Assembly: GCF_013376095.1 (NCBI RefSeq)
Contig: NZ_JAAMFN010000016.1
Span: 1-64,000, forward strand
Reading direction: 5' to 3'
DNA: 64,000 bases
Source: Arthrobacter sp. SDTb3-6
GTDB taxonomy: Bacteria > Actinomycetota > Actinomycetes > Actinomycetales > Micrococcaceae
Made by a program: the position numbers and the translations under genes
The notes under the pieces: generated by a model
What the model saw: the letters and a program-made list of their open reading frames with translations, nothing else
Databases searched by the model: none
Told to the model about the DNA's origin: nothing
Shown here: piece after piece, positions 1 through 64,000 of the stretch
Layout: every line of letters begins with the position of its first letter
How positions within the stretch are numbered: position 1 is the first letter of the stretch

Positions 1-194
1 TTGATTCTTTCCCATGTCCGCATTCAGACGATTCACATCGCTGAAATTGAACACATGCCATCGGGCCAATTTTCATGGCTTGATGAACGAGTCTGATCCA
101 AGGCCGGACTGTATGTCCGGCGGGGTACTAACTCTAACACCATGCTGCCGGGTTCGCCAAACAGCAGGAAGATGTCCATCAGGACATGCGCGTG
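1..194. other. Non-coding flank downstream of glgB
   Basis: No credible gene is seen here. A short perfect inverted repeat (GCCGGAC at 103-109, GTCCGGC at 115-121, 5-nt loop) lies about 75 bp past the mak-glgB stop and could be a weak transcription terminator, but it has no T-tract on either strand. The stretch is less GC-rich than the genes. Confidence 0.35.
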
Positions 195-3100
195 TCAGTC
201 GCCGGACGGCCGCAGGTAGACGGCGCCGAGCGCTGGAAGCCGCAGGGCGACCGAGTGTGGCTGCCCGTCCCAGGCCTGCGTTCCGGCGGGAAGCGGGCCA
301 TCGTTGAGGACGTTCGATCCACCGTATTCGGCCCGGTCCGTATTCAGCAGTTCCCGCCACTGCCCGCCCTGGGGCAGCCCCACCCGGAAGCCCTCGTAGG
401 CGACACCGGCAAAGTTGATGATGCACACCAGCGGGTTTCCGCCGTTGTCCCACCGGATGAAGGACACCACGTTGTGGGCCGTGTCCCCACCGTTGATCCA
501 CGTGAAGCCTTCAGGCTTGTTGTCCAGTTCAGAGAGCGCGGGAGTGCCGGCGTAGACCTGGTTCAGCTCCCGGACCAGGAGCTGGATCCCCTGGTGCGGC
601 GGGTTTTCCGTCAGCCACCAGTCCAGTCCGTGTTGTTCGCTCCACTCCGCTTCCTGCCCAAACTCGGTGCCCATGAAAATCAGCTGCTTGCCCGGGTGAG
701 CCCATTGGAAGGCGAGGTAGGCGCGAAGGTTGGCCAGCTGCTGCCACCGGTCCCCCGGCATTTTCCGCAACAGCGAGCCCTTGCCGTGGACCACCTCGTC
801 GTGGCTGATGGGGAGCAGGAAGTTTTCCGTGAATGCGTAGACCAAGGAGAACGTGATCTGGTTGTGGTGCCAGCCTCGGTTCACCGGGTCCTCTGCCATG
901 TAGGTCAGGGAGTCGTGCATCCAGCCCATGTTCCACTTGATGCCGAAGCCAAGGCCGTTCGCACCCGTCGGGGCCGTGACCCCGGGAAATGCCGTGGACT
1001 CCTCAGCGATCGTGACGATCCCCGGATTGCGGCGGTAGGCGGTGGCATTCATTTCCTGCAGGAAGCTGATGGCCTCCAGGTTTTCCCGCCCGCCAAAGCG
1101 GTTTGGGCTCCACTGGCCGTCTTCCCGGGAGTAGTCGAGGTAAAGCATGGACGCGACGGCGTCCACGCGCAGTCCGTCGATGTGGAATTCCTCAAGCCAG
1201 TACAGTGCGTTGGCCACCAGGAAGTTGCGCACCTCATTCCGGCCGAAGTCGAAAATGAGCGTGCCCCAGTCGGGGTGCTCGCCCAGCCGCGGATCGGAGT
1301 GCTCGTACTGTGCCCCGCCATTGAACCGGGCCAAGGCCCATTCGTCCTTGGGGAAGTGTGCCGGGACCCAGTCCATGATGACCCCGATCCCGGCCTGGTG
1401 CAGGGAGTCGACGAGGAAGCGGAACTCGTCCGGGTGGCCAAAGCGGGAGGTGGGCGCATAGTAGGAGGTGACCTGGTACCCCCAGGAACCGCCAAAGGGG
1501 TGTTCGGAGACAGGCATGAATTCGACGTGCGTGAAGCCGAGCCACTGGACGTACTCAACCAGTTCCGAAGCCAGCTCGCGATACGAAAGGCCTTGGCGCC
1601 ACGAACCCAGGTGGACCTCGTAGACGCTCATCGGCGAGTTGTGCGGGTCCCGTGCCGCCCGGGCTGCCATCCATTCTGAATCCTGGAAGGAATACGCGGA
1701 TTCCACCACGCGGGACGCGGTGAGCGGCGGTACCTCGGTGCCGTACGCCATGGGGTCGGCCTTTTCCAGCCAGCGCCCGTCCTCGGTCAGGATCTGGAAT
1801 TTGTAGCGGTCGCCCGCCGCCGCGTCCGGAATGAAGAGTTCCCACACGCCGCTGGCGCCCAGGGTGCGCATGGCGTGGGACCGGCCGTCCCAGTTGTTGA
1901 ATTCGCCGATGACACGCACGGCCCGCACGGCGGGAACCCAGACCGCAAAGCTGACGCCGTGGACGTCGCCGAGGCTTGAATGGTAGCGCTGCACGTGCGC
2001 GCCGAGGACGGTCCACAGGGCCTCGTGCCGCCCTTCAGCCATCAGGTGGAGGTCAAGTTCGCCCACGGTCGGCAGGTAGCGGTAGGGATCATCCACCTCG
2101 TGAACGCCGTCGCCATAACGGACTTCCAGGCGGTAGTCCGGCACGTGCCCGGCTTCCTCCACAGGCACCACCGCAACCCAGATTCCGCCGTATTCGTGCG
2201 TCATCGCGTGCGTGCGGCCACCGGTCAGGACCTTCACGGACTCCGCCAGGTGGCGCAAGGTGCGGATGGTTGCAAAACCCTCCGAATCCAGGTGCGCCCC
2301 GAGCACCGAGTGCGGCGCGTAGTAGGTCCCCTCGGAAACACTGGCCAAGACCCCGTCAGCAACAGCCAGCGGCAATGTCTTCTTCAGTCCCATGTCCACA
2401 CTACTTTCCCTTGATTCAAACAAATCCCGAACAGCCTTCACCGGCACACCAACCCAATCAGGCCGGTTCTGCAATTCATAAACAACCTCGTACAACGCCT
2501 TGTCCAGCCACAATGCCATGAAAAGCGCCGATTCCGCCTCAATACTGCGGGGCAGGACTTCCTGGTAGCCGTCGATGAAGGCGGCGGCGGCCGCCTTGGC
2601 CCACGCCGCAGCGTCCCCGGCGGTGGCATGCGACCGGCCGGTGGCCTGCGCCCCCGCATAGTCGAAGGAGCGCAGCACGCCCACCACGTCGCGCAACGCC
2701 ACGTCCGGCGCGCCCCGGCTGGAAAGCGGCCGGAGTGGTTCGCCCTCAAAGTCCAGGAAATACCACTGCGGCCCGCCGGGGTCCACCACGTGAAGGAGCT
2801 GGCCCAGGTGAAGGTCCCCGTGGATGCGCTGCAGCAGCGGAACCTGCCTTATTTGGCGCAGTTGTGCCAGGATATCGCCGAAGGCTTCATCGTAGGGTCC
2901 GACGGCGGCACCCGCCCGTTCCCAGGACCACGTGAGCCGGGCGGTGAGCGCCTCGACAAACGCCCCGGTCCCGCTGTCCGTCCCGGCCGTCCCGAGGGAC
3001 GTAAGCAGGTCGGTGTGCAGCCGTGCCAGGGCGGCGCCGATGCCACGGGCCTGGCGGGAAAAATCGCTGCCGGAGGAAGCTGCGGCCAGGGCCGTGGTCC

Positions 3101-3845
3101 ATCCGTCGACGCCGCCGGAAATAAAGTCATGGATGACAAAAAGCGTGGTGCCTGCCGTCCCGGCACCCGCCGGCGCGGCCCTGGGGCCGAGGCAGGCAGC
3201 GGCCTGCAGGACCGGGACGGTGGCGCATCCGGCCCGCGCGAGTGCCCTGCCGATCTCCACTTCCGGGTGCACCCCCGGCTGGAGAACGCGAAAGAACTTG
3301 GCCACCAGGGGCCGGCCCGCCAGCTCAAAGACCACCGAGCTGTTGGACTGTTCAGCCGCCACGGACCGCACGGCCGCCACGGCTGCGCCCGTAGCCGGGC
3401 CCGCGGCTGCGCCCGCCGTGCCGCCCGCGGCTGCCAGTGCGGTGGCACTGTGCCAGGTGCTGATGCCCTCCAGCGGGGTGGCGCCGGAGACCACGTCCAG
3501 CCAGGCGGCGATGAAGCCGGGATCTGCCAGGGCGTCATACACCCAGCCACCTGTTGGCAGCTTTCCCAGAATCGCGGATTGTGGCACACCGGGCGGACGG
3601 TGGCCGGAGACGCCCACGGGGACCTGCAGCGTAACGGAACGCCCGGCGTCGTCCGGGGACGGTGGCGGGCCGGCGGGGACGACGCCGACGAACAGTACGG
3701 TGAATTCCGTGCCGGCCACCGTGGACGGCAGCGCCAGGCTGCCGGCGCTGCGCAGGGAGGTGCCCTGTCCGGCGTCGCCCTTGAGGGGGTACCAGCGCTG
3801 GGCGGGCAGCCAGTCCGCGACCAGCCCAAGGATGCCACTGTCCAT
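195..3845 (-). CDS. glgB: Maltokinase-GlgB fusion (1,4-alpha-glucan branching enzyme)
   Basis: This is a 1216-residue bifunctional protein. Residues about 1-480 are a maltokinase (Mak/Pep2) that phosphorylates maltose to maltose 1-phosphate with ATP. The kinase catalytic loop [10 protein letters not shown] and the metal-binding FLDFEGEP are visible. From about residue 485 ([11 protein letters not shown]) a complete GH13 branching enzyme of about 730 residues follows, with the [13 protein letters not shown] nucleophile region, the IAEEST acid/base region and the [11 protein letters not shown] motif. The start is placed at ATG 3845 ([18 protein letters not shown]), where maltokinase homology begins; the open frame extends upstream only over glgE. 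The gene follows glgE by 58 bp on the same strand, so the two are probably one operon. Making the glucan primer substrate and branching it on one polypeptide is the notable feature. Confidence 0.9.
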
Positions 3846-3903
3846 CAGGCCGCTGCCGATCCGGGGCTGGAGCCGCTGCGATAACGCCGGCAGGAGGACA
3901 TGC

Positions 3904-5973
3904 CTACCGCCGCACGTGCAGGATGTGGGCCGGTTCCAGGTGGGCGTCGAGGCGGAAATAGTTTTGCTTGCCCCAGTTCCAGGTGGCGCCGGTGATGAGC
4001 TCGTCGACAATGAACGTCCCGTCCGGGGCGAGCCCGTCCAGCTCCAGGGCGTCCAGGTCCAGGGTGAGCCGGCCTTCGCGCACGCTGTGCGGGTCCACGT
4101 TGATGACGACGATGATGGTGTCCTTGCCGGCCGGCGCATCAGCCGTGGCGGCGACTGCCTTGTGCTTGCTGAAGACCAGGGTGGCGTCGTCCGAGCTTTC
4201 GTGCAGGGTCAGGTTTTCCAGGTCCAGCAGGGCCGGGTGGGTGCGGCGGATCGTGTTCAGCAAGGTGACGAAGGGTGCCAGCGACTTGCCGGCGGCCTCG
4301 GCGCCGGCAAAGTCGCGGTCCTTGTACTCGTACTTTTCGTTGTCGATGTTTTCTTCCGACCCCGGCCGGGCCACGTGTTCGTACAGCTCGTAGCCGGCGT
4401 ACATGCCCCAGAGCGGACTGCCCATGGCGGCAAGTACGGCACGGATCTTGTAGGCCGCCGGGCCGCCGTACTGCAGGAATTCGGTGAGGATGTCCGGGGT
4501 GTTGACAAAGAAGTTGGGCCGGAAATACCCTGCCGATTCGCGGCTGACGTGGTGCAGGTACTCCTCCAGTTCCTCCTTCGTGTTGCGCCAGGTGAAGTAG
4601 CTGTAGGACTGCTGGAAACCGGCCCGGCCCAGGGCGGCCATCATGGCCGGGCGGGTGAACGCCTCCGCCAGGAACACCACTTCGGGGTGCTCGGCGTTGA
4701 CCGTGCCGATCAGCCACTCCCAGAACCAGACGGGCTTGGTGTGCGGGTTGTCCACGCGGAAGATCTTCACGCCGTGGCTGATCCACAGGCGCACGATCCG
4801 CAGGATTTCCGCCGACAGCCCGGCCGGATCGTTGTCAAAGTTCAGCGGGTAGATGTCCTGGTACTTTTTCGGCGGGTTTTCCGCGTACGCAATGGTCCCG
4901 TCGACGCGGGTGGTGAACCACTCCGGGTGCTCCGTGGCCCACGGGTGGTCAGGGGCGCACTGCAGGGCCAGGTCCAGCGCCACCTCCAGCTCCAGCTCGT
5001 TGGCGGCGGCCACAAATGCGTCAAAGTCGGCAAAGGTGCCCAGGTCCGGGTGGATCGAGTCGTGGCCGCCGACCGCGGAGCCGATGGCCCACGGCGAGCC
5101 GGGATCCGCGGGGCCGGCCGTCAGCGTGTTGTTGGGGCCCTTGCGGTTGACGGTGCCAATGGGGTGGATGGGCGGCAGGTAGACCACGTCGAATCCCATG
5201 TCCGCGACGGCCGGCAGGCGGCGGGCGGCCGTCCTGAAGGTCCCGCTGGTCCACTCCCCCGTACCCGGGTTGCGGCGGGCACCCTCGGACCGCGGGAAGA
5301 ATTCGTACCAGGCGCCGCGCCCGGCGGCGTCGCGTTCCACCTTCAGCGGATAGCTGCGGCTGCGCGTCACCAGGTCCCGGAGCGGGAAACGGGCGACGGC
5401 GGCACGCACCTGCGCGCCGGTGCCGGCGGCCAGGCGGTCGTTCGTGTTCAGTGTGATGTCCGCGAGCGCCTTGGCGGCGTGCTTGAACGTCTTGGCGTCC
5501 TGGGGGTGCGGGGTGTCCCTGGCCGCCTGGGACAGCAGCAGGTGTCCTTCCGCAAGCATGACCGCGACGTCCACTCCGGCGTTGATCTTGACCTGCGCGT
5601 TGTGGGTCCAGGTGGCGTAAAGATCGGTCCAGCCTTCAACGGCAAACTGCCAGTCGCCCTCCGCCGTCGGGGTGAGGGTGCCCGCCCACGCGTCGGTGCC
5701 CTTGCCCTGCGGGGCCATGCGCGTCCGCTGGACTTCCTTCCCGCTCGGGTCCAGCAGAACGGCGGTGGCGCCGACGGCGTCGTGCCCTTCCCGGAAGACG
5801 ACGGCACGGACGTTGACTGCTCCCCCCCGCACGGCCTTGGCCGGGAACTTCCCGTCCTCGATGACGGGCTGGACGTTGGTGACGGGGATGCGCCCGAAGC
5901 GCAGTCCTGCCGCGGCAAGTGCATCTGCCTGGCCGACGCCGGGCGCTGTCGGAATGGTCTTCAAGGTAGTCAC
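3904..5973 (-). CDS. glgE: Alpha-1,4-glucan:maltose-1-phosphate maltosyltransferase GlgE
   Basis: The 689-residue GH13_3 enzyme transfers maltosyl units from maltose 1-phosphate to the growing alpha-1,4-glucan in the cytoplasm. An N-terminal beta-sandwich domain covers residues 1-200, followed by the (beta/alpha)8 barrel with [10 protein letters not shown] near 222-231, the predicted nucleophile Asp408 in [11 protein letters not shown], and the acid/base Glu437 in [11 protein letters not shown]. Length is typical of actinobacterial GlgE. The start is GTG at 5973 (MTTLKTIP). It is upstream of the mak-glgB fusion and divergent from glgP, so polymer synthesis and breakdown genes share a 174-bp promoter region. 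TreS, usually clustered with this pair, is not in the window. Confidence 0.95.
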
Positions 5974-6147
5974 AATCTCGACGTTAGCGACTCCGCACCC
6001 AGAATGCGAAGGCCATCTTCGGATATGGGCCGTTTGCGTGCGGATATGAAGCGGTTCCCGGGGCCGGAGGCGTTCGTGACGTCATGAATCGTCGTTTGTG
6101 TCGGCGTCGGCGGACGGGCGTAACGTCCATGGGCTAGGGTGACCGGC

Positions 6148-8763
6148 ATGAAGGCCATTCGCAGATTCACCGTCCGCACCGTTGTCCCCGCGCCCATCGG
6201 CGCACTGCCGCGCCTGGCCACCAACCTCCGCTGGTCCTGGCACCTGCCCACCCGCCAGCTGTTCGAGTCGCTGGACCCCGCCCTGTGGGACGAGGTGCGG
6301 CACGACCCGCTGGCCATGCTCGCCGCGGTGTCACGGGAGAAGCTGGAGGCGCTGGCCGCGGACCCGGACGTGGTGGCGCGCGTGGCCGACGCCGGGGAGA
6401 ACCTCGACGCCTACCTGGGCGGGCCGCGCTGGTACCAGTCGCTGGGAGCAGACGCCCCGCAGGCCATCGCCTACTTCTCCCCGGAGTTCGGCATCAGCGA
6501 GGTGCTGCCACAGTATTCAGGCGGCCTGGGCATACTGGCCGGCGACCACCTCAAGGCCGCCTCCGACCTGGGCGTGCCGCTGATCGGCGTCGGGCTGCTG
6601 TACCAGGCCGGATATTTCAAGCAGTCGCTGTCCCGGGACGCCTGGCAGCAGGAAACGTACCCGCTGCTGGACCCGGATGCCCTGCCGCTGACCCTGCTGC
6701 GCGAGGACGACGGCACGCCGGCGCAGATTTCGCTGCCGCTGCCCGGGGGCCGCATGCTCCGCGCCAACATCTGGCGCGCCGATGCGGGCCGCGTGCCGCT
6801 GCTGCTGCTGGATTCCAATGTGGCTGAAAACGACGGGGCCGCCCGCGGGGTGACCGACAGGCTGTACGGGGGCGGCGGCGACCACCGCCTGGCCCAGGAG
6901 CTGCTGTTGGGCATGGGAGGGGTGAAGGCGCTGCGCGTCCACGCCCGCCTGACCGGCACACGGGAACCCGAGGTGTTCCACACGAACGAGGGCCACGCCG
7001 GATTCCTGGGGATCGAACGCATCCGCGAGCTCATGGACCCCGCCGTCACACCCAGCCCGCTGTCCTGGGACGAGGCCCTGGCCGCCGGCCGCGCGTCGAC
7101 CGTGTTCACCACGCACACGCCCGTTGCGGCCGGGATCGACCGTTTTCCGCGCAGCATGATTGAGCACTTCTTTGCCGGCGAGCTGGCCCCCGGCGTTCCC
7201 GTGGACCGCATCCTCGCCCTGGGCGCGGAGAACTACGAAGGCGGCAACCCCGAGGTGTTCAACATGGCGGTCATGGGCCTGCGCCTGGCCCAGCGCGCCA
7301 ACGGCGTGGCCAAGCTCCACGGCGTGGTGTCCCGCAAAATGTTCTCCGGACTGTGGCCGGGCTTTGACCACGAAGACGTCCCCATCACGTCCGTGACAAA
7401 CGGCGTCCACGTGCCCACCTGGGTGGACCCCCAGCTGGCGCGCCTTGCCCGGGAGAAGTTTGGCGCCGACGTCCTGGACGGCCCGGACTGGTCCAAGGTG
7501 TACGACGTCAGCGACAGCGAAGTGTGGGAGCTGCGCCGGCGGCTGCGCGCGGCCCTGGTGGACGACGCACGGCACCGCCTGCGCGCGTCGTGGAAGAAGC
7601 GGGGGGCCGCGGACGCCCAGCTGGGCTGGACCGATTCGGCCCTCGACCCGGACGTGCTCACCATCGGATTTGCCCGCCGGGTACCCACCTACAAGCGCCT
7701 GACCTTGATGCTGCGCGACCCCGCCCGGCTCAAGGCGCTGCTGCTGCACCCCGAGCACCCCGTCCAGCTGGTCATTGCGGGCAAGTCCCACCCGGCCGAC
7801 GACGCCGGCAAGAAGATGATCCAAGATCTCGTCCAGTTCACCGACGACCCGGAAGTCCGGCACCGGATCGTTTTCCTGCCCAACTACGACATCGCCATGG
7901 CCCGGACCCTGTTCCCGGGGTGCGACGTGTGGCTGAACAACCCGCTGCGGCCCCTGGAGGCCTGCGGGACCTCAGGCATGAAGGCCGCCATCAACGGTTC
8001 GCTGAACCTTTCCGTCATGGACGGCTGGTGGGACGAGCTGTACGACGGCGAAAACGGCTGGGCCATTCCCACCGCCAACGAAGGCACCAGCGCCGAGGAA
8101 CGCGACAACATTGAGTCCGCGGCGTTGTACGAGCTGCTGGAGACCCAAGTGGCACCGCGGTTCTACGACGGCCCGGCAACCGCCGGCTCCGGCGCGCCCG
8201 GCCCATCACGCGGCGCCACCGGCGCCCCGCCCTCACACTGGATTTCCATGATCAGGCACACCCTGGCCAACCTCGGACCCAAGGTTTCCGCCGAGCGCAT
8301 GGTCAAGGAATACGTGCAGCGCCTGTACCAGCCGGCTGCTGCGTCCGGCCGGGCCGCACGGGCCGGCGGCTACGCCGAGGCGAAGGACCTGGCCGCCTGG
8401 ATCGGCACGATCCGCACGGAATGGGGCCTCATCCGCATTGAACACGTTGAATCCCGCGGGCTCACGGACGAACCCCTGATCGGGGAGTCGCTGCAGGTCC
8501 GCGCCGACGTCCATCTGGGCGTGCTTTCCCCGGGCGACGTCACCGTCTCCGTGGCGTACGGGCGCGTGGGCGAAAACGACGAACTCACCGACACCGGCAC
8601 CCTGGATTTGGCGCCGGACGCGGACCTGGGCTCCGGCCGGCACCGGTTTGCAGCCGAGCTGGTCATCGACCGGTCCGGCAGTTTCGGCTACGGGGTGCAG
8701 GTCCTCCCCCGCCACCGCGGCCTGGCCGACCCGGCGGAACTGGGACTCATCGTCACGGCGTAA
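6148..8763 (+). CDS. glgP: Alpha-glucan phosphorylase (GlgP, actinobacterial type)
   Basis: The 871-residue GT35-type enzyme releases glucose 1-phosphate from glycogen or maltodextrins by phosphorolysis. The pyridoxal-phosphate lysine is Lys612 in EACGTSGMKAAINGS. GGLGILAGDHLKAASDLG and HTNEGHAGFLGIER are further conserved segments. The N-terminus MKAIRRFTVRTVVPAPIG and the extra C-terminal beta domain fit the long actinobacterial subfamily rather than E. coli GlgP. ATG 6148 is preferred over GTG 6139 because an AGGG ribosome binding site lies about 8 nt before it. It is transcribed divergently from glgE and converges on glgX across a repeat-bearing spacer. Confidence 0.9.
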   Translation: MKAIRRFTVRTVVPAPIGALPRLATNLRWSWHLPTRQLFESLDPALWDEVRHDPLAMLAAVSREKLEALAADPDVVARVADAGENLDAYLGGPRWYQSLGADAPQAIAYFSPEFGISEVLPQYSGGLGILAGDHLKAASDLGVPLIGVGLLYQAGYFKQSLSRDAWQQETYPLLDPDALPLTLLREDDGTPAQISLPLPGGRMLRANIWRADAGRVPLLLLDSNVAENDGAARGVTDRLYGGGGDHRLAQELLLGMGGVKALRVHARLTGTREPEVFHTNEGHAGFLGIERIRELMDPAVTPSPLSWDEALAAGRASTVFTTHTPVAAGIDRFPRSMIEHFFAGELAPGVPVDRILALGAENYEGGNPEVFNMAVMGLRLAQRANGVAKLHGVVSRKMFSGLWPGFDHEDVPITSVTNGVHVPTWVDPQLARLAREKFGADVLDGPDWSKVYDVSDSEVWELRRRLRAALVDDARHRLRASWKKRGAADAQLGWTDSALDPDVLTIGFARRVPTYKRLTLMLRDPARLKALLLHPEHPVQLVIAGKSHPADDAGKKMIQDLVQFTDDPEVRHRIVFLPNYDIAMARTLFPGCDVWLNNPLRPLEACGTSGMKAAINGSLNLSVMDGWWDELYDGENGWAIPTANEGTSAEERDNIESAALYELLETQVAPRFYDGPATAGSGAPGPSRGATGAPPSHWISMIRHTLANLGPKVSAERMVKEYVQRLYQPAAASGRAARAGGYAEAKDLAAWIGTIRTEWGLIRIEHVESRGLTDEPLIGESLQVRADVHLGVLSPGDVTVSVAYGRVGENDELTDTGTLDLAPDADLGSGRHRFAAELVIDRSGSFGYGVQVLPRHRGLADPAELGLIVTA

Positions 8764-8775
8764 GGCAGGGCCACG

Positions 8776-8820
8776 GTCCCGACAAGCGGGGTCCCGACAA
8801 GCGGGGTCCCGACAAGCTCG
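8776..8820. repeat. Three tandem 15-bp repeats (GTCCCGACAAGCGGG)
   Basis: Between the convergent glgP and glgX stops, the 15-bp unit GTCCCGACAAGCGGG occurs twice perfectly (8776-8790, 8791-8805), and a third copy diverges at its end (8806-8820, GTCCCGACAAGCTCG). The core matches the hairpin at 48402-48446 and the 15-bp tandem array at 58406-58450, so it belongs to a dispersed family. Confidence 0.85.
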
Positions 8821-8836
8821 ACCGGCGGGGTCCCGA

Positions 8837-10984
8837 TCAGGGGCTGGGGAGCAGGTTGCGGAAGATCAGTACCGTGTTGGCCTCGACCGGGACGGCTTCG
8901 CCCGCCTGGACGCCCGGGACGGTGCGGGGCAGGCGGAAGGTGGGTTCGCCGTCGTCCGTCGCAAAGGGCCCGGAGGTGGTCATGCGCAGCTGGTAGGGGT
9001 TCGCCGCCAGCGAGGGGTCCCCGGCGAAACGCGGATTGGCCGGCAAGGTCACGGATTCGTCGGTGATGCCGGTGTTGAAGATGACCAGGCCGTCCACTTT
9101 TCCGTTGGGCGAGCCCATGAGCATGGTGAGGATGCGTTCGTGTGGGTTGGTCCACCGCTCCGGCGCCATGGGCTCCCCGTCCGCGCCAAACCAATGGATG
9201 AAGGCCTCACCGCCGCGTGTCGGGTAGCTGCTGGGCTGCTCGCTGAGGAAGTGGCGGCGCAGCTGGACCAGGCGCCGGGTGGCTGCCAGCATGGTCTGCG
9301 CGTCGGGGTCCATGGACCAGTCCAGCCAGGCGATTTCGTTGTCCTGGCAGTAGGCATTGTTGTTTCCGCCCTGGCTGCGGCCCAGCTCGTCGCCGGCGGA
9401 AATCAGGGGCATGCCCTGGGCGAGCAGGAGCGTGGCCATCATGTTGCGGGCGGTGCGGCCGCGCTCGGACAGGATGGCGGGGTCGTTCGTGATGCCCTCG
9501 ACCCCGTGGTTCCAGCTGCGGTTGTCCCCGTGCCCGTCCCGGTTGCCTTCCTGGTTGTCCTCATTGTGTTTTTCGTTGTACGCGGTCAGGTCCGCCAGTG
9601 TGAAGCCGTCGTGCGCCGTGACCAGGTTGACCGAGGCCAGGGGGCTGCGCCCGGACCGGGCAAACAGCGCGGCGGAGCCGCCCAGCGCGTCGCCGAACTT
9701 GGCCAGGTTGCCGCTGTGGTGCCCGTCAAGCGCCGCGGCACGGTCGGTCAGCCACACTTCACGGACGCTGTCACGGAAGGAATCGTTCCAGTCCGACCAG
9801 CCGGTGGGGAAGTTCCCGGTCTGCCAGCCGCCGTAGCCCACGTCCCAGGGCTCGGCAATCAGTTTCGTGGTGGACAGCACGCCGTCCGTGGCCGCGGCCA
9901 GCAGGAAGGGGTGCTGGTGGGTGAATTCATGGGCGCCGTCGCGGGCCAGCGATACGGCCAGGTCGAAGCGGAAGCCGTCGATGTGGAATTCCTCCACCCA
10001 GTAGCGCAACGAGTCCATCGCCATCCGGATCACGTACGGATTGCTGAAATTGAGCGTGTTGCCGCATCCGGTGGTGTCCACGTAGCCGCCGTCGCGCATG
10101 CGGTAGTACTGCTCCTCGCCCAGCCCGCGCCAGCTCAGTGCCGGCCCGCCCTGGCCGCCCTCGGCCGTGTGGTTGTACACCACGTCCAGGATGACCTCGA
10201 TCCCGGCCAGGTGCAGCAGCTTCACCATGCCCTTGAGCTCGTCCTGCACGGCCGCCGGGCCCTGTGCGCGGGCCGCGGCGCTGGCGTACTGCACGTGCGG
10301 GGAGAAATAGCCCAGGGTGTTGTACCCCCAGTAGTTGCTCATGCCCGTCCCGCCCAGGTGCGGCTCGTCAATGTGGAAATGGATGGGCAGAAGTTCGACG
10401 GCGGTCACGCCCAGTTTCTGGAGGTGCTCGATCATGACGGGGTGCGCCATGCCGGCGTAGCTGCCGCGGATCTCCTCGGGGATGTCCGGGTGCAGCATGG
10501 TCTGGCCGCGCACATGGGCCTCGTACATGACGGTGTTGCGCTGCGGCGTACGCGGGCTCTTGGCCTCGCCCCAGTCAAAACCTGACTGCATCCGCACCGA
10601 AACGTACCGCGTGACACCGTCGGCGCACTTTGCCTGGTCGATGTAGCGGCCGTACGGGTCAAGCAGCAGCTGGACCTTTTCGGGGTCGAGGTTGCCTTCC
10701 GGGCCTTCCGGGGCGCCGGCGTAAAAACCGTAGCGGCTGCCCACGGGCATGCCCCAGACCAACCCGTGGTGCACGCCGTCGGTCAGGTCCGGCAGCAGGA
10801 TCGCCTTCCAGGCACCTCCCGGCGGCTGGAAACACAGCACCAGCTGTTCCAGGGCAGGGGCGTACACGGCCACGTTCACCGTGTCGGCGCCCTCTTCGCG
10901 GGAATGCGGGGTGACACCCAGGGGGAAGCGCCGTGAGAGCGCCGTGCCGAGCGTGCTCACATCCTCCACGACAGTCTCGGGCAT
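8837..10984 (-). CDS. glgX: Glycogen debranching protein GlgX
   Basis: The 715-residue GH13_11 isoamylase-type enzyme hydrolyses alpha-1,6 branches of glycogen trimmed by phosphorylase. An N-terminal CBM48 domain (about residues 15-110) precedes the barrel. The nucleophile segment DGFRFDLAVSLARDG, the acid/base LIAEPWDVGYGG and VTAHDGFTLADL are present. The start is ATG 10984 (MPETVVEDVS). A longer open frame upstream only reads into rlmB. The start codon lies one base beyond the rlmB stop, so glgX is translationally coupled to that housekeeping run. It converges on glgP, its functional partner. Confidence 0.92.
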   Translation of the reverse strand: MPETVVEDVSTLGTALSRRFPLGVTPHSREEGADTVNVAVYAPALEQLVLCFQPPGGAWKAILLPDLTDGVHHGLVWGMPVGSRYGFYAGAPEGPEGNLDPEKVQLLLDPYGRYIDQAKCADGVTRYVSVRMQSGFDWGEAKSPRTPQRNTVMYEAHVRGQTMLHPDIPEEIRGSYAGMAHPVMIEHLQKLGVTAVELLPIHFHIDEPHLGGTGMSNYWGYNTLGYFSPHVQYASAAARAQGPAAVQDELKGMVKLLHLAGIEVILDVVYNHTAEGGQGGPALSWRGLGEEQYYRMRDGGYVDTTGCGNTLNFSNPYVIRMAMDSLRYWVEEFHIDGFRFDLAVSLARDGAHEFTHQHPFLLAAATDGVLSTTKLIAEPWDVGYGGWQTGNFPTGWSDWNDSFRDSVREVWLTDRAAALDGHHSGNLAKFGDALGGSAALFARSGRSPLASVNLVTAHDGFTLADLTAYNEKHNEDNQEGNRDGHGDNRSWNHGVEGITNDPAILSERGRTARNMMATLLLAQGMPLISAGDELGRSQGGNNNAYCQDNEIAWLDWSMDPDAQTMLAATRRLVQLRRHFLSEQPSSYPTRGGEAFIHWFGADGEPMAPERWTNPHERILTMLMGSPNGKVDGLVIFNTGITDESVTLPANPRFAGDPSLAANPYQLRMTTSGPFATDDGEPTFRLPRTVPGVQAGEAVPVEANTVLIFRNLLPSP

Positions 10985-10985
10985 C

Positions 10986-11984
10986 TCAGGCCTGGGCCGC
11001 CCGCTGCTTGGAGACCTCGTACAGGCTGATTCCCACGGCCATCGACGCATTCAGCGACTCCATGGCAGAGTTGATCGGGATGGAGACAATCTGGTCGCAG
11101 TTTTCGCGCACGAGGCGCGAGAGGCCCTTGCCTTCGGAGCCGACCACCAGGCAGATGGGGTCCTGCGCGAGGCCGAGGTCGGGCAGCGAAACGTCGCCAT
11201 CGCCGTCGAGCCCCAGGACGAAGTAGCCCATCTTTTGGAAGGAGCCAATGGCACGGTTCAGGTTGGGCGCCTTCGCGACGGGCACGCGCACGGCGGCGCC
11301 GGCGCTGGTCTTCCAGGCCGAGGCAGTCACGCCCGCGCTGCGGCGCTCGGGGATGATGACAGCCTGGCCGGAGAAGGCGGACACGCTGCGGATGATGGCC
11401 CCGAGGTTGCGGGGATCGGTGATGCCGTCCAGGGCCACGATCAGGGGTGCGTTGGCAATGTGGCCCTTTTTCCACTCGGACATGATTTCCCCGGCCGCGT
11501 CCACGGCGTCCTCATACTCGTAGGGCGGGATCTGCAGGACCAGCCCCTGGTGGACGGCCTCTTCGGTGAGGCGGTCCAGTTCCGGCTTGTGCGCCTCGAG
11601 CAGCGGGATGCCGCGTTCGGTGGCCAGCTTGATGGATTCGCGCACGCGCTCGTCCATGTCAACGCGGACCGCCACGTAAAGGGCTTTGGCCGGGATGCCG
11701 GCGCGCAGTGCCTCCACCACGGAGTTGCGGCCCGTGACGAGTTCTTCGGTCGCCTTGCCCTTGGGGCCGCTGCTGCGGCGGGGGGCGGTGGTGCCGCCCG
11801 TGCCGCGCTTGGCGGCGGAGCGCTCGGCCAGCTGCTTGTTCTTGTAGGCCTTGTGGTAGGTGCGTTCCTCGGCCTTCGGCGTGGGGCCCTTGCCTTCAAG
11901 CGCCTTGCGGCCCAGTCCGCCTGTGCCCTTGACGGGGCCCTTCTTGAGCTTGCGGACTGCGCCGGAGCGGGAGCTGTTGGCCAT
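10986..11984 (-). CDS. rlmB: 23S rRNA (guanosine-2'-O-)-methyltransferase RlmB
   Basis: The 332-residue SpoU/TrmH-family protein methylates the 2'-O of a conserved guanosine in domain V of 23S rRNA. The first ~85 residues are a basic, low-complexity tail rich in Lys, Arg and Gly, typical of actinobacterial RlmB. The substrate-binding domain follows (ELVTGRNSVVEALRAG), then the trefoil-knot SPOUT domain with ALDGITDPRNLGAIIRS, VGSEGKGLSRLV and SIPINSAMESLNASMA. The start is ATG 11984. It is downstream of cysS across a 32-bp repeat cluster and directly upstream of glgX. Confidence 0.92.
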   Translation of the reverse strand: MANSSRSGAVRKLKKGPVKGTGGLGRKALEGKGPTPKAEERTYHKAYKNKQLAERSAAKRGTGGTTAPRRSSGPKGKATEELVTGRNSVVEALRAGIPAKALYVAVRVDMDERVRESIKLATERGIPLLEAHKPELDRLTEEAVHQGLVLQIPPYEYEDAVDAAGEIMSEWKKGHIANAPLIVALDGITDPRNLGAIIRSVSAFSGQAVIIPERRSAGVTASAWKTSAGAAVRVPVAKAPNLNRAIGSFQKMGYFVLGLDGDGDVSLPDLGLAQDPICLVVGSEGKGLSRLVRENCDQIVSIPINSAMESLNASMAVGISLYEVSKQRAAQA

Positions 11985-12166
11985 GGTGAAACCCTTACGA
12001 TTGGTGCGGTGCCGGTCTTTGCCTGGCCCCGAAGTTCGTCAAAATTCGTGCCCGCGGACGTTTTTAGGCACACGGGAATACGGGAGAATTAAAACCCGTA
12101 GCTAACAGTTTACGGCCTGTTTTCTGCCATGTGGTGCCAAAAGTGCGGATTCTCACGCGCCCGCCC

Positions 12167-12336
12167 CCCACCAACGCTCGGTTGCAACCGGGGCGGAATC
12201 GGGCAACGCTTCCGCACTTCCCGCCGGAGCGTTGGCGGAAAACGCCCCGGTTGCGCGCGAGCGTTCACGAAAAACGCCCCGGTTGCGCGCGAGCGTTGGC
12301 GGAAAACGCCCCGGTTGCAACCGGGCGTTGGGTGGG
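12167..12336. repeat. Palindrome-bounded cluster of 32-bp direct repeats
   Basis: The cysS-rlmB spacer holds three contiguous 32-bp units (12227-12258, 12259-12290, 12291-12322), each starting GAGCGTT and containing AAACGCCCCGGTTGC. Inverted copies bound the cluster: CCCACCAACG next to CGGTTGCAACCGGGGCG on the left (12167-12195), and its reverse complement on the right (12307-12336). The perfect palindrome CGGTTGCAACCG occurs at 12179-12190 and 12312-12323. The same words recur at 36296-36407. There are no spacers between units and no cas genes, so this is not a CRISPR array. Confidence 0.85.
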
Positions 12337-12339
12337 TGG

Positions 12340-13758
12340 CTAGCGCTTGAGGGACCAGGTGGCGCCGTCGGCCGTGTCGGCGACCTCGACGCCGGCAGCC
12401 GCCAGGATGTCCCGGATCCTGTCGGATTCGGCCCAGTCCTTCGCCGCCCGCGCCTGCGCACGCGCTTCCAGCTGGGCCTTGACCAGCACGTCGAGGGCGT
12501 CGAGCTCGGCTCCGGACCCGCCGCCCTCCTGCCACCGGGGGTCGAGGGGGTTGATGCCCAGCGCGTCGGTCATGCCCATGACGGCCAGGAACGCCTCCTG
12601 CAAACTGTCGGCGTCGCCCGCGGCCAACGCCGTGTTCCCGGCACGCACGGTTTCATGCAAAACAGCGAGGCCCGCCGGGATGTTCAGGTCGTCATCCATC
12701 GCGGCACTGAACGCCTCCGGGCGGGTGCCGACGTACCTGACGCCGTTGCCGGGGAACAGCTTTGCCAGGGCGGCCCGGGCGAACGTTTCAATGCGTTCGA
12801 CGGCGGCCGCTGCCTCCGCCAGCGAGCCCGGCCGGTAGTCCAGCACGGAGCGGTAGTGGGCCTGGCCGAGGTAGTAGCGGACCACCAGGGGCCGGGCGAT
12901 TTCCAGCATTTCGCGCGGATTGATGGTGTTCCCGATGGACTTGGACATCTTTTCACCCTCGTAGGTGACCATGCCGTTGTGCATCCAGAAGTTGGCGAAG
13001 CCGTGGCCGGCGGCCTGAGACTGGGCCATCTCGTTTTCGTGGTGCGGGAAGCGCAGGTCCAGCCCGCCGCCGTGAATGTCGAACTCGGTGCCGAGGTACT
13101 TGGTGACCATGGCGGAGCACTCCAGGTGCCAGCCCGGGCGGCCGGCACCCCACGGGGACTCCCAGCGGGCCGTCTCGGGTTCGCCCTCCTTGTAGCCCTT
13201 CCACAGCGCAAAGTCGCGCGGATCGCGCTTGCCCCGGGGATCGGCGTCGGGCGCGGCCTGCATGTCGTCAATGTTCTGGTGGGTCAGGGACCCGTACTTG
13301 GCCCACGAGCGGACGTCGAAATAGACGTCGCCGGAGCCGTCCGGTGCCGGGTAGGCGTGGCCGCGGTCAATCAGCTGCGCGATGAGCGCGTGCATTTCCG
13401 GAATGTGGCCGGTGGCCCGGGGCTCGTAGGTGGGCTTGAGGATGCCGAGGGCGTCATAGGCGTCTTCGAAGGCCTGCTCGAACCGGTAGGCCAGGGCCCA
13501 CCAGGGCTCGTTGTTTTCGGCCGCCTTGAGCAGGATCTTGTCATCAATGTCCGTCACGTTGCGCACCACCGTCACGTCGTGGCCGGTGACCTGCAGCCAG
13601 CGTGTCAGCTGGTCAAAGGCCAGCGCCGAGCGGACATGGCCGATGTGCGGCTCGCCCTGCACGGTGGCGCCGCAGTAGTACAGGGAGACGCGGCCTTCCT
13701 CGAGCGGGACAAAGTCGCGGACGGCGGCGGTGGCGGAATCATAAAAGCGCAGGGTCAC
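12340..13758 (-). CDS. cysS: Cysteine--tRNA ligase
   Basis: The 472-residue class I aminoacyl-tRNA synthetase charges tRNA-Cys. The zinc and HIGH-like regions are seen in [18 protein letters not shown], and the second zinc segment in [10 protein letters not shown]. The KMSKS loop is [14 protein letters not shown]. Length and the C-terminal anticodon-binding part are normal. The GTG start at 13758 overlaps the ispF stop by four bases (GTGA), indicating translational coupling. The gene sits in the carD-ispD-ispF-cysS-rlmB run. Confidence 0.96.
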
Positions 13759-14321
13759 TGCTCTAGGTTATCCTCTCCGGCGGCAGCGGGGCCCGGGGCC
13801 TGCCAGGATGCCCGGACGACCAGCGCCGTGGCAACGGCTGTGATGCCCTCGCCGCGGCCGGTAAACCCCAGTCCGTCCGAGGTGGTGGCGCTGACGGAGA
13901 CCGGTGCGCCGGCCGCTGCGCTGAGCGCCGCCTCGGCCTCGGCCCGCCGGGGGCTGAACTTGGGTCGGTTGCCGATGAACTGCACGGCGACGTTGCCGAT
14001 CTCAAATCCGGCGGCCCGGACGATGCGGGCGGCTTCGGCCAGCAGCGAAACACCGCTGGCCCCCTTCCATTCCGGCCGGTCGGTGCCGAAGTGGGTGCCG
14101 AGGTCGCCCACCCCCGCGGCGGAAAACAGGGCGTCCGCGGCGGCGTGGGCCACGGCGTCGCCGTCGGAATGGCCGGACAGGCCGCGCTCACCCTCCCACA
14201 GCAGGCCGGCCAGCCACAGTGGCACCCCCGCGCCGGCGCCGTCCGCCTCCGCGGCGAAGGCGTGGGTGTCCACGCCAATGCCTGTCCGGGGCAGCACAGG
14301 CCGGTTTTCTCCACCCGCCAC
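13755..14321 (-). CDS. ispF: 2-C-methyl-D-erythritol 2,4-cyclodiphosphate synthase
   Basis: The 188-residue trimeric enzyme of the non-mevalonate (MEP) isoprenoid pathway forms the 2,4-cyclodiphosphate with release of CMP. The metal-binding motif GIGVDTHAF (Asp-x-His) lies near residues 14-22, [19 protein letters not shown] holds the conserved histidine, and [10 protein letters not shown] follows. The start is GTG 14321, two bases after the ispD stop. The last four bases are shared with the cysS start. It follows ispD, which supplies the precursor two steps earlier. Confidence 0.95.
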
Positions 14322-14323
14322 GG

Positions 14324-15106
14324 CTACCCCTCCACCCAGCGCGGGCGCAACGGCCCCTGCAACATGGCATCGGCCAACAGCAGGTCCATGGGCGTGGTGA
14401 TTTTCAGGCTGTGCGTGGACCCCTGGACCACAAACACGTCCCCGCCCATGGCTTCAACGAGCATGGCGTCGTCGGTGATTTGGGCGGCCTCGGCCGGGAC
14501 CAGCGTTGCGGCGTAGGCGTGGGCGCGGCGCAGGGTTTCCAGCTCAAAGCCCTGCGGGGTCTGCACGGCGCGCAGGCGGCTGCGGGCCGGCGTGCCGGAC
14601 ACCTTTTCCACACCGGCGCCGGTGGCAGGGAATTCGGCGGGGACCACGGTCTTGATGGTGTCCACCACGGCAAGCGCGGGGATGACGGCCTTGGCGCCGT
14701 CGCGCAGGGCGGCCACGACGCGTTCGAAGACCCCTGTGGGCGTCAGCGGCCGGGCGGCGTCGTGCACCAGCACCGTGGAAATGTCCGGTCCCACCATGGC
14801 CAGTGCCGCCCGGACGGACGCGGTCCGGTCCGCGCCGCCGTCGACCACGTTCCACACCAGGTCCGGCTGCTCCGCATGCGCGGCGGCCAGCTCCCCGCAC
14901 AGCTCCACCATCTCCTGGTCCCCCGCCGGGACCGCAATGCAAATTTGGCCGGCAATCCCCGCCTTCACCACGCCGTTGACGGCATGGGCCAGCATGGTGG
15001 AACCACCCAGGGGGACCCGCGCCTTGGGCATCCCGTGCCCCAGTCGTTCCCCGGAACCGGCGGCCACAATGATGACGGCGCAGCGCGCGCCCGCTTCCTC
15101 AGTCAT
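14324..15106 (-). CDS. ispD: 2-C-methyl-D-erythritol 4-phosphate cytidylyltransferase
   Basis: The 260-residue enzyme couples CTP to methylerythritol 4-phosphate in the MEP pathway. The nucleotide-binding signature [20 protein letters not shown] is near the N-terminus (about residues 14-33), with [10 protein letters not shown] in the centre and [14 protein letters not shown] toward the C-terminus. ATG 15106 ([17 protein letters not shown]) is chosen over a longer in-frame start because homology begins at the Rossmann strand. It is downstream of carD, with a strong hairpin at 15142-15181 between them. Confidence 0.94.
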
Positions 15107-15141
15107 GACTCCACAGTAGCCCCGGAACCGCGGCCTGGGAC

Positions 15142-15181
15142 GCAAGGAACCCCGGCACCGTGGGGTGCCGGGGTTCCTTGC
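15142..15181. terminator. Strong hairpin between carD and ispD
   Basis: A perfect inverted repeat of at least 17 bp (CAAGGAACCCCGGCACC and its complement, 4-nt loop) lies between the carD stop and the ispD start. It would end or attenuate transcripts leaving carD on the minus strand. There is no T-run, so partial read-through into ispD-ispF-cysS is possible. Confidence 0.65.
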
Positions 15182-15213
15182 GGGTCCTGCCGCGGACCCG
15201 TTCGAAGTTGCCG

Positions 15214-15696
15214 CTACGAGGCCAGGACCTCATCAAGGACTTCTGCGGCCTTGTCCTCGTCCGTCTTTTCCGCCAGGGCAAGCTCGGAAATCAGGATCTG
15301 CCGCGCCTTGGCCAGCATCCGCTTCTCGCCGGCGGACAGCCCGCGGTCGTGGTCGCGGCGCCAGAGGTCGCGGACAACCTCGGCCACCTTGATGACGTCA
15401 CCGGAAGCCAGCTTTTCCAGGTTGGCCTTGTAACGACGGGACCAGTTGGTGGGCTCTTCCGTGAATTCCGCGCGGAGCACGTCAAAAACGTGTTCCAGGC
15501 CTTCCTTGCCCACCACGTCGCGGACCCCGACGAGGTCTACGTTTTCCGCGGGCACTTCGATGGTTAGATCCCCCTGGGCAACCTTGAGCTTGAGATACAT
15601 CTTCTCTTCACCCCGAACCGTGCGCATCTTGATCTCTTCGATCTTGGCCGCACCGTGGTGTGGGTAAACTACTGTCTCGCCGACCTCAAAAAGCAT
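15214..15696 (-). CDS. carD: CarD-family RNA polymerase-binding transcription factor
   Basis: The 160-residue protein binds the RNA polymerase beta subunit and stabilises the open promoter complex, and is essential for rRNA transcription control in mycobacteria. The N-terminal Tudor-like RNA polymerase interaction domain starts at [19 protein letters not shown]. The helical C-terminal DNA-binding domain follows ([31 protein letters not shown]). The start at ATG 15696 has a clear GGGAGA ribosome binding site upstream; the longer open frame lacks homology. It heads the ispD-ispF-cysS run, the usual actinobacterial context. A long hairpin lies 60 bp upstream. Confidence 0.95.
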
Positions 15697-15754
15697 GTGG
15701 ATTCTCCCTTTCCAATACTCCCAGTTTACCACGTCCAGCCGCCTACTTCCTTGA

Positions 15755-15785
15755 GTTTCCGCAGGTCAGGGGCTCCTGCGGAAAC
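15755..15785. promoter_or_regulatory. Hairpin in the carD upstream region
   Basis: GTTTCCGCAGG (15755-15765) and CCTGCGGAAAC (15775-15785) form a perfect 11-bp inverted repeat with a 9-nt loop, 59 bp before the carD start on the divergent carD/lipoprotein spacer. It could be an operator or a leader RNA hairpin of carD. The rest of the 274-bp spacer shows no other clear signal. Confidence 0.45.
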
Positions 15786-15970
15786 TTCCACGGCATAATT
15801 GCTCCAACAAGTGGAGATTTTTTGGGCCCTTGACTAAACGCTTCCGGGATGCAGTGGCGGCCGCACACAATACACGCCCCCGCCGGGAAACCGCCACAAA
15901 AGCATGCTTTCGCCCCGATTGCGGATAAGGTGGTGGCAGATATTTGTCTTTTCCATGAGGAGTTACTGAC

Positions 15971-16483
15971 GTGAGAATCGCTGCCGGCATGCCCGGTGCC
16001 AAACGAGCCCGGCGCTTGAGCCTGATTGCCGCGATTGGCATTGGTGCCATCGCGTTCACCGGCTGCAGTGCCATCAATGAGCAAAGCACCACGAAGATCA
16101 AGGTTGTCTCCGACGGCGTTGATGCGAATGTGGGCAGCCTGGAACTGCGCAACGTGTTGGTCATCTCCCAAGGAAGTGACGCCCCCGGCCGCGTCCTGGG
16201 CACGTTCTACAACACCTCCGACTCCGACGCCACGCTGACCATCAGCGGCGACCAGGGATCACAGACCGAGGTCACCGTCAAGCCGGGCGTGCCGCTGGTC
16301 CTCAACGGCGCCTCCGACAAGGCGATCCTGAGCACCGTCACGGCAGCCCCGGGCGCCACCGAGGTGCTGCAGCTGCGCGGGTCCGGCGCCACGACCGACT
16401 CGACGTCGCTGACCGTCCCGGTCCTGGACGGCACCCTGGCCGAGTACAAGGACATGCTGCCCACCGCCAAGGCCACCCCGTAA
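15971..16483 (+). CDS. Small secreted lipoprotein of unknown function
   Basis: The 170-residue protein has a basic N-terminus, a hydrophobic stretch (LIAAIGIGAIAFTGC) and a lipobox FTGC near residue 36, so the mature protein should be anchored outside the membrane by Cys. The remainder looks like a beta-rich domain (VGSLELRNVLVIS, LGTFYNTSDSDATLTI, VPLVLNGASDKAIL) without catalytic motifs I recognise. The GTG start at 15971 has a GAGGAG ribosome binding site 9 nt upstream. Small lipoproteins of this type are common next to carD and senX3-regX3 in actinobacteria. I cannot assign a function. Confidence 0.8.
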   Translation: MRIAAGMPGAKRARRLSLIAAIGIGAIAFTGCSAINEQSTTKIKVVSDGVDANVGSLELRNVLVISQGSDAPGRVLGTFYNTSDSDATLTISGDQGSQTEVTVKPGVPLVLNGASDKAILSTVTAAPGATEVLQLRGSGATTDSTSLTVPVLDGTLAEYKDMLPTAKATP

Positions 16484-16522
16484 CCGCAGTCCTGCCAGGG
16501 CGCAGCTGACGTTGCGCCCACA

Positions 16523-16565
16523 GCAAAGGGACGGCCACCGTGAATCACGGTGGCCGTCCCTTTGC
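16523..16565. terminator. Bidirectional terminator
   Basis: Perfect 20-bp arms (16523-16542 and 16546-16565) with a 3-nt loop lie between the convergent lipoprotein and regX3 genes. The arms end in AAAGGG/CCCTTT, giving U-rich ends on either strand. Confidence 0.85.
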
Positions 16566-16608
16566 GTCCTGCGGCCTGCAACCTGCCCTGCGGCCTGCGG
16601 CTCGCGGC

Positions 16609-17289
16609 CTACGGCTCGAACTTGTACCCGAGCCCGCGCACCGTCACCAGGAACCGCGGCGCCGCCGGGTCCGGCTCGATCTTGCTCCGGATGCGCTTGA
16701 CGTGCACGTCCAGCGTCTTGGTGTCGCCCACATAGTCCGATCCCCACACCCTGTCGATCAGCTGCCCGCGCGTGAGCACGCGCCCGGCATTGCGCAGCAG
16801 CATTTCCAGCAGTTCAAACTCCTTCAGCGGGAAGGACACGCCCTCGCCGTGCACGGTGACCACGTGCCGTTCCACATCCATCCGGACCGGGCCGGCCTGC
16901 ACGGTGGAGCTGACCAGCTCCTCCGGTTCACCCTGCCGGCGCAGTACGGCCCGGACACGGGCCATGAGTTCACGGGACGAGTACGGCTTCGTGACATAGT
17001 CGTCGGCGCCCAGCTCCAGCCCCACCACCTTGTCGATCTCCGAATCCTTGGCCGTGAGCATGATGATGGGGACGGTGGAGCGCTGGCGCAGGTGCTTGCA
17101 GACCTCGGTGCCGCTCATGCCCGGCAGCTGCAGATCCAGCAGCACCAGGTCGGCGCCGCTGCGTTCAAACGCCACCAGGGCGTCCAGCCCATCGTCCGCC
17201 ACCTCCACCTCGTACCCTTCCTTGGCCAAGAGGAAGGACAGGGGGTCGCTGATGGACTCTTCGTCTTCGACAATCAAGATGCGGCTCAC
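16609..17289 (-). CDS. regX3: Response regulator RegX3 (OmpR/PhoB family)
   Basis: This 226-residue phosphate-responsive regulator has a receiver domain (residues 1-120) with acidic residues in LIVEDEES, phospho-acceptor Asp52 in LVLLDLQLPGMSG, the TAKDSE switch and Lys in VTKPYSSREL. A winged-helix DNA-binding domain follows (LKEFELLEMLLRNAGRVLTR, DVHVKRIRSKIE). The GTG start at 17289 is supported by AAGGAG about 10 nt upstream; the longer ATG frame lacks homology. It lies 52 bp downstream of senX3, the cognate kinase. Together they are expected to control phosphate-starvation genes. Confidence 0.93.
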   Translation of the reverse strand: MSRILIVEDEESISDPLSFLLAKEGYEVEVADDGLDALVAFERSGADLVLLDLQLPGMSGTEVCKHLRQRSTVPIIMLTAKDSEIDKVVGLELGADDYVTKPYSSRELMARVRAVLRRQGEPEELVSSTVQAGPVRMDVERHVVTVHGEGVSFPLKEFELLEMLLRNAGRVLTRGQLIDRVWGSDYVGDTKTLDVHVKRIRSKIEPDPAAPRFLVTVRGLGYKFEP

Positions 17290-17341
17290 GTGTACTTGCT
17301 CCTTGTGACTCAGCTGTGTCATAACCCAGCTGTGGTGTGGT

Positions 17342-18586
17342 TCAGCGTTGCTTCCGTCCGGTGCCAAGGCTCAGGGCGGCGTCGCTGGTGGACGGGGAAA
17401 GTTGGGGCAGGCGCACGGTGAACGTGGAGCCTGTCTTGGGCGCGGACCACAGGGTGACCTCGCCGCCGTGGTTGCCCACAATATGCTTGACGATGCTCAG
17501 GCCGAGTCCCGTGCCGCCCGTGTGGCGTGACCGGGCCGCATCCACCCGGTAAAAGCGCTCAAAGACACGCTCCTGGTCTTCCGGGCTCATGCCGTCGCCC
17601 TGGTCGGAGACACTGACGCTGACGACGCCGTCACGCACCTGGAGCCCGATCCCCACCTGGGTGTTTTCCGGGGAATAGCGCACGGCGTTGTCGATCAGGT
17701 TCCGCAGCGCAGTCACCAGCTGGGACGCGTCGCCGTGGACCAGGGCGGGGACGGGCGGGCCCACCGCAAGAACAATGTTCTTGGCCTGCGCCGGCAGCCG
17801 GGTCCGGTCCACGGCCTCGGCGATGACCGCGTTGATGTCCACGTCGGTGCCCGCCTGGACGATGTCCTTGCCCTGCAGCCGCGAAAGTTCAATGATGTCC
17901 TGGACCAAGGCGGCCAGACGGGCCGACTCGGTGATCATGCGGGACGCGAAGCGGCGGACGGTCGCCTCGTCATCCGGGGACGACTCCAGCGCCTCGGCCA
18001 GCAGTGAGATGGCGCCCACGGGCGTTTTCAGCTCGTGGGAGACGTTGGCGACGAAATCGTTGCGCACGGCCTCGGTGCGGGCAATTTCGGTGCGGTCGTC
18101 GGCCAACAGCAGGATGTATTCCTCACCCAGCGGCGCCACGCGCACCTGGATGACCAGCGTGCCTTGGCCGGGGGAACCGGGCGGGGGCTGCGCACCCGGG
18201 CCGGCGTCCGGCGTCGAACCTGGGGCAGTGCCTTGGCCTGGCAGGAGAACGCGGGGCAGGAGCAGCTCGCGCTCCTCAATGACCCCGTCGCGGCGGACCC
18301 GGTGGGCCAGGTCCAGCAATTCCTGGTGGACCACCGTGTGGCCGCGGACCAGGCCGAACGCGTAGGCGCCCGGGCTGGCGCGGACCACGCCGTCGACCAC
18401 GTCAATGACGATGAAGGCCTTGCCCACCACGGAAAGGATCTCCGCGGAGCCCTCCGGCAGTGACGGTTCGCCGACGTCCACGGTGCGGCGGCGGGCCCGT
18501 TCGCTGGTGCTGAAGGCGAGCATGCCGAACATGCCCATGGCCAGGCCCACCAGCCCGGCAGCCACTCCAATCAGCAAAGGATTCAC
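17342..18586 (-). CDS. senX3: Sensor histidine kinase SenX3
   Basis: This 414-residue membrane kinase has one N-terminal transmembrane helix (about residues 4-26), a PAS-like region (about 45-170) interrupted by a Pro/Gly-rich insert (about 120-142), the H-box NVSHELKTPVG with His184, and an HATPase domain with N, G1 and G2 boxes (NLIDNAVRYSP, SDQGDGM, GTGLGLSIVKHI). It phosphorylates RegX3 and is expected to be held in check by the Pst system through PhoU. The start is GTG 18586. It is divergent from phoU across a spacer with a PHO-box-like repeat. Confidence 0.92.
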   Translation of the reverse strand: MNPLLIGVAAGLVGLAMGMFGMLAFSTSERARRRTVDVGEPSLPEGSAEILSVVGKAFIVIDVVDGVVRASPGAYAFGLVRGHTVVHQELLDLAHRVRRDGVIEERELLLPRVLLPGQGTAPGSTPDAGPGAQPPPGSPGQGTLVIQVRVAPLGEEYILLLADDRTEIARTEAVRNDFVANVSHELKTPVGAISLLAEALESSPDDEATVRRFASRMITESARLAALVQDIIELSRLQGKDIVQAGTDVDINAVIAEAVDRTRLPAQAKNIVLAVGPPVPALVHGDASQLVTALRNLIDNAVRYSPENTQVGIGLQVRDGVVSVSVSDQGDGMSPEDQERVFERFYRVDAARSRHTGGTGLGLSIVKHIVGNHGGEVTLWSAPKTGSTFTVRLPQLSPSTSDAALSLGTGRKQR

Positions 18587-18647
18587 ATCCCAAGACTATG
18601 CGCAGTTTCCACCCGGGCCGCCCCAAATGGGTCACCCGTGGCCGCCC

Positions 18648-18669
18648 GTTCAGCCAACGTTCACCTGAT
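18648..18669. promoter_or_regulatory. PHO-box-like direct repeat between senX3 and phoU
   Basis: Two adjacent 11-bp units, GTTCAGCCAAC and GTTCACCTGAT, share the GTTCA(G/C)C core used by actinobacterial phosphate response regulators. The position, 87 bp before phoU and 62 bp before senX3, fits autoregulation of the phosphate system. Confidence 0.6.
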
Positions 18670-18755
18670 GGTGCGGCCGCGTTAACACTTGGATGGCAAG
18701 GTGGGAGATGATCAAGCCCACCTATGTAACGGGCTGCCCATGAAAGGAACCACGC

Positions 18756-19418
18756 GTGCGCAAAGTATTTCAGGCTGAACTTCACCAAATCGGGGAGGGC
18801 CTGGTGGAGATTTCCTCACTGGTGATTGATGCGATTGACAAGTCCTCAACGGCCTTTGCCGCAGCCGACCTGCAGGCAGCCCAGGAAGTCATCGCTGCCG
18901 ACGCGCGGATCGACTTTCTCCAAAACGACCTCGACGAGCGCGCCATCGACGTACTCGCCCTGCAGGGGCCGGTGGCCAGCGACCTGCGCATGATCGTCGG
19001 CTCACTGCGCATGAGCGCCTCCCTTGAGCGCATGGGCGACCTGGCCCGCCACATTTCCCAGCTGACCCGGCTGCGGTACCCGAACAACGTCATCCCGGAG
19101 CCGCTCCGGGAAACCTTTGCCGAACTGGCCCGGCAGGACCTCGTCATTGCCCGCAAGGTCGCCGAACTGCTGGAGTCCAGGGACCTCGGGCTGGTGGGCG
19201 ACATCGCCGCTGCCAAGTCCGAGATCAACAAGCTGCACAAGACGGTCTTTTCCGCCATGGGTGCCCCCGGGTGGGCCGAAACGCCCGCCACCACCGTGGA
19301 CGTCACCCTGGCCAGCCGCTACTTTGAGCGCTTCGGCGACCATGGCGTCTCCGTGGCCCGCAAGGTCTCCTACCTGGTCACCGGCGAATGGCAGGCCGAG
19401 GACTTCCTGGCCGTTTAG
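18756..19418 (+). CDS. phoU: Phosphate-specific transport system accessory protein PhoU
   Basis: The 220-residue all-helical protein is made of two three-helix PhoU repeats (about residues 5-100 and 115-210). The metal-cluster segments are DLRMIVGSLRMSASLERMGD and the second copy SRYFERFGDHGVSVARK. It signals the phosphate state from PstSCAB to the SenX3 kinase. The GTG start at 18756 is preceded by AAAGGA. It is divergent from senX3-regX3. The pst genes are not in the window. Confidence 0.94.
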   Translation: MRKVFQAELHQIGEGLVEISSLVIDAIDKSSTAFAAADLQAAQEVIAADARIDFLQNDLDERAIDVLALQGPVASDLRMIVGSLRMSASLERMGDLARHISQLTRLRYPNNVIPEPLRETFAELARQDLVIARKVAELLESRDLGLVGDIAAAKSEINKLHKTVFSAMGAPGWAETPATTVDVTLASRYFERFGDHGVSVARKVSYLVTGEWQAEDFLAV

Positions 19419-19436
19419 GCAGCTGCCCGGGCGCCA

Positions 19437-19492
19437 AGCACGACGGCGGCCGGTGACCTTTCGAGCGAAAGGGCACCGGCCGCCGTCGTGCT
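19437..19492. terminator. Bidirectional terminator phoU/gpmA
   Basis: Arms of 19 bp (19437-19455 and 19474-19492), with a nested CCTTTCG/CGAAAGG stem in the loop, sit between the convergent phoU and gpmA stops. Confidence 0.85.
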
Positions 19493-19500
19493 TTATGGCC

Positions 19501-20247
19501 TTATTTCTTGCCCTGGTTCGCCACGGCCAGGATGGAGGCCGCTGCGGCATCCGGGTCCAGGTACGTGCCTCCGGGGGTGACGGGGGTGAAGTCCTCATCC
19601 AGCTCGTACACGAGCGGGATGCCGGTGGGGATGTTCAGGGAGGCGATGGCGTCGTCGGAGATGCCGTCCAGGTGCTTGACCAGGGCGCGCAGGGAATTGC
19701 CGTGGGCCGTGACCAGCACCGTCTTGCCGGCCTTGAGGTCTTCCTTGATGTCCGATTCCCAGTAGGGCAGCAGCCGGATGAGCACGTCCTTGAGGCACTC
19801 GGTGCGCGGCAGGGCGTTGCCCAGGCCTGCGTAGCGGGGGTCGTGCGCCTGCGAAAACTCGCTGTCATCGGAGAGCGGCGGCGGCGGGGTGTCGTAGCTG
19901 CGGCGCCACTGCATGAACTGATCCTCGCCAAACTCAGCCAGCGTCTGGGCCTTGTCCTTGCCCTGCAGCGCACCGTAGTGGCGTTCGTTCAGGCGCCAGT
20001 CGCGCTTGACGTCAATCCAGCCGCGGTCGGCGGTGTCGAGGGCGAGGTTGGCCGTGTTGATGGCCCGCTTGAGCCGCGAGGTGTACAGCACGTCCGGCAG
20101 GAGGTTGTTCTCCACCAGCAGCTCGCCGCCGCGCACTGCTTCCTGGCGGCCCTGGTCGTTGAGGTCAACGTCCACCCAGCCGGTGAACAGGTTCTTGGCG
20201 TTCCACTCACTGTGGCCGTGGCGGAGCAAAATCAGGGTATAGGTCAT
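19501..20247 (-). CDS. gpmA: 2,3-bisphosphoglycerate-dependent phosphoglycerate mutase
   Basis: The 248-residue glycolytic enzyme interconverts 3- and 2-phosphoglycerate. The phospho-histidine motif is [18 protein letters not shown] near the N-terminus. [13 protein letters not shown] and the second catalytic histidine in [13 protein letters not shown] are present. Length and motifs are those of the cofactor-dependent dPGM family. The start is ATG 20247 with AGGA upstream. Its presence beside phoU is common in actinobacteria. Confidence 0.96.
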
Positions 20248-20355
20248 GGTGTCATCCTACCGGCACGGGCCCCGCGGGCCCGCTGCGGGACGCAATGCTA
20301 CGTGCCGCTGCGCACCCGGCGGAAGCTCCCGGCCCGGCGTTCACGCCGCCGTCTT

Positions 20356-20536
20356 TTATGCGCCGGATTCACCGGCGGTTTTGCGCATATGGAGGCTGCG
20401 CTTCGCTTATGCGCCGGACCCGTGCGGGGTTTGGCGCAGCTGGTCCACTGGCGCCAAACCCACGCCGGGTCCGGCGCATAACGAAAGCGGCCCGCAGCTT
20501 ATGCGCACCACCCACCGCCGGGTTTGGCGCATAAGC
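20356..20536. repeat. Cluster of four TTATGCGCC hairpin repeats
   Basis: The gpmA-methyltransferase spacer carries four imperfectly palindromic units built from TTATGCGCC...GGCGCATAA: 20356-20389, about 20405-20440, an inverted copy about 20449-20482, and 20497-20536 with perfect 10-bp ends GCTTATGCGC/GCGCATAAGC. The second and third units form a near-perfect inverted pair with about 31-bp arms. No gene or promoter is evident within the cluster. Confidence 0.8.
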
Positions 20537-20601
20537 GCCGCCGGCCGTGAGCCCCGCCACGTTATTTCAGCCGGACGCCGCCGGGCCATTAGTGTAATCC
20601 A

Positions 20602-21471
20602 GTGGTTCAACGTGCCCAAAGGGTCAAAACAGCTTCCACCGGCCCTGCACAACGTGATTCCGTGCCGCGCGGCCGGTCCCGCAGCAAACCCTTCGGCAAC
20701 CCCACCCGCGGCACCACCAACCCGAACCGCCTCCGCCGCGTGGACCGCTGGCTGGCCGGCCCGGAAGCGTGGCGGCTGCGCCGGGACAGCACTGCCGGCG
20801 CCCGCCCCCTGGTGGTGGACCTGGGCTACGGCAGCTCACCCACCACCGCCGTGGAACTGCACCACCGCATCAGCGCTGCCTGCCCGGGCGCCCATGTGAC
20901 CGGCATTGAAATCGAGCCCGAGCGGGTCCGCACCGCCAAGCCGCTGGAGCACGACGGCCTGGATTTCCGGGTGGGCGGCTTTGAAATCCCGGTACCCGGC
21001 CACGCCACCATGGTCCGCGCCTTCAACGTCCTGCGCCAGTACGAGGAGGCGGACGTCCGCCTGATTTGGGGCACCGTCTGCTCCCGGCTGACCCCCAACG
21101 GAATCTTCGTTGACGGCACCTGCGACGAGATCGGCCGCCGCAGCACCTGGGTGGCACTGGATTCCGCGGGACCACGGACCCTGACGATCTCGATGCGCTT
21201 TGGGGCCTTCAACCTGCCCTCCGACGTGGCCGAGCGCCTGCCCAAGGCGCTGATCCACCACAATGTGCCCGGGGAAAAGGTCAATGACTTTCTTCAGGCC
21301 CTGGACCGGCACTGGCTCGCCGCGGCGCCGCTGGCCCCCTTCGGCCACCGCCAGCGCTGGCTGCGCATGTGCCAGAAGATGTACGACGACGGCTGGCCCG
21401 TCACGCGCGACCCCTCGCGGTGGCGTTTGGGCGAGCTGACCGTGGCGTGGGCCGCCGTCGACCCGAACTAG
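20602..21471 (+). CDS. Class I SAM-dependent methyltransferase of unknown substrate
   Basis: The 289-residue protein has a basic N-terminal tail and a Rossmann-type core. Motif I is PLVVDLGYGSSPTTAVEL (about residues 70-87), followed by the acidic strand end in VTGIEIEPERV and a LTPNGIFVDGTCDEIGR segment at motif IV/V. A C-terminal helical region WLRMCQKMYDDGWPVTRDP follows. I cannot name the substrate. The start is GTG 20602; a downstream GTG at 20662 is also possible because the first 40 residues are low-complexity. It converges on the DUF2516 gene. Confidence 0.75.
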   Translation: MVQRAQRVKTASTGPAQRDSVPRGRSRSKPFGNPTRGTTNPNRLRRVDRWLAGPEAWRLRRDSTAGARPLVVDLGYGSSPTTAVELHHRISAACPGAHVTGIEIEPERVRTAKPLEHDGLDFRVGGFEIPVPGHATMVRAFNVLRQYEEADVRLIWGTVCSRLTPNGIFVDGTCDEIGRRSTWVALDSAGPRTLTISMRFGAFNLPSDVAERLPKALIHHNVPGEKVNDFLQALDRHWLAAAPLAPFGHRQRWLRMCQKMYDDGWPVTRDPSRWRLGELTVAWAAVDPN

Positions 21472-21490
21472 GCGCGGCTGCTGCCGGATG

Positions 21491-21850
21491 CTACCAGGAG
21501 GACCCGCGGTTTTGGTTGCCGCGGCCCCGCCCGCGGACCTCGGCCAGGGCGGGCCGGACGTCGGCCAGGTACACACCGGCAACCGTGGCGCCTGCAAGGT
21601 CGATGATCATGAGCATGCCCAGGCTGGGCGAGCTGAAGGTGGTGACGACCGGCAACAGGTACAGGAAGCCGAAGAACGCCGAGATTCCCGTCAGGGAACC
21701 CCAAAACTGCTTGGTGCGCTTGTAGACGCGCTGAAAATCCGCGGCGGGCGTGCGCAGGCAGTCGGTCAGGGCCCAGATTTGGACGCCGAACGCCACGGCA
21801 CCCAGCACCACCAGGATGAAAAAGGTCGCAGCATAGAGGAAGAAGCTCAC
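21491..21850 (-). CDS. DUF2516 family membrane protein
   Basis: The 119-residue protein has three predicted membrane helices: LYAATFFILVVLGAVAFGVQ, GFLYLLPVVTTFSS and LGMLMIIDLAGATVAGVYLA. A cytoplasmic segment DCLRTPAADFQRVYKRTKQ lies between the first two, and a basic Gly/Arg tail ends the protein. The pattern matches the actinobacterial DUF2516 family, whose function is unknown. The start is GTG 21850. It lies 77 bp downstream of the trans-sulfuration gene on the same strand. Confidence 0.75.
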   Translation of the reverse strand: MSFFLYAATFFILVVLGAVAFGVQIWALTDCLRTPAADFQRVYKRTKQFWGSLTGISAFFGFLYLLPVVTTFSSPSLGMLMIIDLAGATVAGVYLADVRPALAEVRGRGRGNQNRGSSW

Positions 21851-21927
21851 ACCACCAGCCTAGCCGGTGCGGGCGACAAGAAACATGCCGCGGCCGGGAG
21901 CCTTCCCGCCCGGGCGCCGCGGCTCCC

Positions 21928-23100
21928 CTACCGTCCGGCGGCGTCCAGTGCCTGGGCCAGGTCCGTCCAGAGGTCTTCAACGTTTTCAATGCCCACGCTC
22001 AGGCGCAGCAGGTTCACGGGCACCGATTCGGGCTCGTTGGCGTGGCGGCGGCGGCGCTCAATGAGCGATTCGACCCCGCCCAGGGAGGTGGCGGGGGTCC
22101 ACAGGCGCAGTGCTTCCACGAGGGTGTTGGCGGCCTCCTCGCCGCCGGCCACCTCGATGCAGAGGATGGAGCCAAAGCCCAGCATCTGCGCCTTGGCGCG
22201 TTCGTGCCCCGGATCGGAGTTGAGGCCGGGGAACAAAACCCTCTCGACGCCGTCGTGCACGTTCAGGCGCTTGGCCAGCTCGAAGGCATTGGCCTGGGCC
22301 CGCTCAACGCGCAGGGCCAGGGTGCGCACGCCGCGCAGGGCCAGCCAGGCCTCAAACGGGCCGGCAATGGCGCCGTGGATGGAACGGTGGTGGAGGAGCG
22401 TGTGGCGCAGGTCCTTGTCAGAGGTGATGAGGGCGCCCAGGATGACGTCGGAATGCCCGGCCAGGTACTTCGTAACCGAGTGGAGCACCACGTCGCTGCC
22501 CAGGTCCAGCGGCTTTTGGACCAGCGGCGTGCTGAAGGTGTTGTCCGTGACCACCACGGCACCCACGGCCTTGGCGGAACGGCACAGGACGCGCAGGTCT
22601 GCCACTTCAAGCATGGGGTTGGTGGGACTTTCCAGCCACAACATGTCGGCCGCCTTTTCGCCGGCCCCGGTGAGGGCGGCGATGACCTCGTCGTTGTTGG
22701 CAATGTCCACCGTGCGCAGGCTGAACAGGCCCTTGTCCGCAAGTTCCTGTGCCATGACCAGGGCGCCCTGGTAGGAGTGCCGCGGCATGACGAGCACGCC
22801 GCCCACCGGGATCAGCGAGAACGCCGCGGACACGGCGGCCAGCCCGGAGCTGAACACGAGCGCCGGCAGGGCGGCCCCTTCCAGCTCGGCCAGGGCGTCC
22901 TCCAGCGGGTCCCACGTCGGGTTGGAGTAACGGCCGTAGGCCCTGTCGCCGTCCACGACCTGTCCGGTGCCCACGTACGTGGAAGACAGCACGATGGGCG
23001 GGTTGACCGCGGCGTCGTGCTCGCGGGCGGGCCGGCCGGCGGCCACCGCCACCGTCTCCGGGCTGAGCTGGTCGGGGTGGGAGGAAGGTTCAAGGGTCAT
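21928..23100 (-). CDS. metB: Cystathionine gamma-synthase (trans-sulfuration PLP enzyme)
   Basis: The 390-residue member of the Cys/Met metabolism PLP family has the PLP lysine in VLHSVTKYLAGHSD, the YGRYSNPT substrate loop, FSSGLAAVSAAFS and the C-terminal SLGGVESLIERRRRH. The family makes cystathionine from cysteine and an activated homoserine, or cleaves it. The arrangement favours cystathionine gamma-synthase or a related lyase, and the motifs alone do not settle which. ATG 23100 (MTLEPSSHPD) is the start. The open frame extends far upstream over tmk but without homology. Confidence 0.8.
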   Translation of the reverse strand: MTLEPSSHPDQLSPETVAVAAGRPAREHDAAVNPPIVLSSTYVGTGQVVDGDRAYGRYSNPTWDPLEDALAELEGAALPALVFSSGLAAVSAAFSLIPVGGVLVMPRHSYQGALVMAQELADKGLFSLRTVDIANNDEVIAALTGAGEKAADMLWLESPTNPMLEVADLRVLCRSAKAVGAVVVTDNTFSTPLVQKPLDLGSDVVLHSVTKYLAGHSDVILGALITSDKDLRHTLLHHRSIHGAIAGPFEAWLALRGVRTLALRVERAQANAFELAKRLNVHDGVERVLFPGLNSDPGHERAKAQMLGFGSILCIEVAGGEEAANTLVEALRLWTPATSLGGVESLIERRRRHANEPESVPVNLLRLSVGIENVEDLWTDLAQALDAAGR

Positions 23101-23220
23101 GCTTCCAAAGATAGTGCGCCCGGGCGCCCCGGACGAAAATTCGTGACACGGGCCGGGCCGGCGGCCGCAGCCTGTGGACAAGCCGGGAGGCCTGTCAGCG
23201 GCGGCCGGTAAGCTGGGACC

Positions 23221-23886
23221 GTGACTTTCCCACCCGCCGCCCAGCCCGGCCTGTTCATTGCCTTTGAAGGCGGTGACGGGGCCGGAAAATCGACCCAGGC
23301 CGCCCTGCTGGCCCGGGCCCTGTCCGACGCCGGGCGCACCGTTTTGCGGACCCGCGAACCGGGCGGGACCCCGGTGGGCGAAAAGCTGCGCTCGCTGGTG
23401 CTGGACCACGGGCAGGGCGAGATTGACGCCCGCTGCGAGGCGCTGATCTTTGCCGCCTCCCGCGCCGCCCACGCCGCCCAGGTGATCGCCCCCGCCGTGG
23501 CACGCGGGGAGGTGGTCATCACCGACCGCTACATCGACTCCTCCATCGCGTACCAGGGGGCCGGCCGGGGACTGGGGGCCGCCGAGGTCCGCCGGCTCAA
23601 CGAATGGGCCACCGACGGGCTGTGGCCCGAGCTCACCGTGCTGCTGGATGTCTCCCCCGAGGACGGGCGCAGCCGACGCACCGCGGGGGATGCGGCGGAG
23701 GACCGGCTGGAATCCGAGCCCGACCACTTCCACGCGGCCATCCGCCAGGCATTCCTGGACCGGGCGGCCGCCCGCCCCGAACGCTACCTGGTGCTGCCTG
23801 CCGGCCGGCCGGTGGACGAGCTGGCCGCGGCGGTGCGCACCCGTGTCCTGGAGCTGCTGGCCGCCAGGGAAGCGGGCGCTGCATGA
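23221..23886 (+). CDS. tmk: Thymidylate kinase
   Basis: The 221-residue enzyme phosphorylates dTMP to dTDP. The P-loop is FEGGDGAGKSTQAALLAR, the DR(Y/H) motif is in VVITDRYIDSSIAYQGAGRG, and the lid carries RSRRTAGDAAEDRLE. The start is GTG 23221. The stop overlaps the holB start (ATGA), a coupling seen in many actinobacteria. Divergent from metB. Confidence 0.95.
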   Translation: MTFPPAAQPGLFIAFEGGDGAGKSTQAALLARALSDAGRTVLRTREPGGTPVGEKLRSLVLDHGQGEIDARCEALIFAASRAAHAAQVIAPAVARGEVVITDRYIDSSIAYQGAGRGLGAAEVRRLNEWATDGLWPELTVLLDVSPEDGRSRRTAGDAAEDRLESEPDHFHAAIRQAFLDRAAARPERYLVLPAGRPVDELAAAVRTRVLELLAAREAGAA

Positions 23887-25058
23887 GCGTGTGGGTGGAC
23901 CTGCAGGGGCAGGGGCCCGTGGTGGAGCAGCTGCGCCGCGCCGCCCAGTCAAGCAACCCCACGCACGCCTGGCTGCTGACCGGCCCGCCCGGGTCCGGGC
24001 GCTCCAACGCCGCGCTGGCCTTCGCCGCCGCGCTGGTCTGCGAACGCGAGCAGTTGGCCGAGCGCGGCTGCGGCGTGTGCAAGGCCTGCCACACCACGCT
24101 CGCCGGCACCAACGCGGACGTCACGTTCATCGCCACCGAAAAGACCACCATCACCATCGAGGAGGCCCGCGAGCTGGTCCGCAAGGCCCACGACAGCCCT
24201 TCCTCGTCCCGGTGGCGCGTGATGATCGTGGGCGACGCCGACCGCATGGCCGAACGCACCACCAACGTCCTGCTCAAGGCCATCGAGGAACCGCCGCCGC
24301 GCACCATCTGGATCCTGTGCGCGCCCAGCCCGGCCGACGTGCTGGTCACGATCCGCTCGCGCTGCCGCACGCTCACGCTCCGCCTGCCGCCGGTGGAGGA
24401 CGTGGCGGCCCTGTTGGTGCGCCGCGACGGGATTGAACCCGCCTTGGCCCTGCACGCCGCCCGTGCCGCGCAGAGCCACATTGGCATTGCCCGCCGGCTG
24501 GCCTCCGACGCCGGCGCCCGGGAGCGGCGCGACACCATCGTCCGCCTGCCTTTTTCCCTGCGCGACGTTTCGGCGGCCGTGCGCGCCGCCGGGAACCTGC
24601 TGGAGCTGGCCCAGGCGGAGGCCGGATCCTCCAATGAGGAACGCGACATTGCCGAAAAGGCCAAGCTGCTGCGCGACCTCGGCGCCCCCGAAACCGGCAC
24701 CCTGCCACCGCCCATGCGCGCGCAGGTCAGGGCCCTGGAGGAGGACCAGAAGCGCCGCTCCAAGCGCTCGGTGACGGACCAGCTGGACCGGGCCCTGACG
24801 GACCTCCTCTCCTTCTACCGGGACGTGCTGGTGCTCCAGCTGGCGGCGCAGGGAGGGCCCGGCGTCGTGCCCTGCGAAGGGTCCGTGGAACTGGTCAACG
24901 AGCCGCTCCGCGACCACCTGGCCGAGTTCGCCGCCCGGGGCCGCCCTGAAGCCACCTTGGCCCGGATGGACGCCATCAACGCCGTGCGCCGCCGCCTGAC
25001 CACCACCAACGTCTCCCCGCTTTTGGCCCTTGAAGCCATGGCCGTCAGCCTGCTCTAG
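23883..25058 (+). CDS. holB: DNA polymerase III subunit delta'
   Basis: The 391-residue AAA+ clamp-loader subunit opens and loads the sliding clamp together with delta and tau. The P-loop-like segment is LLTGPPGSGRSNAALAFAAA, with Arg in place of the usual Lys, so ATP turnover is unlikely, as is usual for delta'. The zinc cysteines are in ERGCGVCKACHTT, and the SRC motif is in VLVTIRSRCRTLTL. LLKAIEEPPPRTIWIL is typical. The start is ATG 23883 inside the tmk stop. A 17-bp gap separates it from the secreted hydrolase gene. Confidence 0.93.
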   Translation: MSVWVDLQGQGPVVEQLRRAAQSSNPTHAWLLTGPPGSGRSNAALAFAAALVCEREQLAERGCGVCKACHTTLAGTNADVTFIATEKTTITIEEARELVRKAHDSPSSSRWRVMIVGDADRMAERTTNVLLKAIEEPPPRTIWILCAPSPADVLVTIRSRCRTLTLRLPPVEDVAALLVRRDGIEPALALHAARAAQSHIGIARRLASDAGARERRDTIVRLPFSLRDVSAAVRAAGNLLELAQAEAGSSNEERDIAEKAKLLRDLGAPETGTLPPPMRAQVRALEEDQKRRSKRSVTDQLDRALTDLLSFYRDVLVLQLAAQGGPGVVPCEGSVELVNEPLRDHLAEFAARGRPEATLARMDAINAVRRRLTTTNVSPLLALEAMAVSLL

Positions 25059-25075
25059 ATCCGCAAAGGACCCCC

Positions 25076-26638
25076 ATGCCCCACGCACCCGTACGACGGC
25101 GGCACCGCCTCCGCCTTTCCCTCACCATCGCCATGGCGGCCGTGGGCGCCCTCCTGCTGGGCTCCTGCTCGGCTCCGGCCCCCGCCCCCGCGACGGCACC
25201 GACGGTGGTTGCCAGTGCGCAGGCGTCCGTCATTGGCGACGTGCCGGCGGACCTGGCCCCCTACTACGGACAGGTGGTGACGTGGACGTCCTGCAACGGC
25301 GGCTTCCAGTGCGCGAAGGTGAAGGTGCCGCTGGACTACGCCAAGCCGGGCGGGGAGTCCATCAAGCTCGCCGTCACTCGGCTGCCTGCCACCGGAAAGC
25401 GGCTCGGGTCCCTGCTGGTCAATCCCGGCGGACCGGGCGGCTCCGGCGTGGACCTGGTGGTCAACAGCGGCCGGCAGTACTTCTCCGCGAAGCTGCGCGC
25501 CGCCTACGACATTGTGGGCTTTGACCCGCGGGGGGTCCAGCGCTCGGACCCCGTCAAGTGCCTTGATGACGCCCAGATGGACGCGTCACGGCAGAAGGAC
25601 TACGACATGTCCACGACGGCCGGGTTTCAGGCCGCCGAGGCGGACTCGAAGGCGCAGACCGAGCTGTGCGTGAAGAACTCGGGGAATATCCTGGACCATG
25701 TGGACACGGTCAGCTCCGCCCGCGACATGGACATCCTGCGCGCCGTGGTGGGCGATGCGAAGCTGAACTACATGGGCTTTTCCTACGGCACCAAGCTCGG
25801 CGCCACCTATGCCGGCCTGTTCCCTTCCCGGGTGGGACGGTTCTCCCTGGACGGCGCCCTGGACCCGTCGCTGGGGATTGACCAGATTTCCATGGGGCAG
25901 GCGGTCGGCTTTGAAAATGCCCTGCACGCCTGGGCGAAGAACTGCCTGGGCACCAAGGACTGCCCGGTTTCCGGCACCGTGGACGGGGCGGTGGAGCAAA
26001 TCCGCCAGCTGAATGCCGTGTACACGAAAACGCCGCAACAGACCTCCAGCGGCCGCGTGGTGACCGGCACCGAGTTCACCAACGCCGTGGCGTTCGCCAT
26101 GTACTCCACCGACTTGTGGGAGCCCCTCGCCGCGGCACTGAAACAGGCCTTCGCCGGGGACGCCTCCGGCATGCTGATGCTGGCCGACTACTCAGCGGAC
26201 CGCGGCTCGGATGGCAAGTACAACTCCAACACGGCGGCGGCGTTCACGGCCATCAACTGCCTGGACTACCCGATGGACTCGGACACCGCGCACATGCGCA
26301 CCGACGCGGCGGCCCTGGAGAAGGCCTCCCCCACCTTCGGCGCACTGCTGGCCTACTCGGGGCTGACGTGCAAGTACTGGCCGTTCCCGGCCACCGGCAG
26401 GCCGGCCCCCATTGCCGCACCGGGCGCCGGCCCCATCCTGGTCATCGGCACCACGGGCGACCCCGCCACCCCGTACAAGTGGGCGCAGTCGCTGGCCAAG
26501 CAGCTGGATTCCGGCGTCCTGGTGACCTGGAAGGGCAACGGGCACACCGCCTACGGCCGGGCAAACCAATGCCTGACGTCCACCGTGGACGACTACTTTG
26601 TCAACGGAAAGGTCCCTGCCGCCGGCACCACCTGCTGA
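25076..26638 (+). CDS. Secreted alpha/beta hydrolase lipoprotein (tripeptidyl-aminopeptidase-like)
   Basis: The 520-residue exported enzyme begins with a basic signal sequence and a lipobox LGSC near residue 30. The alpha/beta fold shows the oxyanion segment LLVNPGGPGGSG, nucleophile Ser236 in MGFSYGTKLG, Asp462 in GTTGDPATPY and His490 in GNGHTAYGR. A TAP-like C-terminal domain is present. Family members cleave tripeptides from peptide N-termini or hydrolyse esters; the substrate here is unknown. ATG 25076 has AAAGGA 8 nt upstream. It follows holB by 17 bp and could be co-transcribed with tmk-holB. Confidence 0.82.
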   Translation: MPHAPVRRRHRLRLSLTIAMAAVGALLLGSCSAPAPAPATAPTVVASAQASVIGDVPADLAPYYGQVVTWTSCNGGFQCAKVKVPLDYAKPGGESIKLAVTRLPATGKRLGSLLVNPGGPGGSGVDLVVNSGRQYFSAKLRAAYDIVGFDPRGVQRSDPVKCLDDAQMDASRQKDYDMSTTAGFQAAEADSKAQTELCVKNSGNILDHVDTVSSARDMDILRAVVGDAKLNYMGFSYGTKLGATYAGLFPSRVGRFSLDGALDPSLGIDQISMGQAVGFENALHAWAKNCLGTKDCPVSGTVDGAVEQIRQLNAVYTKTPQQTSSGRVVTGTEFTNAVAFAMYSTDLWEPLAAALKQAFAGDASGMLMLADYSADRGSDGKYNSNTAAAFTAINCLDYPMDSDTAHMRTDAAALEKASPTFGALLAYSGLTCKYWPFPATGRPAPIAAPGAGPILVIGTTGDPATPYKWAQSLAKQLDSGVLVTWKGNGHTAYGRANQCLTSTVDDYFVNGKVPAAGTTC

Positions 26639-26656
26639 CGGCGGCCGGGGCCGATT

Positions 26657-26685
26657 TTGTACATGGGGGCCGGACATATTAGAGT
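26657..26685 (+). promoter_or_regulatory. Promoter of tRNA-Thr
   Basis: TTGTAC (26657-26662), 17 bp, TAGAGT (26680-26685), followed by TGTT. The same TTGTAC ... TAGAGTTGTT arrangement precedes tRNA-Arg at 50486-50515, which supports both calls. Confidence 0.6.
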
Positions 26686-26735
26686 TGTTTCTTGTGTTCG
26701 GCGAATGCCCCCGCAAGGGGTTTTCACGGCCACAG

Positions 26736-26811
26736 GCCTCCATAGCTCAGTTGGTAGAGCGTTTCACTCGTAATGAAAAGGTCAACAGTTCGATTCTGTT
26801 TGGAGGCTCCA
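26736..26811 (+). tRNA. tRNA-Thr (anticodon CGT)
   Basis: The 76-nt gene includes an encoded CCA. The acceptor stem is GCCTCCA/TGGAGGC, the D-arm has AGCTCAGTTGGTAGAGC, and the anticodon stem-loop TTTCA-CTCGTAA-TGAAA shows CGT. The T-arm loop is TTCGATT. A terminator follows directly. Confidence 0.96.
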
Positions 26812-26815
26812 CCAA

Positions 26816-26849
26816 AGCCCCTGGCATCCATTGATGCCAGGGGCTTTTT
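26816..26849 (+). terminator. Terminator of tRNA-Thr
   Basis: 13-bp arms (AGCCCCTGGCATC at 26816-26828 and its complement at 26833-26845) are followed by a run of T, a canonical intrinsic terminator. Confidence 0.9.
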
Positions 26850-26885
26850 ACGTGCCCGCGGCATGGCCCGCCGCCGGTGCGGAGA

Positions 26886-26935
26886 CAGAAACGGACAGGT
26901 GCGGTTGAATTCTCAACCGCACCTGTCCGTTTCTG
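26886..26935. terminator. Terminator of the DHA2 exporter gene
   Basis: Perfect 23-bp arms (26886-26908 and 26913-26935) with an ATTC loop lie just past the stop of the minus-strand exporter gene. The outer CAGAAA/TTTCTG end gives a short U-rich tail on the minus strand. Confidence 0.85.
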
Positions 26936-26955
26936 GGTCCTGGGGCCGGGAGGGA

Positions 26956-28965
26956 CTAGCGGGAGCCGCCGCCGTCGCCGGAACTGCTGCTGCCTGCGTG
27001 GGTGTGGCTGCCCGGTTCGACGAGCGCCCCCATCCGTTCTGCCGTGTGCTGGAGCAACAGGTCCGCATCGTCGGCGCGTGCCGCCGCGTTGTCCGCGGCC
27101 TCCTGCAGGGCCGACTTCGCCCGCAACGGCGGAGTCTTGAAGAACAGGGCAAGCACGAACGCCAGCAGCACCACCATCAGGGCAACCCAGTAGATGACGA
27201 TGGTTGAGGCGGTGAAGCCCGTCAGGAACGGCTTGCTCAGGGCCGGGTTGGCGCCCTTGAGGAATGAGGTGTCATTGAGCGCGCTGCTGCCCGCCGACGA
27301 CGACCCCGTTGCCGATTTCAGCTTCTGCGCGATGGTGGGGGCCACCTGGTCGACCACCTGGCTGCGGACCGCCGGCTTGGAGAAGTCCAGCGGCTGGGCC
27401 GGCACCGTGCTTTCAGCCTGCGCCTGCGGCACGCCCTTGGCGACCAGCGCCTTCACGCCGGCAGCGTGGGCCGCCTGCTGCGCACCCTTCTCCACCGGCG
27501 TCACCATGTTGGTGTAGATCAAGGCCATGATGGCCTTGTTCTCGGGCGCCGTCGCCACGGACGGGGTCATGGCGGCATTGAGTGCACTTTTGAGCGTCGG
27601 TCCGTCGGACAGCGAGGTCTGGATGTTCAGCGGCATCACCGTGAACAGCAGGGACAGCATGACGGCGGTGCCCAGCGTTCCACCGATCTGGCGGAAGAAC
27701 GTCGAGGCACTCGTGGCCACGCCCATGTCGCGCAGGCCCACGGAGTTCTGGCTGGCGATGGTCAGGGTCTGCATGAGCTGGCCCAGGCCAAGCCCGATCA
27801 GCAGCATGCCGCCGGCAACAAACCAGAAGCTGGAGTCGTACCTGAGGAAGGTGAAGTACAGGAAGCCCGCGGACATCAGGCCGGTGCCGAGGATGGGGAA
27901 CATCCTGTACCTGCCGTTGCGTGCGATCAGCTGGCCGCTGGCAATCGAGGCGATCATCAGCCCCAGGATCATCGGCAGCATCTGGAAGCCGCTCTCCGTC
28001 GGCGTGGAACCAAGGACAATCTGCAGGTACAGCGGGATGGTCATCATGGCGCCGAACATGCCAAAGCCCACCAGGACGCCGATGACGGTGGCCATGGAGA
28101 AGGTGGCGGAGTGGAAGAGCGTGATGGGGATCAGGGCATCTTCCTTCATGCGCACCTCAATGAGGATGAAGGCAACCACGCCAATCACGCCGATGCCGTA
28201 GCAGGCGATGGAAGCAGGGCTGGACCATCCCCAGATCTGGCCTTCCTCCGCCACGAGCAGCAGCGGCACGAGGGCCACAATCACGGCGGCGGCGCCCCAC
28301 CAGTCGATGCGCACCGAATGGCGGTCCACCTTGGGCAGGTGCAGGAAACGCAGCACCATGGCCAGGGCGGCCAGGCCGATCGGGACGTTGATCAGGAACA
28401 CCCAGCGCCAGCCGGCGATCCACAGGATCTCATTGCTGCCGGCAAAGAGGCCGCCGATGAGCGGGCCGATGACGCTGGAAACACCGAAGACAGCCAGGAA
28501 GTAGCCCTGGTACTTGGCTCGTTCGCGCGGGGCAAGCATGTCGCCCATGATGGCCAGCGGCATGGACATCAGGCCGCCGGCGCCCAGGCCCTGCACGGCG
28601 CGGAAGACGGCGAGCTCGATCATGGAGGTCGAGAAGCTCGCCAGTACGGATCCGACGATGAAGACGACGATCGCGAAGAGGAACAGCGGGCGCCGTCCGA
28701 AGATGTCGGACAGCTTGCCGTAAATGGGTGTGCTGATCGTGGAAACAATCAGGTAGGCGGTGGTGACCCACGCCTGCAGGCTCAGGCCGTGGAGGTCGTC
28801 ACCGATGGTGCGGATGGCCGTTCCGACCACCGTCTGGTCCAGGGCCGACAGGAACATTCCTGCCATGAGCCCGAAAATCACAAACAGGATTTGGCGGTGG
28901 TTCATCACCGCGCTGCCTGCGGGGCTGGCCCCGGATGCGTTGGCTGTTGGGTTGTCGCTAGACAT
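26956..28965 (-). CDS. DHA2-family MFS multidrug exporter
   Basis: The 669-residue EmrB/QacA-type drug:proton antiporter has 14 predicted membrane helices. Motif A is YGKLSDIFGRRPLFL after helix 2, and the antiporter motif C is LAVFGVSSVIGPLIGGLFA. The DQTVVGTA segment in helix 1 carries the family's Asp. An unusually long hydrophilic segment of about 130 residues (LNIQTSLSDG to NPALSKPF, rich in Ala, Gln and Ser) separates helices 13 and 14. The tail ends in a Gly/Ser/His-rich stretch. No regulator gene is adjacent. The start is ATG 28965. The substrate is unknown. Confidence 0.85.
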   Translation of the reverse strand: MSSDNPTANASGASPAGSAVMNHRQILFVIFGLMAGMFLSALDQTVVGTAIRTIGDDLHGLSLQAWVTTAYLIVSTISTPIYGKLSDIFGRRPLFLFAIVVFIVGSVLASFSTSMIELAVFRAVQGLGAGGLMSMPLAIMGDMLAPRERAKYQGYFLAVFGVSSVIGPLIGGLFAGSNEILWIAGWRWVFLINVPIGLAALAMVLRFLHLPKVDRHSVRIDWWGAAAVIVALVPLLLVAEEGQIWGWSSPASIACYGIGVIGVVAFILIEVRMKEDALIPITLFHSATFSMATVIGVLVGFGMFGAMMTIPLYLQIVLGSTPTESGFQMLPMILGLMIASIASGQLIARNGRYRMFPILGTGLMSAGFLYFTFLRYDSSFWFVAGGMLLIGLGLGQLMQTLTIASQNSVGLRDMGVATSASTFFRQIGGTLGTAVMLSLLFTVMPLNIQTSLSDGPTLKSALNAAMTPSVATAPENKAIMALIYTNMVTPVEKGAQQAAHAAGVKALVAKGVPQAQAESTVPAQPLDFSKPAVRSQVVDQVAPTIAQKLKSATGSSSAGSSALNDTSFLKGANPALSKPFLTGFTASTIVIYWVALMVVLLAFVLALFFKTPPLRAKSALQEAADNAAARADDADLLLQHTAERMGALVEPGSHTHAGSSSSGDGGGSR

Positions 28966-29155
28966 GCGTCCTCAAAACGTGTGGAGGATGCCGCTGGCAC
29001 CGGCATCACAACGGCGTGGGCGCAACGAAATTTGTTGCGCAGGGACGTACGCTACTCCCTTCATCCCGCGCGGGCAAACAGTTACTTGCGGCAACCGTCC
29101 AGTTTCGCGCACAGTGAACACCCCCCTTCACCCGGCACGGACCTATCATGGGCCC

Positions 29156-30334
29156 ATGACCGAGAAAATGCCGCCCAGGGTCCGTTCCCGTGGGCCGGCG
29201 CGGGCGCCCGGCCGCGTCCATTGGATGGAGTTGTTTTTTGACCTGGTCTTCGTGGCGTTTGTGGGCCAGCTCGCCCACGGCATCCACGGCAATCCCGGCT
29301 GGGCCGAGTTCGGCACCTTCATCCTGCTGTTCTTTCCGGCGTGGTGGGCGTGGGTCAACATCGTCTCCGTTGTCAACCTCCTGCCCGGGCTGTCCTCCCG
29401 CAGCCTGGGCATGGCCATGCTGGCGGCGATGGCGGCCGCCGGTGTCATGGCCGCCGCCGCCCCGCACGCCCTGGGCGGGCGGGCATGGGCGTTCTCGCTG
29501 GCCAACGCGGCCATGCGGGCCATCCTGCTGGTGCTGTGGCTCTACCGGCGCCGGCACACGGGCGGTGCCGCGCCGTCGTGGCGGATCTGGACCTACAACG
29601 GCGGGACGGCAGCCCTCTGGCTCGTGGCCGCCGCATTGCCCCTGGAGGGCGCCGTGGCGTTGTGGGCCGCGGCCATTCTGGTGGAGGTGTCCATGGTGCT
29701 GGTGGGCGGGCGGCTGCAGCCCGACGCCGGCATTGCCGGCATCAACGTCGAGCACGCCGCCGAACGGCTGGGCCTGTTCGTCATCATCGTCCTGGGCGAA
29801 TCCGTGTTCACCGTCGTCACCGTAGTGTCCACGGTGTGGAATCCCGCGGCGTGGCTGGCCGGTTCCCTGGGCTTTGTGGTGGTGGCCCTGCTCGGCTGGG
29901 CCTTCTTCCAGTACGGCACCGGCACCCTCAACGCCGGGCTGGAACGGCTGGCCGGCCGGCGCGACTTTGGCGGCATCCAGCTGACCATCCTGTTCATGCC
30001 GTTTCTGCTGGTGGCGGGCGTGACCGCCATCGCCGGGGCCATCGCGACCGCCATCCCGGCGCCGTTCGCCACGCTTCCCCTCGGCTCGGGCATCACGCTC
30101 GGCGGCGGGCTGGCGCTGTTCTACCTGACCAATGCCGTGGTTTCACTGCGCTTCGGCCAGTCCGCCGGCGCCGTGCTCCCCTGGTCCATTCCGGCCGTGG
30201 CACTGAGCCTCCTGCTCGTGCCGGCCAGCCGGGACGTGCCGGCCGCCGTCGTGCTTGGGCTGGCCGTGGTGCTCCTGCTGGCGCTCACCGCCTACGTGGA
30301 GCTGCACCATCGCGCCATGGCCCGGCAGGGTTGA
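29156..30334 (+). CDS. Low-temperature-requirement A (LtrA) family membrane protein
   Basis: The 392-residue integral membrane protein has about ten to twelve hydrophobic helices. The family signature near the N-terminus is HWMELFFDLVFVAFVGQLAH. The conserved GINVEHAAERLGLFVIIVLG and GESVFTVV segments follow mid-protein. The family is named after a Listeria locus needed at low temperature, and its biochemical role is not established. ATG 29156 is chosen because homology begins soon after; upstream codons of the long open frame are not conserved. Its stop lies 4 bp from that of fbpC, in convergent orientation. Confidence 0.78.
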   Translation: MTEKMPPRVRSRGPARAPGRVHWMELFFDLVFVAFVGQLAHGIHGNPGWAEFGTFILLFFPAWWAWVNIVSVVNLLPGLSSRSLGMAMLAAMAAAGVMAAAAPHALGGRAWAFSLANAAMRAILLVLWLYRRRHTGGAAPSWRIWTYNGGTAALWLVAAALPLEGAVALWAAAILVEVSMVLVGGRLQPDAGIAGINVEHAAERLGLFVIIVLGESVFTVVTVVSTVWNPAAWLAGSLGFVVVALLGWAFFQYGTGTLNAGLERLAGRRDFGGIQLTILFMPFLLVAGVTAIAGAIATAIPAPFATLPLGSGITLGGGLALFYLTNAVVSLRFGQSAGAVLPWSIPAVALSLLLVPASRDVPAAVVLGLAVVLLLALTAYVELHHRAMARQG

Positions 30335-30338
30335 GGGC

Positions 30339-31490
30339 CTATCCGTCCCAGGGGAAGACGACGCCCTCCCCCACCACCTTCAGCGACAGCTCCGTGCCGG
30401 GCCGCGCCAGCATCGCGTTCCAGTGCCGGATGTTGATGACCTCGCCGCCCACGGGCTGGTGCGGGTCGGCAGGGTGAAGGGGGTCCACCGCGATGGGCGC
30501 CAGCTGGATCCGCACGGTCGTTTCGGGGCCGAAGTAGTCGGTGTCCACGACGTGGCCGCGGATCTTTCCGCCTTCGCTGATGCGGATCTGCTCGGGCCGT
30601 AGCATCAGGTGCACGCGGCCCTGCACGGGCGGGCGCCGGACGGGGATGCCGCCGAGGGAGCACAGCGCCAGTGAGCCTTCCATCCACGCCTCAAGGATGA
30701 CCGCGTCGCCGAGGAATTCCGCCGTCGCCCGGTCGGACGGGCGCGTGTAGACCACGAAGGGGCTGCCGATCTGGGCCAGCCTGCCGTCGCGCATGACGGC
30801 CACCTGGTCCGCGAAACTGAGCGCCTCGGCCTGGTCGTGCGTGACAAGGATGGTGGTGACACCGGCGTCGGACAACGTCTTGGACACGGCCCGGCGTGTG
30901 GCCACGCGCAGCCCGGCGTCGAGAGCGCTGAACGGCTCGTCGAGCAGCATGAGCTCCGGCTGGCGGGCCAGCGCTCGGGCCAGGGCCACGCGCTGCTGCT
31001 GCCCGCCGGAAAGCTCCGACGGCTTGCGCTTGGCGTAGGACGGCTCCATGGAGACCATCTCCAGCAGTTCGGCCACGCGGGAGGCCGCAGCCCGGCCGCG
31101 CAGCGGCAGCCCGAACGCGATGTTCTGCCCCACGCTCAGGTGCGGGAACAGGGCGCCGTCCTGCGCCACATAGCCCACGCTGCGCTTGTGGGCGGGCAGC
31201 CAGCCGGAGGGCCCGGCCACTTCCACCCCGTCAAGGGAAACGCTGCCGGCGTCGGGTGCCTCAAAGCCGGCAATGAGGCGCAGCAGGGTGGTCTTGCCGG
31301 AACCCGAGGCGCCCACAATGGCGGTGGTGCGCCCCTGGGCCACGGTCAGGTCCACGCCCTTGAGCACCTCCGTGCCGCCGAACGACTTCCGCGCACCGGT
31401 GATCTGCAGGTGGTCGGTGACGTGGTCGGCGTCCGGTTCAAAGGCGGGGAGGGTTGACGCGGCCGGGGCCGGCCTGCGCGATGCTGTCAC
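30339..31490 (-). CDS. fbpC: Ferric iron ABC transporter ATP-binding protein (FbpC-like)
   Basis: The 383-residue ABC ATPase of the ferric/polyamine (FbpC/PotA) subfamily has Walker [13 protein letters not shown]-loop [18 protein letters not shown], signature [16 protein letters not shown] and Walker [13 protein letters not shown]. The H-loop is [15 protein letters not shown]-terminal regulatory domain of TOBE type follows ([14 protein letters not shown]). The start is GTG 31490, overlapping the permease stop (GTGA). It is the last gene of the fbpA-fbpB-fbpC operon and energises iron uptake. Confidence 0.88.
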
Positions 31491-33085
31491 TGTCCGGCTG
31501 CTTTCTTGGATTCGGCAAAGAGGAGGTAGGTCATGGGTGCCGAGAGCAGGATCATCAGCAGTGCGTAGGGGGCGGCGCCGGTGTAGTTGATCTCGCTGCT
31601 GAGCGACCAAAATTCGGTGGCCAGCGTTTGGGTGCCGTTCGGGGCCAGCAGCAGCGTTGCCGTCAGCTCGTTCATGATGCCCAGGAACACCAGCGCGGCC
31701 CCGCCCGCCGCGGCGGGGGCGGTCAGGCGCAGCGTGACACGCATGAACGCCAGCAGCGGGGGCTTGCCCAGCGCCTGGGCGGCCTCGTCCAGTTCCTTGG
31801 GCGCCTGCGCCAGCCCGGCGCGCAGGTTCACCAGTGCACGTGGCATGAACAGCATGGCGTAGGCCGCCACCAGCACGACGGCGGTCTGGTAGATGCCGGG
31901 CATGTTGTGGATGCTGATGGTCACCAGGGCCAGTGCCACCACAATGCCGGGCATGGAGCTGGAGATGTAGTTGGCACCCTCGAGCAGTTTGGTGACGGGG
32001 CCCGGATGCCGGACCGCCAAAAAAGCCAGCGGAAAGGCCAGGACGGTGGTGACCAGCGCCCCTACGAGGCCGTACACCAGCGTTTGCAGGACCGCGTTGG
32101 CCAGCGCGCTGCCGCTCCAGATCCCGGGCCCGCCCACCACCAGCCATCGGAACACATGGAACAAGGGCAGGCCCAATGCCAGGGCGGTGAGCACCGCCAG
32201 GCCCGCCTGCGCCGGAATCTCCAGCCGGCCCAACGCCAGCCGCGGCGGGTTGGCCTGCACGCCCGAGCCCACCCGCGCATAGCGGGCGTTGCCGCGCACC
32301 TTGGACTCGCCCAACAGCAGCAACAAGCAGAACAGCACCAGCACGCTGGCCAGCATGTTGGCAGCCGCCCCGTTGAACGTGGAACGGTATTGGTCGTAAA
32401 TGGCGGTGGTGAAGGTGTCGAACTGGATCATGGCAAAGGCGCCGTATTCGGCGAGCAGGTGCAGGGAAACCAGCAGCGCACCGCCGGCCGAGGCGAGCCG
32501 CAGCTGCGGGAGCACCACGCGGAAGAACACCTTCCACGGACCCAGCCCCAGCGACGAGCCGGACTGTTCAAGGGCCGGGTCCATGCGGCTGAGCACGGCG
32601 GCCACGGGGATGTACACCAGCGGGAAGTACGAGAGCACGGAAATGAGCACGCCGCCAAACAGCCCGCCCAGGGAGGGGACCGCACTGACCCACGCGTAGC
32701 TGTTCACAAACGCTGGAATGGCCAGGGGTGCCGCCAGCAGCACGGCCCAAATCTTGTGTCCGCGCAGCCTGGTGCGTTCCACCAGCCACGCCCCGGCAAT
32801 GCCGAGCACCACGCACACCGGCACGGTGATCACCACCAGGCCCAGCGTGTTCAGCAGCAGTTCCCCCACGCGCGGGCGGAAGACCAGCTTCTCAATGGTG
32901 CCCCACCCGGCATTGCCCGTCATGACCGCCACATAGCCCAGCGGCAGCAGGGAGAAGGCGGCGATGAGGATGGATAGGGCGACGACGGCCCAGGGGCCGG
33001 AGCGTGTGCCCCGGCCCCCGGCTGCGTTGCGTCGGTTGGCTGCGCGCGGCGCGCGTGCCGCCGTCGTACTGGGTGAAGAATACAT
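31487..33085 (-). CDS. fbpB: Ferric iron ABC transporter permease (FbpB-like)
   Basis: The 532-residue permease contains two tandem BPD-type halves of about six helices each, as in FbpB/SfuB. EAA-like loops are seen in [21 protein letters not shown] and [21 protein letters not shown] basic N-terminal tail of about 30 residues precedes the first helix. One polypeptide therefore forms the whole channel. The ATG start at 33085 lies 5 bp after the fbpA stop, and its last bases overlap fbpC. Confidence 0.88.
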
Positions 33086-33090
33086 TGGTA

Positions 33091-34155
33091 TTAGAGTAGA
33101 CCGGCCTCGGTCATGAGGTCGGTGACCTTCTGGGAGTTCAGCTTGGCCGCGTCAACCTTCGGCGCCTGCAGGTCCTGCAGCGGAACCAGCTTGGCGTTCG
33201 CGGCAACACCGCTCGCCACCGGGTACTCGAAAGAGGTTCCGGTCTGCAGGATCTCCTGGCCTGCCTTGCCGGTGATGAATTCCAGGAACTTCTCGGCATT
33301 GGCCTGATGCTTGCTGGAGGCCAGCACGCCGCCGCCGGAGACCGAGACAAACGCGCCCGGGTCCTGGTTCTTGAAGTAGTGCAGGGCCACATTGTTGGAG
33401 TTCTCGCCGGTCTTGGCCTGGTCGCCGAACCAGTAGTAGTGGTAGATGACGGCCCCGTCCACCTCACCGGCGTTGACTGCCTTCATGGCCGTGCTGTTGC
33501 CCTTGTAGGGCTTGGCGTTTTCCTTCATGGCCTTCAGCCAGGCCAGCGTGGCGTCCTGGCCCTTGAGCTCCAGCATGGCGGAGACGATGGCCTGGAAGTC
33601 GGCACCGGACGGCGACGCGGCCCACTTGCCCTTCCAGGCGGGGTCCGCCAGGTCCATGATCGACTTGGGCAGCTGGGCCGGGGTCAGCTTGGTCTTGTTG
33701 TAGGCAAAGACGGTGCTGCGGGCGGCAATGCCGGTCCACTTGTCGGTGGAGGGCCGGTAGGCCTCGGGGACCTGTTCCTGGATCTTCTTGCTGATGTCCG
33801 TCAACAGTCCCGCGTTTTCCACCTGCGTCATGGCGGGGGAGTTTTCGGTCAGGAAGACGTCCGCGGGCGACTTGGCACCCTCGGCGATGATTTGGTTGCT
33901 CATCTCGGAGTCGTCGCCGTTGCGCAGCGTGACCTTGATGCCGGTTTCCTTGGTGAATTCGTCCACCCAGGCCTGGGTGAGCTCCTCGTGCTGGGCGTTA
34001 TAGACGGTGATGGCGTCCGTGGCCGAGCCCTGGGCGCCTTTCGACGCGGCCGGGGTGGTGCTGCCACCGCAGGCGGCGAGGGCGAGCACGGAGACTCCGG
34101 CGATCGCCGTCAGCGCGCTCCTGCGCAGGAAACGGGTGTTGAGCAAGGTCTTCAT
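33091..34155 (-). CDS. fbpA: Ferric iron-binding lipoprotein (FbpA-like)
   Basis: This is a 354-residue extracellular solute-binding protein. The signal sequence ends at lipobox LAAC near residue 29. The mature protein begins the FbpA fold with [38 protein letters not shown] and [14 protein letters not shown] are conserved. The tyrosine cluster [11 protein letters not shown] matches the iron-binding Tyr pair of FbpA. ATG 34155 has AAAGG upstream. It is first in the operon and follows an IdeR/DtxR-like box, so induction under iron limitation is expected. Confidence 0.9.
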
Positions 34156-34209
34156 GGGGGCCTTTCGGCGTAGGTGAATTAGCGAAGCTTTATTGATCGT
34201 AATGCAACG

Positions 34210-34228
34210 ATAGGCGAGGCTACCCTCA
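34210..34228. promoter_or_regulatory. IdeR/DtxR-like iron box upstream of fbpA
   Basis: ATAGGCGAGGCTACCCTCA matches the actinobacterial iron box TTAGGTTAGGCTAACCTAA at about 14 positions, including both half-site cores. It lies 55 bp before the fbpA start. Binding by an iron-loaded repressor would shut off the operon. Confidence 0.6.
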
Positions 34229-34298
34229 CAACGCGAAATTGTGACACAGCTCTCCTGAATTTCGTCACATTTGCGTGACCAAAATGGACCGGGTCCAG

Positions 34299-34790
34299 CT
34301 AGGCCGGGTCTTGCCGGCTTTCACCAAGCAGTTCGCCGGCCCGGGTGACGTGCTCGTGGACGATCGCGGCCCTGCGGACGACGCCGGACACGTCCCCCGC
34401 CCCGAGCCTCACCATGGCGACCGCTTCCGCCGCTGCGGCGAGGGCGTTGCCTGCCCGGGAGAGCTCGCGGTGGACGTCGTTGAGGTAGCCGCCGGTGCCG
34501 GTGGGGATTTCCATGCCTTCACTGGGTGCGATGGACTGCGCCCGGGCCGCGATGCTGCGCACCTGGGGCAGGAGGTCCGCCAGGGCGTCGGCCACCGGGA
34601 CGAGCGCGGAATAGTGTTGCCCCGGACCGCCTTCGGCGTGGCTGGCTTCCTCCTCGACGCCCTCAAGCATCTGGTGGAAGCGGTCCAAGCCGCGCCGGAA
34701 CCTGTCGTGGGCGCGCCGCCAGACGCCCTTGCCAAGTTCGGCGTCGTCGCGCCTGGCTTGCCGGCCGGCGCCAAAAAATCCCAGGGGCAT
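34299..34790 (-). CDS. Uncharacterised protein encoded behind the proteasome activator
   Basis: The 163-residue soluble protein starts MPLGFFGAGRQARRDDAELG and is predicted to be mostly alpha-helical, with amphipathic stretches RRGLDRFHQMLEGVEEEA, VADALADLLPQVRSIAARAQ and LNDVHRELSRAGNALAAAAE. No signal peptide, membrane helix or catalytic motif is seen. ATG 34790 is preferred because GGAG lies 9 nt upstream; the larger open frame is antisense shadow of bpa. It begins 28 bp after the bpa stop on the same strand, so the two are likely co-transcribed and may act together. No family name can be given. Confidence 0.65.
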   Translation of the reverse strand: MPLGFFGAGRQARRDDAELGKGVWRRAHDRFRRGLDRFHQMLEGVEEEASHAEGGPGQHYSALVPVADALADLLPQVRSIAARAQSIAPSEGMEIPTGTGGYLNDVHRELSRAGNALAAAAEAVAMVRLGAGDVSGVVRRAAIVHEHVTRAGELLGESRQDPA

Positions 34791-34818
34791 GCGTGCGTGC
34801 TCCGCTGTCAGGGAGCCG

Positions 34819-35478
34819 TCAGAGGTACTGGCCCGGGCGGCCGGCGTCGGCCTGGCCGGAACCTTCGGGACGGCCCTGCGCCCGGCCCGCGGGCGCGCGC
34901 TGGGGTTCGCCGTTCTCGCCCACCACCACGCCGGGCGCAATGACGGTGCCCGGCGGCAGCTGGTGCATCTGCAGCCGGGCCGCCACCTGCTGGTTTGCCA
35001 TGGCCTGGGCGGCCATGGCGGTCTGGATGCCGTGGAACAGCCCCTCGAGCCAGCCGACCAGCTGCGCCTGGGCAATGCGCAGTTCTGCATCCGAGGGCAC
35101 GCTGGCGTCCGTAAACGGCAGGCTGAGCCGGTGCAGTTCCTCCACGAGTTCCGGTGAGAGCCCGTCCTCGAGTTCAGCGATGGAGCGCCCGTGGATTTCG
35201 GCCAGGCGCGCGCGGGCGGCGTCGTCCAGCGGCGCGCTTTTCACCTCGTCCAGGAGTTGTTTGACCATGGTGCCAATGCGCATCACCTTGGCCGGCTGGT
35301 CCACCATGTCCGCGACGGTGGCGTGCTTCGCCTCCGTTCCGCCCCCTTGGGCGGCGGAGGGCTGTTGCGCCGCCCCGGCTCCGAAGCCGTCCACGTCCAC
35401 GTCCATGTTGGCCGGATCGTCCACTACCTTGCCTTCGGCCGTGGTCCCGGCTTCCTGCACATGCGCCTTGTCAGTCAT
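34819..35478 (-). CDS. bpa: Bacterial proteasome activator Bpa (DUF2587)
   Basis: The 219-residue protein is the ATP-independent ring activator of the 20S proteasome. An acidic, disordered N-terminus (about residues 1-50) precedes the helical core (MVDQPAKVMRIGTMVKQLLD, ELVEELHRLSLPF, IAQAQLVGWLEGLFHGIQ). The protein ends exactly in GQYL, the C-terminal docking motif that inserts into the proteasome alpha-ring pockets. This implies a 20S proteasome elsewhere in the genome. ATG 35478 is the start. A 26-bp tandem repeat array lies 60 bp upstream. Confidence 0.92.
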   Translation of the reverse strand: MTDKAHVQEAGTTAEGKVVDDPANMDVDVDGFGAGAAQQPSAAQGGGTEAKHATVADMVDQPAKVMRIGTMVKQLLDEVKSAPLDDAARARLAEIHGRSIAELEDGLSPELVEELHRLSLPFTDASVPSDAELRIAQAQLVGWLEGLFHGIQTAMAAQAMANQQVAARLQMHQLPPGTVIAPGVVVGENGEPQRAPAGRAQGRPEGSGQADAGRPGQYL

Positions 35479-35540
35479 ACGGCCAGTCTCTCACGACGTC
35501 CCCGCAATTGTCCGCGCCGGTTTTTCGGCGCGGGCCTTGG

Positions 35541-35644
35541 GCGCGGACTTTAGGTGCAGCCTTTAGGCGCGGACTTTAGGCGCAGCCTTTAGGCGCGGAC
35601 TTTAGGCGCAGCCTTTAGGCGCGGACTTTAGGCGCAGCCTTTAG
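35541..35644. repeat. Four tandem 26-bp repeats upstream of bpa
   Basis: The unit GCGCGGACTTTAGGCGCAGC plus CTTTAG is repeated at 35541-35566, 35567-35592, 35593-35618 and 35619-35644. Only one base differs (a T in the first unit). It lies between the ybdD stop and the bpa start on the minus strand. Confidence 0.9.
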
Positions 35645-35656
35645 GTGCAGCCCCGC

Positions 35657-35713
35657 CGAGTGTGCAGGTGTGGCGGGTGCCGGGCCCGCCAACCCGCCAC
35701 AACTGCACACTCG
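35657..35713. repeat. 22-bp-arm hairpin repeat
   Basis: CGAGTGTGCAGGTGTGGCGG (plus GT) at 35657-35678 pairs with 35692-35713 with one mismatch across a 13-nt self-complementary loop. It abuts the 26-bp tandem array and precedes the ybdD stop, so it could serve as its terminator. Confidence 0.8.
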
Positions 35714-35732
35714 CGCAGCCATGCAGCCGGCG

Positions 35733-35933
35733 TCAGCAGCAGCGGCCCTCGGGATTGGCCTCCTGGCGGTCCATCCTGTCCCGCCAGAACTCCTTGACTG
35801 TCATGGCCGGGGTGGTGCAGCCGGTGCCGCGGTGGTGGTCCAGGTACTTTTCATAGGCGTCCTCACCCAGGACGCCCATGAGGTACATGCTGACTGAACC
35901 CAACACCCCGGCCGCACGGTGCAGCAGCTCCAC
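35733..35933 (-). CDS. ybdD: YbdD/YjiX family short protein
   Basis: The 66-residue protein matches the YbdD/YjiX (DUF466) family: GVLGEDAYEKYLDHH, the GTGCTTPAMTVKEFWRDR core and the terminal GRCC. In most bacteria this small gene follows cstA or btsT, which encode carbon-starvation/pyruvate transporters, and its role is not well defined. The start is GTG 35933. Here the adjoining cstA is reduced to its first ~65 codons, so the partner is missing at this locus, yet the small gene itself is intact. Confidence 0.8.
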   Translation of the reverse strand: MELLHRAAGVLGSVSMYLMGVLGEDAYEKYLDHHRGTGCTTPAMTVKEFWRDRMDRQEANPEGRCC

Positions 35934-35935
35934 TG

Positions 35936-36141
35936 TCAGTGCCCCGCCCGCACGGTTTCCCGGCCAGGACCACCCAGGCCACGCCGCCGAGCAGCGCGAT
36001 GGCCGCCCAGAGGGCTATTTTCAGCGGCGTCCACTTCTGCGTGGCTGCTTCCGCCTCGAGGTCCACGGCCACGGGCGGCAGCTCCGGATCCTGAAGCAGA
36101 AGGCCCGCGTGGCGGGCTGTCCCCTTGGAAGGCTGGGTCAT
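35936..36141 (-). pseudogene. cstA: Remnant of carbon-starvation transporter cstA
   Basis: An ATG at 36141 with an AAGGA ribosome binding site opens a frame whose residues 34-60 (TQKWTPLKIALWAAIALLGG then VAWVVLA) look like the first membrane helix of CstA. After residue 60 the frame slips. The next frame continues as RETVRAG and stops at 35936, resembling the RGETVNA that follows helix 1 in CstA. The other several hundred codons (CstA is usually about 700 residues) are absent, and ybdD starts 3 bp later. This is a deletion scar plus a small indel. Confidence 0.65.
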
Positions 36142-36217
36142 TGTTTTCCTTACTCAAGGCCGAATTCTGAACCCTTGACGGTAGCAGCGCGGCCCGGCCC
36201 GGCCCGCCGCTGTGGCT

Positions 36218-36255
36218 CGGGGCATACAAAGGAATACGGGGCATACAAAGGAATC
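36218..36255. repeat. 19-bp tandem duplication in the cstA leader
   Basis: CGGGGCATACAAAGGAATA (36218-36236) is followed immediately by a second copy (36237-36255) with one base changed. It lies about 80 bp upstream of the remnant cstA start and could alter its promoter. Confidence 0.8.
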
Positions 36256-36295
36256 GACCAACGGCCCCGTTTCTGCGTCGAATGGCCCGACACCC

Positions 36296-36407
36296 TCGGT
36301 TGCAACCGGGGCACTTTTCACGAACCTTCGGTTGCAACCGGGGCGGCGGAATGTCGTTTGTGCGGGAGCGTTGGGCGAAAAAGCCCCGGTTGCAACCGAG
36401 CGTTGGG
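36296..36407. repeat. Second locus of the CGGTTGCAACCG repeat family
   Basis: TCGGTTGCAACCGGGGC occurs at 36296-36312 and 36328-36344, and the inverted form GAGCGTTGGGCGAAAAAGCC plus CCGGTTGCAACCGAGCGTT at 36366-36405. Words and order match the 32-bp cluster at 12167-12336. The block separates the cstA remnant from the quinone oxidoreductase gene. Confidence 0.85.
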
Positions 36408-36418
36408 TTTGGGGCGGG

Positions 36419-37402
36419 TTAGAGCGTCAGCAGGACCTTGCCCACGTGCGAGCCGGAGTCGAAGTATTCGTGCGCCGCGGCCGCCTGCGCCAGCGGGAAC
36501 GTCTTGTCCACGATGGTCTTCACGGCGCCCGAGGCCACCAGCGGCCACACGTGCTCGCGCACGCCCTCCATGATGGTGGCCTTCTCGCCCGCCGGGCGGG
36601 CACGCAGCGTGGTGCCGATGACGGCCGCACGCTTGGCGAGGAGGGTGCCCAGGTTCAGCTCCGCCGTCGTCCCGCCCTGCAGGCCGATCACCACGAGGCG
36701 GCCGTAGAGCGCCAGTGCGGACACGTTTTGGGCCAGGTACTTGGCGCCGATGACGTCGAGGATCACGTTGGCGCCGGCACCTTTGGTGTGTTCCCTGACC
36801 AGTTCCACGAAGTCCTGGGTGCGGTAGTTCACGGCCACGTCCGCACCGAGGTAGCCGGTGAGCATGGCCACCTTCTCGTCACTGCCGGCCGTGGCGATCA
36901 CGCGCGCACCGGCGGCCTTCGCGAGCTGGACGGCCATGACCCCGATGCCGCCCGTGCCGCCGTGCACCAGCACGGTCTCCCCCGCCTGCAGCTGGGCGGT
37001 CATGAACAGGTTGGAGTACACCGTGGCGGCAACCTCGGGCAGCGCGGCGGCCGTGACGACGTCGACGCCGCCTGGAAGCCGGAGCACCTGCCCGGCCGGG
37101 ACCGCCACCTGCTGGGCGTACCCGCCGCCAGCCAGCAGGGCAACCACCTTGTCGCCGATGGAGAAGGGCCGGGTGACGTTGGGACCGAAGCCGGCGATCC
37201 GCCCGGACACTTCCAGCCCCAACACGTCCGTGGCCCCTGCCGGCGACGGATAAAAGCCTCGGCGCTGCTGGACATCGGCGCGGTTGATGCCTGCGGCGAC
37301 GACGTCGATCAGGACCTCGCCGTCTCCGGGCACGGGTGCGGGGACGTCGGCCAAGGCCAAAACCTCCGGGCCGCCGGCAGCCCGTGCAACAATCGCCTTC
37401 AT
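36419..37402 (-). CDS. NAD(P)H-quinone oxidoreductase (zinc-less MDR family)
   Basis: The 327-residue medium-chain dehydrogenase/reductase is of the PIG3/QOR type. MKAIVARAAGGPEVLALADV starts the GroES-like domain. The nucleotide-binding segment is VLVHGGTGGIGVMAVQLAKA, and LDVIGAKYLAQNVSALA and GLQGGTTAELNLGTLLAKR follow. No catalytic-zinc cysteine/histidine set is seen, in keeping with quinone reductases that reduce quinones or electrophilic enones with NADPH. The start is ATG 37402. Confidence 0.85.
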   Translation of the reverse strand: MKAIVARAAGGPEVLALADVPAPVPGDGEVLIDVVAAGINRADVQQRRGFYPSPAGATDVLGLEVSGRIAGFGPNVTRPFSIGDKVVALLAGGGYAQQVAVPAGQVLRLPGGVDVVTAAALPEVAATVYSNLFMTAQLQAGETVLVHGGTGGIGVMAVQLAKAAGARVIATAGSDEKVAMLTGYLGADVAVNYRTQDFVELVREHTKGAGANVILDVIGAKYLAQNVSALALYGRLVVIGLQGGTTAELNLGTLLAKRAAVIGTTLRARPAGEKATIMEGVREHVWPLVASGAVKTIVDKTFPLAQAAAAHEYFDSGSHVGKVLLTL

Positions 37403-37485
37403 GAACTTCTCCTCCTACTGCGCAGTACTGGGCGGGGGCGCCGCTTTGGCGGCACCGCCCCGCCTATGAAACACTACTAGGGTAA

Positions 37486-37573
37486 GGAAGGTTGTCCGAG
37501 CGGCCGATGGAGCTGGTCTTGAAAACCAGTGTGCGGTGACCCCGTACCGCGAGTTCGAATCTCGCACCTTCCG
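37486..37573 (+). tRNA. tRNA-Ser (anticodon TGA)
   Basis: The 88-nt gene has acceptor stem GGAAGGT/ACCTTCC, a D-arm with CCGAGCGGCC, anticodon stem-loop CTGGT-CTTGAAA-ACCAG showing TGA, the long variable arm of class II tRNAs, and T-loop TTCGAAT. No CCA is encoded. Confidence 0.95.
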
Positions 37574-37581
37574 CGCAATGA

Positions 37582-37613
37582 GGGAGGCATTCCACCAGGA
37601 ATGCCTCCCTTTT
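37582..37613 (+). terminator. Terminator of tRNA-Ser(TGA)
   Basis: GGGAGGCATTCC (37582-37593), ACCA loop, GGAATGCCTCCC (37598-37609), then TTTT. Confidence 0.9.
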
Positions 37614-37791
37614 CGCTGCCCTGCGCCCGCCTTCCCGATTGCGCCCCTGACGCCGGCACGACGGCGCTCATCCAGCCCGCCGCCGTGGCCCCGTACGGCT
37701 CTGCGCGGTACCCCGCCCAGGTGGCCGGCGTCATCGTGGCCCGACTTCGCCCGCCACGGCGCCGAGGTGGCGCGGCGCAGCCGCCCACACG

Positions 37792-37858
37792 CTGGGTCGC
37801 AGTAGTTGCAGAAATGGGCACCGTGCAAGCGGTTGCCATTGCAACTACTGCGACCCAG
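37792..37858. repeat. Perfect 19-bp inverted repeat
   Basis: CTGGGTCGCAGTAGTTGCA (37792-37810) is perfectly inverted at 37840-37858 around a 29-nt loop. It lies in the tRNA-Ser to FAD-protein spacer, 36 bp past the FAD-protein stop, and could act as that gene's terminator on the minus strand. The remaining ~180 bp of the spacer shows nothing else. Confidence 0.85.
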
Positions 37859-37894
37859 TTGGCTCATGGCGCACGGAGGCCGGCGCCCTGGGCG

Positions 37895-39871
37895 CTAGGC
37901 GAGGATGTCCGCCGCGATGGCGTCGGCGTCCAGGATGGTGCGGTAGCCGCTGCGGTACTCGGCGTTGGCCTGCGCGGCGATGGCCGTTCCCCACTGCACC
38001 GAGGAAAGCTGGAGCCCCAGCACGTACAGCCCCTCGGCCGGCCGGCCGGCGCCGTCGAGCGGGCGGTAGGGCGGTGCGGAAACGTCCAGGCCGCTGGTGA
38101 CGACGGGCCCGCCGTCGGCCGCCAGCATGACGCGCGGCCGGACCAGCCCGTCGGCCTGCAGGTTGTTCAGCAGCCGGGACGCCGTGCCCTGGATGCGGTT
38201 GGCGGGTGCCAGCGCCTCGACCAGGTGCCGGGCCTGCCACGGCTCGTCGGCCACCCACGGCGAGCTGGCCGTGAACTGTCCGTCCTGGATGCGAAAAACA
38301 GGGTCCGGCCCGGCGAAGTGGACCACGCCGGCACGCACCAGCGCGGCCAGCTGTTCCACGCGCAGCGCCGGCGGCCCGCTGGCCAGCCCCTCCACGAACC
38401 CTTCAAACCAGCCCCGCAGCTCGCCCAGCCAGGATTCCTGGGTGATGCCGCGGTCGGCGACGAGCGACTTCACCACGGCCCGGCCGGCGTTCAGCGCGCC
38501 AATGGCCATCTTGACGGGGTCGTCCTCGCCGCGGGCCGACCCGGCGGCGTCGTCGGTGAGGTAGGAAAGGACGGCCGCATCCAGCCCGGCCTGTGAGCCG
38601 AAGCGGTGCTTGCCGCCGGGCCTGAGCGGGTGGCGGGAGAGCGGGCGGGCCAGGGCGGGCAGGTCCAGGGCCCGGCCCTCCGCCACGTGGCGGGCCTCGA
38701 GGGACTTCAGGCGGTCCGCCCAGCTGCCGGCCGCGCCGTCGGGCCCGGAGTGCAGCAGCGCATCCAGTTCGTCCAGGAAGCCCGGCGCCACGGCACCCGG
38801 GCTGGTCCGCGCCAGGGTGGTGTAATACGCCCAGAGCGTGTCGCGGTGCAGCAGGGGCCAGATGTCATGGTCAAAACCGGCGGTCGCGCCCATGTCGCGG
38901 ATCCGGGTGACGGCCTCCTCACACAGGAACCGCAGCTCCACCCCGGCAGGATAATAGCTGGCCAGCTCGGCCTTGGCCCGGTACGGCGTGCCGCGGCGGG
39001 AGGCACCGACGATCACCGGCTCCCGGCCGCCGGCACGGTAGGCCAGGGCATCGCCGGGGCCACGGCCGGTCGCCTCAAAGCGGCCACCGCGGCCCTCCGT
39101 CAACTGCCCGAGCACGTCGAAAAAGTTCAGCCCCATGCCGCGCACCAGGACCGTTTCGCCGGCGGGAAGCTGGTCCCAGTCCACGTCATTGGGCACTGCC
39201 GGCGGCAGGTAGCTCAGCCCCTGTGCGCGGGCCTCGTCCCGGAGCGCCCGCTGCGCAGGCCCCAGCCGGGACTCCACATGGCCCAGCGCCAGGACCACCT
39301 TGTCCGCCGGCAGCGTCTCCCCGCTGACGAGTTCGACGCCGTATCCTCCCGTGGCATGGTCCCTCGCCACCCGCTTGGCCTCACCCCGGTGGATGGTGAC
39401 CTGGACACCGTGCGGCACGTTTTCCAGCAGGCGGGCGAAGCACCAGGACAGGTAGCGGCCGTACAGCGCGCGACCGGGAAAACCGGTGGCGGCGAGCGCG
39501 GCGAGTTCGCTGCGGTCGCCCGTGCTGAGCTCCGGGTCCGGCGCGGCGCGCATGAGCTCGCGCCAGGCGTTGAAGCTGCAGCCGGCCAGCGGCGCGGCGG
39601 CCACGCCCTGGTCCGGAACCAGGGTGGGGAAGAACGACTGGGTGTTCATCAGGTACAGCCGGGACTGCTCCGTACGCCAGACGTGCCCCGGGCCGGGAGG
39701 GTAGGGATCCACGAGGTGGATGTGCAGCGGGGCCTGCGGCCCGGCCGCGTTCCGGGCATCGCGCGCGGTTTCCGCCTGCGCCGCATACCGGGCCAGCAGG
39801 CGTTCCATGACGGACGTGCCCCGGGGCCCCGCCCCCACAATGACCACTGTCCTGCCGCCCAAGGATTCCAC
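37895..39871 (-). CDS. FAD/NAD(P)-binding protein of unknown substrate
   Basis: The 658-residue protein opens with a dinucleotide-binding motif VVIVGAGPRGTSVMERLLA (residues about 8-26), followed by IHLVDPYPPGPGHVWRTEQS and a second Rossmann-like region around VVLALGHVESRLGP. The C-terminal half carries LYVLGLQLSSVQWGTAIAAQ. The architecture resembles the NAD_binding_9 (HI0933/monooxygenase-like) proteins sometimes found with specialised-metabolite genes. None is adjacent here. The start is GTG 39871. The reaction is unknown. Confidence 0.72.
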   Translation of the reverse strand: MESLGGRTVVIVGAGPRGTSVMERLLARYAAQAETARDARNAAGPQAPLHIHLVDPYPPGPGHVWRTEQSRLYLMNTQSFFPTLVPDQGVAAAPLAGCSFNAWRELMRAAPDPELSTGDRSELAALAATGFPGRALYGRYLSWCFARLLENVPHGVQVTIHRGEAKRVARDHATGGYGVELVSGETLPADKVVLALGHVESRLGPAQRALRDEARAQGLSYLPPAVPNDVDWDQLPAGETVLVRGMGLNFFDVLGQLTEGRGGRFEATGRGPGDALAYRAGGREPVIVGASRRGTPYRAKAELASYYPAGVELRFLCEEAVTRIRDMGATAGFDHDIWPLLHRDTLWAYYTTLARTSPGAVAPGFLDELDALLHSGPDGAAGSWADRLKSLEARHVAEGRALDLPALARPLSRHPLRPGGKHRFGSQAGLDAAVLSYLTDDAAGSARGEDDPVKMAIGALNAGRAVVKSLVADRGITQESWLGELRGWFEGFVEGLASGPPALRVEQLAALVRAGVVHFAGPDPVFRIQDGQFTASSPWVADEPWQARHLVEALAPANRIQGTASRLLNNLQADGLVRPRVMLAADGGPVVTSGLDVSAPPYRPLDGAGRPAEGLYVLGLQLSSVQWGTAIAAQANAEYRSGYRTILDADAIAADILA

Positions 39872-39932
39872 CCCTTGAGCTTAACTGATGGCCTTGGGCG
39901 GACGGGGCGGCGGCCCTGCCTAGGATGGGACC

Positions 39933-42065
39933 ATGACCCTCCCCCTGAGTCCCGATGCCACAACCGGGCCGGCCGTTGCCGAGCAGCCCTTCGATGAGAA
40001 CCTGTGGCTGGAAGACATCCACGGCAGCGACGCCATGGCCTGGGTGCGGGAGCACAATGCGCGCACCGACGCCGCCCTGGTCAACCCGGCCTACACTGCG
40101 CTGGAGGCCGCCGTGCTGGAGGTGCTCGATTCCAAGGACCGCATCGCCATGGTGTCCAAGCACGGGGACTGGTACTACAACTTTTGGCGGGACGAGGCGA
40201 ACCCGCGCGGGCTGTGGCGGCGCACGGACTGGGACAGCTACGTCTCCGGCAGCCCGGCGTGGCAGCTGATCCTGGACGTGGATGCCCTGGCGGCGGCGGA
40301 AGGAACGGAGTGGCTGTGGGCCGGCGCCTCGCTGCTGCGGCCCCCGGCCGGGGAGGAATACCGCCTGGCCATGGTGGCTCTCTCCCCCGACGGCGGCGAC
40401 GCCGTCACGTACCGGGAGTTCGATCTGGCGGCCCGGGCCTTTGTGCCGGGCGGCTTTGAACTGCCGACGGCGAAGACGCGCCTGAGCTGGGTGGATGCGG
40501 ACACGCTGTACGTGGGCACGGACACAGGCACCGGCTCCATGACGGCTTCCTCCTATCCCGCCGCGTCGCGCGTGCTGCACCGTGGCGAGTCCCTGGCGGA
40601 ACTGGCGGCGAAGCAGCCGCTGTTTTCCGTGCCGCCGGACCACCTCAGCGGCGGGGTGTCCCATGACAGCACGCCCGGCTTTGAGCGCGACGTGGCCTAC
40701 GACGTCCTGGACTTCTTCCGGTCCCGCAGCTACCTGCGGACGGGCGACGACTGGGTGCACCTTGACGTGCCCGATGACATGAACGTTTCCCTGCACAAGG
40801 AGTGGCTGCTGCTGCGCCCGCGCACGGACTGGGCCGTGGCCGGCTCCGTGCATGCGGCCGGGGCGCTGCTGGCCATTGAACTGGACGCGTTCCTGGCCGG
40901 CGGCCGTGATGTCCGGACCGTTTTTGCGCCGACGCCCGCCCAGTCCCTGCAGTCCTGGAGCTGGACCCGCGACTACCTGCTGCTCAACCTGCTCGAGGAC
41001 GTCTCCTCCAAAATCCTGGTGCTGGACCCTGCCCGGGAATGGGCGGCCAGCGGGCTGGATGCGTGCCCGCCGCTGCACTCGGTGGATGCGTACGCCGTCG
41101 ACGATGAGGACCCGGCTGCCGGCAATGACTACTGGCTGGTCGCCACCGGCTTTCTCACCCCGTCCACGGTGTACCGGGGGCAGCTGCCAACCGGCGGGCC
41201 GGCGGCGGTGGTCCGGCAGGCGCCGTCGTTCTTCAACGAAGCGGGCTACGCGGTGGAGCAGCACTTCGCCGTGTCCCGTGACGGGACGCGCATCCCCTAC
41301 TTCCAGGTGGGGCCGAAGGACTTGGTGCTCGACGGCGGCAACCCCACCCTGCTGGGCGGCTACGGCGGCTTTGAGGTTTCCCGGACGCCTTCGTACAGCG
41401 GGGCCGTGGGGCGCAGCTGGCTGGAGCGCCGCGCCGTGGTGGACGGCGTGGAGCGCGGCGGCGTCTACGTGGTGGCGAACATCCGCGGCGGCGGCGAGTA
41501 CGGCCCGGGCTGGCACACGGCCGCGCTGCAGGAAAACCGGCACCGCGCCTATGAAGACTTTGCCGCCGTGGCCCGCGACCTGGCGGCCCGCGGGGTGGCC
41601 CGGCCCAAACACCTGGGCTGCGCCGGCGGCAGCAACGGCGGCCTGCTGGTGGGCAACATGCTCACGCACTACCCGGAACTGTTCGGCGCCATTTCCTGCG
41701 GGGTGCCGCTGCTGGACATGCGCCGGTACACAAAGCTGTCCGCCGGCGCTTCCTGGATCGCCGAGTACGGCGACCCGGACGTGCCGGCACAGTGGGAGTT
41801 CATCAAGACCTTCTCCCCCTACCACCTGCTGCAGGCCGGGCTTGCGTATCCGCCCTTGTTCATCTGGACCGCGACGTCCGACGACCGGGTGGGGCCGGTG
41901 CAGGCGCGGAAGATGGCCGCCCGGATGGAATCGCTCGGGCTGCCCGTCTGGTTCCACGAGGCACTGGAGGGCGGCCACGCGGGGGCCGGAAACAACGCGC
42001 AGGCGGCCCGCCTGCATACGGCGTCGCACGAATTCCTCTGGCGGGCGCTGACCGGCGGGTTCTAA
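39933..42065 (+). CDS. Prolyl oligopeptidase (S9A serine peptidase)
   Basis: The 710-residue cytoplasmic peptidase lacks a signal sequence. The N-terminal half is the seven-bladed beta-propeller gating domain, and the C-terminal third is the alpha/beta hydrolase. The catalytic triad is Ser567 in GCAGGSNGGLLVGN, Asp650 in TSDDRVGP and His682 in EGGHAG. NIRGGGEYGPGWH is the conserved loop before the nucleophile. The family cleaves after proline in short peptides. The start is ATG 39933. It is divergent from the FAD/NAD(P)-binding gene, with a 61-bp spacer. Confidence 0.9.
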   Translation: MTLPLSPDATTGPAVAEQPFDENLWLEDIHGSDAMAWVREHNARTDAALVNPAYTALEAAVLEVLDSKDRIAMVSKHGDWYYNFWRDEANPRGLWRRTDWDSYVSGSPAWQLILDVDALAAAEGTEWLWAGASLLRPPAGEEYRLAMVALSPDGGDAVTYREFDLAARAFVPGGFELPTAKTRLSWVDADTLYVGTDTGTGSMTASSYPAASRVLHRGESLAELAAKQPLFSVPPDHLSGGVSHDSTPGFERDVAYDVLDFFRSRSYLRTGDDWVHLDVPDDMNVSLHKEWLLLRPRTDWAVAGSVHAAGALLAIELDAFLAGGRDVRTVFAPTPAQSLQSWSWTRDYLLLNLLEDVSSKILVLDPAREWAASGLDACPPLHSVDAYAVDDEDPAAGNDYWLVATGFLTPSTVYRGQLPTGGPAAVVRQAPSFFNEAGYAVEQHFAVSRDGTRIPYFQVGPKDLVLDGGNPTLLGGYGGFEVSRTPSYSGAVGRSWLERRAVVDGVERGGVYVVANIRGGGEYGPGWHTAALQENRHRAYEDFAAVARDLAARGVARPKHLGCAGGSNGGLLVGNMLTHYPELFGAISCGVPLLDMRRYTKLSAGASWIAEYGDPDVPAQWEFIKTFSPYHLLQAGLAYPPLFIWTATSDDRVGPVQARKMAARMESLGLPVWFHEALEGGHAGAGNNAQAARLHTASHEFLWRALTGGF

Positions 42066-42110
42066 AAACGGGTGGGAAAACGTGCCGCGGGGCGCCGCGG
42101 CCCCCGTTTT
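42065..42110 (+). terminator. Terminator after the prolyl oligopeptidase gene
   Basis: AAAACGGG (42065-42072) and CCCGTTTT (42103-42110) enclose an inner GCCGCGG/CCGCGGC stem, ending in a T-run. Confidence 0.75.
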
Positions 42111-42177
42111 GCTTTGTACCCCTGTCTCTAGGTAAAGTTTGGGATGCTGGTTGGGGGCTTCTACCCTTTCCAGTGCT

Positions 42178-42265
42178 GGAGACGTGCCAGAGCGGCCGAA
42201 TGGGCTTCACTGCTAATGAAGTGTGGGGCACAACTCCACCGGGGGTTCAAATCCCCCCGTCTCCG
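42178..42265 (+). tRNA. tRNA-Ser (anticodon GCT)
   Basis: The 88-nt class II tRNA has acceptor stem GGAGACG/CGTCTCC, anticodon stem-loop CTTCA-CTGCTAA-TGAAG showing GCT, a long variable arm and T-loop TTCAAAT. No CCA is encoded. TTGCTT and TAAAGT spaced by 18 bp lie upstream as a possible promoter. Confidence 0.95.
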
Positions 42266-42273
42266 CATCAAAA

Positions 42274-42306
42274 AAGCACCCCTGAGGAATTCAGGGGTGC
42301 TTTTTT
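42274..42306 (+). terminator. Terminator of tRNA-Ser(GCT)
   Basis: AAGCACCCCTGA (42274-42285), GGAAT loop, TCAGGGGTGCTT (42291-42302), with T continuing to 42306 and A-rich flanks on the other side, so it can work both ways. Confidence 0.92.
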
Positions 42307-42378
42307 ATTCTCCGGATGGCGGGAGCGATCCGGAAAACACCCCCGATCGCGCGGGAGCGTTTTGGGTTCGAATCCGGC

Positions 42379-44601
42379 CTACCCCGCCTGGGCGAGCACC
42401 AGCGGGAGCACCTGGTCCACGCCGGCCTGGCGCAGGGTGCGGCCGGCAACGGTCAGCGTCCAGCGGCTGTCGACGAGGTCGTCGATGAGCAGCACGGGCC
42501 CGCCGGGATACGCGGCGATGGCGGCGGCCAGCCCTGGGCCCACACTGAACCGCTCCCAGACCCCCGCCAGCCGGTAGGCGCTGTTGCCGCCGCGCCCGCC
42601 CGTGGGCCCGCCGAACTCCAGCGACAGTTCGCCCAGGTACGGCAGCCGGCCGATCTGGCAGATCGCCTGCGCCAGCGAAGACACCAATTGCGGCTTCCCC
42701 CGCGACGGCAGGGACACCACCGCCACGGGACGGCCCTGCCCCGCCCAGCGGGCCTGGCCCCAGTCGCGCAACACGGCCACCACCGCCTGCGCCATGGCCG
42801 GGTCGATCGGCACATCCGGGGCCCCGGCGGCAAACACCGCCCGCAGCGCGTTGCCCCAGCCCAGGTCGGTCAGCCTGGCCAGCGCCCGTCCCGGCCCCAC
42901 CTGATCGTCGGGCTTGAGGCGGCCCTTGACGGGCACGCCGAGCCGGTCCATTCCGGTGGGCCACTGGGTGCGCGGGTCCAGGGGCAGGCCCGCGTGGCTC
43001 AGCGACTCGCTGGCGGCCGCCACGGCACCGGAGCCGACGTCCATGGGGAACCAGCGCCCGGCGCACGAATCGCAGCGGCCGCACGGCGCCGCCGTCGAAT
43101 CATCCAGGGCCGCGGCCAGGTACTCCATCCGGCACCCCGCGGCCTGTTCATACTCGACCATGGCGTGCTGCTCGTCGACGCGGGCCTGGGCAATGCGCCG
43201 GTAGCGCTCGGCGTCGTAAGCCCAGGGCTGCCCGGTGGATTCCCAGCCCCCGGCCACCCGGCGCACCGCCCCGTCCACGGCGAGCACCTTCAGCAGCAGT
43301 TCCAACGGCGTGCGGCGCAGGTCCACCCTGGCTTCCAGGGCCGGGGTGGACATGGGCTTCCCGGCCTCCCCCAGCGCACCCAGGACCGCCGTGGCCTTCT
43401 CGGCCGACGGCATGGACGCCGTGGCAAAGTAGCGCCAGATCTCCGCATCCTCGCTGCCGGGCAGCAGCAGGACGTCCGCGTTGGCGCTGCCACGGCCGGC
43501 GCGGCCCACCTGCTGGTAGTAGGCCACGGGCGAGGACGGAGCGCCCAGGTGGACCACGAACCCCAGGTCCGGCTTGTCGAAGCCCATGCCGAGCGCGCTC
43601 GTGGCGACGAGTGCCTTGACCTCGTTGTTTTTCAACGCCTCCTCCAGCGACTCCCGGTCCATGGGGTCCGTCCGCCCGGTGTAGGGGCGGACCACGTGCC
43701 CGGCTTCGGCCAGCAGCCGTGCCGTGTCCTCGGCCGCAGACACCGTCAGCGTGTAGATGATGCCGCTGCCAGGCATCTCCGCGAGGTGGGTCAGCAGCCA
43801 GCCGAGCCGGTCGCGGGAGTCGGCGAGCCGCAGCACGCCCAGGCGCAGGGACTTGCGGGCCAGCGGACCGCGGATGGTGAACACGCCGGCACCGAGCTGT
43901 TCCTCAATGTCTGCCACCACCCGGGAGTTGGCCGTGGCCGTCGTGGCCAGCACCGGCACCGAGGCGGGCAGCTGCGCAATGAGGTCCGCAATGCGGCGGT
44001 AGTCCGGGCGGAAGTCGTGGCCCCAGTCCGAAATGCAGTGTGCCTCGTCGATGACCAGCAGGCCGGTGCGGCGGATCAGCGCGGGCAGCTGGTTTTCCCG
44101 GAAGGAGGGGTTGGTCAGCCTTTCCGGGGACACCAGCAGCACGTCCACCTCGTCGGCCGCCAGCGCCGCGGAAATCTCCCCCCACTCGGTGGCGTTCGCG
44201 GAGTTGATGGCCATGGCCCGCACGCCGGCGCGTTCGGCGGCGGCCACCTGGTCGCGCATCAGGGCCAGCAGCGGCGAGACGATCAGCGTTGGCCCGGACC
44301 CGCGGGCCCGCAGCAGCAGAGAGGAGACAAAGTAGACAGCCGACTTTCCCCAGCCGGTTCGCTGGACCACCAAGGCGCGGCGCCCGGCGTCGACCAGGGC
44401 CTCGATCGCCTCAAACTGGCCGTCGTGGAAGTCGGCGTCGTCCCGCCCGACCAGCCGCCGCAGGATCTCCAACGCCTGCAACCGGGTGGGCGCAGGCCCG
44501 GCCGTGCCCACCGCTGTCCGGCCGCCCATGGCCTGGAAGTCGCTGCCCATGCTGCTGGCGTTGCCGTGGTCCATCCCCTGGGTGTGCTCGCTTGGTGTCA
44601 T
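42379..44601 (-). CDS. RecQ-type DNA helicase fused to a phosphoribosyltransferase-like domain
   Basis: This is a 740-residue protein. Residues about 45-440 are a RecQ helicase core with Walker A TGWGKSAVYF (GWGKS at 83-87), DEAH box at 185-188 in LLVIDEAHCISDWGHDFRPD, TTATANSRVV and QQVGRAGRGSANADV. A zinc-binding set CRMEYLA...CGRCDSC follows. The C-terminal ~200 residues resemble a PRTase, ending with the PRPP-binding-like motif VLLIDDLVDSRWT at about 703-715. The start is ATG 44601 (MTPSEHTQGM). RecQ unwinds 3'-tailed and branched DNA; the PRTase-like part suggests a nucleotide-sensing or nucleotide-modifying role that I cannot define. Confidence 0.85.
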   Translation of the reverse strand: MTPSEHTQGMDHGNASSMGSDFQAMGGRTAVGTAGPAPTRLQALEILRRLVGRDDADFHDGQFEAIEALVDAGRRALVVQRTGWGKSAVYFVSSLLLRARGSGPTLIVSPLLALMRDQVAAAERAGVRAMAINSANATEWGEISAALAADEVDVLLVSPERLTNPSFRENQLPALIRRTGLLVIDEAHCISDWGHDFRPDYRRIADLIAQLPASVPVLATTATANSRVVADIEEQLGAGVFTIRGPLARKSLRLGVLRLADSRDRLGWLLTHLAEMPGSGIIYTLTVSAAEDTARLLAEAGHVVRPYTGRTDPMDRESLEEALKNNEVKALVATSALGMGFDKPDLGFVVHLGAPSSPVAYYQQVGRAGRGSANADVLLLPGSEDAEIWRYFATASMPSAEKATAVLGALGEAGKPMSTPALEARVDLRRTPLELLLKVLAVDGAVRRVAGGWESTGQPWAYDAERYRRIAQARVDEQHAMVEYEQAAGCRMEYLAAALDDSTAAPCGRCDSCAGRWFPMDVGSGAVAAASESLSHAGLPLDPRTQWPTGMDRLGVPVKGRLKPDDQVGPGRALARLTDLGWGNALRAVFAAGAPDVPIDPAMAQAVVAVLRDWGQARWAGQGRPVAVVSLPSRGKPQLVSSLAQAICQIGRLPYLGELSLEFGGPTGGRGGNSAYRLAGVWERFSVGPGLAAAIAAYPGGPVLLIDDLVDSRWTLTVAGRTLRQAGVDQVLPLVLAQAG

Positions 44602-44765
44602 GCCACCCAGTATTCCAGTGCCCACCGACGCCCGTCCCCGCCGGCAGGCCAATCTGTGGACAACACGCGCCGGAGAACTCCCTGTGCAGGCCCCTTGCAC
44701 GTGTCCCGCCGCATCCCCGTTGACAACGACTCCCCGGCGGGCGGGGCTGCCGGTAGCATGGAGAC

Positions 44766-46178
44766 GTGACTACCGCAGAGAATGTACCCGTTGACCTGTC
44801 CGCGTCGTTCAAGGCCTACGACGTGCGCGGCATTGTGGGCGAGACCATTACGGCCGCGTCCGTGAAAGCCGTGGGTGCGGCGTTCACCGACGTGCTGGAA
44901 CTGGCAGGTGAAACCGTGCTGGTGGGCGGGGACATGCGCCCCTCCTCCCCGGGCTTCTGCCAGGCCTTCGCCGAGGGTGCAGCGAGCCGCGGCGCCAATG
45001 TGCAGCTGCTCGGGCTGATCTCCACCGACGAGCTGTATTTTGCCTGCGGGGCGCTGAACGCGGCCGGTGCCGTCTTTACCGCCAGCCACAACCCGGCCGA
45101 ATACAACGGCATGAAAATGGCCAAGGCCGGCGCCGTCCCCGTCTCCTCCGAGACCGGCCTGATGGACATCCGCGACCTCGCCCAAAAGTACCTGGCCGAC
45201 GGCATCCCGGCCGGCACCAGGGGCACCATCGTAGACACCGACGTGCTGGCCAAGTACGCCGCCTACCTGCGCACCCTGGTGGACCTCTCCGGTTCCCGGC
45301 CGCTGAAGATCGTGGTGGACGCCGGCAACGGCATGGCCGGCATGACCACCCCCGCCGTACTGGGCGACACCCTCCTGCCCGGCCTGCCCTTTGAGATCGT
45401 GCCCCTGTACTTCGAGCTGGACGGCACCTTCCCAAACCACCCGGCCAACCCGCTGGAGCCGGCCAACCTGGCCGACCTGCAGGCCGCCGTCGTGGCCCAC
45501 GGCGCAGACATCGGCCTGGCGTTCGACGGCGACGCGGACCGCTGCTTCGTCATCGACGAACAAGGCGCCCCGGTCTCCCCGTCGGCCGTCACCGCCCTGG
45601 TCGCACGCAGGGAGATCGCCCGGGCCAAGGCCGGCGGCGAGGAACGCCCCGCCGTCATCCACAACCTCATCACCTCCCGCGCCGTGCCCGAACTCATCGC
45701 GCACGACGGCGGGCGCCCCGTCCGCACCCGGGTGGGCCACTCCTTCATCAAGGCCACCATGGCCGCCGAAGGCGCCGTGTTTGGCGGGGAGCACTCCGCG
45801 CACTACTACTTCCGCGACTTCTTCAACGCCGACACCGGCATGCTGGCCGCCATGCACGTCCTGGCCGCCCTGGGCGAGCAGGAGGGGCCGCTCTCGGACC
45901 TGGGCCGCGAATACGAACCCTATGTCTCCAGCGGCGAGATCAACTCCCAGCTCGCCGACGTCCCGGCCGCCGTGGCCCGGGTTCGCGCCGCATACACGCG
46001 CGACGACGTCACCATCGACGAGCTCGACGGCCTCACCTTCACCGCCAAGGACGGCCGCTGGTGGTTCAACCTGCGCGCCTCCAACACCGAACCGTTCCTG
46101 CGCCTGAACGCCGAGGCCGAGGACGCCGTCACCATGGCCGACATCCGCGACGACGTCCTGGCCCTGGTCCGCCAATAA
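44766..46178 (+). CDS. manB: Phosphomannomutase/phosphoglucomutase
   Basis: The 470-residue alpha-D-phosphohexomutase has four domains: SFKAYDVRGIVGETI at the N-terminus, the phosphoserine loop VFTASHNPAEYNGMK (about 93-107), the metal loop LAFDGDADRCFVID, the sugar-binding FGGEHSAHYYFRD and the phosphate-binding RASNTEPFLRLNAEA. It interconverts mannose 6- and 1-phosphate and probably the glucose phosphates, feeding GDP-mannose and glycan synthesis. The start is GTG 44766. It is divergent from the RecQ-PRTase gene and 34 bp ahead of an unknown gene. Confidence 0.9.
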   Translation: MTTAENVPVDLSASFKAYDVRGIVGETITAASVKAVGAAFTDVLELAGETVLVGGDMRPSSPGFCQAFAEGAASRGANVQLLGLISTDELYFACGALNAAGAVFTASHNPAEYNGMKMAKAGAVPVSSETGLMDIRDLAQKYLADGIPAGTRGTIVDTDVLAKYAAYLRTLVDLSGSRPLKIVVDAGNGMAGMTTPAVLGDTLLPGLPFEIVPLYFELDGTFPNHPANPLEPANLADLQAAVVAHGADIGLAFDGDADRCFVIDEQGAPVSPSAVTALVARREIARAKAGGEERPAVIHNLITSRAVPELIAHDGGRPVRTRVGHSFIKATMAAEGAVFGGEHSAHYYFRDFFNADTGMLAAMHVLAALGEQEGPLSDLGREYEPYVSSGEINSQLADVPAAVARVRAAYTRDDVTIDELDGLTFTAKDGRWWFNLRASNTEPFLRLNAEAEDAVTMADIRDDVLALVRQ

Positions 46179-46212
46179 CCGACAACCCGATCGATTCCTC
46201 CAGGAGCGCTGT

Positions 46213-46653
46213 ATGGACGAGAACGCGGCCGACAAGCAGGTCCAGGACGACCTCAACAAGCTGATCGGCACCGCCCTGGGGGTTGCCGGGGACCAGATCG
46301 AGGCGCACGGTGCGTTCATGCCTGTCGGCCTGGTCGTCAACAACGACGGCGACATCAGCCTCGTGGCCGTGGCCCCCAATGCCGTGGAAGGCGGGACGGA
46401 GAGCGAACTCGACGCCGATGCGATGATCGCGGACCTGTTCGAGGCGCTGGGACAGCAAAAGGACCAAAACCGGGCAGCCGCCGTCGTTTGTGACATCCAC
46501 CTGCCCGACGATGCCACGGACGCCATCCACGTCATGGCCGAACACAGCGGCGGCGTCAGCGTCTCCGCCGTCCGGCCATACCGGCAGTCACCCGGCGGGT
46601 GGGAGTTCGGCAACCCGTTCCTGGAGTCCGGCGAGAACCAGATCTGGGCGTAG
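46213..46653 (+). CDS. Uncharacterised small acidic protein before nsrR
   Basis: The 146-residue soluble acidic protein begins MDENAADKQVQDDLNKLIGT. It has alternating hydrophobic strands and acidic helices (FMPVGLVVNNDGDISLVAVA, DADAMIADLFEALGQQKDQN, AAVVCDIHLPDD, HSGGVSVSAVRPYR). One Cys is present. No signal peptide, membrane helix or known motif is seen. ATG 46213 has AGGAGC upstream. It ends 3 bp before nsrR and starts 34 bp after manB, so it could belong with either. Function unknown. Confidence 0.7.
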   Translation: MDENAADKQVQDDLNKLIGTALGVAGDQIEAHGAFMPVGLVVNNDGDISLVAVAPNAVEGGTESELDADAMIADLFEALGQQKDQNRAAAVVCDIHLPDDATDAIHVMAEHSGGVSVSAVRPYRQSPGGWEFGNPFLESGENQIWA

Positions 46654-46656
46654 CCG

Positions 46657-47100
46657 TTGCGGATCAACGCGTTTTCCGACGTCAGCCTCCGGGTGCTCAT
46701 GCTGTTGTCCACGAAGCCGGAACTGCTCACCACACGGGAGCTGGCGGAGCTCGTGGACACCCCGTACAACCATGTCAGCAAGGCCGTGTTGAAGTTGCGG
46801 CAGATGGGGATGGTGGTTTCCGTGCGCGGCCGCAGCGGGGGCGTGCGCATCTCCGAACAGGGCCTGCAGGCGACGGTGGGCGGGGTACTGCGCGTCCTGG
46901 ACAGCCACCCGGACGTCGCCGCGTGCCAGACGGAAATGGGCGACTGCCCGCTGTTGCACGCCTGCGGGCTGCGCGGCGCGCTCAGCCGTGCGCGTGAGGC
47001 GTTTTACGCGTCCCTGGACACCGTGACGATTTCCAGCCTGGCCATCCCGGTGCACGCCGGGCCGGTTCCCGTGACGTTGCACACACACCGGGACGCTTGA
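46657..47100 (+). CDS. nsrR: Rrf2-family nitric-oxide-sensing repressor NsrR
   Basis: The 147-residue iron-sulfur regulator has a winged helix at residues 1-75 (SDVSLRVLMLLS, TTRELAELVDTPYNHVSKAV, VSVRGRSGGVRI) and three cysteines at about 90, 97 and 103 (ACQTEMGDCPLLHACG) for an Fe-S cluster that reacts with NO. The start is the rare codon TTG at 46657, fixed by homology of MRINAFSDVSLRVL to NsrR N-termini. It lies directly upstream of hmp, its classical target. Confidence 0.88.
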   Translation: MRINAFSDVSLRVLMLLSTKPELLTTRELAELVDTPYNHVSKAVLKLRQMGMVVSVRGRSGGVRISEQGLQATVGGVLRVLDSHPDVAACQTEMGDCPLLHACGLRGALSRAREAFYASLDTVTISSLAIPVHAGPVPVTLHTHRDA

Positions 47101-47113
47101 GCCGCGCCAATCC

Positions 47114-47143
47114 GGCAATTTTTCTACATCTCGTAGAAGTTGC
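47114..47143. promoter_or_regulatory. Hairpin between nsrR and hmp
   Basis: GGCAA...TTCTAC (to 47127) pairs with GTAGAA...TTGCC (47133-47143) around ATCTC. It sits 14 bp after the nsrR stop. It may be the nsrR terminator or a second operator of hmp. Confidence 0.45.
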
Positions 47144-47161
47144 CGCATTTCACTGGCTTTA

Positions 47162-47184
47162 ATGTCGTATTTCAAATGCTACTT
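47162..47184 (+). promoter_or_regulatory. NsrR-like operator upstream of hmp
   Basis: Two 11-bp half-sites around a central C: ATGTCGTATTT, C, AAATGCTACTT. This resembles the AAGATGCATTT-N-AAATGCATCTT pattern known for NsrR at about 16 of 22 positions. It ends 38 bp before the hmp start, where a bound repressor would block transcription. Confidence 0.55.
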
Positions 47185-47221
47185 TGGGGTTGTCACCACG
47201 GATTCCACCCAAGGAGTACAG

Positions 47222-48394
47222 ATGCTTTCGGAAAAGTCCCGCCCCCTGATTGAAGCCACGCTGCCGCTGGTCGGCTCCCGCCTGGGCGCCATCACGCCGA
47301 ACTTCTATGCACGCATGTTTGCCGCCCACCCGGAGCTCCTGGACGGCCTGTTCAGCCGGGCCAACCAAAACAACGGCGAACAACAAAAGGCCCTGGCCGG
47401 CTCCATCGCGGGATTCGCCTCCGCGCTCGTGGCCAACCCGGACATCATTCCCGAGCAGATGCTCAGCCGCATCGCCCACAAGCACACCTCGCTGGGGATC
47501 ACCGAGGACCAGTACCAGATTGTCTACAAGTACCTTTTCGAGGCCATCGCCGAAGAGCTCGCCGACGTCATCACGGCGGAGATCGCCGAAGCATGGACCG
47601 AGGTTTACTGGCTCATGGCCAATGCCCTCGTCAAGATCGAAAAGGGCCTCTACGCCATCCAGGCCAATGACAGGATGTGGATGCCCTGGACAGTGGTGGA
47701 GAAGAACCCGGCCGGCACCGACTGCATGACGTTTGTCCTGGAGCCCGCCGACGACACCCCCGTCACGACGGCCCGCCCCGGCCAGTTCGTCTCGGTCAGG
47801 GTCGCGCTGCCCGACGGCCTGCGCCAGTGCCGCCAGTACTCACTCTCAGCCGACGTGGAATCCACCACCCGCCGGGTGTTCACCACCAAGCGGGACGACG
47901 GCGGAGAGGTTTCCCCCGTGCTGCACAGGAACATCGAGGTGGGCGACGTCGTCGAACTGTCCAACCCCTATGGTGACGTCACCCTGGACGACGGCGACGG
48001 TCCGGTCGTGTTTGCCACCGCCGGAATCGGCTGCACCCCCTCGGCGTCGGCCCTGCGCTCGCTCGCCAGCAACGGCGTCGACCGAGAGGTCCTGGTGCTC
48101 CACGCCGAGAAGAACCTCGAGGCGTGGGCGCTGCGTGAGCAGATGACCGCCGATGTGGCCGCCATCGACGGCGCGAACCTGACGTTGTGGCTGGAGGAGC
48201 CCACCGACGGCTTCAACAAGGGCTTCATGACCCTCGAGGGCCTGGACATTCCGGCCGACGCGTCCATGTACGTCTGCGGCCCGCTGCCGTTCATGAAGGC
48301 CATCCGCAACCAGGCCATCGACGCCGGCATCCCCGCCACGAAGATCCACTACGAGGTCTTCGGGCCGGACCTCTGGCTGGCGGGGGCGAACTAG
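47222..48394 (+). CDS. hmp: Flavohemoprotein (nitric oxide dioxygenase)
   Basis: The 390-residue NO-detoxifying enzyme oxidises NO to nitrate with O2 and NAD(P)H. The globin domain (1-140) has Tyr29 in PNFYARMF and the proximal heme histidine at about 88 in IAHKHTSLGI. The FAD domain has RQYSLSADVE, and the NAD domain has ATAGIGCTPSASALR, YVCGPLPFMKAIR and the C-terminal HYEVFGPDLWL. ATG 47222 has AAGGAG upstream, so the longer ORF that begins inside the operator is rejected. It is controlled by the adjacent NsrR. Confidence 0.94.
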   Translation: MLSEKSRPLIEATLPLVGSRLGAITPNFYARMFAAHPELLDGLFSRANQNNGEQQKALAGSIAGFASALVANPDIIPEQMLSRIAHKHTSLGITEDQYQIVYKYLFEAIAEELADVITAEIAEAWTEVYWLMANALVKIEKGLYAIQANDRMWMPWTVVEKNPAGTDCMTFVLEPADDTPVTTARPGQFVSVRVALPDGLRQCRQYSLSADVESTTRRVFTTKRDDGGEVSPVLHRNIEVGDVVELSNPYGDVTLDDGDGPVVFATAGIGCTPSASALRSLASNGVDREVLVLHAEKNLEAWALREQMTADVAAIDGANLTLWLEEPTDGFNKGFMTLEGLDIPADASMYVCGPLPFMKAIRNQAIDAGIPATKIHYEVFGPDLWLAGAN

Positions 48395-48401
48395 CGCACG
48401 G

Positions 48402-48446
48402 GGGTCCCGACAGGCTCGACGACGGTGGTCGAGCCTGTCGGGACCC
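48402..48446. repeat. Perfect 19-bp hairpin repeat, also a bidirectional terminator
   Basis: GGGTCCCGACAGGCTCGAC (48402-48420) is perfectly inverted at 48428-48446 with a 7-nt loop, between the convergent hmp and pckG stops, followed by GTTTAA. The arm shares the GTCCCGACA(A/G)GC core with the tandem repeats at 8776 and 58406. Confidence 0.85.
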
Positions 48447-48452
48447 GTTTAA

Positions 48453-50282
48453 TCAGGCTGCGAAGCGGGCCTTCAGGCCGGCCAGCTCGGCGGCCATTTC
48501 CGCCGGGAGGGACTCGCCAAACCGGGCGTACCACTCCTCGATCCCGGCCAGTTCCTCGCCCCACTCGCCGGCGTCGACCTTGAGCGCGTCCGCCAGGTCC
48601 GACGGCGCCACCTCCAGGCCTTCCAGGTCCAGGGAGTCGGGAGTGGGGACGAAGCCGATCGGCGTCTCGACGGCGTCGGCGGTGCCTTCGATGCGCTCAA
48701 TGGCCCACTTGAGCACGCGGCTGTTTTCGCCGAAGCCCGGCCAGGCAAAGCCGCCGGTGGAGGTGCGGCGGAACCAGTTGACCAGGAAGATCTTGGGCAG
48801 CCGCGCCTGGTTGGCGTTGGCGGACAGCTCAATCCAGTGCTTGAGGTAGTCGCCGGCGTCGTAGCCGATGAAGGGCAGCATGGCCATGGGGTCACGGCGC
48901 ACCACGCCGACGGCGCCGGCGGCGGCGGCCGTGGTCTCCGAGGACAGCGTGGAACCCATGAAGATGCCGTTGCTCCAGTCGCGGGCCTGCGTCACCAGGG
49001 GGATGGTGGTCTTGCGGCGGCCGCCGAACAGGATCGCGTTGATCTCCACGCCCTCCGGGGAGAAGTATTCCTTGGAGAGCATGTCCACCTGGTCGATGGG
49101 CGTGCAGAAACGGGAGTTGGGGTGCGCGGCCGGGCGCCCCGCGTCGGGCGTCCAGCTGTTGCCCTGCCAGTCGGTCAGGTGTGCGGGCACGTCGTCGGTC
49201 ATGCCCTCCCACCACACGCCGCCGTCGTCGGTGAGGGCCACGTTGGTGAAGATGGAGTTGCCCTTGGCAATGGCTGCCATGGCGTTGGGGTTCGTGGACC
49301 AGCCGGTGCCGGGGGCCACGCCAAACAGGCCGGCCTCGGGGTTGACGGCACGCAGCTCGCCTTCCTTGCCGAAGCGCATCCAGTTGATGTCGTCGCCCAG
49401 GGTCTCGGCCTTCCAGCCGGGCACCGTGGGATCCAGCAGGGCCAGGTTCGTCTTGCCACAGGCCGACGGGAACGCCGCGGCCACGTGGTAGCTCTTGTTC
49501 TCCGGGCTGGTGAGCTTGAGGATGAGCATGTGCTCGGCGAGCCACCCCTCGTCGCGGGCCATGACCGAGGCGATGCGCAGGGCGAAGCACTTCTTGCCCA
49601 GCAACGCGTTGCCGCCGTAGCCGGAGCCGTAGGAGAAGATGGAGCGCTCCTCGGGGAAGTGCACAATCCACTTTTCATCGCTTGAGGGCCAGGGCACGTC
49701 CTTCTCGCCGGCTTCCAGCGGTGCTCCCACGGAATGGAGGGCGGGGACGAAGAAGGCGTTGGTCGTCTCCATCTTCCTCAACACATCGGTGCCGATGCGG
49801 GCCATGATGCGCATGGAGGCCACCACGTAGGCGGAGTCGGTGATTTCCACGCCAAACTTGGGGTCCTCGGCGTCGAGCGGGCCCATGACGAACGGAATGA
49901 CGTACATGGTGCGTCCGCGCATGCTGCCGGAGAAGCGCTCCTTCAGGATCGCCTTCATCTCCGCCGGGTCCATCCAGTTGTTGGTGAAGCCGGCGTCGCG
50001 CTCCTTTTCGGAGCAGATGAAGGTCCGGCCCTCAACGCGGGCAACGTCCTTCGGATCCGAGAATGCCGCGAAGGAGTTGGGGAACAATTCCGGGTTCAGG
50101 GGGGTCAGGGTTCCGGCTTCCACCAGTTCGCCCGTGAGCTTCGCGTACTCCCCGGCGGACCCGTCGACCCAGTGGATGTCCCGCGGCTGCGTGAGCCCGG
50201 CAACCTCGGCAACCCAGGCGGCGAGGCCTTCGTGGGTGGTCGTTGCCTGCTCAACAGAATCCTGCACTGGCGCGTGGCCCAT
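48453..50282 (-). CDS. pckG: Phosphoenolpyruvate carboxykinase (GTP)
   Basis: The 609-residue gluconeogenic enzyme converts oxaloacetate and GTP to PEP, CO2 and GDP. The P-loop is [15 protein letters not shown] with the hyper-reactive Cys of the GTP class. [28 protein letters not shown] and [20 protein letters not shown] are family segments. ATG 50282 ([12 protein letters not shown]) is chosen because AAGGGA lies 8 nt upstream and the length becomes typical. A CRP/GlxR-like site upstream fits carbon-source control. It would supply PEP during growth on sugar acids and organic acids. Confidence 0.95.
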
Positions 50283-50431
50283 CGTGTATCCCTTCATTGG
50301 GTCAGTGGTGTGTCTAAATGCTATGGCCCGGAAATCCGCATTTCGGCGCATTGGACATGGGACGTAGTGCCGTGCATTCTCCACAAAGTGCCTAGAATCC
50401 GCGGTTTAGTGAGTTGACCATCGCCTTCAGA

Positions 50432-50447
50432 TGTGAGACAGATCACC
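50432..50447. promoter_or_regulatory. CRP/GlxR-like cAMP-receptor site
   Basis: TGTGAGACAGATCACC matches TGTGA-N6-TCACA in 9 of 10 fixed bases. It lies 150 bp upstream of pckG and 112 bp before tRNA-Arg, so pckG is the likely target. Confidence 0.5.
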
Positions 50448-50485
50448 TAGACCGGTATAGTGTGCGGGAACACGGGTCGTCCGAT

Positions 50486-50515
50486 TTGTACACACAGCCC
50501 CGGACGGGTTAGAGT
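50486..50515 (+). promoter_or_regulatory. Promoter of tRNA-Arg
   Basis: TTGTAC (50486-50491), 18 bp, TAGAGT (50510-50515), then TGTT, the same words as in front of tRNA-Thr at 26657-26685. Confidence 0.6.
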
Positions 50516-50558
50516 TGTTCACGGCCCGAGGGTCGAAAGCAAAAAAGAAACAAAATAT

Positions 50559-50634
50559 GCGTGCGTAGCTCAACGGATAGAGCATCTGACTACGGATCAG
50601 AAGGTTGGGGGTTCGAATCCCTTCGCGCGCACCA
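50559..50634 (+). tRNA. tRNA-Arg (anticodon ACG)
   Basis: The 76-nt gene includes an encoded CCA. The acceptor stem is GCGTGCG/CGCGCGC (one G-U), with D-arm AGCTCAACGGATAGAGC. The anticodon stem-loop CTGA-CTACGGA-TCAG shows ACG, whose A34 is normally deaminated to inosine. T-loop TTCGAAT. Confidence 0.96.
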
Positions 50635-50645
50635 CAGAAAAATGA

Positions 50646-50680
50646 ATGGGTCCCAGGCTTCGGCCTGGGGCCCATTTGTT
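50646..50680 (+). terminator. Terminator of tRNA-Arg
   Basis: ATGGGTCCCAGGC (50646-50658), TTCG tetraloop, GCCTGGGGCCCAT (50663-50675), then TTTGTT. Confidence 0.88.
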
Positions 50681-50767
50681 TAATCCGTTGGGGACGGCCG
50701 GCCCCGGGCCTTGTGGGCGCGGGGCCGGCGGGCGGCCAGGCCGCGCGGCCGACGCCGGGGCCCGGCC

Positions 50768-51499
50768 TTAGTTCGCGTCCACAAACTCCCTGATGCTGCG
50801 CCGGATGCCGTCGAAGTGCCGGCTGAGCAGCGTGGAGGCGGTGGCGGCGTCCTTGGCGACCACGGCGTCATAGATCGCACGGTGCTGCGCGGCAGTGTCC
50901 ACCAGGCCCGTGGTGGTGATCCCGATTTCCAGGTGGATTTTCCGGTAGACCTTCCAGAACACGCTCATCAGGTTCATCAGCAACTCATTTCCAAGGGGCT
51001 CAAAGAGGAGCCGGTGGAATTCGGCGTCAGCCTCGGAGAAGGTCTCACCCCGGGCCGCGAGCGTCTCCATCTTGACCACGGCCTCCTCGATGCGGGCCAG
51101 GTGGCCGGGAGTCGTCTGGTCAAGGCAGCCGCCAATCAGGCCCGACTCGAGGGCCTGGCGGATGTCCACCAGCTGCAGGGCCTCCAGGCCTTCGTGGCGC
51201 AGGGAGAGGCGGCCGCGGAATGACAGCCCGTCCGCCAGCGCGTCAAAGTTGCTGGGCGCCACGAACATGCCGAAGCCGTGGCGGATTTCAATGACACCCA
51301 GGGCCTGCAGCACCTTCAGGGACTCACGCAAGGTGTTGCGGCCAACGCCCAGCACCTCGGAAAGCTCACTTTCGGTGGGCATGGGGTCGCCCGCGTCAAG
51401 GTCCCGGTCCAGGATCAAATCCATGATGTCTGCCTGAAGGGCGCGAAGGCGCACTTGGGCGCTGAATCGTGCACGTGGGACTGCAGTCGATGTAGCCAA
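50768..51499 (-). CDS. nanR: FadR-type GntR repressor of the sialic-acid locus (NanR)
   Basis: The 243-residue regulator has an N-terminal winged helix (ADIMDLILDRDLDAGDPMPT, ESELSEVLGVGRNTLRESLK, VIEIRHGFGMFV) and a C-terminal FCD ligand-binding domain (LVDIRQALESGLIGG, ADAEFHRLLFE, TAAQHRAIYDAV) whose Asp/His residues usually bind a metal and effector. TTG 51499 is the start, supported by AAGGAG 6 nt upstream. It is divergent from siaE. GGACGTCC operator copies lie before each gene. The expected inducer is a sialic-acid intermediate. Confidence 0.85.
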   Translation of the reverse strand: MATSTAVPRARFSAQVRLRALQADIMDLILDRDLDAGDPMPTESELSEVLGVGRNTLRESLKVLQALGVIEIRHGFGMFVAPSNFDALADGLSFRGRLSLRHEGLEALQLVDIRQALESGLIGGCLDQTTPGHLARIEEAVVKMETLAARGETFSEADAEFHRLLFEPLGNELLMNLMSVFWKVYRKIHLEIGITTTGLVDTAAQHRAIYDAVVAKDAATASTLLSRHFDGIRRSIREFVDAN

Positions 51500-51640
51500 A
51501 GTGACTCCTTATAAAGTGCCGGGTCAAGGGGCCGGCTTCCCCCACGACGGTATACGCCGAATTCTAGGGGACAACCGGCCCGGGAGGTGAAGATGGGGCC
51601 TGTTGCATGCGTTCCCAAACCGTGATCTAGTACATATGAT

Positions 51641-51651
51641 ATCGGACGTCC
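51641..51651. promoter_or_regulatory. NanR operator copy 1
   Basis: ATCGGACGTCC with the palindromic core GGACGTCC, 142 bp upstream of nanR. An identical 11-mer is at 51823-51833. Confidence 0.6.
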
Positions 51652-51780
51652 AACCTTCGAGGAAGATGCCACCATGGGACTCCCTCCGGCCACCGCAGAG
51701 GGGCCGCCGGCACGCAGCACGGCCGAGTTCCCGGGAGGGCGCGCCACGCCGGGACGGGCAGCCCGTTATCAGAACGCCAC

Positions 51781-51810
51781 TTGACCAATCGACGTGACCG
51801 CTCTTACAGT
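51781..51810 (+). promoter_or_regulatory. Promoter of the siaE operon
   Basis: TTGACC (51781-51786), 18 bp, TACAGT (51805-51810), 71 bp before the siaE start. Operator copy 2 begins 13 bp after the -10 element, at the likely transcription start. The rest of the 381-bp nanR-siaE spacer shows no gene. Confidence 0.55.
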
Positions 51811-51822
51811 TCTTTTACAAGC

Positions 51823-51836
51823 ATCGGACGTCCTAC
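51823..51836. promoter_or_regulatory. NanR operator copy 2
   Basis: ATCGGACGTCCTAC, sharing ATCGGACGTCC with copy 1 and overlapping the predicted siaE transcription start, a classical repression position. Confidence 0.65.
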
Positions 51837-51880
51837 ATCTAGCAACTCCACTACTAAATCTGAATTGGTGAGGCCCCATA

Positions 51881-53515
51881 ATGAGCAACACTCTTGAGAA
51901 CATGCCGTTCGTGAAGGACTCGTCCCGCCGCAGTTTCATTAAGATGGCGGGAGCCATGGGCGCGGCTGCCGCGTTCACCGCATCCCTGGCTGCCTGCAGT
52001 GGACCGGCCTCCACGACCAGCCAAAAAACCGGAAGTGCCAATGGCGGCAAGATCGACAAGAACGCGACCATCCAGGCGGGCACGGCATTTGTCCTTTCCG
52101 GCGGTTTTGACCCCATGAACGCCAGCAGTGCCGTCGCCACCGCAGCGAACTACCACATCTTCGAAGGCCTCGTGGAGCTGGATCCGGTGGACCGGACCCC
52201 GTATCCCGCCCTGGCCAGCGAAGCGCCCAAGCAGGTCGACGACCTTACCTGGCGTGCCACCCTGCGCAAGGGCGCCACGTTCCACAACGGATCCAAGGTG
52301 ACCACGGACGACGTCGTCTACAGCTTCACCCGCGTGCTGGACCCGGCCAACACGGCCCTCCTGGCCCAGTTCATTCCGTTCATCGCCTCGGTCAAGGCCG
52401 TGGATGCCAGCACGGTGGAATTCAAGCTCAACAAGCCGTTCCCGCTGTTCGGCACCCGCATCTCCGTCGTCAAGGTGGTGCCCAAGGCCATCGCCTCGGC
52501 CGACCAGAAGGGCTTCGACGCCAAGCCGGTCGGCACCGGCCCGTACGCCTTTGTCTCGGTCACCCCGAACGACAACGTCGCGTTCAAGCGTTTCGACGCC
52601 TACAACGGCCCGCGCCCGGCACTGGCCGCGGCCATGACCTGGTACATGCTGGCGGACAACTCGGCCCGCACCACGGCCATCCAGTCCGGCCGCGTCCAGG
52701 CCGTCGAGGCCGTGCCGTACCTGGACATCGACGCGGTGAAGGCCAAGGCCGAAGTCAAGTCCGTGCCGTCCTTCAACTCCATGTTCCTGATGTTCAACTG
52801 CGCCAAGGCGCCGTTCAACGACGTCCGCGTGCGCCAGGCCCTGTTCTACGCGCTCGATGTTGAAAAGATCGTCAAGACCGCACTGCTGGGCAACGGCACC
52901 CCCGCCACCAACTACGTCCAGGACACCCACCCGGACTACAAGCGGGCCGGCACCGTCTACACCTACAACCCCGACAAGGCCAAGGCGCTGCTGAAGGAAG
53001 CCGGCCAGTCGAACCTGTCCGTGGAACTGCTGACCACCACCACCGCGTTCATCACGGACTCGGTCCCGCTGGTCAAGCAGTTCTGGGACGCAATCGGGGT
53101 GAAGACCACGCTGAACAGCCAGGCCTCGGCCAACGTCTACGGCAACAACTTCGTCGGCACCGGCAACTTCCAGGTCCTGGCAGCCTCCGGCGACCCGTCC
53201 ATCTACGGCAACGACATGGACCTGCTGCTGAGCTGGTTCTATGCCGGCACCACGTGGCCGAAGAACCGCTACCACTGGGACAACACCCCGGAATTCGCCC
53301 AGGTGACCAAGCTGCTGGCCCAGGCCGCCGCCGAGAAGGATGCGACCAAGCAGAAGGCTGCGTGGAACCAGGTCGTCGACATCGTCGCCGAGAACGTCCC
53401 GCTCTACCCGCTGTACCACGTCAGCCTGCCCACCGCGTGGAACAGCAGCCAGCTCTCAGGCTTCCGCGCCCTGCCCACCACCGGCCTTTCCTTCGAGAAC
53501 GTCGGGCGTGTCTGA
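51881..53515 (+). CDS. siaE: Sialic-acid ABC transporter substrate-binding lipoprotein
   Basis: The 544-residue SBP_bac_5 (oligopeptide-type) binding protein has a twin-arginine signal SSRRSFIKMAG followed by a hydrophobic stretch and lipobox LAAC near residue 44, so it is probably exported folded by Tat and lipid-anchored. GLVELDPVDRTPYPALASEA, FHNGSKVTTDDVVYSFTRVL and RVRQALFYALDVEKIVK are family segments. Gene order (binding protein, permease, permease-ATPase fusion, ATPase, beside nanA-nanK-nanE and a GntR regulator) matches the SiaEFGI sialic-acid importer described in Corynebacterium glutamicum. ATG 51881. Confidence 0.85.
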   Translation: MSNTLENMPFVKDSSRRSFIKMAGAMGAAAAFTASLAACSGPASTTSQKTGSANGGKIDKNATIQAGTAFVLSGGFDPMNASSAVATAANYHIFEGLVELDPVDRTPYPALASEAPKQVDDLTWRATLRKGATFHNGSKVTTDDVVYSFTRVLDPANTALLAQFIPFIASVKAVDASTVEFKLNKPFPLFGTRISVVKVVPKAIASADQKGFDAKPVGTGPYAFVSVTPNDNVAFKRFDAYNGPRPALAAAMTWYMLADNSARTTAIQSGRVQAVEAVPYLDIDAVKAKAEVKSVPSFNSMFLMFNCAKAPFNDVRVRQALFYALDVEKIVKTALLGNGTPATNYVQDTHPDYKRAGTVYTYNPDKAKALLKEAGQSNLSVELLTTTTAFITDSVPLVKQFWDAIGVKTTLNSQASANVYGNNFVGTGNFQVLAASGDPSIYGNDMDLLLSWFYAGTTWPKNRYHWDNTPEFAQVTKLLAQAAAEKDATKQKAAWNQVVDIVAENVPLYPLYHVSLPTAWNSSQLSGFRALPTTGLSFENVGRV

Positions 53516-53530
53516 CATTCCCTGCAGTAC

Positions 53531-53568
53531 CCGGCTGGCGGGGCCGCGACCCGGCACCCGCCAGCCGG
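53531..53568 (+). other. Intercistronic hairpin between siaE and siaF
   Basis: CCGGCTGGCGGG (53531-53542) and CCCGCCAGCCGG (53557-53568) form a perfect 12-bp stem in the only sizeable gap between the four transporter genes. Without a T-tract it is more likely an mRNA-stabilising or attenuating element that raises binding-protein output over the permease. Confidence 0.6.
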
Positions 53569-53595
53569 CTTCCCATACGCAATGGAGATAGAACC

Positions 53596-54549
53596 TTGAG
53601 CGCATTCCTGCGACTGCTGGGACGGCGAATAATCGTCCTCCCGTTCATGCTGCTGGGCGTCACCTTGCTGGTGTTCGTCGTCATGCAGTTCCTTCCCACC
53701 GACCCCGCAATCGTCGCCCTCGGCGAAGGCGCCAGCCCGCAGGCAATCGCGGCGTACCGGGCTGCCAACGGCCTGAACGACCCGTTGTTCGTCCAGTACA
53801 TCCACTTCCTGGGAAACCTGGTCACGGGAAACCTGGGCAACACGGCACCGCCGGCCCAACCCGTGTCCAGCCTGATCGCCACGGCCTTCCCCCTCACCCT
53901 CCAACTGACCTTCCTGGGCGTCATCATGGCGGTGGTGCTCGCGCTGGTGCTCGGCGTCACCGCAGCGCTGTACCGCGACAAGTGGCCCGACCAGCTCATC
54001 CGCATCGTCTCCGTTGCCGGCATCGCCACGCCGTCGTTTTGGATCGGCATCCTGCTGATCCAGCAGTTCGCCCTGAACTGGCCCCTGTTCCCCACCGGCG
54101 GCTACGTCAACCCCACCGATTCGTTCCCCGGCTGGCTGCAGTCCCTGTTCCTCCCCGCCATCGCACTGGCCATCCCCGTGGCCGCATCGCTGATCCGCGT
54201 GGTCCGCACCTCCATGGTCGAGGAGCTGGACAAGGATTATGTGCGCACCGCCATCGGCAACGGCGTCCCCCGCGGCGAGGTGGTCCGCCGCAACGTGCTG
54301 CGCAACGCCATGGTGACCCCGGTGACCGTCCTGGGCCTTCGCATCGGCTACATGCTCGGCGGCGCAATCGTCATCGAGACCATCTTCTCGCTGCCCGGCA
54401 TGGGCCAGTTGATTGTCAACGGCATCACCGCCGGCGACACCAACATCGTCCAGGGCGTGGTGATCATCATCGCCGTCACCTTTGTGCTCGTCAACCTGGT
54501 CGTTGACCTGCTCTACCTGATCCTCAACCCCAGAATTCGGACGGTGTAA
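53596..54549 (+). CDS. siaF: Sialic-acid ABC transporter permease
   Basis: The 317-residue DppB-type inner-membrane permease has six helices. The first is LPFMLLGVTLLVFVVMQFLP; TAFPLTLQLTFLGVIMAVVL and GIATPSFWIGILLIQQF follow. The cytoplasmic EAA loop is DYVRTAIGNGVPRGEVVRRN. The start is TTG 53596 with GGAG 9 nt upstream; the longer open frame overlaps siaE. It forms the channel with the membrane half of SiaG. Confidence 0.88.
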   Translation: MSAFLRLLGRRIIVLPFMLLGVTLLVFVVMQFLPTDPAIVALGEGASPQAIAAYRAANGLNDPLFVQYIHFLGNLVTGNLGNTAPPAQPVSSLIATAFPLTLQLTFLGVIMAVVLALVLGVTAALYRDKWPDQLIRIVSVAGIATPSFWIGILLIQQFALNWPLFPTGGYVNPTDSFPGWLQSLFLPAIALAIPVAASLIRVVRTSMVEELDKDYVRTAIGNGVPRGEVVRRNVLRNAMVTPVTVLGLRIGYMLGGAIVIETIFSLPGMGQLIVNGITAGDTNIVQGVVIIIAVTFVLVNLVVDLLYLILNPRIRTV

Positions 54550-54552
54550 CCC

Positions 54553-56583
54553 ATGCGTACTGGACTCGCAGAGCGCCTGAGTGCTCCCGGGCTGCGTATC
54601 AAGGCCCTGCCGCTAGGCTCCAAGTTTGCCCTGGCCTTCCTGGTCTTGATTGCGCTGGCGGCCATCTTCGCCCCGCTCATCACCATCCACAACCCGCTCA
54701 CCGGCGACATCCCGGCCCAGGCGCCCAGCCTGGACCACTGGTTCGGCACCGACCGCGTAGGCAGGGACATCTTCTCCCGCATCATGTACGGTGCCCGCTA
54801 CTCCCTGGTGATCGGCATCGGCGCCACCATCCTGGCCGTGTTGCTCGGCGCGCTCTTCGGCTCGCTGGCGGCCACCACCCGCAAGGTGTTTGACGAAACC
54901 ATCATGCGCGTGCTGGACGTGTTCATGGCGTTCCCGGCCATCGCCCTGGCCGCCGTGTTCCTGGCCGTGTTTGGCCGTTCCGTCCCGGTCATCATGGTCA
55001 CCATCGCCATCCTGTACACCCCGCAGCTGGCCCGCGTGATCCGCGCCAACGTCCTCTCCGCCTACGGCGAGGACTACGTGCGCGCCGAGAAGGTCATGGG
55101 CGCCGCACGCTCCTACATCCTCGTCAAGCACGTGGTCCGCAACACCGCGGCCCCCGTGCTGGTCTTCGCCACGGTCCTGGTGGCCGATGCCATCGTCTTC
55201 GAGGCCAGCCTGTCCTTCCTCGGCGCCGGTGTGCAGGATCCCGCACCATCCTGGGGCAATGTGATCTCCTACGGCCGCACGCTGCTTCTCAACGGCGGCT
55301 GGTGGGGCACCACCTTCCCAGGCCTCGCCATCCTGCTGACCGTGCTGAGCCTGAACATCCTGGCCGAGGGCCTCACCGATGCCATGGTGAACCCGCGCCT
55401 GCGCAAGGCCGCGCCGGTGAAGGACGACGACGGTTCGGCCGCGGCCGCCGTCGAGCTCGCCAAGGCCGACGCCGCCGCACGTGCCGCCATCGAGGACCCC
55501 TTCGCGGCCCTGGACAAGGAACTCCTGCTCCTGCGGGCCGTCGAGCAGCAGCGCACCGACCGCCTCCCGCAGGTGGCCGCCGACGCCCGTGTGGTCCTGG
55601 AAGTGAAGGACCTCTCCATCCGCTTCCCGGGCCGTTACGGCGACACCGCCATCGTGGACAGGGTCTCCTTCACCGTCCGCGAGGGCGAGACCATGGGCCT
55701 GGTGGGCGAATCGGGCTGCGGCAAGTCCATCACCTCCCTGGCCGTCATGGGCCTGCTGCCGCCGACGGCGGAGGTCACCGGCTCCATCAGGTTCAATGGC
55801 CGGGAACTGCTGGATCCGGCCACGAAGCAGAGCTCGGCCAAGGCCTACGAAGGCGTCCGCGGCGAGCAGATCTCCATGGTGTACCAGGACGCGCTCAGCT
55901 CCCTGAACCCGTCCATGCTGGTCAAGGACCAGATGCACCAGCTGACCCGCCGCAACGGCCGCAAGACGCCGGCCGAGCTGCTGGAACTGGTGGGCCTGGA
56001 CGCGCAGCGCACGCTGCGCAGCTACCCGCACGAGCTGTCCGGCGGACAGCGCCAGCGCGTGCTGATCGCCATGGCGCTGTCGCGCTCGCCCCAGATCGTG
56101 GTGGCGGACGAGCCGACCACGGCACTGGACGTCACGGTGCAAAAGCAGGTCGTGGACCTGCTGAATGAACTGCGCGAGCAGCTCGGCTTCGCCATGATCT
56201 TTGTCAGCCACGACCTGGCCCTGGTCGCTTCGCTGGCGCACAAGATCACCGTGATGTACGCCGGCCAGGTGGTTGAATCCGCCCAGGCCTCGGAGCTGCT
56301 GGCCCACCCCACCCACGAGTACACGCGCGGGCTGCTCGGGGCCGTCCTTTCCATCGAGTCCGACGCCGTCCGGCTCCACCAGATCCCCGGAACCGTGCCG
56401 TCACCGCGCGAATTTGCCCCCGGCGACAGGTTCGCGGGCCGCTCGCAGCGTCCCGACGCCGACCCGGAGCAGAAGCTGGCGTTCGTCCCGGTGGTCCGCG
56501 ACGGTGTCGCAACGGACCACTACTGGGCCAGCCACGAACGCCAGCCGGAACTGAGCGGAAAAGAAAAGGAAGGTGCACGATGA
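54553..56583 (+). CDS. siaG: Sialic-acid ABC transporter permease-ATPase fusion
   Basis: This is a 676-residue fusion. Residues 1-290 are a DppC-type permease ([22 protein letters not shown]-like [37 protein letters not shown]). A charged Ala-rich linker (about 290-345) joins it to a DppD-type ATPase with Walker [17 protein letters not shown], signature [19 protein letters not shown], Walker [13 protein letters not shown] and H-loop SHDLALV. The same fusion is known for SiaG of C. glutamicum, which supports the substrate call. Three bases separate it from siaF, and its stop overlaps siaI. Confidence 0.9.
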
Positions 56584-57392
56584 GCACGCACAGCACGGCC
56601 ACCACCCCTGTCATCGAGCTCAAGGACCTGCACGTCCACCACCGGACCCGCTCGGGCGGGCTGTTCAAGCCGAGCTACGTCAAGGCCGTCAACGGTGTGG
56701 ACTTCAGCATCCGCCGCGGCGAAACCGTGGGCATCGTGGGCGAGTCCGGCTGCGGGAAGTCCACGCTGGCCTCCGTCCTGGTGGGCCTGCAGGCCCCCAC
56801 CTCGGGCCAGGTGCTCTTCCACGGCAAGCCGGCCATCAAGCGCAGCGCAGCGATGCGCAAGGAATTCGGCCGCTCCGTATCCGTGGTGTTCCAGGACCCG
56901 TCGACGGCGCTGAACCCGCGCATGACCATCCAGGACATCCTGGTGGACCCGCTCGCCGTCCACGGCATTGGCACGGCGGCCTCCCGCCTGGCCAAGGTCC
57001 GCGAACTGCTGGCGCTGGTGGGCCTGCCGCAGTCCGCAGCCGAGGTCACGCCGTCGAACGTTTCCGGCGGCCAGCGCCAGCGCGTGGCCATTGCCCGGGC
57101 CCTGGCCCTGGACCCCGACATCGTCGTGGCGGACGAGCCCACCTCCGCACTGGACGTCTCCGTCCGCGCCCAGGTGCTCAACCTGCTCTCGGACCTGAAG
57201 AAGGAACTGAACCTGGGCATGGTTTTCATCAGCCATGACATCCAGACCGTCCGCTACGTCTCCGACCGGATCTGCGTCATGTACTACGGCCAGATCGTGG
57301 AGGAAGGCAACGCCGAGCAGGTCTTCGACAACCCGTCCAACGACTACACCAAGAAGCTGCTGGGCGCGGCGCCGTCGCTGCTGCACCTCTGA
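56580..57392 (+). CDS. siaI: Sialic-acid ABC transporter ATPase
   Basis: The 270-residue DppF-type ATPase has Walker [18 protein letters not shown]-loop VVFQDPSTALNPRM, signature [19 protein letters not shown], Walker [13 protein letters not shown] and H-loop SHDIQTVRY. It lacks the long C-terminal extension often seen in oligopeptide ATPases. The ATG start overlaps the siaG stop by four bases. It pairs with the ATPase half of SiaG. Confidence 0.9.
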   Translation: MSTHSTATTPVIELKDLHVHHRTRSGGLFKPSYVKAVNGVDFSIRRGETVGIVGESGCGKSTLASVLVGLQAPTSGQVLFHGKPAIKRSAAMRKEFGRSVSVVFQDPSTALNPRMTIQDILVDPLAVHGIGTAASRLAKVRELLALVGLPQSAAEVTPSNVSGGQRQRVAIARALALDPDIVVADEPTSALDVSVRAQVLNLLSDLKKELNLGMVFISHDIQTVRYVSDRICVMYYGQIVEEGNAEQVFDNPSNDYTKKLLGAAPSLLHL

Positions 57393-57450
57393 GCCCCACG
57401 CACTCCCCCGATTTTCCCCATCAATCAACCGCAATTTTGGAGTTATTACC

Positions 57451-58380
57451 GTGACAACCGTCGCTTCCCGTTTTCAGGGCGTCATCCCGCCCGTCGTCAC
57501 CCCCCGCACCGCCGACGGCGCCATTGACGTCCCCTCCCTGGAAAATGTCACCCGCCACCTGCTCGACGGCGGTGTCACCGGCCTGTTCGTCAACGGCTCC
57601 TCCGGCGAGGTCACCCACCTGACCAACGACGAGCGCGACACCGTGCTGCGCACCATTGTGGGCGTCAACGCCGGCCAGGTGCCCGTGCTGGCCGGCGCCG
57701 TGGAGCAGACCACCAACCGCGTCATCGAGGAGGCCGCCCGTGCGGTGTCCCTCGGCGCCGACGGCATCGTGGCCACGAGCCAGTACTACGCCATCAGCAA
57801 CGCCGAGGAGAACGGCCGCCACTTCCGCGCCGTCGCCGCCTCCGTGGACGTCCCGGTGTTCGCCTACGACGTCCCCGTCCGCACCCACTTCAAGCTGCCC
57901 ACCGACCTGCTCGTCGAGCTGGGCCGCGAGGGCGTCATCGCCGGCGTCAAGGACTCCTCGGGCGACGACGTCTCCTTCCGCCAGCTGGTCATTGCGGCCA
58001 GGGACATCCCGAACTTTGACATTTTCACCGGCCACGAGGTCGTGGTGGACGGCGCCCTCCTGGGCGGCGCACAGGGCGTGGTCCCGGGCCTGGGCAACGT
58101 GGACCCGGCCGGCTACCGCCGCCTGTACGACGCGGCCGTGGCCGGCGACTGGGCCAAGGCTGCCGCCGAGCAAGACCGCCTCGCCGACGTCTTCAACATC
58201 GTCTACACGCCCAAGGCGGGCCGCGTGTCCGGCAACGCCGCCGGCCTGGGCGCGTTCAAGACGGCCATGATGCTCATGGGCATCATCAAGACCAATGTCA
58301 TGAGCACCCCCATGCTCGCCCTGGACGAGGACGAGACCGCGGCCGTCAAGGCGATCCTGGTGCGTACCGGCCTGATCTGA
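57451..58380 (+). CDS. nanA: N-acetylneuraminate lyase (DapA/NanA family)
   Basis: The 309-residue (beta/alpha)8 class I aldolase has the GSSGE carboxylate-binding motif (FVNGSSGEVTHL), a catalytic Tyr region SQYYA-PVFAYDVPVRTHFK, and the Schiff-base Lys in GVIAGVKDSSGDDVSF. It would cleave N-acetylneuraminate into N-acetylmannosamine and pyruvate. The family also makes dihydrodipicolinate, but the context (sialic importer, nanK, nanE) fixes the role. The GTG start at 57451 has GGAG about 10 nt upstream. It lies 58 bp after siaI. Confidence 0.85.
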   Translation: MTTVASRFQGVIPPVVTPRTADGAIDVPSLENVTRHLLDGGVTGLFVNGSSGEVTHLTNDERDTVLRTIVGVNAGQVPVLAGAVEQTTNRVIEEAARAVSLGADGIVATSQYYAISNAEENGRHFRAVAASVDVPVFAYDVPVRTHFKLPTDLLVELGREGVIAGVKDSSGDDVSFRQLVIAARDIPNFDIFTGHEVVVDGALLGGAQGVVPGLGNVDPAGYRRLYDAAVAGDWAKAAAEQDRLADVFNIVYTPKAGRVSGNAAGLGAFKTAMMLMGIIKTNVMSTPMLALDEDETAAVKAILVRTGLI

Positions 58381-58405
58381 TCGCAGTCCCCCCGGGTTCT
58401 CGACA

Positions 58406-58450
58406 GTCGGCGTCTCGAGAGTCGGGGTCTCGAGAGTCGGGGTCTCGACA
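58406..58450. repeat. Three tandem 15-bp repeats between nanA and nanK
   Basis: GTCGGCGTCTCGAGA (58406-58420), GTCGGGGTCTCGAGA (58421-58435), GTCGGGGTCTCGACA (58436-58450), followed by GGCCCGGCC. The period and the GGGGTC(C/T)CGA core match the array at 8776-8820. It sits within the nan operon. Confidence 0.85.
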
Positions 58451-58506
58451 GGCCCGGCCGGCGGCAGGAGTGCGGGTCCAGACGTTTTTACTGTGAAGGA
58501 ATTGAC

Positions 58507-59436
58507 ATGCGGTACGTAGTGGGCGTTGACCTGGGCGGGACCAAGACGGCGGCCGGCGTGGTGGCGGCGGACGGTTCCGTGCTGGTCCAGGGGCAGGTCG
58601 CCACGAAGAACCGCGACGGCGGGGCCGCCATCCTGGACGCCACCGCGGAACTGGTGCGCTCCCTCGTGAAGGACGCGGCCGGCGCCGGCGCCACGGTGGA
58701 CGCCGTGGGCGTGGGCTCCGCCGGGGTCATCGACGCCGCGGAGGGCACCGTCATTTCGGCGACCGACGCGATCCTCGGCTGGACCGGTACACACATCATC
58801 GCGGGCCTCCAGGAGCGGTTGGGACTGCCGGCCGCCGTCATCAATGACGTGCACGCCCACGCCCTGGGCGAGGCCTGGCTTGGCGCGGCCGCCGGCACGT
58901 CAACCTCGCTCATGATGGCGTTTGGCACCGGCGTGGGAGGCAGCTTCGTGGTCAACGGCCGTCCCCTGCTGGGCCACCACTTTGTGGGCGGGCACGTGGG
59001 GCACTTCGCCTCGCCGCTCGCCGTCCACCGCGGCACTCCCCTGCCCTGTTCCTGCGGCCATGCAGGCCATGTGGAGGCCGTCGCCTCCGGGCCCGCCATC
59101 CGCGCAGCCTACGTGCGCGACGGCGGCAGTGCGGCGCTGGAGGACACCCGGGCCGTCTTTGCTGCGGCCGGCCTCGGCGACGAACTGGCCGCGTCGGTCA
59201 TTGCCACGGCCGCGCGGGCCGCCGGCCAGGCCGTGGGCGGGCTGGCCAACATCCTCGACCCGCAGGTGGTGGTCATTTCCGGCGGCCTGGCCGACGCCGG
59301 CGGGCCCTGGTGGCACCCCATGGAGCGTGCGCTGCGCGCCGAACTGCTCGCTCCGCTGGCGGACGTGCCCGTGGTCCGGGCCGCGCTGGGCAACACGGCC
59401 GCCGTCGTGGGCGCAGCCTCACTGGTCCTTTCCTAA
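58507..59436 (+). CDS. nanK: N-acetylmannosamine kinase (ROK family)
   Basis: The 309-residue ROK sugar kinase phosphorylates N-acetylmannosamine at O6 with ATP. ATP-binding GVDLGGTKTAAG is at residues 6-17, the catalytic Asp114 in VINDVHAHALGE, and AFGTGVGGSFVVNG follows. The zinc motif reads CSCGHAGHVEAVASG (from residue 181): the third Cys of the usual CxCGxxGC is His188, with His163 upstream in GGHVGH. Coordination by two His and two Cys remains possible. ATG 58507 with GAAGGA upstream. Confidence 0.85.
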   Translation: MRYVVGVDLGGTKTAAGVVAADGSVLVQGQVATKNRDGGAAILDATAELVRSLVKDAAGAGATVDAVGVGSAGVIDAAEGTVISATDAILGWTGTHIIAGLQERLGLPAAVINDVHAHALGEAWLGAAAGTSTSLMMAFGTGVGGSFVVNGRPLLGHHFVGGHVGHFASPLAVHRGTPLPCSCGHAGHVEAVASGPAIRAAYVRDGGSAALEDTRAVFAAAGLGDELAASVIATAARAAGQAVGGLANILDPQVVVISGGLADAGGPWWHPMERALRAELLAPLADVPVVRAALGNTAAVVGAASLVLS

Positions 59437-59440
59437 TCCG

Positions 59441-59470
59441 TTCCCATTCCCATTCCCATTCCCATTCCCA
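59441..59470 (+). repeat. Hexanucleotide repeat (TTCCCA)5 before nanE
   Basis: Five perfect TTCCCA copies start 4 bp after the nanK stop and end directly against the nanE ribosome binding site GGAG. Copy-number slippage would change nanK-nanE spacing in steps of six without touching a reading frame. Confidence 0.9.
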
Positions 59471-59479
59471 GGAGTCACC

Positions 59480-60166
59480 ATGACCTTAAAACTGACCAAC
59501 CTCGACGCCCTGGCCGGCCAGCTGGTTGTTTCCGCCCAGGCCTACCCCGGCGAGCCCATGCGCGATCCCCGCACCACGGCGCAGGTGGCGGCGTCGGCCG
59601 TCATCGGCGGTGCCGCGGCCATCCGGGTCCAGGGCCTTGCGGACATCCAGTTCACCCGTGCCGCCGTGGAGGTGCCGGTGATCGGGCTGTGGAAGGACGG
59701 CCACGACGGCGTCTTCATCACCCCCACCCTGCAGCACGCCCTCTCCTGTGCCGGCGCCGGCGCGCACATTGTGGCCATTGACGGCACCCGCCGCCCCCGC
59801 CCGGACGGGCTGACCCTGGCCGAAACGGTTGCGGGCATCCACGCCGGCTCCAACGCCCTCGTGATGGCGGACTGCGGCTCCCTGGGCGACGCCGTTGCCG
59901 CCGCCGCTGCCGGCGCCGACCTCATCGGCACCACGCTGGCCGGATACTCGGGCGAGCGGCCGAAGACGGACGGGCCGGACCTGGACCTCATTGCCGCCAT
60001 TGCCGCCGCCGGGCTGGGGAAGCCGCTCATTGCCGAGGGCCGCATCCACTCCCCCGCCCAGGCACGCCAGGCGCTGGACGCCGGAGCCTTCGCCGTGGTG
60101 GTCGGCACCGCCATCACCCACCCGGCCTCCATCACCGGCTGGTTCAGGGACGCCCTCACCGCCTGA
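59480..60166 (+). CDS. nanE: N-acetylmannosamine-6-phosphate 2-epimerase
   Basis: The 228-residue TIM-barrel NanE-family protein epimerises ManNAc-6-P to GlcNAc-6-P. IGLWKDGHDGVFITP carries the conserved lysine, and IVAIDGTRRPRPDG, LVMADCGSLGDAVAAAAAGA, GTTLAGYS and LIAEGRIHSPAQARQALDAG are diagnostic. ATG 59480 with GGAG 9 nt upstream; the longer open frame is antisense to nothing conserved. This is the last step before nagA/nagB, which are not in the window. Confidence 0.92.
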   Translation: MTLKLTNLDALAGQLVVSAQAYPGEPMRDPRTTAQVAASAVIGGAAAIRVQGLADIQFTRAAVEVPVIGLWKDGHDGVFITPTLQHALSCAGAGAHIVAIDGTRRPRPDGLTLAETVAGIHAGSNALVMADCGSLGDAVAAAAAGADLIGTTLAGYSGERPKTDGPDLDLIAAIAAAGLGKPLIAEGRIHSPAQARQALDAGAFAVVVGTAITHPASITGWFRDALTA

Positions 60167-60193
60167 GCCGCGTCCATCCCGAAAGGACCAGCC

Positions 60194-61150
60194 GTGAACT
60201 TTTTTGACCGCACCGATCCCCAGCTCCACCCCGGCCTGGACTTCCTGACGGGCCGGACCCCGCCCACGACCCTTGCCGAACTGGTGGCCATGCGCCGCGC
60301 CGATGCGGCCCGGCGCCCCGCCTTGCCGGCCGGCCTGGCGGACCAGGCCACCATGGCCGACCACGTGGCCCCAGGCGGCGGCCAGGGGGTGGATGTGGCC
60401 CTGCGCAGCTACCGGCCCGCGCATGCCACCGGGACGCTGCCGTGCCTGTACTGGATCCACGGCGGCGGCATGGTGGCCGGCACCATGGCCGGGGACGACC
60501 TGCATTGTCTACAGCTCGCGCTGTCGACCGGCTTGGCGGTCGTGTCCGTGGAGTACCGCCTGGCCCCCGAGCACCCCTTCCCGGCAGCCGTTGACGACGC
60601 CTACCAGGGACTGCTGTGGACCGTGGACAATGCCGGGCTGCTCGGCGTCGACCCCGCCCGGCTGGCCATTGGGGGCGCCAGTGCCGGCGGCGGGATCGCG
60701 GCGGGACTGGCCTTGCGCGCACGGGACCAGGACGGGCCGGCCTTGCGCTTCCAGTACCTGGCGTACCCGATGCTTGACGACCGGGACCAGACCCCGTCCA
60801 ACCGCGAGTTCCCGGCCATCCCCTCCTGGAACCGCAAACGCAACACGCAGGCCTGGTCCTGGCTGCTCGGCCCGGCGCACGGCACCGACCAGGTGAGCGA
60901 GTACGCGGCGCCGGCCCGGGCCGGGAACCTGTCCGGGCTGCCGCCCGCGCTCATCCAGGTGGGCGAGCTGGACCTGTTCCGGGATGAGGACATCGAGTAT
61001 GCGGCGCGCCTGCTGCAGGCCGGCGTGCCAACCGCGCTTCAGGTCTACCCGGGTTTCTACCACGGCGCCGATGCGCTGGTGCCGGAGGCGGACGTCTCCG
61101 TGCGCCTGCTCCGCGACCGGGACGAGGCGCTGGTCCGCGCCCTGGCGTAG
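60194..61150 (+). CDS. HSL-family alpha/beta hydrolase (esterase)
   Basis: The 318-residue cytoplasmic esterase of the hormone-sensitive-lipase family has the oxyanion motif YWIHGGGMVAGT, the nucleophile GGASAGGGIAAGLAL, the acidic residue in VGELDLFRDEDIEYA and the histidine in YPGFYHGADALV. VVSVEYRLAPEHPFPAAVDD is typical. The GTG start at 60194 has AAAGGA upstream, 27 bp after nanE. Its place at the end of the nan operon suggests removal of O-acetyl or similar ester groups from sialic acids or their breakdown products, which is inference. It converges on sixA with a 3-bp gap. Confidence 0.82.
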   Translation: MNFFDRTDPQLHPGLDFLTGRTPPTTLAELVAMRRADAARRPALPAGLADQATMADHVAPGGGQGVDVALRSYRPAHATGTLPCLYWIHGGGMVAGTMAGDDLHCLQLALSTGLAVVSVEYRLAPEHPFPAAVDDAYQGLLWTVDNAGLLGVDPARLAIGGASAGGGIAAGLALRARDQDGPALRFQYLAYPMLDDRDQTPSNREFPAIPSWNRKRNTQAWSWLLGPAHGTDQVSEYAAPARAGNLSGLPPALIQVGELDLFRDEDIEYAARLLQAGVPTALQVYPGFYHGADALVPEADVSVRLLRDRDEALVRALA

Positions 61151-61153
61151 GCG

Positions 61154-61684
61154 CTACCGTCCCGGGCGCGGCACCACAAAGTGGGTGACCCGGGCATCCT
61201 GGCCGTCCAGCGTGGCCCAGTCGCCGGCATGTTCGAGCACCGTGAACGCACTGGTGGGGTAGGCGCTGGCCATGTTCATGTAGGCGTCCTGGTCTGAATC
61301 GCGCGAGGCCAGCGTGAGCGCCAGCTCCTGGACACCGGGCATGTGGCTGATCACCATCAGCGTGGTCACTGTTTCGGGCACGTGGTTGACCACGGCCAGC
61401 ATGCGCCGCGGGCCGGCCGCATACAGCGCCTCCTCGAGCTTGGGCGTGGGTGCCTTCTCGCCGAGCTGCTCACACACCCAGGTGCAGGTCTGCCGCGTGC
61501 GCAGCGCCGAGGAGCACAGGATGAAGTCGGGCACAATCCCGTTCTCCAGCAGCCACTTCCCCGCCAGCGGCGCCTCGTGGTGCCCCCGCTGGGCCAGCGG
61601 CCGCTCGTGGTCCCCAACGCCGAGGGGGAAGGCCGCCTTGGCGTGGCGCATCAGGACCAGCCGCTTGATGTGGTGTTCGCTCAT
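61154..61684 (-). CDS. sixA: Phosphohistidine phosphatase SixA-like
   Basis: The 176-residue histidine-phosphatase-superfamily protein has the RHG motif variant LVLMRHAKAAFP, the second core ILCSSALRTRQTCTWV, and the second catalytic His in LMVISHMPGVQELAL. SixA removes phosphate from histidine on phosphorelay or PTS proteins. Other members act on small phosphates, so the substrate is uncertain. ATG 61684. A large hairpin separates it from the upstream winged-helix gene. Confidence 0.85.
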   Translation of the reverse strand: MSEHHIKRLVLMRHAKAAFPLGVGDHERPLAQRGHHEAPLAGKWLLENGIVPDFILCSSALRTRQTCTWVCEQLGEKAPTPKLEEALYAAGPRRMLAVVNHVPETVTTLMVISHMPGVQELALTLASRDSDQDAYMNMASAYPTSAFTVLEHAGDWATLDGQDARVTHFVVPRPGR

Positions 61685-61711
61685 GCTGACAGTTTAGTAA
61701 GGGAACCCCAC

Positions 61712-61759
61712 GGCACGACGACGGCCGGGGCACCCAGGTGCCCCGGCCGTCGTCGTGCC
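61712..61759. terminator. Large hairpin terminator of the winged-helix gene
   Basis: Perfect 23-bp arms (61712-61734 and 61737-61759) with a two-base centre lie 20 bp past the winged-helix stop on the minus strand. It resembles the phoU/gpmA terminator in sequence (GCACGACGACGGCCGG). Confidence 0.85.
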
Positions 61760-61778
61760 TGAAGAATATGGCCTTGCG

Positions 61779-62615
61779 TTAGATCGAGTACTCGGGGGCC
61801 GCCCAGACGACGACCTCGGGGTGCTCGTAGAAACGGTAGCCTTCGCCGCGGACGGTGCGCACGGTGTTGGCGAGGCGGCCCAGCTTGGAGCGGAGGCGGC
61901 GGACGTGGACGTCGATGGTGCGCTCGTTGGGGACCTCGTCGGCGTTGCCCCAGAGGCCGTCGAGGAGTTCGTCGCGGCCCACGGTGCGGGTGCCGTTTTC
62001 GACGAGGTAGTTCAGCAGCTCGAATTCCTTGAACGTCAGGTTCAGCGTCTCGCCGTCGAGGTGGACTTCGCGGCGTGCCAGGTCGATCAGGACGCCGGTG
62101 GGGCGCTGCTCGGCGGCAACGGGGGGACGGACGGGCTCCGGGCGCTGGCGGGTGGCCACGGTGGGGTCGCCGAAGGTGGAGCGGACCACGTCGAGGGGGC
62201 TGCCCACGGCGTCGGACGGCGCAATGGCCACGGCAGCATAGCTCTGTGCCTGCGGCACCAGTGATTGGGCGTAGGCGCGGATGTCCTGGGCCAGCTTGGC
62301 CAGGGAGGTCCCGGCGGCGGCCGCCGTGTCCTCGTCCACGCCCACGTACAGCACAAAGCCGCGGGCGACGTTGTCCGGGTTGACGCCGCGGAGGGTGTCG
62401 CTGCCGGCAATGACGGGGGTGGGTGCGGTCATGGGCGCTGCCTCGGGCACGGCGCGCAGCCGGACCGCGGCGGAATCCGCATCGCGGCGGTACGCTGCGG
62501 GATTGCCGTAGCTCGGGTGGTCCTGCCCGGCGGGGCGGGGCTGGGCCGCACTGCGGGCAACGGCCTTGGCGGCGTTGCGGACTGAGATGTGGACGTATCC
62601 GGATGCAACTGACAT
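61779..62615 (-). CDS. Winged-helix DNA-binding protein lacking a receiver domain
   Basis: In this 278-residue protein the C-terminal ~105 residues are an OmpR/PhoB winged helix (VHLDGETLNLTFKEFELLNY, VGRDELLDGLWG, ERTIDVHVRRLRSKLGRL, VRTVRGEGYRFYEHP). The N-terminal ~165 residues are not a receiver: no acidic triad or DxL phospho-site is seen, but Ala/Pro-rich sequence plus a small segment VARGFVLYVGVDEDTAAAAG and AYAQSLVPQAQSYAAVAIAP that may fold as a sensory domain. It is probably a transcriptional regulator activated by something other than phosphorylation. ATG 62615; the promoter lies in the AT-rich gap upstream. Confidence 0.78.
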   Translation of the reverse strand: MSVASGYVHISVRNAAKAVARSAAQPRPAGQDHPSYGNPAAYRRDADSAAVRLRAVPEAAPMTAPTPVIAGSDTLRGVNPDNVARGFVLYVGVDEDTAAAAGTSLAKLAQDIRAYAQSLVPQAQSYAAVAIAPSDAVGSPLDVVRSTFGDPTVATRQRPEPVRPPVAAEQRPTGVLIDLARREVHLDGETLNLTFKEFELLNYLVENGTRTVGRDELLDGLWGNADEVPNERTIDVHVRRLRSKLGRLANTVRTVRGEGYRFYEHPEVVVWAAPEYSI

Positions 62616-63139
62616 TGAACTACCTCGGTGTTTGGCCGTTAGCTACGGCGCGAATGCTTTTCTCATGCCCTGGAGGCCTGGACTGAATGCCCGTTGGGGC
62701 TGGCCACGCTGGCCACGAATGCCTAGATATGGGGTGCTGACTAGGACTGCATTCGACAACAGCAGAAATGGCGCCCGCCGGCTTGATGGGTGGCGGTGGC
62801 TGCGGCTGCAGAATTCACTGGGTGGGTGTTCACAATGCAAGTGTCCTACGTAATAAATGAAACCCGCAAGTAACAAACTGTCCATTTGTCCACATAATGA
62901 GATTTATGGGTATATTGTGACCAATCTTACATAACTGCTTGGTCACCATTTTATTCACGTAATGCGGTTGACGTTGAACTTATTTGATTCGAATAGTCTC
63001 TGATGGATTAATAATTTCGCGGATCTTCAATATTGCATCAATTCGTTCATGATTGGCACTTGGCGGCTTTCAGGCGGCTGGATATCCATCCAGGGACGCG
63101 CAGATTTTGTGCGGAAAATGATGTTATGGGAGGGAGGGA
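62616..63139. other. AT-rich intergenic region
   Basis: The 524-bp gap separates the winged-helix gene from the MFS gene, both on the minus strand. From about 62845 to 63130 it is strikingly AT-rich against the surrounding genes, with no coding-like frame. An 80-residue minus frame (62643-62885) lacks a ribosome binding site and conservation. The region probably holds the winged-helix promoter and operator sites, including a spaced palindrome at 62917-62946. Confidence 0.6.
62917..62946. promoter_or_regulatory. Spaced palindrome GTGACCAA-N14-TTGGTCAC
   Basis: Perfect 8-bp half-sites at 62917-62924 and 62939-62946 lie in the AT-rich gap, about 300 bp upstream of the winged-helix start. It looks like a dimeric regulator site. 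The regulator is unknown. Confidence 0.4.
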
Positions 63140-64000
63140 CTAGCGGTCCGCGGCCTGGGCCGCCGAGAAGGGCCGCAGGCTGCGCACCTGGTCGCGCAGC
63201 CTGACGTGGTTGCGCCGGTTCATCATGATCAGGGCCGCGAGGCCGGAGACGATTGCCACCACGGCACCAATCCCCAGCGACCAGCGGGCACCGAAGGCGG
63301 TGGCGATCCAACCGACCAAGGGGGCGCCGATCGGGGTCCCACCCTGCAGCACCACCATGTAGACCGCCAGGACGCGCCCGCGCATGGCCGAGTCGGTGGT
63401 CAGCTGGACGGTGGTGTTGCACGCGTTCATGAAGGTCAGCGCCGCCAGGCCCACCGGAACCAGCGCCAGGGCATACAGGGCATAGCTTGGCATGGCGGCG
63501 GCGATGGCCACCATCACGCCGAAGGCCAGGGCCCCGCCCACGATGTACATGGTCCGCATCGTCTTGCGCCGCGCCGCCAGCAGGGCGGCCGCGAGCGTGC
63601 CGATGGCCATGACGGATCCCAGCAGCCCGTACTCGCCCGGGCCCAGGTGGAAGATGGTGGTGGCCATGAGGGCGTTGGTGATCTGGAAGTTCATGCCGAA
63701 GGTGCCCACCATGAACACCAGCCCCATGATCATCATCAGGTCCGGGCGCTGGCGGATGTAACGGAACCCTTCACGGATCTGGCCCTTGCCCCGCGGCACG
63801 CGGACCACGGGCTGCAGTTCGGACACACGCATGCGCCAAAGCGAGAAGATCACGGCCACAAAGCTGGCCGCGTTAATCAGGAAGGCCGGGCCCGTGCCGA
63901 ACAGGGCGATGACCAGGCCGGCCACGCCCGGGCCCGCCAGGCGGGCGAGGTTAAAGGATGCGCTGTTGAGGGCGACGGCGTTGGGCACGTCCTCCTTGCT
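63140..64000 (-). CDS. MFS transporter, N-terminus outside the window
   Basis: The last 286 residues of an MFS_3/EntS-like exporter remain open to the window end. NAVALNSASFNLARLAGPGV is typical of the segment after helix 4, followed by about eight membrane helices including MIMGLVFMVGTFGMNFQ, EYGLLGSVMAIGTLAAALLA and TDSAMRGRVLAVYMVVLQGG. The family exports drugs or siderophores; the substrate is unknown. It ends in a basic RLRDQVRSLRPF tail. Confidence 0.82.
   Translation of the reverse strand, partial: SKEDVPNAVALNSASFNLARLAGPGVAGLVIALFGTGPAFLINAASFVAVIFSLWRMRVSELQPVVRVPRGKGQIREGFRYIRQRPDLMMIMGLVFMVGTFGMNFQITNALMATTIFHLGPGEYGLLGSVMAIGTLAAALLAARRKTMRTMYIVGGALAFGVMVAIAAAMPSYALYALALVPVGLAALTFMNACNTTVQLTTDSAMRGRVLAVYMVVLQGGTPIGAPLVGWIATAFGARWSLGIGAVVAIVSGLAALIMMNRRNHVRLRDQVRSLRPFSAAQAADR

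What the first reader, a model, noticed from the sequence alone, without database searches (positions are those of the whole stretch)
42379..44601. RecQ helicase fused to a phosphoribosyltransferase-like domain
A canonical DEAH/zinc RecQ core is followed by a domain with the PRPP-binding-like motif VLLIDDLVDSRWT. Linking DNA unwinding to nucleotide metabolism is unusual and could reflect nucleotide sensing at damaged DNA, or a ComF-like role in DNA uptake or repair.
Basis: partly seen in the sequence, partly recalled or inferred. Interest (0 to 1): 0.6.

Follow-up and report, generated by a model that had tools for sequence, protein, structure and literature searches.

The report
RqlH helicase with eroded PRTase tail
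This soil-bacterium gene encodes RqlH, an already described DNA helicase fused to a phosphoribosyltransferase-like domain; what may be new is that copies lacking the usual partner protein seem to have worn down the part of that domain known to be toxic.

Summary
Window 42379-44601, minus strand, encodes 740 aa: RecQ-type ATPase, winged-helix-like linker, tetracysteine zinc site and a C-terminal phosphoribosyltransferase (PRTase) fold, structurally nearest to H. pylori ComF. It is not novel: this is RqlH (Mycobacterium smegmatis, 2012; E. coli RqlH/RqlI, 2015; PsyrT in PADLOC, 707 bits full length). It is the only RecQ-type helicase found in this genome, and no RqlI/PsyrA partner was found. Most likely role: a chromosomal DNA-repair helicase; its relatives share a PafBC-type DNA-damage promoter element just before the start codon. 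Not seen in five literature searches: RqlH beside RqlI keeps the PRPP-loop DD (14 of 14) and a flexible-loop Q-K (13 of 14); RqlH without RqlI never has Q-K (0 of 71), and 21 of 71 lost DD, 18 of them at the residue equivalent to D663, whose mutation detoxifies E. coli RqlH. The window copy keeps DD but lost the flexible-loop residues. Few independent evolutionary contrasts support this. DNA uptake and nucleotide sensing remain unsupported.

The parts
42379..44601 (-). rqlH coding sequence, 740 aa, ATG at 44601
43432..44478 (-). RecQ-type SF2 ATPase core (about residues 42-390)
44341..44358 (-). Walker A TGWGKS (residues 82-87)
   Evidence: invariant in 10 of 10 rows
44038..44049 (-). DEAH box (residues 185-188)
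   Evidence: invariant in 10 of 10 rows
43255..43407 (-). winged-helix-like linker between core and zinc site (residues 399-449)
   Evidence: HTH_IclR, E 0.004, below cut-off
43063..43134 (-). tetracysteine zinc site C490-x16-C507-x2-C510-x2-C513
42382..42909 (-). ComF-like PRTase domain (about residues 565-740)
42592..42612 (-). flexible-loop region (residues 664-670, GGPTGGR); lacks the Q-K of RqlI-paired RqlH and, just after, the N shared with ComF
   Evidence: (pLDDT < 50)
42457..42483 (-). PRPP-loop DDLVDSRWT (residues 707-715); DD kept, Trp in place of the second Gly of a TGGT turn
44609..44631 (-). PafBC-type promoter element GCGTCGGTG-N8-AATACT, 7 nt before the ATG (leaderless mRNA inferred); 3 mismatches to the published consensus
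44766..46178 (+). divergent neighbour, phosphomannomutase/phosphoglucomutase; context, not part of the system
39933..42065 (+). convergent neighbour, oligopeptidase-like (below the model's cut-off); context

Best explanation
The gene is a chromosomal RqlH without the RqlI antitoxin. Shown here: domain order, PRTase fold (by model), no other RecQ-type helicase and no RqlI partner found in this genome, conserved location, and a PafBC-type element conserved at the start of the gene in relatives. Inferred: DNA damage makes single-stranded DNA, PafBC activates transcription, and RqlH translocates 3' to 5' on that DNA and unwinds duplexes as a stand-in for RecQ. The PRTase tail is a remodelled ComF-like module. 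Because the flexible-loop residues that would close over PRPP are gone while DD and the family Trp remain, it more likely binds a nucleotide or single-stranded DNA, or serves structurally, than transfers phosphoribosyl groups; this would explain why the cell tolerates it without RqlI.
For: Full-length match to PsyrT/RqlH, 707 bits over 6-684 of 689. Same architecture in named relatives; identity to the window protein: E. coli plasmid 41%, Nostoc 44%, Sinorhizobium 41%, the archaeon Halanaeroarchaeum 40%, Tsukamurella 48%, Nonomuraea 58%, Streptomyces 59%. Only RecQ-type match in the genome: the six others score 21-38 bits, and the best TIGR01389 score in the genome, 261.6 bits against a cut-off of 640, is this gene. 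One of the two HRDC matches lies in a UvrD/PcrA-like helicase; the other, in a 477-aa frame, I did not classify. The single DprA is canonical (TIGR00732) and scores 79 bits against PsyrA, versus 577 and 470 for two true partners. Phosphomannomutase beside rqlH in 78 of 80 relatives. Published consensus TTGTCRGTG-N8-TANNNT within 3 mismatches upstream in 67 of 82 Micrococcaceae loci against 11% of shuffles, within 2 in 22 of 82 against 0.8%. The same element precedes sbcD, radA, xseA, clpX, hflX and a umuD-like gene in this genome. An M. smegmatis protein listed as RecQ, MSMEG_5935, is 1.9-fold lower without PafBC under standard growth (PMC5656591, passages). The PRTase part is dispensable for the M. 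smegmatis ATPase and helicase (as cited in PMC4670107, passage).
Against: No function was measured. The window's own promoter element has 3 mismatches, and such matches are not clearly commoner in the window than chance (38 found, 28 expected, 6 of 100 shuffles as many): its support is positional conservation in relatives. The PafBC genes were not looked for in this genome. DD is intact in this copy and in all 80 close relatives, so catalysis is not excluded. The tail model is of middling confidence, Foldseek gave no match at E <= 0.001, and the full-length model is poor (pLDDT 67.5, pTM 0.48). That MSMEG_5935 is RqlH is my inference. The genome is a draft of 144 contigs (99.97% complete by the tool's estimate).
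Confidence: 0.6

Rival explanations
1. The tail is an active PRTase toxin or effector as in E. coli RqlH, and this bacterium holds it in check by another antitoxin or by tight damage-dependent expression.
For: DD is kept in the window copy and all 80 close relatives. E. coli RqlH toxicity maps to this domain and is lost in D663A (PMC4670107, passages). A damage-type promoter would keep expression low.
Against: The flexible-loop Q (14 of 14 ComF, 16 of 16 paired RqlH) and N (13 of 14 ComF, 16 of 16 paired) are G and G here. No RqlI-like protein found in the genome. DD was lost in three or four orphan lineages, which suggests relaxed constraint.
Confidence: 0.22
2. The tail is a PRPP or nucleotide sensor that tunes the helicase.
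For: ComFC binds PRPP, AMP and ADP through this fold (PMC9005727, passages); PurR and PyrR show that PRTase folds can become regulators (same paper). DD is kept here.
Against: The second Gly of the phosphate-binding turn is Trp in 67 of 67 orphans, and 21 of 71 orphans lost DD without losing the domain, so ligand binding by the usual route is unlikely to be the common function of orphans.
Confidence: 0.15
3. It is an anti-phage toxin-antitoxin toxin (PsyrT) as a defence-annotation tool would report.
For: PADLOC PsyrT 707 bits.
Against: No PsyrA partner found in the genome; conserved location beside phosphomannomutase in 78 of 80 relatives; the window's tail has no match in 50,697 phage records at E <= 1e-5.
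Confidence: 0.03

Closest known systems
RqlH of Mycobacterium smegmatis (Ordonez, Unciuleac and Shuman 2012; title seen in reference lists; paper not held; its content is recalled)
   Same: ATPase, linker, tetracysteine zinc site and ComF-like PRTase tail in one chain; actinobacterial; no RqlI (PMC4670107, passage)
E. coli RqlH-RqlI (PsyrTA)
   Same: Same full-length architecture; DD of the PRPP loop shared (second Asp: 663 in a 698-aa E. coli RqlH; 708 here)
   Different: E. coli rqlH sits upstream of rqlI, keeps flexible-loop K, Q, K and N, and is genotoxic without RqlI; the window copy has no partner and lacks those residues
ShosT of ShosTA
   Same: PRTase fold, Z 8.5, tied with adenine PRTases; partner antitoxin is a DprA homologue (PMC9122126, passage)
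   Different: Reported PRTase and pyrophosphatase toxin (review PMC12593503, passage); helicase fusion not described there
ComFC (ComF) of natural transformation
   Same: Best fold match, Z 9.8; many of the weaker matches of the RqlH PRTase profile in other genomes are stand-alone ComF-sized frames, 14 of which I aligned
   Different: Not fused to a helicase; longer PPi loop with an R-G-Y/F-type motif in most, flexible-loop Q and N, and TTG-type PRPP loop in most; the window copy has none of these
Canonical RecQ (TIGR01389)
   Same: Helicase core; zinc-site spacing (recalled for E. coli RecQ)
   Different: Winged-helix-like linker before the zinc site, no RQC or HRDC; 275 bits against a cut-off of 640

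Membership tests
RqlH | RecQ-type ATPase core with DEAH box | tested here: met
RqlH | tetracysteine zinc site after a family-specific linker | tested here: met
   C-x16-C-x2-C-x2-C at 490-513; linker about 390-470
RqlH | C-terminal ComF-like PRTase module, no RQC/HRDC | tested here: met
RqlH | 3'-5' translocase and helicase activity | not testable with these tools
   needs purified protein
RqlHI / PsyrTA toxin-antitoxin system | RqlI (DprA-like, PsyrA) gene next to rqlH | tested here: not met
RqlHI / PsyrTA toxin-antitoxin system | toxicity without RqlI, dependent on D663 | not testable with these tools
   equivalent D708 present; toxicity needs an expression test
RqlHI / PsyrTA toxin-antitoxin system | flexible-loop Q-K shared by partner-linked copies (a feature defined in this report) | tested here: not met
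   G-G in the window copy
Canonical RecQ | TIGR01389 above cut-off; RQC and HRDC domains | tested here: not met
ComF / ComFC | PRTase fold | tested here: met
ComF / ComFC | flexible-loop Q and N (14 and 13 of 14 ComF), longer PPi loop, TTG-type PRPP loop | tested here: not met
ComF / ComFC | role in DNA uptake | not tested
   no competence assay; the two neighbours named are not competence genes

The most novel reading that the evidence does not exclude
RqlH lineages that live without the antitoxin RqlI have disarmed the toxic PRTase domain in several ways: none has the flexible-loop Q-K of partner-linked copies, many (as here) also lost the ComF-wide Q and N, and three or four lineages lost the DD, in 9 of 21 such copies by the same Asp-to-Ala change that abolishes toxicity in E. 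coli RqlH. The tail then persists for a non-catalytic job centred on the invariant Trp. This would answer the question left open in 2015 of why most Gram-positive bacteria tolerate RqlH alone.
Probability: 0.4. Interest if true: 0.55.

Novelty: already known. Interest (0 to 1): 0.35.

Why it matters
As found, it is an ordinary member of a published family, better annotated RqlH than RecQ, PsyrT or DpdF. The pattern around it matters more: it turns 'why is RqlH alone not toxic in Gram-positives' (PMC4670107 reports no major differences between the two sorts of RqlH, passage) into a residue-level, testable statement, and it places an orphan rqlH under a probable PafBC DNA-damage promoter.

Tried and rejected
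Considered and dropped: HRDC/RQC tail; LexA/SOS box upstream (no better than shuffles); phage or plasmid cargo (with the window's tail as query: no phage record among 50,697; 10 of 72,556 plasmid records, several of 0.75 to 11.9 Mb; two viral contigs in all); DpdF membership (PADLOC's DpdF models match the shared helicase core, and some match RqlH-like tails); 'unusual fusion' (73 of 396 genomes).

Weak points of my own pattern. On the helicase-region tree (quick method) pairing needs 5 changes and Q-K 5, but only 1 independent contrast lies on well-supported branches, 2 without three long-branch rows, so no significance can be claimed; the association may be one or a few events. One paired copy (L163) lacks the K of Q-K; two (L191, L111) lack the K seven residues before the Q, while two orphans keep that one. 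Q alone is kept in 30 of 67 orphans and N in 29 of 67; DD in 50 of 71. The four DD changes on the tree may include one regain (L185). Rows dropped from the tree: L193 (same allele as L092, interrupted gene), L111 (contig of 3,425 bases, frames overlapping) and L211 (contig end). Five diverse loci and two Arthrobacter loci had too little downstream sequence to be called. The partner of L095 is spread over two frames. Orphan means no RqlI within the few kilobases fetched, not in the whole genome, except for the window's genome. Paired rows include 9 of the same phylum and 7 from other sources, two of these the same E. coli allele.

The pattern NTGTCRGTG-N9-ATNCT, matched within 2 mismatches in 73 of 82, was read off the same sequences, so it is descriptive; the test is the published consensus, against simple (single-base) shuffles. 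Of 20 own-genome loci read after (21 matches, 6 for the reversed pattern) I chose 6 by eye for naming.

Led nowhere: (wrong frame); the 2012 paper.

Full report
WHAT IS THERE. The coordinates are exact, but the gene lies on the minus strand: ATG at 44601, stop at 42379, 740 aa. I take the + strand frame over the same stretch (817 aa) to be a GC-rich shadow frame. Residues 42-390 are a RecQ-type ATPase (DEAD 83 bits, Helicase_C 61 bits; best solved relatives are RecQ proteins). A winged-helix-like stretch (399-449) stands before a tetracysteine site spaced C-x16-C-x2-C-x2-C. No RQC or HRDC was matched at E <= 1.

THE TAIL. Residues 703-715 read VLLIDDLVDSRWT. Pfam's PRTase model gives only E 0.079 here but 5e-10 for the E. 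coli plasmid homologue. A profile of nine tails matches 46 PDB sequences at E <= 1, 43 of them PRPP synthetases or PRTases (best E 5e-4); an eight-row profile of partner-linked tails gives 32 of 33. AlphaFold on 516-740 with 29 sequences gives pLDDT 73.5, pTM 0.76. Foldseek lists PRTases at the top but none at E <= 0.001; VIA-align, a re-ranking of those, puts H. pylori ComF first (Z 9.8, 171 residues, above the 7 to 8 that the tool calls typical without a clear match), then adenine PRTases and ShosT, tied at 8.5 to 8.7. The lowest-confidence inner segment (149-155 of the model, residues 664-670) sits where ComFC has its flexible loop between the PPi and PRPP loops (PMC9005727, passages).

IT IS RqlH. 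PADLOC's PsyrT model matches nearly end to end (707 bits). RqlH was named in M. smegmatis in 2012 (Ordonez et al.; seen only as a title in reference lists; its content is recalled). PMC4670107 (passages) reports that E. coli RqlH is genotoxic through this PRTase domain when RqlI is missing, that D663A or a four-residue change there removes most effects, that RqlI interaction needs the domain, that the domain is dispensable for the M. smegmatis ATPase and helicase, and that 99.6% of Gram-positive bacteria with RqlH lack RqlI. PMC5512222 (passages) and PMC9122126 (passages) place it beside ComFC/DprA and the shosTA, syrTA and rqlHI systems. So the fusion is already known.

THIS GENOME. Searching the whole genome with the protein gave 7 matches: itself at 1632 bits and six others at 21-38 bits. 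TIGR01389 finds nothing above cut-off; its best is this gene. HRDC occurs twice: in a UvrD/PcrA-like protein and in a 477-aa frame not examined further. The only DprA is canonical (TIGR00732), follows a ComM-like frame read by eye, and is far from PsyrA in score (79 bits; partners score 577 and 470). So this RqlH is the only RecQ-type helicase found, and no RqlI was found. In the 80 named relatives fetched (of 433 found; by their titles Arthrobacter and other Micrococcaceae, one labelled Sporosarcina), phosphomannomutase is beside rqlH in 78 and the oligopeptidase in 60 within the stretch held: a conserved site.

DISTRIBUTION. The tail profile matches 57 of 296 genomes of the phylum at 76 bits or more in long frames (counted by me) and 73 of 396, the first sample included, at E <= 1e-20. 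Many of the weaker matches listed are ComF-sized frames. Of the 57, 15 also hold a canonical RecQ above cut-off, against 21 of the other 239. With the window's tail as query: plasmid records 10 of 72,556, phages 0 of 50,697; an E. coli tail as query added an Acinetobacter plasmid. Partnered copies sit in a type I restriction locus (E. coli plasmid), a BREX locus (Acinetobacter plasmid), beside a DprA gene on a Nostoc plasmid, and between gntU and yhgN on an E. coli chromosome.

PAIRED VERSUS ORPHAN. I labelled 88 diverse loci (window, plasmid, E. coli, viral and phylum loci) by the presence of an RqlI homologue within the fetched flanks: 16 paired, 67 orphan, 5 unknown. Paired: DD 16 of 16, flexible-loop Q 16 of 16, the following K 15 of 16, N 16 of 16. 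Orphan: Q 30 of 67, N 29 of 67; second Asp of DD lost in 18 of 67 (Ala in 9), first Asp alone lost in 3 more. On the 85 rows used with the tree (14 paired, 71 orphan) Q-K is 13 of 14 against 0 of 71 and DD 14 of 14 against 50 of 71. The second Asp is residue 663 in a 698-aa E. coli RqlH, the length given for RqlH in PMC4670107, so I equate it with D663; that the strain's numbering is the same as F11's is inferred (its RqlI is annotated 431 aa, the paper says 400). A further aspartate (D579 in the window protein) goes with DD: 94% in DD-keeping against 2 of 15 in DD-less copies of the first set. The Trp of DSRWT is present in 67 of 67 orphans and 15 of 16 paired. Fourteen stand-alone ComF proteins all have the flexible-loop Q and 13 of 14 the N; the K is in none. 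The window copy has G at Q and G at N; its 80 close relatives keep DD, have G at Q in 80 and G or A at N in 80. PMC4670107 states that no major differences were seen between RqlH with and without RqlI; these are differences. Caveat: on a helicase-region tree (quick method, midpoint root) DD needs 4 changes, all among orphan or unknown rows, and pairing 5, but only 1-2 independent contrasts lie on well-supported branches, so this is a lead, not a statistical result. I saw no report of it in the listings; the library holds only part of the literature and not the 2012 paper.

PROMOTER. Upstream of rqlH in 82 Micrococcaceae loci the published RecA-independent consensus (tTGTCRgtg-8-TannnT, PMC5656591, passage; PafBC acts through it, PMC6789036, passages) is met within 2 mismatches in 22 and within 3 in 67, against 0.8% and 11% of shuffles; among 62 other orphans 13 are within 2 (shuffles 0.8%), among 14 paired 2 (shuffles 1.8%). 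The element ends a few bases before the ATG in the relatives printed, which points to a leaderless message and supports the ATG at 44601. The window copy has 3 mismatches, which alone would be chance level. In the same genome the element within 1 mismatch occurs 21 times (reversed pattern 6), before sbcD, radA, xseA, clpX, hflX and a umuD-like gene among the six of 20 that I named. LexA boxes were not better than shuffles. In M. smegmatis a protein listed as RecQ (MSMEG_5935) is 1.9-fold lower in a pafBC mutant under standard growth; that it is RqlH is inferred from that species lacking a canonical RecQ (recalled). PafBC is activated by single-stranded DNA (PMC11804915, abstract and passages). 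I did not search for pafBC in this genome.

HOW IT MOST LIKELY WORKS. Damage produces single-stranded DNA; PafBC turns on rqlH; the motor (core, linker, zinc site) moves 3' to 5' and unwinds, doing the work of the missing RecQ (inferred from the M. smegmatis enzyme). The tail does not drive this. In partner-linked copies it is probably a PRPP-using, toxic module held by RqlI (ShosT, with the same fold, is reported as a PRTase and pyrophosphatase). Here it has lost residues of the loop that closes the site and probably survives as a binding or structural module.

VERDICT. Real, correctly located, already described. What I did not find in print is the residue pattern that separates partner-linked from orphan RqlH, and the promoter link.

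Noticed in passing
L013 (NZ_JADHDY010000003.1): A record titled Sporosarcina beigongshangi carries a Micrococcaceae-type rqlH 75% identical in the tail: probably a mislabelled or contaminated genome.
   Followed up: no
L096 (Tsukamurella, record called plasmid 21): An RqlH with a decayed PRPP loop (LLVVDESGTGW) lies directly upstream of yajC-secD-secF-apt-relA, a chromosome-like neighbourhood.
   Followed up: partly
L193:1501-6272 (E. coli AVS0935): rqlH is interrupted by an IS3-type element between helicase and PRTase parts while the partner dprA-like gene stays intact.
   Followed up: no
L191 (Acinetobacter plasmid pYUSHP14-1): An rqlH-rqlI pair followed by a DUF262 gene is nested between pglX and pglZ of a BREX locus.
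   Followed up: no
L094 (Halanaeroarchaeum plasmid): An archaeal orphan RqlH with DD and flexible-loop Q but no following K.
   Followed up: partly
L188 (G265 C18): A divergent PsyrT-like protein with a PsyrA-like partner whose PRPP loop has Ala (DDIYDSGAT) where other RqlH have Trp.
   Followed up: partly
window 42178-42266 +: tRNA-Ser (gct) between the oligopeptidase-like gene and rqlH.
   Followed up: no
window 46657-47100 + and 47162-48394 +: By eye, a Rrf2/NsrR-like regulator next to a flavohaemoglobin-like gene.
   Followed up: no
PADLOC models PDLC03928 and the DpdF set: They score this orphan chromosomal RqlH highly (707 and up to 313 bits), so defence scans may over-call PsyrT or DpdF in actinobacteria.
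   Followed up: partly
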